Below are positions 1-36,806 of a stretch of DNA of 36,806 nt, piece by piece. This DNA comes from a virus. The first letter of the stretch is position 1. Each line of letters begins with the position of its first letter. The notes below the pieces were generated by a model, which saw only the letters and a program-made list of their open reading frames with translations, did not search any database and had not been told where the DNA came from. The position numbers and the translations under genes were made by a program. The DNA lies in IMG/VR virus record IMGVR_UViG_3300032278_000045, positions 1-36,806 of that record; one strand, 5' to 3'.

Positions 1-251
1 GCAGTTGTATTACGAATAGCATTCCAGTGAAGTCCTTTTAACTTACCAACACCAATACCATAAATAACCGGAGACATACCACTGGATCCCCAGGAATTTA
101 AAATATCAAAATGTCTTTTTTCAGTTATCCCCTGTTTAACCACAACCACCTGTTTATCAGCGAGCAGTCTACCAAGATCCGCTATCTCATCATCAGCATT
201 TATATCAAAGTCAAATGCTTCTACAGCATTTTGTAGTTTTTGTACCTTCAT
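1..251 (-). CDS. Partial TauD/TfdA-like oxygenase (N-terminal part only)
   Basis: An open frame begins at an ATG (bases 249-251) and runs off the left edge of the window with 83 complete codons. Its start overlaps the stop of the sulfotransferase-like gene as ATGA, the usual junction in this genome. The visible protein has an acidic N-terminus, then LGRLLADKQVVVVKQG, then ITEKRHFDILNSWG. This order resembles the beginning of TauD/TfdA-type Fe(II)/2-oxoglutarate dioxygenases, where a 'make the residue count' helix is followed by a hydrophobic strand and a helix ending in a conserved WG or FG. The catalytic HxD...H residues lie outside the window, so the assignment is tentative. If right, it is a second oxygenase in this operon besides the one at 4651-5364. 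Confidence 0.45.
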   Translation of the reverse strand, partial: MKVQKLQNAVEAFDFDINADDEIADLGRLLADKQVVVVKQGITEKRHFDILNSWGSSGMSPVIYGIGVGKLKGLHWNAIRNTT

Positions 252-988
252 CTAGTCCAGGCCTTTCTTATAGGAACATCAAATTTTTTATCTAAATATT
301 TCTCCCAGTCCATTATACCAACCATCTCTAAGATTTCAAAAGGTTTTAAGTCCTCAAAATCTTCCATAAATACAGTCTGCGCTGTCTTTGGCTTTAAAGC
401 TCTATAGACTTCCCAAGATTTTTCCATGTCTTTAGTCCAGCTATCCAAAACCCCGGGCCGCGGTCCAAACTTCTTGAGTCGTTCTATCTTCTTCTCCTCA
501 CCTCTTTTAAAATGGTAATAACCGGTAGTCATGGAAAGATATAAAGATTTTGTTTGTTTGCGTATATCTCTTCTTTCACAACTAATATAATCAACATCCC
601 ATTTTGGTTCTGGGTTCGTTAGTAGTGGATACTTTAACAAAACGAAATGAGTCTTTAACAACTTATCGACCATTGCGCGTCGATCGGCTGCGCTGTCTTT
701 ATCCTTTGTGGTAACCATAAGATTATGCAAGGGCCCGTGCTTATTTATATTACCTTTAATTCTATCCACTCCATCTAAACACAATATATTTTTATCATAA
801 AAATAACTGGTGAGTTCCGGTACTAAAAATTCATTTAACCCAACATAATTACAATCACTTAAGTTATAAGTTCTATCATATAAATGGTCCATCGTATTAT
901 CACCCTCGCGTGCTCGATAATATCTGTCCATTACTAAATAGAGATAGGTTGAACCACACCTCCCGTTGTGTAAAATAATCTTACTCAA
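248..988 (-). CDS. Sulfotransferase-like protein
   Basis: This 246-aa protein starts at a TTG. An in-frame TGA lies just upstream, and the next ATG (residue 20) would remove the key motif, so the TTG is the only sensible start. Residues 9-16 (GRCGSTYL) match the 5'-phosphosulfate-binding loop of PAPS-dependent sulfotransferases. Residues 138-151 (ERRDIRKQTKSLYL) fit the 3'-phosphate-binding segment, with R and S148 in the expected order. Near the C-terminus, FMEDFEDLKP followed by a hydrophobic helix fits the family's 'yEdL' region. The enzyme would move a sulfate group from PAPS to an unknown acceptor, perhaps a surface glycan or small metabolite. It overlaps its upstream neighbour by 8 bases (TTGAGTAA) and is probably translationally coupled. 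Cellular P-loop kinases share part of this pattern, so the acceptor and exact activity are open. Confidence 0.72.
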   Translation of the reverse strand: MSKIILHNGRCGSTYLYLVMDRYYRAREGDNTMDHLYDRTYNLSDCNYVGLNEFLVPELTSYFYDKNILCLDGVDRIKGNINKHGPLHNLMVTTKDKDSAADRRAMVDKLLKTHFVLLKYPLLTNPEPKWDVDYISCERRDIRKQTKSLYLSMTTGYYHFKRGEEKKIERLKKFGPRPGVLDSWTKDMEKSWEVYRALKPKTAQTVFMEDFEDLKPFEILEMVGIMDWEKYLDKKFDVPIRKAWTR

Positions 989-1253
989 ATCTTTCGTTTG
1001 TCATTCTTTTTGCTTTTTCTAAAAACTTCCTAATCAAATGTATTTCTGCTTTTAATTCTCTGTTTTCTTGTTTTAATCTACACATTTCAACAATATAACC
1101 ACCACCACCATAAATCATTTCATTTGTTATTTTCCACACATCTATAGAATCTTCCACCTGTCTTTCCAATTCATTTATATACTTATCATCAGTGTCAACT
1201 ATATCTTGGCTACCTACGTATTTATATTTGTTTGCTGTTAGTTGAAGTGCCAT
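981..1253 (-). CDS. Small coiled-coil protein, unknown function
   Basis: A 90-aa protein of no recognised family. The N-terminal third is mixed and polar. A short glycine run (YGGGGY) splits the middle, and the C-terminal 35 residues (from about CRLKQENRELKAEI) form a charged heptad-like helix, probably a coiled coil. It overlaps the Coq4-like gene by 32 bases at its start and the sulfotransferase-like gene by 8 bases at its end, so it is locked into the operon. No convincing Shine-Dalgarno sequence precedes the ATG, which suggests that translation depends on ribosomes finishing the upstream gene. It could be an oligomerising partner of a neighbouring enzyme, but nothing in the sequence shows this. 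Confidence 0.6.
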   Translation of the reverse strand: MALQLTANKYKYVGSQDIVDTDDKYINELERQVEDSIDVWKITNEMIYGGGGYIVEMCRLKQENRELKAEIHLIRKFLEKAKRMTNERFE

Positions 1254-2034
1254 GTTTTTTCGCGTATTTTTTGTAATGTCGTAAGACTCTTTTCCAGATT
1301 GGTTGTACCTTTTGCCAATAAGGAGCAGGTTCTTCTAGTTGTAGCTCTTTTCTAACCTGTTGTAAATCAACATTTAAATATTTATTCCAATCAACATCCA
1401 TAAACCACGGTGCGCGCTTCCCGCGCCGCCATCCTTCGATTACCATATTACAAAACACGGCTATTGGAGAGTATTTCAACATAATTATAATAGGCGTACC
1501 TTTAGGATATTTTGAAGGCATAAATGTATTACGAATACTCATTAAGAGAGAAGCATAAAGAATAGTTGCATATGATTTTCGCCATTCTCGAGCTAAATTA
1601 AAAGATAAAACAGCTACTTCACCAATAGGGGAGGTATCATAACCATTAAAGAAATGGATTAGATCATGCTGGAGCATCGTGTGTTCAGCATATCTACTAA
1701 ACCTTGTGTCTTTTCTATCTCTTCTTCCAGGCACCAAACTAATTTTAAAAAGATCAACTATATAACCGTCTTGATTTAACCATCGCTTGAATTCATCACC
1801 AAAAGAATCAGGTGGAAAATCTTCTTCTAATATAGTATATCTTGCTGATCTGTTTTCTGAATAAACTACTTTACTAGTATCAGTTTTTCCAAACCTGCGC
1901 ATATGTGAAAGTGTATCTTTCTTATCTAATGTATCTACAAATTTAAATATTAATTCTAGTGGTGGATTATTATCAGTTTGTAGGTGAGTAGCATATTCCC
2001 AAATAAACTTGGCGCGAAGCCAAAAAGTGCTCAT
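1222..2034 (-). CDS. coq4: Coq4-family protein
   Basis: A 270-aa protein with the diagnostic Coq4 zinc-site motif HDxxHx11E. Residues 123-127 are HDLIH and E139 follows after exactly eleven residues. The surrounding sequence (HFFNGYDTSPIGEVAVLSF) also matches the HDLWHvltGY...GE..lLaF core of bacterial Coq4 homologues. Upstream, LPP-type residues 74-85 (PPDSFGDEFKRW) fit the family's 'P-G-T-L/F-G' region. In eukaryotes Coq4 acts in ubiquinone ring modification and organises the biosynthetic complex. Bacterial homologues occur in cyanobacteria and alphaproteobacteria with less certain roles. Both ends overlap neighbours (ATGA at the start), so the gene is a resident member of the operon. The C-terminal 40 residues are Lys/Arg-rich (RHYKKYAKKHG), which could favour membrane association. 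Family membership is well supported; a role in quinone metabolism during infection is inference. Confidence 0.85.
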   Translation of the reverse strand: MSTFWLRAKFIWEYATHLQTDNNPPLELIFKFVDTLDKKDTLSHMRRFGKTDTSKVVYSENRSARYTILEEDFPPDSFGDEFKRWLNQDGYIVDLFKISLVPGRRDRKDTRFSRYAEHTMLQHDLIHFFNGYDTSPIGEVAVLSFNLAREWRKSYATILYASLLMSIRNTFMPSKYPKGTPIIIMLKYSPIAVFCNMVIEGWRRGKRAPWFMDVDWNKYLNVDLQQVRKELQLEEPAPYWQKVQPIWKRVLRHYKKYAKKHGTSTNSKQI

Positions 2035-2720
2035 TTATATATCTTTACTAATCGACACACCTTTTCTGAATTATTTGCTATAGTCACTGAATTAGAAGTT
2101 AGCTTTTTAATTGCATGTTTTGCAACATCATCACTTCCTATTTTGCAGGCCTGACCAAAGATAATATAACAAGTTGTACCTGATTTGTTTGTTACAATTG
2201 ACCCCCCGGAAAGAATGTCTGCTTTTTCAAAAGTCCACCCGCTGTCATGCTGCATAGGGCATAATAAAATAGTATCATCTTCTACAATTTCAACGGTTGC
2301 TTTTTTACAATCTGGTTCATATTTTATTGGTGATATTTTCCAGCCCGTTGCATTTTCAGTAATAATAGCTGTGCCCACTGTATAACCAGACCCAGTTTGA
2401 GGGTTACAATGAGAATGCTCTGGATTATTTGTTGCTTGCCATGTTTCGTAAGTGGCAACATCAGAATCAGAAAAATCATCTCCATCAAACCACTCGTATT
2501 TAACTTTTAATGATCCTTCTAATAAAAAATAATTATTAGGAGTTTTAATTAGACAATTATGGGTTGGATGTTTTTCAATTAAGGAATTACCAGCCGTGTC
2601 TTGTGGGTGTTCAGCTCTTGATTCACGAACAATTTTATCTCCTTCTTTTGTATTTGTTGATATTGATATCTGTAAGTTATCTTCAATATTAATTACATCA
2701 AACCCTATACTAAAAATCAT
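2031..2720 (-). CDS. Hypothetical protein, probably virion or tail-associated
   Basis: A 229-aa protein without a recognised domain. It is rich in Ser, Thr, Asn and Gly, has alternating hydrophobic residues suggesting beta structure, and contains six scattered cysteines (for example around LLCPMQ and TTCYI). There is no signal peptide or membrane segment. It starts in an ATGA overlap with the gene above and ends in an ATGA overlap with the Coq4-like gene. It lies two genes downstream of a tail-fibre-like protein, so a tail-fibre accessory role is possible, but this rests on position and composition only. Confidence 0.65.
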   Translation of the reverse strand: MIFSIGFDVINIEDNLQISISTNTKEGDKIVRESRAEHPQDTAGNSLIEKHPTHNCLIKTPNNYFLLEGSLKVKYEWFDGDDFSDSDVATYETWQATNNPEHSHCNPQTGSGYTVGTAIITENATGWKISPIKYEPDCKKATVEIVEDDTILLCPMQHDSGWTFEKADILSGGSIVTNKSGTTCYIIFGQACKIGSDDVAKHAIKKLTSNSVTIANNSEKVCRLVKIYK

Positions 2721-3091
2721 ATTTCCTCCGCTGTTGTTGGGGATAGCTCATTCGTAGCATTAGGCTTTAACCACTTATCAACTTCTGCCTGCGTTTTTAC
2801 TTTACCAACTTCTTCTACAGTTCCATCATCAAGAACCTTCCATTGCGCTGGATCAAAACCGAGCTCAATTAGCCATTCTTTTTTAAACTTTTGTAAGTTT
2901 TTGGCTTTTATATTTAATAACCACGGATGGTCTTTGTAAGCACAAAAAGATTTAGTAGATAAGCCAGCGTTATTTGGTTCATACTGATAGGTTACCTGAT
3001 GTGGTGTTTTGGCTTCTCCTGTGTCAAAGTCAGTCGTATTAACTATAACATCTGTGTTCTCTGTTTCTGTGTATGTCCATGTAATAATCAT
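2717..3091 (-). CDS. Hypothetical protein, possible tail-fibre accessory
   Basis: The frame is open from 3142, but the start is placed at the ATG at 3091. That ATG overlaps the stop of the tail-fibre-like gene as ATGA, as at most junctions here, and gives a 124-aa protein beginning MIITWTYTE. The N-terminal half looks like beta strands. The C-terminal half contains helix-forming segments (LQKFKKEWLIELGFDPAQW, then QAEVDKWLKPN). The family is unknown. Tail-fibre genes in phages are often followed by a small assembly chaperone, and size and position fit that, but no chaperone motif was recognised. Confidence 0.65.
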   Translation of the reverse strand: MIITWTYTETENTDVIVNTTDFDTGEAKTPHQVTYQYEPNNAGLSTKSFCAYKDHPWLLNIKAKNLQKFKKEWLIELGFDPAQWKVLDDGTVEEVGKVKTQAEVDKWLKPNATNELSPTTAEEI

Positions 3092-3666
3092 GATATTGAT
3101 ATGGTTGTGGTGCCGGAACCGGCCAAGGTTGGTGTGGCCCAATTGATACTCACACCCGATGATCCATACCCACTTGGAGGGGTTGACGCGACACTCGCGG
3201 TACCTATAGTACCACTATAACTTTGAGCACCACTGAGAGTGAGAGTTCTGCTTTTTAGATTACTTGTCGTGCCCCCAGTTACTGTACATGGAGACTGTGT
3301 GGAAGAGCTAGTCGTAATAAGACCACCTAGACCGCCACATGAGTAGATGCTAACTTTTATTCCTGCTCCAGTGGTAAAAGCCATCCCTAAGTCAGCGCCA
3401 TAGGCCCCAGCGCTAAACCCCTGTGCTGCAAGTTTGCCTCCTGAATCACCATTAGTAAAACTACCAGAAGTGCCACTAAAACCATCACTTCCATGAAAAT
3501 TAGCAGCTGTGATTGTTCCTGATGTTGGGATATTGTTGTTAATCCCACTTGATGGTACGTAAGTTGAGTTCCTATAATATTCGTTGATGTAAATAGGGTT
3601 AGATCCACCGAAGGAATTTTGTATATCATTCCAAGAAATTGCTCCGCTTGTGGGTAATCTAGACAT
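3088..3666 (-). CDS. Tail-fibre-like protein with phage SG-x-IS-WxDIQ motif
   Basis: A 192-aa low-complexity protein rich in Gly, Ser and Thr. The N-terminus (RLPTSGAISWNDIQNSFGG, then PIYINEYYR) and the repeat IPTSGTITAANFHG match a pattern common in phage tail and receptor-binding proteins. In those, 'SGxISxxxI..fG' blocks alternate with 'I.l..yYR' and end in 'F.G'. The remainder is a glycine- and serine-rich beta-type region (SGTSGSFTNG, YSGTIGTASV). The gene sits in the accessory operon, far from the main tail genes at 28-36 kb, so it may form a separately expressed host-recognition module. Binding target and location on the virion are inferred. Confidence 0.7.
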   Translation of the reverse strand: MSRLPTSGAISWNDIQNSFGGSNPIYINEYYRNSTYVPSSGINNNIPTSGTITAANFHGSDGFSGTSGSFTNGDSGGKLAAQGFSAGAYGADLGMAFTTGAGIKVSIYSCGGLGGLITTSSSTQSPCTVTGGTTSNLKSRTLTLSGAQSYSGTIGTASVASTPPSGYGSSGVSINWATPTLAGSGTTTISIS

Positions 3667-3667
3667 G

Positions 3668-3919
3668 TTATACTAAACCAGCGTGTTTGAAATAAATTAT
3701 TCCCTTTTCATAATCAAAGTGATGTGGATTGCCGGCCAGTTCTATAGGTGACATACGATCCATTCTTGCCCAATTAGTGTGGCCATATTTTTTTTTACAA
3801 ATTTTATCTATTTGAGAAGAAGTTAATACTTCTTCTGGGTTAGTTGATGTCATATCAACTTCTGTGTATGGAGCTCCAGTATCTTCTGGGATCCATTCTA
3901 TTTCAAATTCTTCTGTCAT
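3668..3919 (-). CDS. Hypothetical acidic protein
   Basis: An 83-aa protein of unknown family. The N-terminus is acidic (EEFEIEWIPEDTG), the middle carries a likely helix with CKKKYGHTNWARM, and the end contains HHFDYEKG. It begins in an ATGA overlap with the gene above and ends one base before the tail-fibre-like gene. It shows no membrane segment or metal-binding cysteine pair. Tight coupling on both sides argues that it is a real gene. Confidence 0.6.
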   Translation of the reverse strand: MTEEFEIEWIPEDTGAPYTEVDMTSTNPEEVLTSSQIDKICKKKYGHTNWARMDRMSPIELAGNPHHFDYEKGIIYFKHAGLV

Positions 3920-4311
3920 TCCTTCATATCGTATGGATCAGTTGATAGCATACGCTGTTTTTTATTTATATCTTTACCAAGAATAATATCTTCCATGTTC
4001 TTGTATAAATAATTGGCCATCTGACCAATAATATTATCTTGGGATAGTGTTTCAGCTAAATCTTTTAAAGACTCACCGTTCTGTAGACACCTAGAAATTA
4101 ATTTTCCAGAAGCTCTCAGTTCTCTGTCTAAATAAGAGTCTGTTGGTTTGAGTTTCATCCAAAAAGCGAGAGGAACTAACCCGGTTTTGTCAGGTACATA
4201 ATTTACAATACCTATCACCTTCCGATTATCTATCGGAAGAGCGAAAGTTGCACTCATCATCCTATTAGGAATCTCTGTTCTCACCTTAGTATTTTCCTTA
4301 ATTAAAGTCAT
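3916..4311 (-). CDS. Hypothetical protein, faint resemblance to TSCPD-type domains
   Basis: A 131-aa protein. Its second half, LRASGKLISRCLQNGESLKDLAETL, has the helix pattern seen in the TSCPD domain found at the C-terminus of some ribonucleotide reductases and as small stand-alone proteins ('LiSlaLq.G..l..i...L'). The preceding strand VPLAFWMKLKP also fits. This is a weak, by-eye likeness and the usual T-S-C-P-D signature is absent. A GAGG lies nine bases before the ATG, and the gene overlaps the membrane-protein gene by 14 bases. If real, the link would point to nucleotide metabolism; otherwise the function is unknown. Confidence 0.6.
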   Translation of the reverse strand: MTLIKENTKVRTEIPNRMMSATFALPIDNRKVIGIVNYVPDKTGLVPLAFWMKLKPTDSYLDRELRASGKLISRCLQNGESLKDLAETLSQDNIIGQMANYLYKNMEDIILGKDINKKQRMLSTDPYDMKE

Positions 4312-4513
4312 CCTTGTGTGCCTCTATGAACTGAAAGAGACCAATATTAGTCTCTTTTATGTGTTCTATCTCCACCCACATCGAATCGATTACAATATAT
4401 ATATTATAGATCGTAAAAATATTTGCAATCATTAATGCTGCTGTACAGATTAAAACTGTCCATACAATTACGCCACTAGCATATGCTCCGAGCGTTATCT
4501 TGAAGTCGTTCAT
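4298..4513 (-). CDS. Small single-pass membrane protein
   Basis: A 71-aa protein with one long hydrophobic stretch (about residues 10-40, including VIVWTVLICTAALMIANIF) and a polar, acidic C-terminal tail (IEAHKDDFN). The start is well supported: GGAGG lies seven bases before the ATG. The gene overlaps its upstream neighbour by 38 bases. Small membrane proteins of this kind in phages include holins, superinfection-exclusion factors and spanin parts. It lies far from the endolysin gene, so a lysis role is not favoured. No family was recognised. Confidence 0.65.
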   Translation of the reverse strand: MNDFKITLGAYASGVIVWTVLICTAALMIANIFTIYNIYIVIDSMWVEIEHIKETNIGLFQFIEAHKDDFN

Positions 4514-4646
4514 GTGCTACCTCCGATCTTAAATCTGTTAAAGCATCTAAGTGTTTTTGCCATATAGGCTTAGCGCCTTCTGGAGCTGTTGCTACCATTC
4601 GACGCAGTTTTTCTATTCTATTTAAAAATAGTAAATAATCACTCAT
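4476..4646 (-). CDS. Small helical protein, unknown function
   Basis: A 56-aa protein beginning MSDYLLFLNRIEKLRRMV, with two predicted helices and no cysteine motif. The frame extends to an ATG at 4661. The start at 4646 is preferred because it follows the stop codon of the 2OG-oxygenase gene by four bases, which suits re-initiation; the upstream ATG would lie inside that gene with AAGG directly adjacent. Neither start has an ideal ribosome binding site. The function is unknown. Confidence 0.5.
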   Translation of the reverse strand: MSDYLLFLNRIEKLRRMVATAPEGAKPIWQKHLDALTDLRSEVAHERLQDNARSIC

Positions 4647-4650
4647 AAAT

Positions 4651-5364
4651 TTATATACCATCCTTTACTGCTGTAAAATCTCTCCAACCACTGGCTGGAA
4701 TAATTTGTAGTTCATCACTAAGCTTCCAGTGTTTGTGGGTTTTATACCCTTCCGGGGGATGATCCCAAATACACCATATTAAAACAAGTCTTTTCATAGG
4801 AAACCCTTCTAGCTTCGGTTTAAAATCTGTTACTCTGTGGTAAAGGTTAGCCGGAAACTTAACCGCCAGATTTTGGAAAGGCTTGATTGTCGTGATACTG
4901 GCCCCTAATGGTGGTTCGTACTTATTGTCTAATATATACTTACCATCCCAAGGATGAGATGTGCATATTTGTAACTCACCACCAATTATGTTTTGTATCA
5001 TAAGATAAAGTAAGTGTGTGGTTCGTCCTACACGACTAGAGGTAGGATCTTCAGCATTATAATCTAATCGATCTTTTATATCTGCCACTGCCTGACCTCG
5101 TTTAAATTTAGATTTAAAAACAACTTCATCCCCATCTACATGCCACTGACTTGGGTCGTTCCAACGAAACCAATACTCTATGTGTTCTTTACCCGGAGTG
5201 ATTGCACGTAGTATTTTTTCAATATGGTTTTCAGCTGGTTCATCTTTCGGCAAAAAACTATATAGAGGAAATCTTTGATATACAACTGATGGGTCATCAG
5301 TTATATACTCACACAAAAACTCAAAATCTTTACTATCTAGTGCGTCTGGTTTATATTGGATCAT
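4651..5364 (-). CDS. 2-oxoglutarate/Fe(II)-dependent oxygenase
   Basis: A 237-aa protein. The ATG at 5364 is chosen over the one at 5370 because AGGAG lies seven bases before it and it makes an ATGA overlap with the zinc-protein gene. The prolyl-4-hydroxylase-type core is visible. H75-V-D77 supplies the HxD iron ligands, and YLMIQNIIGGELQI (120-133) matches the family's 'YLN...GGEL' strand. FPANLYHRV (170-178) supplies the distal H176, and R192 in KRLVLIW is a candidate to bind 2-oxoglutarate. The enzyme would hydroxylate or otherwise oxidise a protein, nucleic acid or metabolite. Such oxygenases are common in marine phages but their substrates are rarely known. It heads the functional part of the accessory operon. 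Confidence 0.8.
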   Translation of the reverse strand: MIQYKPDALDSKDFEFLCEYITDDPSVVYQRFPLYSFLPKDEPAENHIEKILRAITPGKEHIEYWFRWNDPSQWHVDGDEVVFKSKFKRGQAVADIKDRLDYNAEDPTSSRVGRTTHLLYLMIQNIIGGELQICTSHPWDGKYILDNKYEPPLGASITTIKPFQNLAVKFPANLYHRVTDFKPKLEGFPMKRLVLIWCIWDHPPEGYKTHKHWKLSDELQIIPASGWRDFTAVKDGI

Positions 5365-5576
5365 ATACATTCTCCTGATTTTTTACCCCGTGCTTCAATG
5401 CCGCCTTCTACGTTTTCACGGCATTGATACGCTGGAAGTGTTACCCAACCTTGAGACTTACATTGTGGACATTGATATTCCACTAAGTCAGGTGTGCTTA
5501 CAACTTTAATAAAACCATTCCCGTCACAACGCGGGCAAATAGCTTTAACGTCGTGCTTTCCCGTTAGATTTACCAT
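5361..5576 (-). CDS. DnaJ-type CxxCxGxG zinc-binding protein
   Basis: A 71-aa protein with CPRCDGNGFIKV (residues 14-25) and CPQCKSQGW (36-44). These two knuckles form one zinc site of the type seen in the DnaJ central domain. No J domain is present, so it is a free-standing zinc module, perhaps for protein or RNA contacts. GAGGA precedes the ATG by six bases. It overlaps the ribbon-helix-helix-like gene by 32 bases upstream and the oxygenase gene by four bases (ATGA) downstream. Confidence 0.72.
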   Translation of the reverse strand: MVNLTGKHDVKAICPRCDGNGFIKVVSTPDLVEYQCPQCKSQGWVTLPAYQCRENVEGGIEARGKKSGECI

Positions 5577-5724
5577 GTTTTTTCCTCATTTCTTTTTCTA
5601 ATAAAAACTCTATCACTTTTTGTACACTTACTGGTACTTCAAAACGATTATGAGCTAAATCTACTAGTTTCATATGTGTACCGGTTGATACACTTACTGA
5701 TTTGAATCTACTTATATCTGGCAT
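5545..5724 (-). CDS. Small ribbon-helix-helix-like protein
   Basis: A 59-aa gene in an otherwise uncalled gap, preceded by an ideal GGAGG five bases before its ATG. The protein reads MPDISRFKSVSVSTG, then HMKLVDLAHN, then VPVSVQKVIEFLLEKEMRKK. One short strand followed by two helices with a 'svs..i..ll' second helix is the layout of Arc/CopG-type ribbon-helix-helix DNA-binding proteins. It is the first gene of the accessory operon, just downstream of a predicted promoter and of a small palindrome at 5744-5754, so it may regulate this operon itself. The start and coding nature are well supported; the fold is inferred. Confidence 0.7.
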   Translation of the reverse strand: MPDISRFKSVSVSTGTHMKLVDLAHNRFEVPVSVQKVIEFLLEKEMRKKHGKSNGKARR

Positions 5725-5743
5725 TCTTTCCTCCTTTTATTAT

Positions 5744-5754
5744 CATATTATATG
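5744..5754. promoter_or_regulatory. Small palindrome, possible operator
   Basis: CATATTATATG has perfect 5-base arms around a central base and lies between the predicted minus-strand promoter and the ribbon-helix-helix-like gene. On the minus strand it also contains a perfect TATAAT, although no -35 box lies at the right distance for that element. Either reading is possible; AT-rich palindromes also occur by chance. Confidence 0.3.
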
Positions 5755-5756
5755 GG

Positions 5757-5786
5757 ACTATATAGAGCAATTATTGTATTTGACAA
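5757..5786 (-). promoter_or_regulatory. Predicted sigma70-like promoter for the accessory operon
   Basis: On the minus strand TTGTCA (bases 5781-5786) is followed, 18 bases on, by TATAGT (5757-5762) or, 16 bases on, by TATATA (5759-5764). Transcription would begin around 5750 and enter the 5724 gene after a short leader. Its -35 box overlaps that of the plus-strand promoter, so two polymerases could not occupy both at once. Confidence 0.55.
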
Positions 5787-5807
5787 GAGTTTATTTTAAT
5801 TTATTAT
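5780..5807 (+). promoter_or_regulatory. Predicted plus-strand sigma70-like promoter
   Basis: A perfect TTGACA (5780-5785), a 16-base AT-rich spacer and TATTAT (5802-5807). The expected start is near 5814. The only element downstream before the next minus-strand gene end is the hairpin at 5831-5867, so the product would be a short RNA rather than an mRNA. Confidence 0.55.
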
Positions 5808-5813
5808 ACAAAA

Positions 5814-5867
5814 ATCTTCTCACCTTCATGTGTCGGCGGCTTTTTCCTTAGTTGCCGGCATTTTTTT
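5814..5867 (+). ncRNA. Predicted small plus-strand RNA
   Basis: The region between the plus-strand promoter (TTGACA, 16 bases, TATTAT) and the terminator hairpin would give a transcript of about 55 nt: a short unpaired leader, then a stem-loop ending in U7. It holds only a possible 7-codon frame starting at the ATG at 5828 and no recognised RNA family. It runs antisense to everything nearby and ends just short of the 3' end of the nuclease gene (5880). It could be a regulatory RNA made early in infection. Promoter plus terminator spacing is the only evidence. Confidence 0.45.
5831..5867 (+). terminator. Rho-independent terminator, plus strand
   Basis: TGTCGGCGGC pairs with GTTGCCGGCA across a 10-base loop, giving a ten-pair stem that includes three G-T wobbles. 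Seven T follow directly. The T run lies on the plus-strand side only; the minus-strand copy is followed by CATGAAGG, so the signal is directional. No protein gene on the plus strand feeds into it. Confidence 0.65.
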
Positions 5868-5879
5868 GTGGCTTTTTTG

Positions 5880-6161
5880 TCACATATATATAATTTTTAC
5901 GTTCAAATTTTTTGCTGACTTATTTTTGACACGATTTATCAGGGTGCCATCTTTTCTATAACTTTTTGACTTGACATCATATAAATCCACGCTCCCCGTT
6001 TCAGTGTTCACGATAATGAGATCCGCTGGACCCCGTCCACCTAATTCATAATAGACATGAGTATCTGGTTTATTTAGAAATTTCATGATTGCTTTTAATT
6101 CCTTACGAAGACCAAGTTGTGACTTATGTTTGTGATTAATTTCTCGGTGTTTTGATAACAT
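5880..6161 (-). CDS. PD-(D/E)XK-type nuclease
   Basis: A 93-aa protein with a compact restriction-endonuclease-like core: E39 in YYELGG, P45-A-D47 in RGPADLIIVN, and D62-V-K64 in LYDVKSKS. The 'PAD...14...DVK' spacing is the PD-(D/E)XK pattern seen in phage Holliday-junction resolvases and small DNA endonucleases. A basic N-terminus (KHREINHKHK) could contact DNA. It is the last gene of the replication operon, so a role in resolving replication or recombination intermediates or in degrading host DNA is plausible. AGAGGA lies five bases before the ATG, and the gene overlaps the zinc-ribbon gene by 26 bases. Confidence 0.7.
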   Translation of the reverse strand: MLSKHREINHKHKSQLGLRKELKAIMKFLNKPDTHVYYELGGRGPADLIIVNTETGSVDLYDVKSKSYRKDGTLINRVKNKSAKNLNVKIIYM

Positions 6162-6348
6162 AACTTTCCTCTAAATAATTAAATGATACTTTACCATTTA
6201 TATGTTGAGTATGTCTGGTTTTACACGACATACATTGGTATATTCTTTTATCAGTTTTTGTTATCAACCTGATAAATGGAACATACAGCTCGCACCCTTG
6301 GCATACTCCAAGGGTGATTTCTACTGGATCTTTTTCAGTGTATGTCAC
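6136..6348 (-). CDS. Small zinc-ribbon protein
   Basis: A 70-aa protein beginning at a GTG, with GGAGA eight bases upstream and overlapping the polymerase gene's end by 14 bases. Two pairs, CQGC (residues 16-19) and CMSC (39-42), enclose a short beta-rich segment and form a zinc ribbon. Position next to the DNA polymerase and nuclease suggests a role in DNA or RNA binding; no specific family was recognised. Confidence 0.65.
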   Translation of the reverse strand: MTYTEKDPVEITLGVCQGCELYVPFIRLITKTDKRIYQCMSCKTRHTQHINGKVSFNYLEESYVIKTPRN

Positions 6349-8191
6349 CCCAATTGTCTCCTGCTTCGTAATCTATTTTGTTTGGCACTTGTAACTCAAC
6401 CGCTTCTTCCATGATTCTAATAATTTTTTCTGCATCCGGTAAGCTTGAAACTGAGATATCAAGTTCATCATGTATTTGTATATGGGGAATCACCCCCTCC
6501 CTATACAAGGCCAACATGGATTGTTTTGTCATGTCCGCAGCTGATCCCTGGATCAACTTGTTCAAAGCTTTGTATGTGAACGCGCGTTTAATCCCCGGTC
6601 CGTGCTCCCTGAGAGCATCGGCGTGGGGTAGTGGTTTCTTTATTCCAAAACCATGGGGCTCCCACATGTCGAAATGGCACAGTCTTCCACCTATCGTTCT
6701 AATTTTTCCACTATCATCGGCGCGTCTGCTCACGGCTTCTGATAACATTTTAACGAACGGTGCTTTCATGTGATAATTTTTTAAAAGTTTTTCTGCTGAG
6801 TCTTTAAGTAATCCTAGCTCAGCCATGAGTTTATTTTTACCCATGCCATACATAATTCCTAAGTTAATAGTCTTTGCCTGCTTACGTTCAATGCCAGCCA
6901 TCTCTGCTATCATTTCATGAAAGTCTGCGCTGTCATCTTTATAAGCATCAACAATAGTAGATGTTCCTTCTAGTCTCATCAGTGATGCAAAGTGTACTAA
7001 GATTCTTGGTTCCTGTTGATTGTAATCAAAGCATCCCCACTTACATCCTTCTTCTGGAATAAATATGGATCTAATCAGCGGTCCGAGCTCCTTGTGCCGT
7101 GCTGGAATTTGTTGCAGGTTAGGGTTACTATAACTGAATCGTCCAGTAACAGTACCACCTTGATCAGATCTAATTTGATTTATATCAGCGTGGATCCTGC
7201 CTTTGTATTCATGTTTTAAAATTGTATCTATAAAGGTTGTGTTAGCTTTATTAACTTCTCGTGCACTATTAATTAACTTTGGAAGTTCTGCTGGATGAGT
7301 TGCCAGGAAATTTTTAGTAAATGATGGTGCTCCTTTTTCAGTTCTATCATATGGCATTTTTAAGTTATCAAATGCTTTTGCAATAGATGCGGCGGCCCAT
7401 ATTTCTAGATCAAAACCGACTAATTTATTAATATCTTGATGTAATTTTTTCTCAGTTTTTTCTAAGTTATCTTTAATAGAGTGAGCTACATCTAGGTCCA
7501 CACGTACACCTTTAAATTTCATGTCGACTAGACACGGGAATAGATTCGTTTCTAAATTAAATACATCCCACAAATCCTGTTTAGCTATTTCATGTTGCAT
7601 AGCAGCCCATAACTTTAATGTAATCTCTGCATCCTTTTCAGCATATTCACCGACGAATGGTGCGGGTAAGCGCCACATTTCAGCTTTAGGATCAACACCC
7701 CAATCTTTCGCGGCTTCTCTTAACAGATTTTCATGTTTGCCGGTGCCTACATAATCTTTTGCAACTGCATCGAGTGTATAACGAAATCTATTTTCGTTAA
7801 CTAATGATGCTGCAATCATAGTATCAATGATGCCACCATTGATATAGAAACCCATAGATCTAATCCAGGACACATCATACATGGCGTTATGAAATATTTT
7901 AGTAGCTGTTGTGTTTAAAACTTCTTCGAACCAATCTAATACTAATGCGCGATCCATGTTCCCACCGCCTTCATGATTGATTGGGAAATACCCTGACCAA
8001 CCTTCTACTGCTACAGCTATACCGACTACTTCACCGTCTCTTCTAACTGATCCTGAACCCATTTTAATTAGGTTTGGATCTCTTGTTTCTAAATCTATTG
8101 CTATTTCTTTGTGTTCACTTAAGTCAGGTAAATTAATAGGTGGAACCCACTCTGTTTCTGGTGTGAACATTGGCATTTGTAATGGTCTCAT
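6335..8191 (-). CDS. polA: DNA polymerase, family A
   Basis: A 618-aa replicative polymerase with proofreading and no 5'-3' exonuclease domain. The exonuclease motifs are D33-x-E35 (AIDLET), N102...D106 (HNAMYD) and Y183...D187 (YAEKD). Polymerase motif A is FDYNQQEPRI with catalytic D389. Motif B is R436...K440TINLG..YG, and motif C is H574-D575-E576. The residue equivalent to E. coli Phe762 is Leu444. Work on marine phages links this position to replication style, with Leu suggested to go with slower replication. The polymerase would copy the phage genome with the primase and helicases encoded upstream. It overlaps DUF3310 by ATGA. All catalytic residues are present. Confidence 0.96.
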   Translation of the reverse strand: MRPLQMPMFTPETEWVPPINLPDLSEHKEIAIDLETRDPNLIKMGSGSVRRDGEVVGIAVAVEGWSGYFPINHEGGGNMDRALVLDWFEEVLNTTATKIFHNAMYDVSWIRSMGFYINGGIIDTMIAASLVNENRFRYTLDAVAKDYVGTGKHENLLREAAKDWGVDPKAEMWRLPAPFVGEYAEKDAEITLKLWAAMQHEIAKQDLWDVFNLETNLFPCLVDMKFKGVRVDLDVAHSIKDNLEKTEKKLHQDINKLVGFDLEIWAAASIAKAFDNLKMPYDRTEKGAPSFTKNFLATHPAELPKLINSAREVNKANTTFIDTILKHEYKGRIHADINQIRSDQGGTVTGRFSYSNPNLQQIPARHKELGPLIRSIFIPEEGCKWGCFDYNQQEPRILVHFASLMRLEGTSTIVDAYKDDSADFHEMIAEMAGIERKQAKTINLGIMYGMGKNKLMAELGLLKDSAEKLLKNYHMKAPFVKMLSEAVSRRADDSGKIRTIGGRLCHFDMWEPHGFGIKKPLPHADALREHGPGIKRAFTYKALNKLIQGSAADMTKQSMLALYREGVIPHIQIHDELDISVSSLPDAEKIIRIMEEAVELQVPNKIDYEAGDNWGDIH

Positions 8192-8406
8192 TTATATTGC
8201 TCCTTTAGTTTATTTAAAAACCAGATGGCTTTATCTAAATCTTCAATTGGTTTTTTCTTATGCTCGTGGCGCCAAATATATTTAATAGCTGAGCCCTGTA
8301 AGTAATATCGAAAACCATCACCTTGGCACGATGCAATTGCATCAATACATTGAACACCACCTTTATTATAGTGTGCGGGGAAATTTACTGGGTCATGTTT
8401 TTTCAT
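8188..8406 (-). CDS. DUF3310 protein
   Basis: A 72-aa protein with the full DUF3310 pattern: PAHYNKGGVQCIDAI near the start, then GSAIKYIWRHEHK, then DLDKAIWFLNKL. This family is widespread in phages, usually within replication and nucleotide genes, and is sometimes annotated as a nucleotide-kinase-like protein, though its activity is not settled. Here it sits between the helicase and the polymerase, with ATGA overlaps on both sides. Confidence 0.88.
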   Translation of the reverse strand: MKKHDPVNFPAHYNKGGVQCIDAIASCQGDGFRYYLQGSAIKYIWRHEHKKKPIEDLDKAIWFLNKLKEQYK

Positions 8407-9914
8407 AATACATATGCCCTGTCATAATTTTTTGGTTCTAAAATATGTAATGATTTTTTTGCTCGTGTCACAGCAACATAAAAAAGTCTGTGTAATTCGT
8501 CTGGATTAATATCGTTGTTGTCCAAAGCAGACTTAGTAATATCAGGAAGTAATAAGACATTATCAGCTTCCCCTCCTTTCGCCCCGTGTATTGTTGATAA
8601 AGTTATTCTTGGTGTTTGTGTAATTTTTTCATTGTTAGCTAACATATTTCTAATATAATTTTCTGTGTCAGAATCTAGTCCTGAGAATGCTTTGTACCAA
8701 ACATCTTGTGTTTGTAATCCATGGTCCGCGACGCATTCTTCAATGTGATATCCTTCCTTGTCATCATTCATTGTCTTACCTGTTTTATAACCTTTAGTTA
8801 CATTGTCGCCAAGATAAGAATAAATATTTTTAATTGAATGGGTATTCAATATATGTTTAGATGTTCTCCACTTTTCCCAGGCCTGAATTGCTAAAAGTAG
8901 ATCTAACCTAATAGAATTCTTGTGCTTATGTGAATAGTACCATCCTTGTAACTCACATAAATCTTTTATGTCATCTAAGAAATGGTTGGCTGATGATAAT
9001 ACTAACCACTCGCCACGAGACATGTCCACTTGAGTAACATCAGTATACCTAGTTAAATCTCCCAACTCTTGTCTTGGTAAATAATCTTTATTGTATCTAT
9101 TAGATACTCGTTTAATAATTTGTTGGGATAATTCATGGATAGGTCCACCAGGAATTCTGTAAGATTGTTTTAATGTATCAATGTGATCTACTTCTTCTTT
9201 GAGCGCGATGAAAGAATCAACATCAGCACCAGCCCACCTAAATATAGCCTGATCATCATCTCCTGCAATGTATGTTTTTTTTGCTTTCTTCCAAATAGTT
9301 TTAACCATCCTCCATTGAAGTGGTGAGAGGTCTTGTGCTTCATCAATAAATAATACGTCGAAAGATGGTGATACATCTTGTTCAATAAATTTTTCCAACA
9401 TGTCATCATAATCTACTAGCCCTTTTTCTTTTTTATACTTCCTAAGTTCTTGATCTAAAAGGTATAATATATCTCGTTCAATGTCTAGAACATGCTCATT
9501 TTTGTCGTACTCATCTAATACATCAACCTCTTTAACTCTAGCTTTATTAATTAATTGTAAGTATTCATTATCAGAATAAAAAACACCATCGTCTTCTTTG
9601 TACCATGCAGTTTTTATAGGTATCCCACATTTAATACCAAAGTCTTTGTAGTCTCTTGACTTCATCATTCGTTCTTTCTTTATACCCAGTGTTCTAAAAG
9701 CTAATGAGTGTAAAGTTCTAAAATATGGTATGTCCTTTTTATCTATTTTAAATTTTTCTTCAGCTCTAGATTCTGCTTCGTATGCAGCTTTTTTTGTGAA
9801 AGAAAAATAACCTATCTTTTTAATACTGGTGCCCGCACGTAAAAAATCTTCTACTAAATTTAGTAGGGTTGTAGTTTTTCCTGTGCCTGGTGGTCCGAGT
9901 ATAATGGTTTTCAT
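8403..9914 (-). CDS. UvrD/Rep-like superfamily 1 DNA helicase
   Basis: A 503-aa ATP-driven DNA helicase. Motif I is GPPGTGKTT (7-15) and motif Ia lies in YFSFTKKAA. Motif II is FIDEAQD (189-195) and motif III is AGDDDQAIFRWAG (217-229). Motif V is STIHGAKGGEAD (440-451) and motif VI is VAVTRAKKS (480-488). The set is typical of the UvrD/Rep branch, which unwinds 3'-5', and all catalytic residues are present. It is shorter than E. coli UvrD (720 aa). No DnaB- or T7 gp4-type ring helicase is visible in the window, so this enzyme may serve the replication fork; that is inference. Both ends overlap neighbours by ATGA. Confidence 0.93.
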   Translation of the reverse strand: MKTIILGPPGTGKTTTLLNLVEDFLRAGTSIKKIGYFSFTKKAAYEAESRAEEKFKIDKKDIPYFRTLHSLAFRTLGIKKERMMKSRDYKDFGIKCGIPIKTAWYKEDDGVFYSDNEYLQLINKARVKEVDVLDEYDKNEHVLDIERDILYLLDQELRKYKKEKGLVDYDDMLEKFIEQDVSPSFDVLFIDEAQDLSPLQWRMVKTIWKKAKKTYIAGDDDQAIFRWAGADVDSFIALKEEVDHIDTLKQSYRIPGGPIHELSQQIIKRVSNRYNKDYLPRQELGDLTRYTDVTQVDMSRGEWLVLSSANHFLDDIKDLCELQGWYYSHKHKNSIRLDLLLAIQAWEKWRTSKHILNTHSIKNIYSYLGDNVTKGYKTGKTMNDDKEGYHIEECVADHGLQTQDVWYKAFSGLDSDTENYIRNMLANNEKITQTPRITLSTIHGAKGGEADNVLLLPDITKSALDNNDINPDELHRLFYVAVTRAKKSLHILEPKNYDRAYVL

Positions 9915-10429
9915 TTAAATTTGTTCCGGTCTGTCTCTCTACGATTTTGTGAGGGGGTTCCCCACTTTAAGCTTGGTATATCATACCATAAATGGTAATC
10001 ATTTTTTTTCTCGTCACGATGACACACATAAGTTTGAGTAGGAAATTCTTGTTCAATAAATGCTGTTGCAACGAGAACATGACAAGATATTAAAACTGCA
10101 AAATCCTCCGGCTTGCCCCGTACGCCCCGTATATTCCAACGAGGATACTTAATTGGTGTAGTTAAAGTAGGAGTTATAAGACCACCCTTTGAGTAATGGG
10201 CAGTTGTTGCATTTAAAAGATAAGGAAAAATACGACCCTCCTCTGGGAGAAACGGATTTATACCTCCTGTTTTGTATACAAAATATTTACCTTTAGGAAA
10301 GTCTTTAAATTCCCAACTTTTTTGATTCATAAAACTATTCTTATTTACATTTAAATCTTTCAAGGTAGAAATATCAACCCTATCAATATCTCTTATCTTT
10401 ATTTCTTCTGGCCAAAGATCCAACTGCAT
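9911..10429 (-). CDS. HNH endonuclease
   Basis: A 172-aa protein whose C-terminal third has the phage HNH layout. CHVLVATAFIEQ (116-127) is followed by VCHRDEKKND with H137 and N143, and then SLKWGTPSQNRRE (153-165). These match 'Hrlva.aFi...v.H.D..k.N...L.W.t..eN'. The N-terminal part has no recognised domain and may recognise DNA. Free-standing HNH genes are often mobile and sit between replication genes, as here between helicase and primase. This one is joined to both neighbours by ATGA and TAATG overlaps, so it is well adapted to the operon. Confidence 0.8.
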   Translation of the reverse strand: MQLDLWPEEIKIRDIDRVDISTLKDLNVNKNSFMNQKSWEFKDFPKGKYFVYKTGGINPFLPEEGRIFPYLLNATTAHYSKGGLITPTLTTPIKYPRWNIRGVRGKPEDFAVLISCHVLVATAFIEQEFPTQTYVCHRDEKKNDYHLWYDIPSLKWGTPSQNRRETDRNKFK

Positions 10430-11940
10430 TAAAAAGGTGTCTCCTGATATTTAACTTCACTAATAGTTGGTTCAGTTTTTTTCATAGCTTTTATTTTTAT
10501 TAAATGTGGGTTTTGATCTTTAACCTTTAGTCGTGTTTCTTTTTCAAATAACTCTAAACCTTTAAGTAAATTCCCAGTCTTGGTTCTGTCTAATTCCCAG
10601 TTATTTCTTTTACAAAAAGAATAGAAGTCATCCATTCTAAAATAAGTATAACCATCATCAGTCCATGCCATCTTACTTAAAATATCATTTCTAGTTCGTG
10701 CTTGGTGTCTGTTAACTGTAAACTGCTCTAATAAATGAACTAATACTTCTTTAGGATCTAAAGATTTTAATGGTTCAATCTCCTGTACTCCAGCCATTAA
10801 TGGTTTAAGATACATCTCTCTCCAGTCTGGTCCCTTAGGTATTGTACCAATCACCACTCCTGCTTTATCCATAACCTCGATTGCAAATAGATTTGCGTTA
10901 TGTAATTGCTCTTTAGTTAACTCTACTCTCTTACCATCTACATCTAAAAAATATTGTGATGGAACAGAACAGATTTTTGATAACGTTCCTAGTTCTGGCA
11001 TCTGCTCTTCTTCATAACCCACACCAAATTTTTTAGTACGACATTTTGCTGCGTTGCATACATCACAGATCGGTTGGTCTTTACATTTGTACTTGTAGTC
11101 TTTTCTACTCATAGATTTAATAACTGTCTGCACTTCTTGGTAAGATAAAGGTGGTGTCATATATTTTTGATTGTATTCACCGACCTTGTGTTCCCAATCG
11201 TCATAAGCTTTCTTACAAAATATAGCTATATTAACTAATGCATTATTTCTTGAGCCTTCACCAAAACCCTCAATAGCTAATCTATTTAAACAAGGAGGAC
11301 CATTTTTAAAGGCTTCTTCTTCCACTACTTTTTTTATTTTTATTTGTTCTATTTGTTCTTTTGTTTGTACCCACTCATCATATATAGAATAGAATGATTC
11401 TAAACTAGCGGCTTCACCTCCAGCTTCAAACGTATATCTTAATCCTCTAATCCCTCCATGATATGGAAGATTTAAAAAGTTACCTGTATCTCCTTTCTCT
11501 ACATGTATTATAGTTTGTTTTGGAAAGATCTCACTGCCTGCATAACCCAAAGCTTCTGCCATTGATTTAAGTTTAGACTGCATTAATGATGCAGGAATAA
11601 ATTCTTTTGCAAATAAAAATAAATGTGCGCCACCAGATTTTGATCTAAATGTTACTAAAGGAAAATCCATTCCTTTTATAATTCTCATTATTTTTTGATG
11701 GTCAAAATCATATTCATCAACATCTATACAACCCCATCTGCATTCATTCTTCTCATTAATAGGGATAATACCAAGAGCAGGATCTTTACCCTCTAGGTGT
11801 TCTTGCCATAGTTTATCTGTGATTGGTTTTCTTTTGACTAGAGCTTTAGCGACTGCTTTACCTTTATCGGTGGTCTCACCAGTCCGTTTCATTATGCCAT
11901 AAGCACTATTATTTCCTTCAAAGATTTCCTTAAACTTCAC
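10429..11940 (-). CDS. Archaeo-eukaryotic-type primase
   Basis: A 503-aa protein that starts at a GTG overlapping the stop of the 47-aa gene (GTGA). The catalytic core shows D73-V-D75 (GCIDVDEYD), SKSGGAHLFLF with H106, and GNFLNLPYHGG (153-163). These are the metal-binding and nucleotide-binding motifs of AEP primases and primase-polymerases. Next comes a helical region and a cysteine cluster (C286, C292, C295, C300 in CKDQPICDVCNAAKC) that may bind zinc. The last 180 residues are unassigned and could bind DNA or a partner. It would lay down primers for the family A polymerase. It is not a DnaG or T7 gp4-type primase: no Toprim or RecA-like helicase domain was found. Confidence 0.85.
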   Translation of the reverse strand: MKFKEIFEGNNSAYGIMKRTGETTDKGKAVAKALVKRKPITDKLWQEHLEGKDPALGIIPINEKNECRWGCIDVDEYDFDHQKIMRIIKGMDFPLVTFRSKSGGAHLFLFAKEFIPASLMQSKLKSMAEALGYAGSEIFPKQTIIHVEKGDTGNFLNLPYHGGIRGLRYTFEAGGEAASLESFYSIYDEWVQTKEQIEQIKIKKVVEEEAFKNGPPCLNRLAIEGFGEGSRNNALVNIAIFCKKAYDDWEHKVGEYNQKYMTPPLSYQEVQTVIKSMSRKDYKYKCKDQPICDVCNAAKCRTKKFGVGYEEEQMPELGTLSKICSVPSQYFLDVDGKRVELTKEQLHNANLFAIEVMDKAGVVIGTIPKGPDWREMYLKPLMAGVQEIEPLKSLDPKEVLVHLLEQFTVNRHQARTRNDILSKMAWTDDGYTYFRMDDFYSFCKRNNWELDRTKTGNLLKGLELFEKETRLKVKDQNPHLIKIKAMKKTEPTISEVKYQETPF

Positions 11941-12080
11941 TTTTTCTTCCTCGGTCTTCCTCTAGCTTTTCCATAGTTTGGTCTAAATGTTGGCTTGCAT
12001 AATTCATTACAATATTGTTTTGTTGTTTGCCATTTTGATATAGAAAACTCACTTCCACATTTTATACATATTTTAATCAT
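11937..12080 (-). CDS. 47-aa zinc-knuckle/AT-hook-like protein
   Basis: A short gene with AGGA eight bases before its ATG. The protein has CIKC (residues 5-8) and CNELC (24-28), which would form one zinc site, and ends KARGRPRKKK. The RGRP core with flanking basic residues is an AT-hook, a minor-groove binder of AT-rich DNA. The start overlaps the HTH gene by 8 bases and the stop overlaps the primase GTG start by 3 bases, so it is part of the operon. A role in DNA binding beside the primase is likely, but this is inferred from motifs alone. Confidence 0.72.
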   Translation of the reverse strand: MIKICIKCGSEFSISKWQTTKQYCNELCKPTFRPNYGKARGRPRKKK

Positions 12081-12273
12081 TATATTTATCCTGTCCTTCT
12101 AACCATTGTATTATGTCGTCTTCTTTAAAATATTTAACTAATCCTATCTTAATATATGGGACATTAAACGTGCCGTTGCGAATTTTGCGATTAACTGTTC
12201 CTTGTTCAAATCCACGGGGGATTCCTATGTCCCTCATAAATTTTTGCACCTGACTTATCGATACTCTTTGCAT
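12073..12273 (-). CDS. Excisionase/AlpA-like HTH protein
   Basis: A 66-aa protein with a MerR/HTH_17-type winged helix: VSISQVQKFMRDIG, then VNRKIRNGTF with basic residues in the recognition region, then VPYIKIGLVKYFKEDDIIQWL. The final 'y.k.g....f...di..WL' is typical of excisionase and AlpA-like DNA-binding proteins. AGGAGA lies five bases before the ATG. No integrase or attachment site is visible, so it more likely acts as a transcriptional or replication regulator than as an excisionase. Confidence 0.75.
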   Translation of the reverse strand: MQRVSISQVQKFMRDIGIPRGFEQGTVNRKIRNGTFNVPYIKIGLVKYFKEDDIIQWLEGQDKYND

Positions 12274-12296
12274 TTCTTTCTCCTATTTAATATAAT

Positions 12297-12336
12297 GAAG
12301 AACCTCGGACACGGGGGAGTTAATCCGAGGCTCTTC
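12297..12336. other. Imperfect hairpin between SSB-like and HTH genes
   Basis: GAAGAACCTCGGA pairs with TCCGAGGCTCTTC across a 14-base loop: 13 positions with one A-C mismatch, including seven perfect inner pairs. It fills most of the 69-base gap between the stop of the SSB-like gene and the start of the HTH gene. Neither side has a T run, so it is not a standard terminator. It may act as an attenuator, an RNA-processing site or an mRNA-stabilising end. Confidence 0.5.
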
Positions 12337-12342
12337 TCATGT

Positions 12343-13104
12343 TTAAAACGGTACTTCTTCTTTAGAATTAGTACTATCTTTTCCATGCTTCGCTTCCACT
12401 GTGCCCGTAGTTACACTAGAAGCAAACTGTTTTGCAGTCTCGTACATATTTTTATCTGTTACGGGACCAACTAAAGTTATGTTCCAACCAAACCACGTAC
12501 CTTTATCATTTGATTGTTGGACTGTAGTTAAGTTATACATATGACTGTATGAAGCCGGTGTGAACAGACCATCTTTGCCTTGCATTTTGATAGTGTTCAT
12601 CATCGTATTCCATGTGCGGCTCACCTTCAATTGTGTCGACTTCATGGAAATCAAAGCTCCTTGACAATCCATTAAAAGCACAAAATAAGACGCAGTGTTT
12701 TCTAGATAGTTACCATTAGGTAATCTATCTTTCCAGTCAGATCCTCTAGTAGCTTCTTTAATGATGCCACTACTAACTGGATGGATAGCAACAGGAGCAC
12801 TTGTGCCCTCGCCTCTATCACTCCACTCAACATACTCTCGCTTATAACCGCAAGGAATTACTCTTACACCTTGCTCGCCATCAAACAATTGCTTAGTCAC
12901 GGTATTAAAAATCATACCTGGCTCTGCATGTTGTATATATTTGGCATCACGTTTGTTTGTTTCGGGGGATAGCTGTCCTAGTACACGTAAGAAAGGCATA
13001 GCAAAATCTTCGCTACTCATTCCCTGCATACCACCAGCCTTGTCTTCTTCAAACATACTCGCTAGAGCTACATCTGAATTTTCTTTTTTAGTTACTTGGT
13101 TCAT
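12343..13104 (-). CDS. Putative single-stranded DNA-binding protein
   Basis: A 253-aa protein. Its last residues, SKEEVPF, mimic the acidic-hydrophobic tip (DDxPF type) by which SSB proteins recruit partners. The body is beta-rich with many aromatic residues (EYVEWSDRG, WFGWNITLVG), as expected of a DNA-binding OB-type or phage SSB fold. A signature sequence of a named family was not recognised. Position within the replication operon supports the call. GGAG lies eight bases before the ATG. Confidence 0.6.
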   Translation of the reverse strand: MNQVTKKENSDVALASMFEEDKAGGMQGMSSEDFAMPFLRVLGQLSPETNKRDAKYIQHAEPGMIFNTVTKQLFDGEQGVRVIPCGYKREYVEWSDRGEGTSAPVAIHPVSSGIIKEATRGSDWKDRLPNGNYLENTASYFVLLMDCQGALISMKSTQLKVSRTWNTMMNTIKMQGKDGLFTPASYSHMYNLTTVQQSNDKGTWFGWNITLVGPVTDKNMYETAKQFASSVTTGTVEAKHGKDSTNSKEEVPF

Positions 13105-13121
13105 GTTTCATTCTCCTTGGT

Positions 13122-13682
13122 TCATGATTTCCGGCTTATTTTTGTTTGATCCTTTATAAATAAATGAAAAGAATCCGGGGGCATATCGAGGCCGGCCTCG
13201 ATACGCTCCCTATAGAGTGCCTTCAAAGTCATCGGCTCAACTTTTGATTTTTGTTGAGGCTCAAACCCTTCTTGCACTGCAAGGTTGAGCAATTGCTCCG
13301 CCTTGTTATCTTCGCCTTTACCGAACGTAACAAAGACTTCATTTTTAATGATGTCTCCTAGTCCGTTATCTCGAAGCCATTGGTAAGCTGACTCTAGGTT
13401 ATCTTTTTTAACCGTACAGCTGTATGTCTTTTTTATGGACACACCGCTGCCGTCAGCTAATTTCAGAGAAGATAATCCCTGCTCCGCGAGCATATTGGGT
13501 ATGATCTCTGATGCAATCTTATCGGCTTTATCTTTAAGTTTTTTTGTCTCTTCTTCTTTAGTCGATATTTCATCTTCTAAAGCTTGGAGTTCTAAACAGT
13601 AGCCTGATAATTGCTGAATATCTGTTTTCTCTATTACTTCTTGTTGATCTTGTTCAAGATCTTGTATCGTTAGTGTTGCCAT
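13122..13682 (-). CDS. Coiled-coil protein of the replication operon
   Basis: A 186-aa protein. Residues 20-65 form a charged coiled coil (LEDEISTKEEETKKLKDKAD). A beta region follows (LKLADGSGVSIKKTYSCTV), then a helix (LESAYQWLRDNG). The end, TLKALYRERIEAG, then MPPDSFHLFI, is a pattern seen in uncharacterised phage proteins found next to SSB genes. Some Gam- and nuclease-inhibitor-type phage proteins share the long N-terminal coiled coil, but that relation is not established here. GGAG lies ten bases before the ATG, and the start overlaps the upstream stop as TAATG. Confidence 0.65.
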   Translation of the reverse strand: MATLTIQDLEQDQQEVIEKTDIQQLSGYCLELQALEDEISTKEEETKKLKDKADKIASEIIPNMLAEQGLSSLKLADGSGVSIKKTYSCTVKKDNLESAYQWLRDNGLGDIIKNEVFVTFGKGEDNKAEQLLNLAVQEGFEPQQKSKVEPMTLKALYRERIEAGLDMPPDSFHLFIKDQTKISRKS

Positions 13683-14089
13683 TATTTTATGTCTCCTTTG
13701 TTATATAAATCAAATGTAAGAGGATAGTATCTTCTTTCCTGCCTGTCCCATTTCAGTAAATTAAAATTACCATTGGTAATATCACTTACAATAGCGGTAG
13801 ATAAACCTATGATAGCAGGATCACCTGTACATAAAATATAATCATTTGGTTTGAAATCTCTTAAGTTCTTCCTCATCTTATGAATAAAAGGTGCGGGACT
13901 AAATTGTAGTTGTGATAGTTCTGGCAAACAAATAACTAGATAGCCATAATCAGATGCCGCTAAAATATTAATATTTTGCGGTGGATGTTGTAAAACATAA
14001 ACGAAATTTTCATTAGGACTTTCCTTAATAAAGTCTAGGAATTCTGCTAATTGTTTAGGTTTATATAATTCAAATAATTTATTTCTCAT
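13682..14089 (-). CDS. First gene of the replication operon, unknown function
   Basis: A 135-aa protein with no recognised family. It is a mixed alpha/beta protein with strands FVYVLQHPP, YGYLVICLP and DYILCTGDPAIIGL. It has no membrane segment and no obvious catalytic motif. It is the promoter-proximal gene of the operon, reading from the divergent promoter at 14115-14142, with AAGAAAG five bases before the ATG. Early position suggests it is made soon after infection. Confidence 0.65.
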   Translation of the reverse strand: MRNKLFELYKPKQLAEFLDFIKESPNENFVYVLQHPPQNINILAASDYGYLVICLPELSQLQFSPAPFIHKMRKNLRDFKPNDYILCTGDPAIIGLSTAIVSDITNGNFNLLKWDRQERRYYPLTFDLYNKGDIK

Positions 14090-14105
14090 AATTAACTTTC
14101 TTGTA

Positions 14106-14134
14106 TTGACTTCTTATATATGAATTGTTATATA
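14106..14134 (+). promoter_or_regulatory. Predicted promoter for the SNF2 helicase
   Basis: TTGACT, a 17-base spacer and TATATA on the plus strand; transcription would start about 14141, leaving a leader of roughly 20 bases before the ATG at 14164. It lies on top of the opposing minus-strand promoter. Confidence 0.6.
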
Positions 14135-14142
14135 AATGTCAA
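14115..14142 (-). promoter_or_regulatory. Predicted promoter for the replication operon
   Basis: On the minus strand a perfect TTGACA (14137-14142), a 16-base spacer and TATATA (14115-14120). Transcription would begin about 14108, just ahead of the gene at 14089. The match to host sigma70 promoters and the absence of a phage RNA polymerase gene in the window suggest use of the host polymerase. Confidence 0.65.
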
Positions 14143-14163
14143 CATAAGAAAGTAAAATAAATT

Positions 14164-15609
14164 ATGATAAAAGATTATAGGTTTAAGACTAAACCCTATG
14201 ACCATCAAATTAAAGCCTTAGAGAAGTCTTGGGCCTCAGAAACCTTTGGTTTATTTATGGAAATGGGTACAGGAAAATCAAAAGTTTTAGTTGACAACAT
14301 CGCTATGCTCTATGACAGAGGCGCGATCCGTGGTGCACTAATCGTCGCCCCTAAGGGTGTGTATAAAAACTGGGATGAGATAGAGTTCCCCACACATATG
14401 CCTGAACATGTTGGCTACACTAAGGTTTTGTGGGAAGCAAATTTGACAAAGAAGAAACAGTTCGAACTCGATACTTTATTTGATGATAAAGGTGATCTTA
14501 AGATATTGATAATGAATGTAGAAGCATTCTCTACAACAAAAGGACTGGACTTTGCGCACAGTTTCCTTAACATCTTCCTTGGAAAAGCTTTAATAGGGAT
14601 TGATGAATCTACGACGATCAAGAATCCGACAGCAAAGCGTACCAAAAACATTTTAAAAATAGGGAATCTTGCTAAATACCGTAGAATATTAACCGGCTCT
14701 CCAGTTACCAAATCACCACTTGATTTATATAGTCAATGTGAATTCTTAGACCTATGGCATTTAGGGCATCCTTCTTACTATAGCTTCCGCTCACGTTATG
14801 CCCATATGATTGAAAGAAATTTCGGTGGTAGAAGTGTTCAGCTAGTTGGTAGTTATAGAAGACTTGATGAACTTGCTGAGAATTTAGAAAAGTTTTCTTA
14901 TAGAGTATTGAAGGAAGATTGTTTAGATCTCCCCCCTAAAATATATATGAAGAGAATTATAGAACTCACCGATGAACAGAAGAAAGTTTATGCACAAATG
15001 AAACAAATAGCTTTAGCTGAACTCGATGGTAAAGTGATGAGCTCAATTAATGTTATGACACAGCTGATGAGGCTTCATCAGATCACTTGTGGTCATTTTA
15101 AATCAGACGATGGAGAGATCCAACACTTAAAAAATAATAGACTTGATGAATTAATGTCGTTGCTTGATGAAGTTGAGGGCAAAGTAATAATCTGGGCTAA
15201 TTATGTGGAAGATATAAAAAAAATAGTAGGAACTCTAAAAAAAGCTTACGGAGAGGACTCTACAGTCGAATATCATGGGTCAGTGGACCCAAGGTACCGC
15301 CAGGAACAGATTGCTCTATTTCAAGAGAAAAACAGCCCTGCGCGCTATTTCGTAGGAAACCCACAAACTGGAGGGTATGGAATTACTCTTACCGCTGCGA
15401 GCACAGTAGTATACTATTCTAACAGTTATGATCTAGAAAAAAGATTACAATCTGAAGATAGAGCACATCGAATTGGTCAAAATAATAGTGTTACTTATGT
15501 TGACTTGGTAGCAGAAAAGACTATAGACGAACGTATCGTCAAATCACTACGAAATAAAATAAATATCGCAAATGAAATCATGGGGGAGGATCTTAAAGAT
15601 TGGATCTAA
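14164..15609 (+). CDS. SNF2-family DNA helicase/translocase
   Basis: A 481-aa superfamily 2 ATPase and the only plus-strand gene. Motif I is MGTGKS (34-39), preceded by PYDHQ with Q15 as the Q-motif glutamine. IVAPKGVYKNW gives motif Ia, DEST (147-150) motif II and LTGSP (176-180) motif III. QSEDRAHRIGQ (429-439) is the SNF2-type motif VI. The protein is a minimal SNF2 core without chromodomain or nuclease. Such proteins translocate on double-stranded DNA and displace bound proteins; many marine phages encode one, probably for replication or to clear host factors. Its ribosome binding site is weak (AAGAAAG ten bases before the ATG). Its stop codon overlaps the endolysin gene's stop on the other strand. 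Confidence 0.92.
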   Translation: MIKDYRFKTKPYDHQIKALEKSWASETFGLFMEMGTGKSKVLVDNIAMLYDRGAIRGALIVAPKGVYKNWDEIEFPTHMPEHVGYTKVLWEANLTKKKQFELDTLFDDKGDLKILIMNVEAFSTTKGLDFAHSFLNIFLGKALIGIDESTTIKNPTAKRTKNILKIGNLAKYRRILTGSPVTKSPLDLYSQCEFLDLWHLGHPSYYSFRSRYAHMIERNFGGRSVQLVGSYRRLDELAENLEKFSYRVLKEDCLDLPPKIYMKRIIELTDEQKKVYAQMKQIALAELDGKVMSSINVMTQLMRLHQITCGHFKSDDGEIQHLKNNRLDELMSLLDEVEGKVIIWANYVEDIKKIVGTLKKAYGEDSTVEYHGSVDPRYRQEQIALFQEKNSPARYFVGNPQTGGYGITLTAASTVVYYSNSYDLEKRLQSEDRAHRIGQNNSVTYVDLVAEKTIDERIVKSLRNKINIANEIMGEDLKDWI

Positions 15610-16073
15610 AGAAGTATCGGTTCGTATGCTGTGCGTCCTTCTATTTTCTTCGCTTGCAGTACTTGCTTGCGCGGTGTTTCTGGTTCTCTTTTCACTGAAC
15701 AATGAATCCAACCCGAGTTGGGGTCCACACCATCATAAAATTCTAGAATCAATTGATCAAACTCACAGTTAGCCGCGATCCACGCTGCGAGTTCCTTGTT
15801 GTCAACTGAATGTATCTCGAAGTCTGCTGCCTCACCCTTGGCATGTTGTGACTTAGACGAAGATCCGATAGCCTCGCACAACTCTGGGCTGCGATAGCCT
15901 GAGGATATCATGACCGGTTTACCGAAGTGCTCGCGCACTGGTTGTAGGACGGTCTTCGCTAGGTGAATAAGATTATTAATCTCCGCGGTCCCTGGTTCAT
16001 TGTTAATGTTTTTACGGATCGCTGTTTGAGATTTTGTTAGCTCGGCTAACGTAAAATTATTTGATAGATTCAT
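15606..16073 (-). CDS. M15-family peptidase endolysin
   Basis: A 155-aa L,D/D,D-peptidase-like protein of the M15A group that would cut peptidoglycan cross-links at lysis. SGYRS (58-62) and SQHAKGEAADFEI supply zinc ligands H77 and D84. FDQLILE supplies the likely catalytic E111, and GWIHCS the third ligand H124. It has no signal peptide, so it should depend on a holin for export. Its ATG overlaps the stop of the small membrane-protein gene (TAATG), a typical holin-lysin arrangement. It ends tail-to-tail with the SNF2 gene, sharing three bases with no terminator between them. Confidence 0.9.
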   Translation of the reverse strand: MNLSNNFTLAELTKSQTAIRKNINNEPGTAEINNLIHLAKTVLQPVREHFGKPVMISSGYRSPELCEAIGSSSKSQHAKGEAADFEIHSVDNKELAAWIAANCEFDQLILEFYDGVDPNSGWIHCSVKREPETPRKQVLQAKKIEGRTAYEPILL

Positions 16074-16297
16074 TACATTCCTATCCTATTTAATAGTGCT
16101 TCTATAATTACTAAACCAACGGCCCCCACCGTAGTTAAAACTACCCAATAGATTTTATCTACCTTACCACCCAATCTATTAATTTCGCACTGCATGTGCT
16201 TCAAATGATTGTCCTTAATATTTTTCATCTCACGTTTCACACCTGTAATGTGTCCATTCAATGCAATAATATGTTCGCGTTGTGTTTTAGGTTCCAT
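16073..16297 (-). CDS. Holin-like coiled-coil membrane protein
   Basis: A 74-aa protein with a charged helical N-terminal half (KREMKNIKDNHLKHMQ, then INRLGGKVDK) and one membrane segment near the C-terminus (IYWVVLTTVGAVGLVIIEAL). This coiled-coil plus C-terminal anchor plan resembles XhlA-type holin partners. Its place directly before the endolysin, with a TAATG overlap, supports a role in lysis. It could instead be a spanin-like or virion membrane protein. Confidence 0.7.
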   Translation of the reverse strand: MEPKTQREHIIALNGHITGVKREMKNIKDNHLKHMQCEINRLGGKVDKIYWVVLTTVGAVGLVIIEALLNRIGM

Positions 16298-19200
16298 TAG
16301 ACCATTCCCCGTTGTCGCTGTTGGATTAATTTTTCACTAGGAGATAATAATGCGGTTTCAGTTTTAGTCAATCCTGTTTGTGGGTCAGCACCTTGGTTCA
16401 TATTAACCTGTGATACGTCGGGTGTGGGTGTATTTGGTAGAGGTGCTACTTGGTTTTGACTAAACATATTCCCTATGCCCCCTTCGAGAGCAGGGGTTGG
16501 TTCTGTTGATGGTAATAGTGGAGCTCTATTTGGATCTAATAAATCCTCAAATTTAATTCTTTTCATTGTTCTCATTATTCTTCTTAATTTAGAGAAAGGT
16601 TTTAGATCACTTTTATTAAGTATTATTCCGTTTCTTTTGTATTCTTCGTATAAATCATCTGCTCTTTTTGTCAGTCCAGATCTTGAGAATGAAACAGGTG
16701 TGAATTTACCATCCATTAATCTATCTAGATTTGGAACATTACGACCATCTTTTCCTAGTACTTTTTCAATTTGTCTTTTAGTTAATAAACCACTATTCAA
16801 TGATTGTTGGAACATTTTCCATACCTCAAATTGTGCGGCAAGAGCTTCATTTTGTATATCTTCAAACTCTGCAGCCATAACATCTGGTCCACGTTCCAAT
16901 GCATTTTCTTTACTAAAGAAGTGTTCAGTTTTATATGCGTTACTTCTTATCTCACGAATATCAATTGCCTTATAGTCAAGTGCAGCGACTGGATCTACAT
17001 TCATAATAGAACCCCCCAACAATCTTATAAGAACATCACCAAGTTCCATAACTCTTCCGCTTTTAGTATCTAAACTTAATGCATCTAATACTTGTGCTGC
17101 ACTTCTAATGAATCCTGGTGCAATTGTTCCTAAGAAATGGTTCCAACTTTTTTCAACCTTTTCTCCAAAATCATCGGACGGAGAAAAAATAATTGAACCA
17201 TCACGCGATCGCCCTTGACGTGCCCATATATCAAATGCAGGTTCAAGTGCGATTGCCTCTGTTGTAAATGGTTCAAGAAATGCCATTAGTGGTCCAGCTG
17301 CATCAAATAATCTATTATAAACTTCACCATCTATCTCTGTGATCAATCTTGGGGTTGTAAGTTCTCTAATAAAACCATTGACTGGGTCAATCACATAAGC
17401 ATATGGATTGTATGTTGATAAATTAAAAGCCTTAAACATCCCTGTTTTTTTATCTTGATTAGTTAATGGAACTAAAGCGTGGTCTTCCATAAAGGCTGGA
17501 CCAAGATCTTCTAAATATGCTGCTGTCATATCTGGATTTACATCAGTTAAATAATGACCAAGAGCTTTCACAGATTCATTGACACCATAAAGTGTAGTGA
17601 ATTGACCAAACAATGATCTATAACCCATAGCTTGTAGTCCAGGATTACCTGAAGCTATGTGTTTTAAAGAAAGACTTAAAGTAGTTGCACTGGTTCTTAA
17701 CATTTCTGCAGGAAAAGATATAAAGTTACCAATAGGAAGTTTTCTAATAGCCTGTACAACAGGAGGTACTCGACTGTATGTAGGATAGGTTTCTCTTACT
17801 AAATAAGCACCCATCTCTTCAATTCCCTCAGCTACTGTTTTTTTGATACCAGTTTTCGGGCTTAATTCAACAAACTCTCTACCGATTATATCCCTAAAAT
17901 ATTTTTTTACATCGTCTATTGATTTAGTGAACTGTTTAAGCTCTGACATATAAAACTCATGACCATATATTTTCCAAACATTATCACCACCAGCGTACGT
18001 TCTTTGTACATACTGGCTCATTTGAGTATTGCCAACTTTTTGCAATAACTGATTAAAGCTACTAATAATAGGTTCACCTGTTGCTGATCTTGTTCCTTTT
18101 AGATCAGCTAATATACCTGCAAGCTCATTTGCTACAACATTCTCATCTGTTACTCCAAGCTCAACTTTTCTTTCGATGTATTTAATTAAATCATTTTTAT
18201 TAACTTTAGGACCTGATCCAAATATATCATCTAACACTATCTTCATTGCTTGAGGCACACTTGCACTACCTCCAATATGACCTACATTCATTGCGAATAA
18301 ACTAGCTGATCCAAAGTTACGCATTTGAGTAGCAGGTGAATAAAGTGTTTTACCTCCTTGAACCATTGCTTTGAATGCTAGTAAGTTTTGATAAACTTTA
18401 TATTTGAGAGCGCTATCAAAAATACTATAACCACTTAGTTGTCTAATCATTTCTGGCGTCCCATATAAACCTATGGCATCATTAAGCAAAAACCCAGTTC
18501 CTTTAACATCAGTTAAACGAGCCGCATTATATATTTTACCTTTAGCTAAGGCTTCTTCTGCTGTGTTAAATAACCAACCGTTTTCTAATCCCATTTTAGC
18601 TAATCTATCTAATGCGGTTTTTTGTTGAGTACTCGCTATCATATTCCCTGTTGTTTGTAATAAAGAAGATTTAAGATTTTTTTCCTCCCCAAGAAGTTTA
18701 CGAATCGCAGCTGGTACTTCTTCACCCGTTGTTATTCTAATATCACCCAGACCTAACTTTTTATTAACTATTTTTTCTAATGCTTTGAATGGGTCATCTA
18801 TTTCATAACGTGCTGTGTGCATTATGTCTGCTACCTTTAATTCTGCATACTCATCTATGGCTTTTGCGATTGATTGATCAGGAAAAGCTTCCCTTGCTTG
18901 CATGACAAACCCCTCATTACCTCTAATAACATCTTTTATAAACGCTTTAGCATTTAATACAGCCTCTCTGCCTGGCTGAAAATCTGCGTTAGTAAACATG
19001 GCAAACGAACGTCTCATATATTTATCTATGTCTGCGCTTAATAAGTATTTTAAAGGATCTGATTTAGGTAATAATTCTCCAAACTCTGTTTTTAAACCAT
19101 TTGTGTATTCTTTTAATCCTACTGCTATTTCTCTTAATCTCAGAGGTAAAGCATCTGCTTTTATTGTGCCTTGCAGATAGTCTAAAACATCATCTAGGTA

Positions 19201-22200
19201 TTTTCTTTGTATAGTTTGATATTCTCCCCAGTTCTTATGTCTATCTTCAAACACCTTAGCCATCTTATAAGCTTCTTCTTCAATAGATTTTAGATACTTA
19301 TCTATAACTCTAGATTTTGATTTAATAAATAAATTTGTTTGACCACTTATGCCAAAAGCATCCCTAGTTAGTTTTCCAATATCTCTAAATGCTGACAATT
19401 TATTATCTATTCTAGCAAGATACTGATGTAATGGGTCTTGGCTATTAACTGAAAATTCTCTCCATTTCTGAAAATCTGGTAAAGATCTTTTAAATGTTTT
19501 ATCAAATTTTATGCCTGAGTAAGCTGCTTGCTTTGCAAAAGCTACATCATATGCACCTAAGGCTGCTCTAGTGAATACTTGTTTACCAATAAATTTAGCT
19601 GTTTCTTGGATACCTTTTGCTCCCCATTGACCTAGTTTTTGAATTCCTCCTCCTATTACCGGCAGAGTTTTATTTGTATAAGCAAGTTTTCCAGCTAACG
19701 TATCGGCTGCTATTTTCAATGGTATTCCTGCAAGTTGCAATGCACCACCAAACAAAGATCTATCAATTCCAGGAATAGTTTTAAACGGAAGTTTAGCAGT
19801 TCCTTTTATTAAACCCCACGCCGCAGGTCCTACTAAAGGAAACAAACCCCCGATCATCGCTCCGTCTCCCGCGAAGCGCAGTCTATTTTTAAAATTAGCA
19901 AGGGCTAATTCGTTTCCACTTAAGTCTTTTGTTTCAATAGGTTTACCAGGAAGTAGTGTTGGGTCTTCTGGAAACATTCTATGTAGACTATTGTAAGGAC
20001 CTCCGGCGAGTAAGTCAGTTGCGCCAAATATGATTGCACCTGTACCCATTTTTTTTGAGATATTGCTCATCTGCATACCGAGTCTTGCAGCACCATAAAC
20101 ATCATCATCGATAAAGCGTGTCATAGTATTAACCCCTTTTATTCTTAGGGCCTTTTGTGCACGAGTTAATATCTTAGTAACTAAACCTCCAGGTACACCA
20201 AATTCAACGAGTAAAGCTAACATATCACCGAGGAAAGTTTCTGGTTCGTTAACAGATTTTTCATCATATAGATCTCTCAATCTTCCTGATAAATCTGTTT
20301 TTCCAAAAGAGGCTAAATCAATGCCACCCAGTACTAAATCCATTGTGTTGAAACCAAGATTCGTGATCCCTGTGTCGAGAGCCCTGTTTATTTCCGCAAA
20401 ACCATCAATGTATGCGGCTTCATTATCTGTGCTAGGTGTAGGCATCCATGCTTTCTCTATTTGTGGAGCAACCAGTGCTGATAAAACTGGGAAGTTTTCA
20501 TTAAATTCTTTATCTGTACCTGTAAATGAATTTTTAATGTCATTACCTATAGCTCCCATGAGCATAAAAGGCATTTGCATCTGTCTTTGGAATGATCTGT
20601 AAATAGGGTTTCGCTGAATAGCCTCAGGTATATTTCTCCATTTGTACTTAACAGGTTTATCATCAATTAATTCATCAGCTATTTGTTTTTTTATATCTTT
20701 TAGCTGTAGATTAAATGTTTTATCTTCTGTTTTATATCTAACCTTTGGCTCTGCTTCCCTAACTCTTGCTAATCGTGCTTCATCAGCAAGGAACACCGAC
20801 ATTGGACCCTTCATTGCTTCTGGTAGTTCATCAAACTTACGTCGCTCCATGGCGCTTTCAACATTAGCTTCTAAATAGTGTCCAAAAATAGTTTTTGTAT
20901 CATCTACTGAATACCTACCTGGCCCAGTAACCGCGCCACGTTTTGGGTCATTACGGTTTATAGGTACGTCACCCATTTGACCAGCTCTACCGCCGTATCT
21001 AAATCTTTCTGTTCCCTTTTTAGCCATTTTTTTTAATCCAGGAGATATTTGAGGTTCGTAATTTTTTAATATACCAAGATCCTCTGCCATTTGACGAATA
21101 GCATCTTCATCACCTTTCATATGTGTATTATATAAATCAGTAACTTCATCTTCTATTCTTTTAAGAGCTTTTTCAGGTGTGAATTTAGGCCCATACTTTA
21201 CCCATGGTTCATCTCCTATTCTTACATGCATTAAGAGATTAGGCCATTTCTTAGTTTCCTTAGACATATAACTAAACGCTTCCTCAGCACCTTTAGTGTC
21301 TAAAATTTTATAGAAATTCTCTTGTATAGTAGAAGCAGCTGCATTTTCTGCTTTTGTTTGTGCTTGTAAATAATCTGGTTGGTATGGTTTATGTTTTTTT
21401 CCTGCGGAATGATGAAATTCAATAAATTCTTCTCTTCCCAATCTTTCATAAGATTTAAGTGAACCACCTTGATTATTTTTAAAAGCATCAAGTCTATATA
21501 AATAACCACCTAAAAAATTTAATGAAAAAGATTCAGTTCTAGAACCTGTTTGAACTACTAAATCATCACCTAAAACTTTGGCTATATCTTTAGCAATAGC
21601 TTCATTAGGTGTTCCTAGTTTTAATTGCTTAATTGCTGTTAAATAATTATTTACATCTATATACTGAGGGTGCTGTGTTATAGGTAAATGTTTATTTCCA
21701 TAAGTTATTTTGCCACTACTATCAAAAGTAGCACCAAGTTTTTTTGCTTTTTCAGGGTTTGATAATAGGTAACCATCTTTATAATATGTTATTCCTGCTG
21801 AAGGATCCTCAGGATCTTTAATTTCTATACCAATAAAATCTCCGTCTTTATCTTTTACTGTTTTAAAAAATTCACCTTTATCACCTAATTGTTTATCTGC
21901 ATCTTGCATCCATTGAAGTATTCTATTTGCTTGTGCTTTTCTCCACGTTTTTTGATCACTAGCTTTAGTCCAAATTTGATTATCTGTTCTTGTTAGTCTT
22001 CTATTTTCTTTCCATTGTTCAGCACCTATTCTTATTTTTTTTCTATATTTATCTAAATTTTTATAAGGTGTGCCATCTACTTGAGTCGGGTTTAACCACC
22101 ATTCTAAAGTTACATCTTCTCCTGCATCATTTTTTAGTCCACCTTCTATCCATTCGTCAACGAGAGATATAACTTGATTTCGATTTGTTCCTCCTGCTTT

Positions 22201-23346
22201 TTTTACTACTTTTGACCAAAGCTCGTCAGCATCATCTCTCCCTGCTTTAGTCCATTTTTCTATAGCATTATTCTTTTGAACAGAATATTTGCCAAATATA
22301 TTTTGATTAGCTGGAGTATCTTTTTTACCTGTGTCTTTAAGATAAGCTTTATAATCTTCTTTGAATGTTTCTGCGAATTCTCTTCTTGAAGATATTTCAC
22401 TTTTTTTAATAAACTGTATGTCGCCATCTTTTATTTTTGCTTGGTCTATATAATCGTCTATACTTTTAATACCTAGTTTGTTAAGCGCCGTTTTAATTCC
22501 AGAATTTGCTTCAGCTTCACTTGCGTACAGCCCGGATGAAACTAATCCTGCAGCAATAGGACCTTTTATTTTTGATACTTTATTTAAAATCCATTTTGCA
22601 ACACCTACCCCCATTGTGCCTAATGCTGGAGCCGCCACAACACCTTCAGCAATTCCAGCTATTTCTCCTGCTCCATATGCCATATCCCACTCTCTTATGT
22701 GATTTACATTAGTCTTATAAACTTCTCTATCCCAATGTAGTTCTTCTCCAGTTTGATCATCATGTGTCTTACCGGTAATAGGATCATAATAAGTTTTATG
22801 TAATGGATCATGAGTAGCCCTTGTTTTTAAAAAGTTAAGACCATCTTCTGATGGCATTATATTTCCTGGTAAATCTGGTCCAGAAAGATTTACTAAAGGA
22901 TTGTCCGAAGAATCCATATACATATCAAATTCACTCCCTGGTTTACTAAACTCTTCTTTAATACCTACTGGTACGCCATCTTCCCAAATTAAACCTGATC
23001 CAAGTGGTGGTGATCCCAATTGTGCATAATCTCCTAGGAAACCATCATCTCCAGAAATCCAATAAGGCATGTCGAAAATATTACCCCTGGCAAAATTACC
23101 TATCCCTCTTTCTAACCAATCATTTATACCAGAACCCCAAGTTCTAGGGTTCCAGGTTACTGGATTGTTGGCCATTAAAGTAGATATACCTTTCTGTCTT
23201 TTTAAATATTCTTCTTCTAGTTCTCTACGCTCCCTATCTCTAGCCTCCTGCTCACGAACTCGCTGGTAGTCAAGCAGATTGTCTCTTGCTGCTCTATCTA
23301 GAATATCCTGTTCCCATTCTGATAAAGAATCTGAAGGACTTCCCAT
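16297..23346 (-). CDS. Giant internal virion/ejection-type protein (2349 aa)
   Basis: The largest gene of the window, 19% of its length. The N-terminus is a charged helix (ARDRERRELEEEYLKRQ). Several glycine/alanine-rich hydrophobic stretches follow, such as IAEGVVAAPALGTMGVGVA near residue 235 and MIGGLFPLVGPAAWGLI in the middle third, and a long helical second half. No lytic transglycosylase, protease or other catalytic motif was recognised by eye. Size, position downstream of three internal virion proteins and upstream of the lysis genes, and alternating hydrophobic/helical composition fit a pilot or ejection protein that passes into the host with the DNA. A tape-measure role is less likely, because no long-tail genes are present. 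No frameshift interrupts it. Confidence 0.65.
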   Translation of the reverse strand: MGSPSDSLSEWEQDILDRAARDNLLDYQRVREQEARDRERRELEEEYLKRQKGISTLMANNPVTWNPRTWGSGINDWLERGIGNFARGNIFDMPYWISGDDGFLGDYAQLGSPPLGSGLIWEDGVPVGIKEEFSKPGSEFDMYMDSSDNPLVNLSGPDLPGNIMPSEDGLNFLKTRATHDPLHKTYYDPITGKTHDDQTGEELHWDREVYKTNVNHIREWDMAYGAGEIAGIAEGVVAAPALGTMGVGVAKWILNKVSKIKGPIAAGLVSSGLYASEAEANSGIKTALNKLGIKSIDDYIDQAKIKDGDIQFIKKSEISSRREFAETFKEDYKAYLKDTGKKDTPANQNIFGKYSVQKNNAIEKWTKAGRDDADELWSKVVKKAGGTNRNQVISLVDEWIEGGLKNDAGEDVTLEWWLNPTQVDGTPYKNLDKYRKKIRIGAEQWKENRRLTRTDNQIWTKASDQKTWRKAQANRILQWMQDADKQLGDKGEFFKTVKDKDGDFIGIEIKDPEDPSAGITYYKDGYLLSNPEKAKKLGATFDSSGKITYGNKHLPITQHPQYIDVNNYLTAIKQLKLGTPNEAIAKDIAKVLGDDLVVQTGSRTESFSLNFLGGYLYRLDAFKNNQGGSLKSYERLGREEFIEFHHSAGKKHKPYQPDYLQAQTKAENAAASTIQENFYKILDTKGAEEAFSYMSKETKKWPNLLMHVRIGDEPWVKYGPKFTPEKALKRIEDEVTDLYNTHMKGDEDAIRQMAEDLGILKNYEPQISPGLKKMAKKGTERFRYGGRAGQMGDVPINRNDPKRGAVTGPGRYSVDDTKTIFGHYLEANVESAMERRKFDELPEAMKGPMSVFLADEARLARVREAEPKVRYKTEDKTFNLQLKDIKKQIADELIDDKPVKYKWRNIPEAIQRNPIYRSFQRQMQMPFMLMGAIGNDIKNSFTGTDKEFNENFPVLSALVAPQIEKAWMPTPSTDNEAAYIDGFAEINRALDTGITNLGFNTMDLVLGGIDLASFGKTDLSGRLRDLYDEKSVNEPETFLGDMLALLVEFGVPGGLVTKILTRAQKALRIKGVNTMTRFIDDDVYGAARLGMQMSNISKKMGTGAIIFGATDLLAGGPYNSLHRMFPEDPTLLPGKPIETKDLSGNELALANFKNRLRFAGDGAMIGGLFPLVGPAAWGLIKGTAKLPFKTIPGIDRSLFGGALQLAGIPLKIAADTLAGKLAYTNKTLPVIGGGIQKLGQWGAKGIQETAKFIGKQVFTRAALGAYDVAFAKQAAYSGIKFDKTFKRSLPDFQKWREFSVNSQDPLHQYLARIDNKLSAFRDIGKLTRDAFGISGQTNLFIKSKSRVIDKYLKSIEEEAYKMAKVFEDRHKNWGEYQTIQRKYLDDVLDYLQGTIKADALPLRLREIAVGLKEYTNGLKTEFGELLPKSDPLKYLLSADIDKYMRRSFAMFTNADFQPGREAVLNAKAFIKDVIRGNEGFVMQAREAFPDQSIAKAIDEYAELKVADIMHTARYEIDDPFKALEKIVNKKLGLGDIRITTGEEVPAAIRKLLGEEKNLKSSLLQTTGNMIASTQQKTALDRLAKMGLENGWLFNTAEEALAKGKIYNAARLTDVKGTGFLLNDAIGLYGTPEMIRQLSGYSIFDSALKYKVYQNLLAFKAMVQGGKTLYSPATQMRNFGSASLFAMNVGHIGGSASVPQAMKIVLDDIFGSGPKVNKNDLIKYIERKVELGVTDENVVANELAGILADLKGTRSATGEPIISSFNQLLQKVGNTQMSQYVQRTYAGGDNVWKIYGHEFYMSELKQFTKSIDDVKKYFRDIIGREFVELSPKTGIKKTVAEGIEEMGAYLVRETYPTYSRVPPVVQAIRKLPIGNFISFPAEMLRTSATTLSLSLKHIASGNPGLQAMGYRSLFGQFTTLYGVNESVKALGHYLTDVNPDMTAAYLEDLGPAFMEDHALVPLTNQDKKTGMFKAFNLSTYNPYAYVIDPVNGFIRELTTPRLITEIDGEVYNRLFDAAGPLMAFLEPFTTEAIALEPAFDIWARQGRSRDGSIIFSPSDDFGEKVEKSWNHFLGTIAPGFIRSAAQVLDALSLDTKSGRVMELGDVLIRLLGGSIMNVDPVAALDYKAIDIREIRSNAYKTEHFFSKENALERGPDVMAAEFEDIQNEALAAQFEVWKMFQQSLNSGLLTKRQIEKVLGKDGRNVPNLDRLMDGKFTPVSFSRSGLTKRADDLYEEYKRNGIILNKSDLKPFSKLRRIMRTMKRIKFEDLLDPNRAPLLPSTEPTPALEGGIGNMFSQNQVAPLPNTPTPDVSQVNMNQGADPQTGLTKTETALLSPSEKLIQQRQRGMV

Positions 23347-23347
23347 T

Positions 23348-24712
23348 TTATGCTACCTGTTGTGGAATCTGTAAGTCTGAATTGTATTTTTGATTAAAAA
23401 TAGAGACATCTTCCTGTGTTTGTAATTTAGCAAAATCAATCATCGCTTCTTCACTATTCAGTATAAGATTTATAACTGCGTCACTAACTTCTGGGGGAAG
23501 TCTTTTTCTTAGTTCTTGAAAAGAGAACTCAATATTTTCATCTCCTGGTTCAGGAACATTAACGGCTTCTTTTTCTCTGTAGCTTTCGCCAAACGAATCA
23601 GTACCACCTAATGCAAATTTTCTACGTATTGGTGTACCACCCCTTGCATTACCCTCGGGTATATAAAATTCTATGAAAACCTCACTAAATAAACCATTCA
23701 TTATCTTTGTAGCAACCTCTAAATCAGTTAAACCATAAAAATCACTATCTGGATCTTCTTGATCACCACTAGTTATGACGCCGTCTGCAAGATCAGCAAC
23801 AAAATCATTGAATGTTTGGTTTGTCAATAAGCTAGCTTTTTCTTCAGTATTAGATCTTACTGTTTCACCGTGTAGCCCCAATAAGAATTCTTGTTTTGCT
23901 TTTTTATATTCAGCAGAATCTTTATCTGCTGTTGACATTATTTCTATTAAATTGGCTCCCTCACCTATGATATATTGTTTTTCAAATTCATATGGATTTA
24001 ACTCTTTGTCTTTTATTAGAAGCTTCACAGCGTTCTCAAACTCTCTCTGTTGTTCTGCTCTTTGGAAAGTTAGTGTTGTATTAAGCTGACTATACTCGAA
24101 TGCTCTATCTAAAGCTGCTTGACTTACATTATGATCTATCTGCCATTGCGACATTTTTTCAGAGCTTGCTATTTGAGCTGCTGCTATGTCTCCAGCACTT
24201 TCTATTTGAGCTCCTACTATATCTTCAGCACTTGTTAGTTGTGACCCTAATTGTGCTTTTTCGTGTGCATATTTCTTTTCGTCAGAAAGCCCAGTCACTG
24301 CGGCTCCTGCTAAAGCTGCGTCATATGCATTTTTTCTAGTTAAATAACTGGCTCTTCTTGCATCTCTACTATCTGCTAAACCTGTTCCAAGTTCACCAAG
24401 AGATGGACCGGCTGCTTGCAATGCACCCCATACATCACTACGTCCTGTACTTGGAGCTCCCATAATATTAGCTCCAGAAGCAGCTATTCTTAACCAATCA
24501 CTAGTTGTCATACCTTCTTCTTCAACAGGTGCCTGCATATATTTTTGAACAAGTTCTGCGTATTCTTCTCCAGAATATCCTCCCGGAGAATCTACTAAAC
24601 CTCTTTTTGGTATAGTACCACCCCTTTTAAATCCAGATACAATACCACTGTCGGGATTCCTGTTGGTACTTCCGCCTCTTCTAAACATTGGTCTGCTTAA
24701 TACTCTAGCCAC
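23348..24712 (-). CDS. Internal virion protein
   Basis: A 454-aa protein that starts at a GTG with AGGAG six bases upstream, overlapping the neighbouring gene's end by 8 bases. The N-terminus has arginine-glycine motifs (FRRGGSTN, FKRGGTIPKRG) common in structural proteins of marine phages, and RRKFALGGTDS repeats the theme near residue 365. The centre is a long alanine- and glutamine-rich helical region (about 120-240). It probably belongs with its neighbours to an ejectosome-like complex inside the capsid. That role is inferred from composition and position. Confidence 0.6.
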   Translation of the reverse strand: MARVLSRPMFRRGGSTNRNPDSGIVSGFKRGGTIPKRGLVDSPGGYSGEEYAELVQKYMQAPVEEEGMTTSDWLRIAASGANIMGAPSTGRSDVWGALQAAGPSLGELGTGLADSRDARRASYLTRKNAYDAALAGAAVTGLSDEKKYAHEKAQLGSQLTSAEDIVGAQIESAGDIAAAQIASSEKMSQWQIDHNVSQAALDRAFEYSQLNTTLTFQRAEQQREFENAVKLLIKDKELNPYEFEKQYIIGEGANLIEIMSTADKDSAEYKKAKQEFLLGLHGETVRSNTEEKASLLTNQTFNDFVADLADGVITSGDQEDPDSDFYGLTDLEVATKIMNGLFSEVFIEFYIPEGNARGGTPIRRKFALGGTDSFGESYREKEAVNVPEPGDENIEFSFQELRKRLPPEVSDAVINLILNSEEAMIDFAKLQTQEDVSIFNQKYNSDLQIPQQVA

Positions 24713-26057
24713 GCATTGCTCCTATAATACCTGCTAATCCTATACCTCCACCGAGTAGAGTTTGTAGTGTACTAGGATCAGGAGTTTGTTGGTATGAAGT
24801 AGATGAAGGTGTACCATAAGCAGCTGCCATAAACTGACCAAGATTCCCCATAGTCTGAGTTGGCGCCAGTTGTATACCTGACATAAGACCTGCCATTTGG
24901 TCTTGTATAGCTTGATTCTGTAATTGATTTTGTTGACCCATAGTTGTGTAAGTATTTAATAAGTTTCCTAAACCTGTTGTTCCAAACTGACCGTGAGCTA
25001 ACCCTTGGTTTTGTAGTCCAGCAAGTTGAGCTAATTGACTTCCTAGCATGCCCTGTTGCTGTCCACCTATATTTCCTTGCATACCAGCAGATGACCCATA
25101 TAAACCCACGTTCCCCGATGCTTGGCCCATGGCTGTTTGTCCAATACCTAACTGTTGTCCTGCTTGTTGAGCTTGTTGAGTACCCCAACCTAATTGTTGT
25201 CCAAAAGCTTGATTAGCTTGTGCTTGTGCTTGTCCGAATCCTTGACTTAATAATTGTGCTTGTAGTAGCGCTCTTTGTGTACCTTGGTCCGCGGCTAATT
25301 GTCCTTGTGCAACTCCAAATCTTCCACCACCATATGCATTTCCGGCACTTGCCCCAAGTGCAGCCTGAGCTTCTTGTGCTTGAGTATCATATTCAGCCAT
25401 TGTTGCATCAATAACTTGTTGCTGATATGGCGACATGAATTGTTGATAAGCGTTTGGTCCTTGATAACCTGCTGCTCCAGCGGTTGTTGCTCCAGCAGTT
25501 CCTAATCCAGATGCAGCAGCTTGTAAATAAGGATCAGCGGCTCCTTGACCGGAGATCGCGGCTAAACTTCCAAGATTAGCAGCAGCAGCTGCATTACCTA
25601 TCGCCGTTCCACCAGCCATCGGTCCTGCAGTGTAAGCTCCAGTAACTGGATCAACTGATCCCATTAAACCTGAAGCGGCAGTTTGCATTGCGTCTGCAGA
25701 GTCTAAATAACTTTGGTAACCACCAAGACCACTGGTTGGTTGAGCATATCCAGGGAGTCCTTGTGCAATTCCTTGAGCAGTAGTTTGCATTGGATCCATC
25801 CCAGAAATAAACCAATCACTAGGGGTTGCAGCCGTTCCACTACCTATCCCAGTAAATCCTCCGGTAGTTGGATCATAAGATCCACCATACATTTGATTTG
25901 GATCAGCATAAAAAGGTGAACCTGTTATTGGATCTGGAACAAAGGTTTGAGAACCTGAAGGGCCTTCATAATGACCACCCATAAAGTAATCAGAGAATTG
26001 TTCTCCTATGCCGGTGACATAAGCTGGAGGTAACGTTTGTGTAGTTGTTAGTGTCAT
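24705..26057 (-). CDS. Gln/Ala/Gly-rich internal virion protein
   Basis: A 450-aa protein of strongly biased composition. The first 110 residues are glycine-, proline- and tyrosine-rich (VPDPITGSPFYADP). The rest is dominated by Q, A and G in helical repeats, such as AQEAQAALGASAG and GQAQAQANQAFGQQ. AYQQFMSPYQQQVIDATM is a pattern common in phage internal proteins. It ends in a glycine-rich hydrophobic tail (LLGGGIGLAGIIGAM) that could insert into a membrane. It is likely part of the DNA-ejection apparatus. No catalytic motif was seen. The junction with the gene above is TAATG. Confidence 0.6.
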   Translation of the reverse strand: MTLTTTQTLPPAYVTGIGEQFSDYFMGGHYEGPSGSQTFVPDPITGSPFYADPNQMYGGSYDPTTGGFTGIGSGTAATPSDWFISGMDPMQTTAQGIAQGLPGYAQPTSGLGGYQSYLDSADAMQTAASGLMGSVDPVTGAYTAGPMAGGTAIGNAAAAANLGSLAAISGQGAADPYLQAAASGLGTAGATTAGAAGYQGPNAYQQFMSPYQQQVIDATMAEYDTQAQEAQAALGASAGNAYGGGRFGVAQGQLAADQGTQRALLQAQLLSQGFGQAQAQANQAFGQQLGWGTQQAQQAGQQLGIGQTAMGQASGNVGLYGSSAGMQGNIGGQQQGMLGSQLAQLAGLQNQGLAHGQFGTTGLGNLLNTYTTMGQQNQLQNQAIQDQMAGLMSGIQLAPTQTMGNLGQFMAAAYGTPSSTSYQQTPDPSTLQTLLGGGIGLAGIIGAMRG

Positions 26058-27610
26058 TATGCTATAGCCTCCAATTGATCCATCATTTGATACATATGTT
26101 GTGCTGCTGATCTAGGGTCACCTTGACCACCCATGAGTTTATCAAGACCTTTCATAGCATCAGCTGTTAACACAAATTCATTTTTTGACAACATCGCAGG
26201 TACATCATCTGCTTTTTCTTCTATCCCCATAGGAACAAAAGCTCCTTCTCTACCTTCTAGTTGCATACCTTGTGGCATTTCTGGTGTTATATTTGTAATA
26301 CCACCTACATTAAGACCAACTCTTCCCCCTGCTGCATGGTGTGAAGTTGCTGGCATATATCTATCATACATTTCTAACATATGTGGTTCTGCGTGATGTG
26401 ATTTATCGTATGGGACACCTGTAGTTCTTTCATAACTTCTAAACCATTCTCTATATACTTTAGCTTCTTCCTCTTTATCTTCTATTTCCTTTTTTTCTAA
26501 TTCATCTTTAATATTCTCAAGTTCAGCAAGAGTTCCAGCAACAGTTATAGTTTGTAAAGCTTTCCCTGCATCAAATGATCCCTCTAGTCTTTTACCTGTA
26601 ACCGGATCATAAGACCAAAAACCATAAACCTCAGAAGCCATATCTGTTACACCTTGATTAAGATCATTTATCCAAGTTGCTTCTCCACCTACTTTACCAT
26701 ACTCTTCTAGCCAAGCATCTCCAGATCCTGGTTTTGCTATCTCTAGGTCTTTATAGTGTTCCCACAATTCTGGATCTATAGTTCCCATATCTGCTTTTTC
26801 AGATAGGAATATTCTACCTTCACTTGTCAAGCCGGGTTGTACTCCTTCTCCAACGTCATACCAAAAATTATTAGCAGGATTTTTAGCGTATGTTCTTCCT
26901 TGATATGTTTTCTGTTGCCACCTACCTGTTCCTCCTTTTCCTCTAGCTTTTGCTAATTTTGCTTTATCCCACGTTATGTTATGTTGTTCTCCAACGTTTG
27001 CTACGTCAGCGTCCATGAGTGTTTCTCCAGTATAACTACCTTTCATATAATCACCCGCTAAATAATCTCTAGATTTTTTATATAGTTGTGTTGTTTTCAG
27101 TGGATCATTTGCGCGTGTAGCTTCCACTATCTCAGCATTTGTTAAACCAGGTGCTTCTACGTAACTGTCAAGATTCCAGTCCCGTTGGCCATACTCAAGA
27201 TTAGGATTACCTGAAGTCCAGTTCATCATAGAGTATCTAGGATCAATACCTCGCCGTACAACATCTGGTAAAAGAGGTTTCGCCCAACCTTGGCCCCAAG
27301 CGTTTTTGCCTTCGCCTTTATCACCGACAGCCCAGTGAGACATTCTTTGACCCCATGTTCCTTTTTTAGGATTAATTCTTCCTCGTTGTCTTATTGTTTT
27401 TGCTTTTTGTGTATTAGCTCCAATTAAAGCACTGGCTGCTGCGTAAGGATCAAATTTTCCACTATCAAGTGCACCTAACTGACTCGTTAGTAATGCACCC
27501 GTTATACCCATTTGTGGTGCTATTAGGGGAGCTATATAAGGAGCTATTTGTTGTAGCTCATTTGGAACGATATCGTCTAACCAACTATATAAATCATCTA
27601 AACCTGCCAT
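26057..27610 (-). CDS. Virion protein with VPAMLS-NEFV C-terminal motif
   Basis: A 517-aa protein. The N-terminus has a short hydrophobic stretch (IAPYIAPLIAPQMGITGALL). The middle is polar with many Trp and Lys residues and a charged helix (ENIKDELEKKEIEDKEEEAK). The C-terminus carries AAGGRVGLNVGG, and then DDVPAMLSKNEFVLTADAM. This last element matches a motif repeatedly seen at the ends of marine phage structural proteins ('D.iPAmLs.gEfV..a.A'). The function of the motif is not known. It probably belongs to the internal virion or tail-hub group. Confidence 0.6.
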   Translation of the reverse strand: MAGLDDLYSWLDDIVPNELQQIAPYIAPLIAPQMGITGALLTSQLGALDSGKFDPYAAASALIGANTQKAKTIRQRGRINPKKGTWGQRMSHWAVGDKGEGKNAWGQGWAKPLLPDVVRRGIDPRYSMMNWTSGNPNLEYGQRDWNLDSYVEAPGLTNAEIVEATRANDPLKTTQLYKKSRDYLAGDYMKGSYTGETLMDADVANVGEQHNITWDKAKLAKARGKGGTGRWQQKTYQGRTYAKNPANNFWYDVGEGVQPGLTSEGRIFLSEKADMGTIDPELWEHYKDLEIAKPGSGDAWLEEYGKVGGEATWINDLNQGVTDMASEVYGFWSYDPVTGKRLEGSFDAGKALQTITVAGTLAELENIKDELEKKEIEDKEEEAKVYREWFRSYERTTGVPYDKSHHAEPHMLEMYDRYMPATSHHAAGGRVGLNVGGITNITPEMPQGMQLEGREGAFVPMGIEEKADDVPAMLSKNEFVLTADAMKGLDKLMGGQGDPRSAAQHMYQMMDQLEAIA

Positions 27611-27611
27611 A

Positions 27612-27851
27612 TTAACCTGTTCCCGATCCGATGGGGATCTGTACTACTTTTACTTGTATATCTTTGGCTTTATGAACGGACCAGTCTTGGCCACAATCGG
27701 AGCAGGAGCCTACCGCCTGTTCTTCCGAATCTACCTCATTATCACAGTTTTTACAATAGATTCTCTGATAAACTTCGGGTTGTACTACTGGAACTTTTTT
27801 CCCCGCCACAGTTTGATAACCCAAAATCTTAGATTCTTGTACTTTTCTCAC
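27612..27851 (-). CDS. Small zinc-ribbon protein of the virion module
   Basis: A 79-aa protein starting at a GTG that overlaps the previous stop (GTGA). YCKNCDNE and GSCSDCGQDW provide two CxxC pairs about 17 residues apart, a rubredoxin-like zinc ribbon. It is flanked by virion genes, so it may be a minor structural or assembly protein. Confidence 0.65.
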   Translation of the reverse strand: MRKVQESKILGYQTVAGKKVPVVQPEVYQRIYCKNCDNEVDSEEQAVGSCSDCGQDWSVHKAKDIQVKVVQIPIGSGTG

Positions 27852-28204
27852 GATATTTCCAATACTGATAATATTATATGTAACGCATTAGCCCCACCAG
27901 CTTGTGCTTTTATAACGTCTCCGTCTTCTACAACCATTGGTGCAGATAATAATTCCACATCTGCATTTGCCGCTATAGATTTAACACTAGTTATTTTAAT
28001 AGCAGAACCCACACTAGAATCTTCATTTGTAACTGTTAAAGTTATAGCACCACCGGTATCATTACACACATGTATTGATTTAATAATTCCTTGAACAGGT
28101 TTTTGTGCCGGCACTATAGCAACATTAGCTGTAGGAACAGTATAAACTACCGTATTGTCAGTTGTGGTTAAATCTACACTTCTATTTTTATATATATCAC
28201 TCAT
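27848..28204 (-). CDS. Small beta-rich virion protein
   Basis: A 118-aa protein. The frame extends to a TTG at 28216, but the ATG at 28204 is chosen because it overlaps the preceding stop as ATGA. Alternating residues (NTVVYTVPTANVAIVPA, and GIIKSIHVCNDTGGAITLTV) predict a beta sandwich, a pattern common in phage decoration and tail-spike accessory proteins. No named family was recognised. Confidence 0.65.
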   Translation of the reverse strand: MSDIYKNRSVDLTTTDNTVVYTVPTANVAIVPAQKPVQGIIKSIHVCNDTGGAITLTVTNEDSSVGSAIKITSVKSIAANADVELLSAPMVVEDGDVIKAQAGGANALHIILSVLEIS

Positions 28205-28368
28205 GCTAAAAACCAAGCCCTTGCAGTTATTTCATCTTTTACATCTTGTTGATAGGTAAAGTTTAATTGATTAATGAGATTTTCTAATTCTCTAATTAGA
28301 ATATCCTGTTGTGTTCTACTAAACTCTTCAGCGGGTAAAGGTAATCTCGTAACATTAATTCTAGCCAT
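28201..28368 (-). CDS. 55-aa helical protein next to the tail gene
   Basis: A short gene joined to the gp10-like gene by TAATG and to the next gene by ATGA. The protein begins MARINVTRLPLPAEEF and continues as one amphipathic helix (RTQQDILIRELENLINQLN), ending RAWFLA. Tight junctions at both ends and a clear helix pattern support it as real. It may be a minor tail or assembly protein. Confidence 0.7.
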   Translation of the reverse strand: MARINVTRLPLPAEEFSRTQQDILIRELENLINQLNFTYQQDVKDEITARAWFLA

Positions 28369-30200
28369 TAGCGTGTTCCATCCGGTTTTATATCAATACG
28401 AATTGTACCAAAGCGCCAATTAGAATCTGTTTGGTTATTGGCTATTTTTAAATTAGCTTGTCGTCCCCTACCTCTGGTTGAAAAGAATTTCGTTGAGGGG
28501 GTAGTAGTTGAAGTAAACGTACGTATGTTTGTACTTGCAGGATAATTAGCAAATTTAATAGTTAGATCAGTGTTCCCTACTTGATTTTTAAAATCTGGAA
28601 TAACTCTTGAACATAAAAAAACATCATCACCTTCCTGTATATCGAAATCTCCAGAAGTAATATAAGTATCCATGGCTGCGCTATTATCATTAAAACCTGT
28701 CTCATGTGAAAATACAGTTGTTGCTCCAGCTGTTACACCTAGTACAACAGGAGCATTTCCTGTGGCTGATGTATTATATTCAGTAGCATACGGTTTTGGA
28801 TAAACCCCTCTATCTACCCACGAGGTTCGCACAAAACCTGTATTAGTGTACCAAACATTTTCTAAATAATTATATGTAACACTTCTATCTAAATAATCTT
28901 CACCATCACTTGGGTAATACCAAGTCACCTCATTAAAATCAACATTAACTGCAACTGCTACTTGTCCAAGAGCTGTTGAATTAATATCATCGAACACAAA
29001 ATCTTGTACGCTACAGTCTAATTTTTGAATAGCACCGTCGAATTGATAGAATGCAGTTTGACTCATCCAAAAGGCAGTTCCATTAACATCAACTACACAA
29101 TTCGCGGACACCGCTCCACAGTTCGCGCCTACTTGATTTAATCCAAATATAAAAGGCGGCCCAATATTATTTAATGAATGTAGTGCCGTATCTGTCCATA
29201 CAAGAATAGAACCACGAGAACGTTTTGCTACAACTATTTTAGAACCATCTTGTATTCTAAAAGTACCAGCAGTATTTGTAGATGCTGGAGTCCAAGATGT
29301 ATAATCCTCTTGTGAAGAAAATCTTAAAAATAAATCATCTTGTGTACTAGATGTTCCATTAGTTGTTTCTGTTCCAAATAAAAAAATATGTCTATCAGGT
29401 GAAGAAACTAAAACAGATCTATTAGTGGTTGGTGCTTGAGATATTTTTACAGCACGGGTAGCTGTACCAACAGAGGTATCCCAACGATATAAAGCTCCAT
29501 TAACTCTTGTTGCTAATAAGTCTTCACCAAAAGTATCGAAGCTCCAATAAGCAGCTTCCAATGTAACAGAAGAACTTGTACTTGGATCTCCCCATCCGCC
29601 GGAGCTCCATGTATCAGTACCCCATCCAAAACCATATATTGAAATAGCTGGACCAACACTAACTTGATATTTAGCATTACCTGTTCCACCACCCCCGGCT
29701 GTAGAACCAGTGGCCGTGGTTGTATGTGTTATTGTATAACTATTGGCATCAGGCACAGTTATAATTTCAAATTCTTGATTCATATCTAATGCATCAAGAG
29801 TAGAAAAAGAATCGTATGTTACAAAATCTCCAACCGCTGCTCCATGTGAAGTATGAGCAACTGTTACCGTTGTTGTACCATTAGTTGTAAAGGGATTAGT
29901 GAGTGCGGCTTCTAAACGAATTGGAGTAATATCAAAAAAAGTTCCTTCAATATAAACATAAAGTTTTCTATCAGTACCTAATGCTAAGTGTCTGACACCA
30001 GAGTTTGATACCCAAGCATGAGATCCACGTACAACACCAATAATTGTTTTACCTACAACAATTTTTTCCCAACCGCCTATTTTTTCGGGAAGTCCTGTTC
30101 TAAAACGAACGTTTTTAGAATCAATCCATTTACCTTCAGCGCCATAAGTTGTGGTCTGTTTATCAATACCTGGTTGAAATTGTGCTTTAACTAAGGGCAT
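28368..30200 (-). CDS. P22 gp10-like tail (stabilisation/nozzle) protein
   Basis: A 610-aa protein whose N-terminus, AQFQPGIDKQTTTYGAEGKW, then SKNVRFRTGLPEKIGGW, matches the opening of the P22 gp10 family of tail-stabilisation proteins. The rest consists of many beta strands with aromatic turns, as in beta-propeller-like tail nozzles. This protein would close the DNA channel below the adaptor ring and connect to fibres. GGAG lies five bases before the ATG. It marks the virus as a short-tailed phage. Confidence 0.68.
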   Translation of the reverse strand: MPLVKAQFQPGIDKQTTTYGAEGKWIDSKNVRFRTGLPEKIGGWEKIVVGKTIIGVVRGSHAWVSNSGVRHLALGTDRKLYVYIEGTFFDITPIRLEAALTNPFTTNGTTTVTVAHTSHGAAVGDFVTYDSFSTLDALDMNQEFEIITVPDANSYTITHTTTATGSTAGGGGTGNAKYQVSVGPAISIYGFGWGTDTWSSGGWGDPSTSSSVTLEAAYWSFDTFGEDLLATRVNGALYRWDTSVGTATRAVKISQAPTTNRSVLVSSPDRHIFLFGTETTNGTSSTQDDLFLRFSSQEDYTSWTPASTNTAGTFRIQDGSKIVVAKRSRGSILVWTDTALHSLNNIGPPFIFGLNQVGANCGAVSANCVVDVNGTAFWMSQTAFYQFDGAIQKLDCSVQDFVFDDINSTALGQVAVAVNVDFNEVTWYYPSDGEDYLDRSVTYNYLENVWYTNTGFVRTSWVDRGVYPKPYATEYNTSATGNAPVVLGVTAGATTVFSHETGFNDNSAAMDTYITSGDFDIQEGDDVFLCSRVIPDFKNQVGNTDLTIKFANYPASTNIRTFTSTTTPSTKFFSTRGRGRQANLKIANNQTDSNWRFGTIRIDIKPDGTR

Positions 30201-30210
30201 TAGTTCTCCA

Positions 30211-31521
30211 TTAAGTTAATAAATATTCATAAACAATTACAAATCCAGCACCACCAGCGCCACCTTGTCCACTTGCAGAAAAATATGGTAAAGCTCTGGC
30301 AACACCACCACCGCCACCAGCACCAGGCATAGACGCTGCACCACCATTAGCAGATGTAGTTGTACTACCTGAACCTATTGAGGCGAGGGCTCCAACAGCT
30401 CCACTTAATCTGTTACACTGAAAAGGTCTTGCTCCTATTGCCGAGTCTTGAGCTTGATTCCATGTGCTCGTTGAACTACCAGCTGGAGCTGTATTATATC
30501 CAAGTTTTCCTACTTTGCCAGCTATAGGAAGTTGACCCGCAGTAGTGAAATCTGAATCTTTCCAGGTACTTGACTGAACCCCCAAAGAAATTAAAGTTGT
30601 GCCAGTACCTTGGGGATCAAATAAAGTATTACCACCCGGATTTCGTAGTGTAGTAGTCTGTGTACCACCCCCTGTTGGAGCAGCAGAAGCAGTAGAGGTT
30701 GCCCCACCAGCTCCATATGTAACAGTTGAAGTACCCGTTCCCATTTCAGCAGCTGTATAAGTATAAGAAACAAAATTTCCAGCATAACCACCACCGCCAC
30801 CAATACGAGTGCCATATGGATTAAGACCTCCATAATTAGCAACAGCTTCACCTGATTCACCTCCAGAACAGCACGTCACAGTAGCCCATGTAAGTCCAGT
30901 TGTTGGAGTATAATTACCAGAAGTTAATACTTGTATATTAAGAGATAAGCTAGGAACAGGTAAACTAGTTAAATTAGCTCCACTTATAGCGGGAAGTGTC
31001 GCCGGGAAACGTGCATCTGGAACTGTACCAGATCCTAAATTGGTTGCATTTAAAGCAGTTAAACCTGAGCCATCACCAGTAACAGCAGTAGTTGCTGCAG
31101 TTCCAGTAACTGTAACTCCAGTAGCGCTTGTTTCAAGTTTCTTTACATTATTATGATATACATCTACAGCGCCATCGGCAGTCGCCGTTAAATATTTTTC
31201 TGCTGTTGTAGTCTGCATTTCCAAAGCATTACCAATAACTAATCCAGTGCTACCATCGGATGAAACTTTAATATCAGTACCTGCGCCCATAGCTATAAAA
31301 GCAGGAGCTGGTCCAGTGCTATCAGGAAAAATAAGACTCCCTGTCATTGTTGAACCAGCTTTTTGTACACGTGCAGTGATTTGAGTTTGTGCGTTTGCGG
31401 ATAAACTATTTATATATTGGTATTCTGCATCTGTAACGGAGCCATCAGCAACAGCTGTAGCTCCAATAGCTGTTATACTTGCTCCACTAAATGCGTATTT
31501 TGTTGCTTCATAAGTTGCCAT
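30211..31521 (-). CDS. Tail fibre protein with glycine-rich tip
   Basis: A 436-aa fibre protein. The N-terminus MATYEATKYAFSGA is shared with the neighbouring fibre and probably attaches to the tail. The middle contains the cassette SGTVPDARFPATLP, also found in the neighbour. The C-terminal half is glycine-rich (YGGLNPYGTRIGGGGGYAG, AGGGGGVARALPYF) and ends GGAGGAGFVIVYEYLL, a form common in phage fibre tips and glycine-rich adhesins. It likely contacts the host surface. The preceding gene ends in a TAATG junction. Confidence 0.75.
   Translation of the reverse strand: MATYEATKYAFSGASITAIGATAVADGSVTDAEYQYINSLSANAQTQITARVQKAGSTMTGSLIFPDSTGPAPAFIAMGAGTDIKVSSDGSTGLVIGNALEMQTTTAEKYLTATADGAVDVYHNNVKKLETSATGVTVTGTAATTAVTGDGSGLTALNATNLGSGTVPDARFPATLPAISGANLTSLPVPSLSLNIQVLTSGNYTPTTGLTWATVTCCSGGESGEAVANYGGLNPYGTRIGGGGGYAGNFVSYTYTAAEMGTGTSTVTYGAGGATSTASAAPTGGGTQTTTLRNPGGNTLFDPQGTGTTLISLGVQSSTWKDSDFTTAGQLPIAGKVGKLGYNTAPAGSSTSTWNQAQDSAIGARPFQCNRLSGAVGALASIGSGSTTTSANGGAASMPGAGGGGGVARALPYFSASGQGGAGGAGFVIVYEYLLT
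30961..31060 (-). repeat. Shared fibre cassette, copy A
   Basis: This 100-base segment is closely similar to 32067-32166 in the neighbouring fibre gene, in the same frame. The final 32 bases before 31060 (31028-31059) are identical to 32134-32165. It encodes the GSGTVPDARFPATLP...SGANLTSLP region and could serve for recombination between the two fibres. Confidence 0.8.
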
Positions 31522-32561
31522 TATGATACCCTTTGTGCTAATCCACCAAAAGATGAAGCCCAGGAATGGCCACTACCCCCACCAGTAGTACCAGAATTAT
31601 AGTATGGTGGAATAATTATTCTCCAGGTTCCAGTTAAAGTACTTCTTACTTTCCCTGTAATATTTTGAGTACTGGCTGAGCAAAAACCTCTAGCTGCAGG
31701 GCTTTGATAGTTTGCATTTGAACAGGTAGTATTTTCAAGTGTACTTGATAAATAAGAACCTGTCCCCGACCAAGTGCTCGGAGTTATTTCTGAACCAACA
31801 GCTATCGTTCTTGTATCAACACTACTAGCACTACCATAAATAGCTATTTCGCTAAGAGCACCAATTGCTGTAGTAGAAGTAGGAGCAATATCTACACCTG
31901 TTAAAGCAGAACCATCGATTGCAGGTAAGGCGCCTGTTAGTTTACTCGCAGTTAAAGCTGAAATTCTTGCATCAGCTACAGTTCCACTTGCTATATTAGA
32001 ACCATTTAAACTTGTTATACTCGAACCATTAATAGCGGCTGCTGTTCCTGATAAATTTGCTGCTGGTAAACTTGTTAGATTAGCTCCACTCGCAGCCGGT
32101 AAAGTAGCCGGGAAGCGAGCGTCTGGAACTGTGCCAGATCCTAAATTGGTTGCATTTAAAGCAGTCAATCCTGTACCAACACCAGTCAATCCTGACGAAC
32201 TAATACTTAAGAAAGTTGCACTATCTGCATTATTATTAAAGGCATAATTGTCTTCTAAAAACTTTATATAACCAGTACTATTTTTAATATAAGAGTTAGA
32301 TCCATCGTGATAAATTTCTAAATCATTACCATCTCCGAATCTTGCTTTAGCATCATCTTCAAAATCAAAATCTCCAGTTATGGTTGCACCAGTTGTAGCA
32401 ACTTTAGCGTTTAATTGAGTTTGTACGTTTGAACTAACAGTATTTATACGTTCAAAATTTGCATTAGAAACTGTACCATCTACAATAGAAGGTGCCGGAA
32501 TAGTGTCACCGAGAATATTCGCCCCAGTAATTGAATAACGAGTAGCTTCATATGTTGCCAT
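31521..32561 (-). CDS. Tail fibre protein, paralogue of the next fibre
   Basis: A 346-aa fibre-like protein beginning MATYEATRYSITGAN. Residues near 70-95 contain [16 protein letters not shown], a motif of phage fibres also present in the collagen-like fibre at 34158-35969. Then come short Ser/Thr/Gly/Ala beta-helix-type repeats (INGSSITSLNGSNIASGTV). It differs from its neighbour at the C-terminus (TLTGTWRIIIPPYY, then GSGHSWASSFGG), which probably defines a separate receptor-contacting tip. The two genes are joined by TAATG. Confidence 0.72.
   Translation of the reverse strand: MATYEATRYSITGANILGDTIPAPSIVDGTVSNANFERINTVSSNVQTQLNAKVATTGATITGDFDFEDDAKARFGDGNDLEIYHDGSNSYIKNSTGYIKFLEDNYAFNNNADSATFLSISSSGLTGVGTGLTALNATNLGSGTVPDARFPATLPAASGANLTSLPAANLSGTAAAINGSSITSLNGSNIASGTVADARISALTASKLTGALPAIDGSALTGVDIAPTSTTAIGALSEIAIYGSASSVDTRTIAVGSEITPSTWSGTGSYLSSTLENTTCSNANYQSPAARGFCSASTQNITGKVRSTLTGTWRIIIPPYYNSGTTGGGSGHSWASSFGGLAQRVS
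32067..32166 (-). repeat. Shared fibre cassette, copy B
   Basis: Partner of the segment at 30961-31060, offset 1106 bases, same orientation and frame. The segment downstream of it in this gene contains further shorter variants of the SG-x-V-x-DAR element (SGTVADARI). Confidence 0.8.
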
Positions 32562-32562
32562 A

Positions 32563-33327
32563 CTATTTCTCCGTTAATTTCCAACCGTCTGCTGCTCCAG
32601 TATAAACTAAAGAAAATGCTGCGCCCTCAGTTGAAACTGTTCCTGGTGCAGCTGCTCCAAAAACTTTATCAGAACCGCCGGGAGTAAGTGTTAATGCATT
32701 AGTATCAAAATTATCTTTTAAATCCATAAACCTAATTTCAGATCCAGCAGTTGGAGTTGTTGGTAAAGTTAAATTAACTGTATTTGAAGCTGTGTTCACC
32801 CATATTTGTTCTCCGACATAAACATTACCAGTTGAAGTAGCAATTGTTCTCCACGGTGAAGTTGCACCAGAACTACTAGTAAGATCATACCAATTCGTGC
32901 CATCTGTTGCTATATACGCTCTACCGCCTGGTGGTATAACTGGTGAATAAAGTCCTGTTGTACCACATCTAAACTGAATGGTTCCAGCAGCTGTTCCATC
33001 ATTAATTATAAAATAAATTCTCTCTGGACTAACTGCAGTACTTACACCAGCATTAGCTGCTGGTACTTGAACTACATAAGCAGTTGTAAAATTATGAAAT
33101 CTAATAGCTGCTTGCCCTTGTTCTTTACTAGACGCAACAACTCCATAATCACCCCATGTTAAGGGATATGGATTAGCTGCACCATTTAAATCTTTTGTAT
33201 ATACACCAGTAATGGCTTGTTCGAGTGTTCTTGAAAGAGTGTTATTTGTTGTTGTACCCCAAGTGTTAGCTTGGTCTCCAACGCCCATTAATTCTATTTT
33301 TAATCTATCTGATGCTGTTGATGCCAT
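32563..33327 (-). CDS. Tail-associated structural protein
   Basis: A 254-aa protein beginning with ASTASDRLKIELMGVGDQAN and TWGTTTNNTLSRTLEQAITGV. The 'G...tWG...N..l..l..ai.G' pattern is common at the start of phage tail fibre and baseplate-like proteins. The remainder is beta-rich (IYFIINDGTAAGTIQF; GSEIRFMDLKDNFD) and ends in a compact domain. It is probably a fibre or fibre-adaptor unit. It abuts the next gene without a gap. Confidence 0.68.
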   Translation of the reverse strand: MASTASDRLKIELMGVGDQANTWGTTTNNTLSRTLEQAITGVYTKDLNGAANPYPLTWGDYGVVASSKEQGQAAIRFHNFTTAYVVQVPAANAGVSTAVSPERIYFIINDGTAAGTIQFRCGTTGLYSPVIPPGGRAYIATDGTNWYDLTSSSGATSPWRTIATSTGNVYVGEQIWVNTASNTVNLTLPTTPTAGSEIRFMDLKDNFDTNALTLTPGGSDKVFGAAAPGTVSTEGAAFSLVYTGAADGWKLTEK

Positions 33328-34158
33328 TTATGCTACCTCCTGCCAGTCGTCTCCGCCGGTTGTTGAATCGTCTACTGGTGTCCACGTATCTCCACCTGTA
33401 GTTGAATCATCAACATCGGTCCACGTATCACCACCTGTAGTTGTATCATCTACGGCAGACCAAGTAAAGACAGAAAGTGAGTTCACAGCAGCTTCTATAA
33501 TTGAACCAGTAATTTCTATAGTTGGACTTATGGCTATAGTGACACTATTTACCGCTGTAGCAACACTGGTTCCGGTTGGGTATGCTATAAGAGTAGCGGT
33601 CACCGATCCTTGGGCCGCGGTTATACTTTGCCCGGTTACCTCTTTTGTAAAAGAGATATCTAAACTGACACTATTTTGAGTAGCTGTTATTGAATTTCCA
33701 GTTACTACTGTTTCTAATTTTGGAAGAACACTATTAATAGCCGATGTTATTGCATTGGTACTAGCTGTAATTCCTGCATCGGCGGTAACAGTTACAGAAT
33801 TAACTGTAGTGTTTAATAGATTATTTGCGACAGCAGCTATAACCTGTGGATCAGGTGATCCAAGGGTCGCGGTAGCTGAATTGCCAGTTACAGTTACATT
33901 AGCTGTAGCCGTAACGGTTACACTATTTATTGCAGAAGTTATTGCATTACTAGTTGGAATTTGTGAAAGAACAATAGCCTCATTGCCTTGAGCAGAAGTT
34001 ATTGTATTACCTGATACGTGGTGAGTTCCTTGAACTTGATAATCATTTGAAACAGATGCTGCTAAACTTTGACCAGATACATTTATTGAAACACTAACAG
34101 ATGTTACCCCTAAGCCACCGAAAGTATCACCGGCAAAAGAAATAATACCGAACGACAT
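33328..34158 (-). CDS. Repetitive beta-structured tail protein
   Basis: A 276-aa protein built from degenerate repeats such as VTGNSITATQNSVSLDI, VTGQSITAAQGSVTATL and ITSAINSVTVTATANV, which suggests a stack of Ser/Thr-rich beta strands. Its C-terminus is a 3-fold 13-residue tandem repeat (VDDSTTGGDTWT) encoded by 39-base repeats. There is no cysteine, membrane segment or catalytic motif. It is likely part of the fibre complex. Confidence 0.65.
   Translation of the reverse strand: MSFGIISFAGDTFGGLGVTSVSVSINVSGQSLAASVSNDYQVQGTHHVSGNTITSAQGNEAIVLSQIPTSNAITSAINSVTVTATANVTVTGNSATATLGSPDPQVIAAVANNLLNTTVNSVTVTADAGITASTNAITSAINSVLPKLETVVTGNSITATQNSVSLDISFTKEVTGQSITAAQGSVTATLIAYPTGTSVATAVNSVTIAISPTIEITGSIIEAAVNSLSVFTWSAVDDTTTGGDTWTDVDDSTTGGDTWTPVDDSTTGGDDWQEVA
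33346..33462 (-). repeat. Three 39-bp tandem repeats
   Basis: Units at 33346-33384, 33385-33423 and 33424-33462 each encode 13 residues of the pattern VDD-[TS]-TTGGD-x-W plus two residues. They are in frame at the 3' end of the gene, so changes in copy number would keep the reading frame. Confidence 0.85.
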
Positions 34159-35969
34159 TATTTATCCTTTTTGCAGTTACATTTTTTATTGTCGAGCTCT
34201 TTTATAGCTTCAATAATTAAAGGTACAAGCTTCTCATACCAGACACTTTTATAGTCAGGATTAAAAGGTGCTTCGGTAATTACTTCAGGAAGAACTGTCT
34301 CCACCTGTTGAGCACTTACACCGACTTGTCGTCTATCATTATCAAAACCAAAGTCTTTTGCTAATTGATTTTCTTTAAAATAATAACCAGTTATTGCTTT
34401 TACTTTATCTAGTGCAGATTCAATCGGGCCTTCAAAATCTTTTAGACGTGAGTCGGAATAATACGCAGTAATATTATTGGTCGCGCGAATTTCACCAGCG
34501 GTTCCTGATGCTGCTGTATTTACACCTAAACTATTTACTTGTGCGTTTGATCCTGTTGTAAAACCACCAGCAGGTCCGGTAGGGCCAGTAGGTCCTGTTG
34601 GTCCTGTTGGTCCTGTTCCACCACTTGGTCCTGTTGGTCCTGGAGGGCCAGAAGGTCCTGTTGGTCCTGGAGGTCCTGTTGGTCCTGTTCCACCGCCTGG
34701 TCCTGTTGGTCCTGGAGGGCCACCCGGTCCTGTTGGTCCTGTTGGTCCTGTTGGTCCTGTTGATCCATCTGAGCCATCATCCCCGGTTCTTGCAAAAACA
34801 ACACTAACACCATCCGTATCTGAAAAAGAGCCACTACTCACAACATGAGTTACTGGAACTTTTGTATATCCAGATGCATCTGTAACAGCACCACTAACTT
34901 TATATAAAGCATAAGTAGAAGCTGTTCCTTCTTTTGTAACTGTAACAAAACCTCTATTCGCTGAATGAGAAGAATCGTCCCAACTTTGAACATAGGCTGA
35001 AATATCTGCAGCTGCATCGTCAGCATCATCAACATATAAAATAGTTACACTAGCAAGAGTTGCATGATTAAAAGCAATTTTTCCTGCTCCTGGATCTGCA
35101 TCAGAAGTAGAACTGTTCCATGTCATTGCTAATTGAGGATTGGCACCTGCTGGTCCTGTTGGTCCTGTACTTCCTCCTGGTCCAGTTGGACCCGTAGGTC
35201 CTTGTAAAGCTAAATTAGTTATGGTTGATTTTTCCCAAGAGCCACCATCCACATCATAGTAAGGAACTAAATCAGCAGCTACTGCATCAGTTCCTGTTGA
35301 AAAAGCTGTTAATGCTGTACCAACCTGACCAGCAGATAAAGCGTTTCCTGTTATATCTCCTGTTAAAGTTGTAGCTGATAATGTTCCTGTTACAGCTGCA
35401 CCAGTATTAGTGGTCTGAAGTTTGTTACTGTTATTAAAATATAAATTTGCTGCATCACCAGAATCTCCTGCAAACATATAATTACCTGATGTATCTTGAA
35501 TATGTACTGCAGTGCTACCTTGAATTTTTAAATTTCCAGCACCTGCATCTTTTACATAACTATTCGAAGCATCATGATAAATTTCTAAATCGTTTCCTGT
35601 TCCAAATCTTAATTTGATATCATCAGCAAGATCAACATTACTACCATCTTTAAATACCGCTTTTGAAGCAGGTTGTGTACAGAACACATTCTTAGTGCCT
35701 GCACTAAAACTTATCTTTGAAGTATCTCCAGCTGAATTTGTTAGAACTGTATCTCTTGAAAGAGTATCTGTAGAAGCATCGGTTACAGTACCAATACCAA
35801 CTTCCCACTCAGATCCACCCTCTAATTGTATACAATAATAAGTTGTGTTAGTAGTACCAATACCTGCAACAAAAGTTTGAAAACCTGTTGCAGCTCCCGC
35901 TAAATCAAGTGTGCCTGTTCCAGTAGTTGTGGATGTCTCTTTGACACGATCATTTAAAACAAGGGCCAT
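34158..35969 (-). CDS. Collagen-like tail fibre with S74 chaperone domain
   Basis: A 603-aa trimeric-fibre protein. The N-terminal 250 residues are beta-rich and contain [16 protein letters not shown], shared with the fibre at 31521-32561. A short Gly-X-Y segment (257-275) and a long one (about 399-468) form collagen-like triple helix; GPT, GPP and GPG triplets dominate. The C-terminal 100 residues are a peptidase S74 intramolecular chaperone: YSDSRLK supplies the Ser505/Lys510 dyad spaced as in endosialidase, and [17 protein letters not shown] and [15 protein letters not shown] follow. The chaperone would assemble the trimer and then cut itself off before Ser505. The tail end CNCKKDK is cysteine- and lysine-rich. 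Confidence 0.88.
34566..34775 (-). repeat. Collagen-like Gly-X-Y coding repeat
   Basis: About 70 residues of Gly-X-Y coded mainly by a 9-base unit (GGTCCTGTT on the plus strand). A second, shorter block lies at 35145-35201. The near-identical units favour slippage and length variation. Confidence 0.85.
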
Positions 35970-35981
35970 TCATTTAGCTCC

Positions 35982-36422
35982 TTATGTTAATCTTAATAAC
36001 TCTGATCCACCACCCGCTGTTGGGAATTGAATAGTAAATGTTCCACTTGTTGCTGTAAAGTCACCACCAAATGCTAATACTAAAAACGCATTATCCCCAC
36101 TAGAAACATCCCCAGTAGATTGATAAATGAATGCTCCATTCGCAGTGAATGATGCACTGGTCCATGCAGTATCAGCAAAATCTACATAAGAAGTTGTTGT
36201 GCTCATAGTTACAGTTGGACTCGTTAAAGTATTTCCACCTGTTGTGTAACCACCACCACTTCCTACTTCATTTGAAGTAGCTGCATAATTTGCTGTTGCT
36301 GCTCCTAGAGTTGCGCTTGAAGTATATAAAGCAATTTTGTAAGTAGCCCCACCATCTAAGTCGTGAGTTCCTTTTAATAGTTCTCTTTTAAAAACATTAC
36401 ATACTGCTTGTGCTATCGCCAT
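35982..36422 (-). CDS. Small beta-rich virion protein
   Basis: A 146-aa protein: RELLKGTHDLDGGATYKIAL, then GSGGGYTTGGNTL, then SYVDFADTAWTSASF. This order resembles small phage structural proteins of the decoration or tail type, with a Ser/Thr/Gly-rich beta sandwich. AGGAG lies six bases before the ATG. It sits between the adaptor-like gene and the collagen-like fibre. Its exact place in the virion is unknown. Confidence 0.65.
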   Translation of the reverse strand: MAIAQAVCNVFKRELLKGTHDLDGGATYKIALYTSSATLGAATANYAATSNEVGSGGGYTTGGNTLTSPTVTMSTTTSYVDFADTAWTSASFTANGAFIYQSTGDVSSGDNAFLVLAFGGDFTATSGTFTIQFPTAGGGSELLRLT

Positions 36423-36435
36423 ATTGTTCTCCTAA

Positions 36436-36806
36436 TTAAGGTTGATTACTAGGGAGAGTCACTCTTAAAGCACCATCCCTGTATTCATCTCTTCGTTTTT
36501 TACCTAATTGTTCTTGTGCAAGTGCGGATAAAGCTTCTTGATAAGCAGCTTCATATACTTGTTGGTCTTGTGGAGCTTTCAAGAACTTAAATGCTTCACA
36601 TAAGCAGGCAGATAATAACACACGAGGAGCATTTACACTCACCCATGTTTCAGCATTACTGCTCGATAATCCGAGTTCCTGTTTTGTAATACCTACTTCA
36701 AATTTATACACTGCATTAGGAGTAGGCGCAATAGCTATTCTTCCCATATTCCATATTGAATAGTATTTAGGAATAGCCGTAGAGCCTGTGTCTGGTGTAT
36801 CATAAT
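36436..36806 (-). CDS. Partial head-tail adaptor-like protein
   Basis: The frame is open to the right edge of the window, so the N-terminus is missing; the internal ATG at 36747 is probably not the real start. The visible 122 residues read YYSIWNMGRIAIAPTPNAVY, then ELGLSSSNAETW, then VLLSACLCEAFKFLKAP. The pattern 'P.yYs.....i.laP.P...Y...l......L......w......LL.acL.ea..f' is seen in phage adaptor proteins that connect portal and tail. The end is charged (AQEQLGKKRRDEYRDG). The family call is by pattern only. Confidence 0.6.
   Translation of the reverse strand, partial: YDTPDTGSTAIPKYYSIWNMGRIAIAPTPNAVYKFEVGITKQELGLSSSNAETWVSVNAPRVLLSACLCEAFKFLKAPQDQQVYEAAYQEALSALAQEQLGKKRRDEYRDGALRVTLPSNQP

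Follow-up and report, generated by a model that had tools for sequence, protein, structure and literature searches.

A covarying hairpin and leader suggest a phage-encoded small RNA that represses one cistron of its divergent operon

Overview

A short element in an uncultured virus genome probably encodes a base-pairing small RNA (sRNA) of a phage, which would repress translation of T131, one cistron of the operon transcribed divergently from it; we give this reading roughly three chances in four. The window, i.e., the whole stretch of DNA that was analysed, is a linear virus record of 36.8 kb (IMGVR_UViG_3300032278_000045, 36,806 nucleotides). The features on which the argument depends are as follows.

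5780-5786, both strands: -35 region TTGACAA common to the two arms (TTGACA on plus, TTGTCA on minus), from sequence and relatives
5802-5807, plus strand: -10 box TATTAT of the sRNA promoter, with a 16-nt spacer from TTGACA at 5780-5785, from sequence and relatives
5757-5764, minus strand: -10 region for the operon, either TATAGT (18-nt spacer) or TATATA (16-nt spacer), from sequence and relatives
5814-5867, plus strand: predicted small RNA of about 54 nt, from fold and hairpin conservation, its start at 5814 placed from the -10 box
5814-5829, plus strand: 5' leader AUCUUCUCACCUUCAU, unstructured and predicted to act as the seed, conserved in relatives and pairing with 4278-4287
5830-5861, plus strand: 12-bp hairpin, whose sequence varies with pairing kept (covariation), followed by a T-run to 5867
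5545-5724, minus strand: P3, a 59-aa ribbon-helix-helix-like protein (predicted fold), first operon gene and possible autoregulator
5361-5576, minus strand: zinc-ribbon protein, second operon gene
4298-4513, minus strand: g71, a small protein with one hydrophobic segment, a possible alternative target where T131 starts with ATG (pairing in part of the relatives)
4278-4287, minus strand: target site AAGGUGAGAA, which spans the T131 start codon GUG (4284-4282) and has 10 contiguous Watson-Crick pairs to the leader
3916-4284, minus strand: T131, the predicted target gene, 122 aa from its putative GTG start; the longest reading frame starts at 4311

The Virus Record and its Relatives

The DNA polymerase gene of the record shares 67-69% DNA identity with those of the Pelagibacter phages HTVC023P and HTVC027P and of phage 023Pt_psg01, and the host is probably SAR11. 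The main genes all lie on the minus strand, with the single exception of the gene at 14164-15609. Two further features of the window are a Coq4-type (ubiquinone biosynthesis) domain in the gene at 1222-2034 on the minus strand (Pfam E 5.5e-8, above its cut-off), and an intergenic hairpin at 12299-12337, between the genes at 12343-13104 and 12073-12273, which pairs fully, with one G-U, on the minus strand (GAAGAGCCTCGGA...TCCGAGGTTCTTC).

Relatives were collected via the polymerase and neighbouring genes, and the region upstream of P3 was cut out with no promoter required. Kinship among these relatives remains in the statistics given below; collapsing them to distinct types lessens the dependence and does not abolish it. 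Searches of the cultured relatives HTVC023P and HTVC027P found no copy of the element, and weak matches in 023Pt_psg01 and HTVC028P were taken as chance. HTVC027P (locus L185) has a P3-like gene, gp21 (2350-2529, minus strand; MTDISKYKSLAVS...), which lies behind TTGACA-TATAAT and lacks the hairpin element.

Divergent Promoters Sharing One -35 Region

The plus arm scores 11/12, joint best of the 73 promoter-like sites in 18.5 kb, and the minus arm (TTGTCA, 18 nt, TATAGT; 5786-5757) scores 10/12. Raw counts of such sites are no higher than in shuffled DNA (73 vs 69 promoter-like and 11 vs 10 terminator-like sites); the pattern by itself therefore proves nothing, and conservation was used as the test. 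Among relatives chosen solely as "upstream of neighbour gene," TTGACA was found in 61 of 65; the plus -10 box is TATTTT or TATTAT in 46/61, mostly with a 16-nt spacer, and on the minus arm TATAAT, TATAGT or TATATT follows after 16-18 nt. Nearly all relatives have a common block composed of TATGGGAYTATATAG, TTGACAA, an A+T-only spacer, TATTAT or TATTTT, ATCTTCTCACCTTCATATG and the hairpin. The full pattern (-35, both -10 boxes and hairpin) stands upstream of P3 in 114 of 120 distinct relatives, at most 110 nt away in 106 of the 120 and up to 1.2 kb away in eight others, where other sequence intervenes (a gene, in the cases read). The gene on the far side differs between relatives, which indicates that the element travels with the operon and not with the upstream gene. 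Conservation far beyond chance is confirmed, and both the divergent promoters with a common -35 region of the original prediction and the persistence of promoter and stem in close relatives, on which that prediction was to stand or fall, are borne out. Two distant relatives (L060 and L061) keep TTGACAA, the leader AUCUUCUUCACUUUUUG and the hairpin, and their plus -10 box is poor.

TTGACAA would be expected to stay invariant, as it does, if both arms use it, which makes mutual exclusion of the two promoters through the common -35 region plausible. The A+T-only spacer and the nearby DNA polymerase gene might instead point to a replication origin, at which the plus-arm transcript would prime DNA synthesis in the A+T-rich region, a role formerly ascribed to lambda OOP RNA (PMC12197685). 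We find this scarcely credible, since the GC skew has no turn at 5.8 kb and the covariation with T131 described below would be left unexplained.

A Hairpin Selected as Plus-strand RNA

A folding energy of -18.5 kcal/mol (z -5.3; reached in 0/200 shuffles) was computed for the RNA at 5814-5867. In an alignment of 33 sequences, 11 of the 12 hairpin pairs have two-sided changes and 97.7% of the cells are paired; the covariation was reached in 0/500 shuffles, and slid controls fail. Hairpins were found by scoring G-U and A-C alike, i.e., without strand bias, and the 51 distinct stems contain 533 Watson-Crick, 82 G-U and 2 A-C pairs (694, 110 and 4, respectively, in a wider set of 65 distinct stems). 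A G-U pair on one strand is an A-C pair on the other; thus, the far greater abundance of G-U indicates selection on the plus-strand RNA only, and a minus-strand RNA is ruled out by the 110 G-U against 4 A-C pairs. The element shows selection for RNA structure on the strand that is predicted to be transcribed. A peptide on either strand was rejected, as there is no conserved start and indels break the frame. The stem covariation that the original prediction had called for in related phages, and its claim that no protein gene lies here on the plus strand, therefore hold, and the conserved promoter and the selection of the hairpin as plus-strand RNA favour the predicted plus-strand transcript, about 54 nt long and driven by a promoter of host type.

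A search with a covariance model yields a single copy in the window (E 3e-15) and no other above chance; second, weak matches 6 kb away are coding sequence without a hairpin. Among 11 SAR11 genomes, only chance-level matches were found, i.e., no homologue of the element in the probable host. No Rfam family reaches the gathering threshold for the element, and the best weak match, L20_leader (20.6 bits vs a threshold of 58.7), was treated as chance.

In the window, the hairpin with its 12 pairs and T7 is the best of the 11 terminator-like sites. The first six positions after the stem contain a mean of 3.5 T (52 distinct tails), against about 0.35 per base genome-wide; five to seven T follow the stem near the window, and elsewhere the tail is often ATTCTAC or similar. 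The G+C-rich hairpin with a U-tract is present in the window, and the U-tract is short in many relatives, so that the 3' end is uncertain outside the window's clade. That transcription ends directly behind the hairpin is a well-supported prediction for the window's close relatives, to which the claim of a stem-loop ending in seven T must also be limited, the T-run being strong only there. Such a terminator, placed directly after the promoter in all relatives, could serve merely to stop stray plus-arm transcription before it ran antisense into the DNA polymerase operon, with the short leader having no function in trans. We regard this as quite improbable, because a terminator needs neither conservation of the leader nor its covariation with T131, and the T-run, which a terminator does require, is the least conserved part.

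Pairing Between the Leader and the T131 Start Site

The ATG of the longest T131 reading frame overlaps the coding end of g71. Codon nine past this ATG is GTG or ATG in all relatives and is preceded by Shine-Dalgarno-like AAGGA or AGGAC, and this codon (4284-4282 in the window) is likely the true start. A hairpin at 4332-4359, inside the end of g71 and about 50 nt before the T131 start, could affect access to the start.

The leader is conserved with slow drift, while the hairpin sequence drifts. In L053 and L054, extra bases lie between the leader and the -10 box and the leader stays with the hairpin; leader indels are of any length, including ones that are not multiples of three, so the leader is not coding. 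When leader pairing energies were compared over the starts of 14 neighbouring genes in many relatives, T131 was a clear outlier. With the start fixed, pairing in 48 relatives is -11.6 kcal/mol vs -7.7 kcal/mol for permuted leaders, and none of 3000 permutations was as good; the same permutations were applied to all relatives, so that kinship affects real and permuted leaders alike. A second set, drawn after the hypothesis by scanning the collection twice more with profiles of P3 and T131, gave 26 new leader-target combinations, for which the values are -14.3 vs -8.4 (z -8.5, 0/2000). Leaders paired with their own rather than swapped targets reach -14.1 vs -11.0 (0/20000, p < 0.0001; n = 15, one row per distinct leader and target); by the length of the longest run, the same 15 give p 0.027, energy being the stronger of the two measures.

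Individual changes in the leader are matched in the target, with G-U counted as a pair: CACCUU with AAGGUG, CACACCUUU with AAAGGUGUG (L377), UUCACGCCUU with AAGGCGUGAG and, with an AUG start, CAUCUUUG with CAAAGAUG. Further matched leaders and targets are UUUUCACGCCUU and AAGGCGUGAGAA (L417), UUUCACGCCUU and GAGGUGUGAGA (L392), UUUCUCACU and AGUGAGAAA (L383), and UUCACCCU and AGGGUGAG (L429), as well as UUUUCAUCUUUG and CAAAGAUGAGAA in L410, where the start is ATG and the leader has CAU in place of CAC. The leader is an accessible seed complementary to the translation start region, and the two covary. The sRNA can thus no longer be called an orphan, as it had been, given a specific, covarying target in the minus-arm operon; of the suggestion that it tunes the accessory operon, the operon as the place of action stands, but base pairing is likelier than promoter competition only.

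A duplex scan of the leader over the whole genome of the window alone was uninformative, and a first scan of six records revealed no significant shared target, because T131 starts had been set at the upstream ATG and half of the records come from clades in which the site is absent. When six long records were scanned genome-wide, the top two ranks among 52 gene clusters went to the adjacent operon genes g83 (first) and T131 (second); T131 alone is weak there (z -1.5), in part owing to the ATG-type T131 of three records.

Relatives Without the T131 Site and Other Targets

In the large L141-type clade (49 loci with the L141 leader core; also L424 and L046), the leader is kept, T131 starts with ATG and there is no pairing; the clade has lost the T131 site. 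Its g71 starts with GTG within GAAGGUGAAAGA or a similar sequence that is complementary to the leader, and GTG-type starts of g71 pair with the leader at a mean of -13.1. These features suggest that the target changed to g71, the preceding gene. In the second set, g71 pairing is not supported (z -1.1). A few GTG-type relatives (L016 and the L113 group) pair poorly.

Retention of the leader where the T131 site is lost would also fit an sRNA that acts mainly on other targets, either host mRNAs or phage genes reached via an anti-Shine-Dalgarno-like UCACCUU, with T131 as one of several. The leader shares the core UCACCU with the 16S 3' end (GGATCACCTCC), g83 and g71 score above chance in some sets, and G002 and G003 (L353-L358), in which the T131 site is absent, have GGGUGAAGA at codons 2-4 of another gene (54-59 aa, MGEE...), matching their leader UCUUCACC. 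Nevertheless, we consider this unlikely: no phage gene of the neighbourhood besides T131 covaries with the leader, and the leader complement GAAGGUGAGAAGAT is not enriched among 147 SAR11 genomes, where it has fewer matches than the reversed control. A host target by exact complement was rejected on these grounds for the probable host group SAR11, so that host targets are covered only in part. For rRNA as a partner, the best duplex with the leader is -17.5 kcal/mol (one rRNA locus, without a shuffle control).

The single hydrophobic segment of g71, the pairing of its GTG-type starts in the clade without T131 pairing, and a long match to the Shine-Dalgarno region in some ATG-type g71 could indicate a pair resembling type I toxin-antitoxin systems, in which the sRNA silences g71. 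Such a pair is very improbable, as many relatives lack the pairing, the second set does not show it, and g71 sits inside a long operon. We know of no type I toxin that does so.

Genes of the Accessory Operon

The operon order is P3, zinc ribbon, a 239-aa protein, g61, g71, T131 and g83. The predicted structure of P3 has two helices (pLDDT 83) with weak fold matches, to Reg576 and ParD-type proteins only; P3 looks like a ribbon-helix-helix protein and could bind at the shared -35 region. The zinc-ribbon protein weakly resembles anti-TRAP (NCBIfam 1.8e-6, below the cut-off). T131 has no match in Pfam, NCBIfam or phage records and no confident fold match.

Proposed Mechanism and Comparison with Known Systems

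In the model that we prefer, repression of T131 by the sRNA, the plus arm of the back-to-back host-type promoters would yield an RNA of about 54 nt, in which a single-stranded leader at the 5' end precedes a hairpin at the 3' end, and the minus arm would yield the accessory operon containing T131. The leader would pair with the T131 start region at about -4 to +7, a stretch that includes the start codon GUG. A start codon held in a duplex is normally closed to 30S binding. The pairing may therefore repress rather than activate, blocking ribosome entry and/or exposing the message to RNases, so that T131 output would be held below that of the other operon cistrons. With a common -35 region, RNA polymerase would serve one arm at a time, and we propose that the sRNA is thus made mainly while the operon is not fired.

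The OOP RNA of lambda is transcribed against the direction of the genes under its control and has a hairpin at its end. It is 77 nt long, has its own promoter and lowers cII (PMC12197685). The predicted RNA is similar in being a short phage RNA from its own promoter that would lower one phage gene. However, OOP is antisense to cII at the place of its synthesis, whereas here the site (4278-4287) lies about 1.5 kb away, comprises about 10 nt and is kept by covariation; a cis-antisense RNA of the OOP type was rejected because of this distance. Moreover, two promoters here share one -35 region. Spot 42 is host-encoded and lies away from its target operon, unlike the present RNA, which is phage-encoded and beside the operon. 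Spot 42 pairs at the beginning of galK, an internal cistron of the galETKM mRNA, and uncouples galK from the operon (PMC8577784); T131 would likewise be lowered relative to its neighbours. The small phage RNAs sar (P22) and c4 (P1/P7) repress ant by pairing (PMC12197685). The RNA predicted here would similarly repress a phage gene via pairing. Both sar and c4 belong to lysogeny control in temperate phages, and their structure and locus differ from those of the element. The literature searched describes no small RNA for pelagiphage-type phages, and a transcriptome study of HTVC027P, which lacks the element, makes no mention of promoters or small RNA (PMC12753301).

A wider and more tentative reading, which we hold at somewhat less than even odds, is that of a self-contained circuit in which one -35 region chooses between an operon and an sRNA silencing a single cistron of it, the seed and start codon co-evolve in more than 100 uncultured marine phages, and the seed has been re-aimed to the neighbouring cistron in one clade. 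For viruses known from metagenomes alone, comparative cases that combine a covarying hairpin with a covarying sRNA-mRNA duplex are rare, and this one yields exact, testable predictions of RNA ends, target and compensatory changes. If the proposal is true, the dose of individual cistrons is set by RNA in phages whose hosts are small, streamlined marine bacteria.
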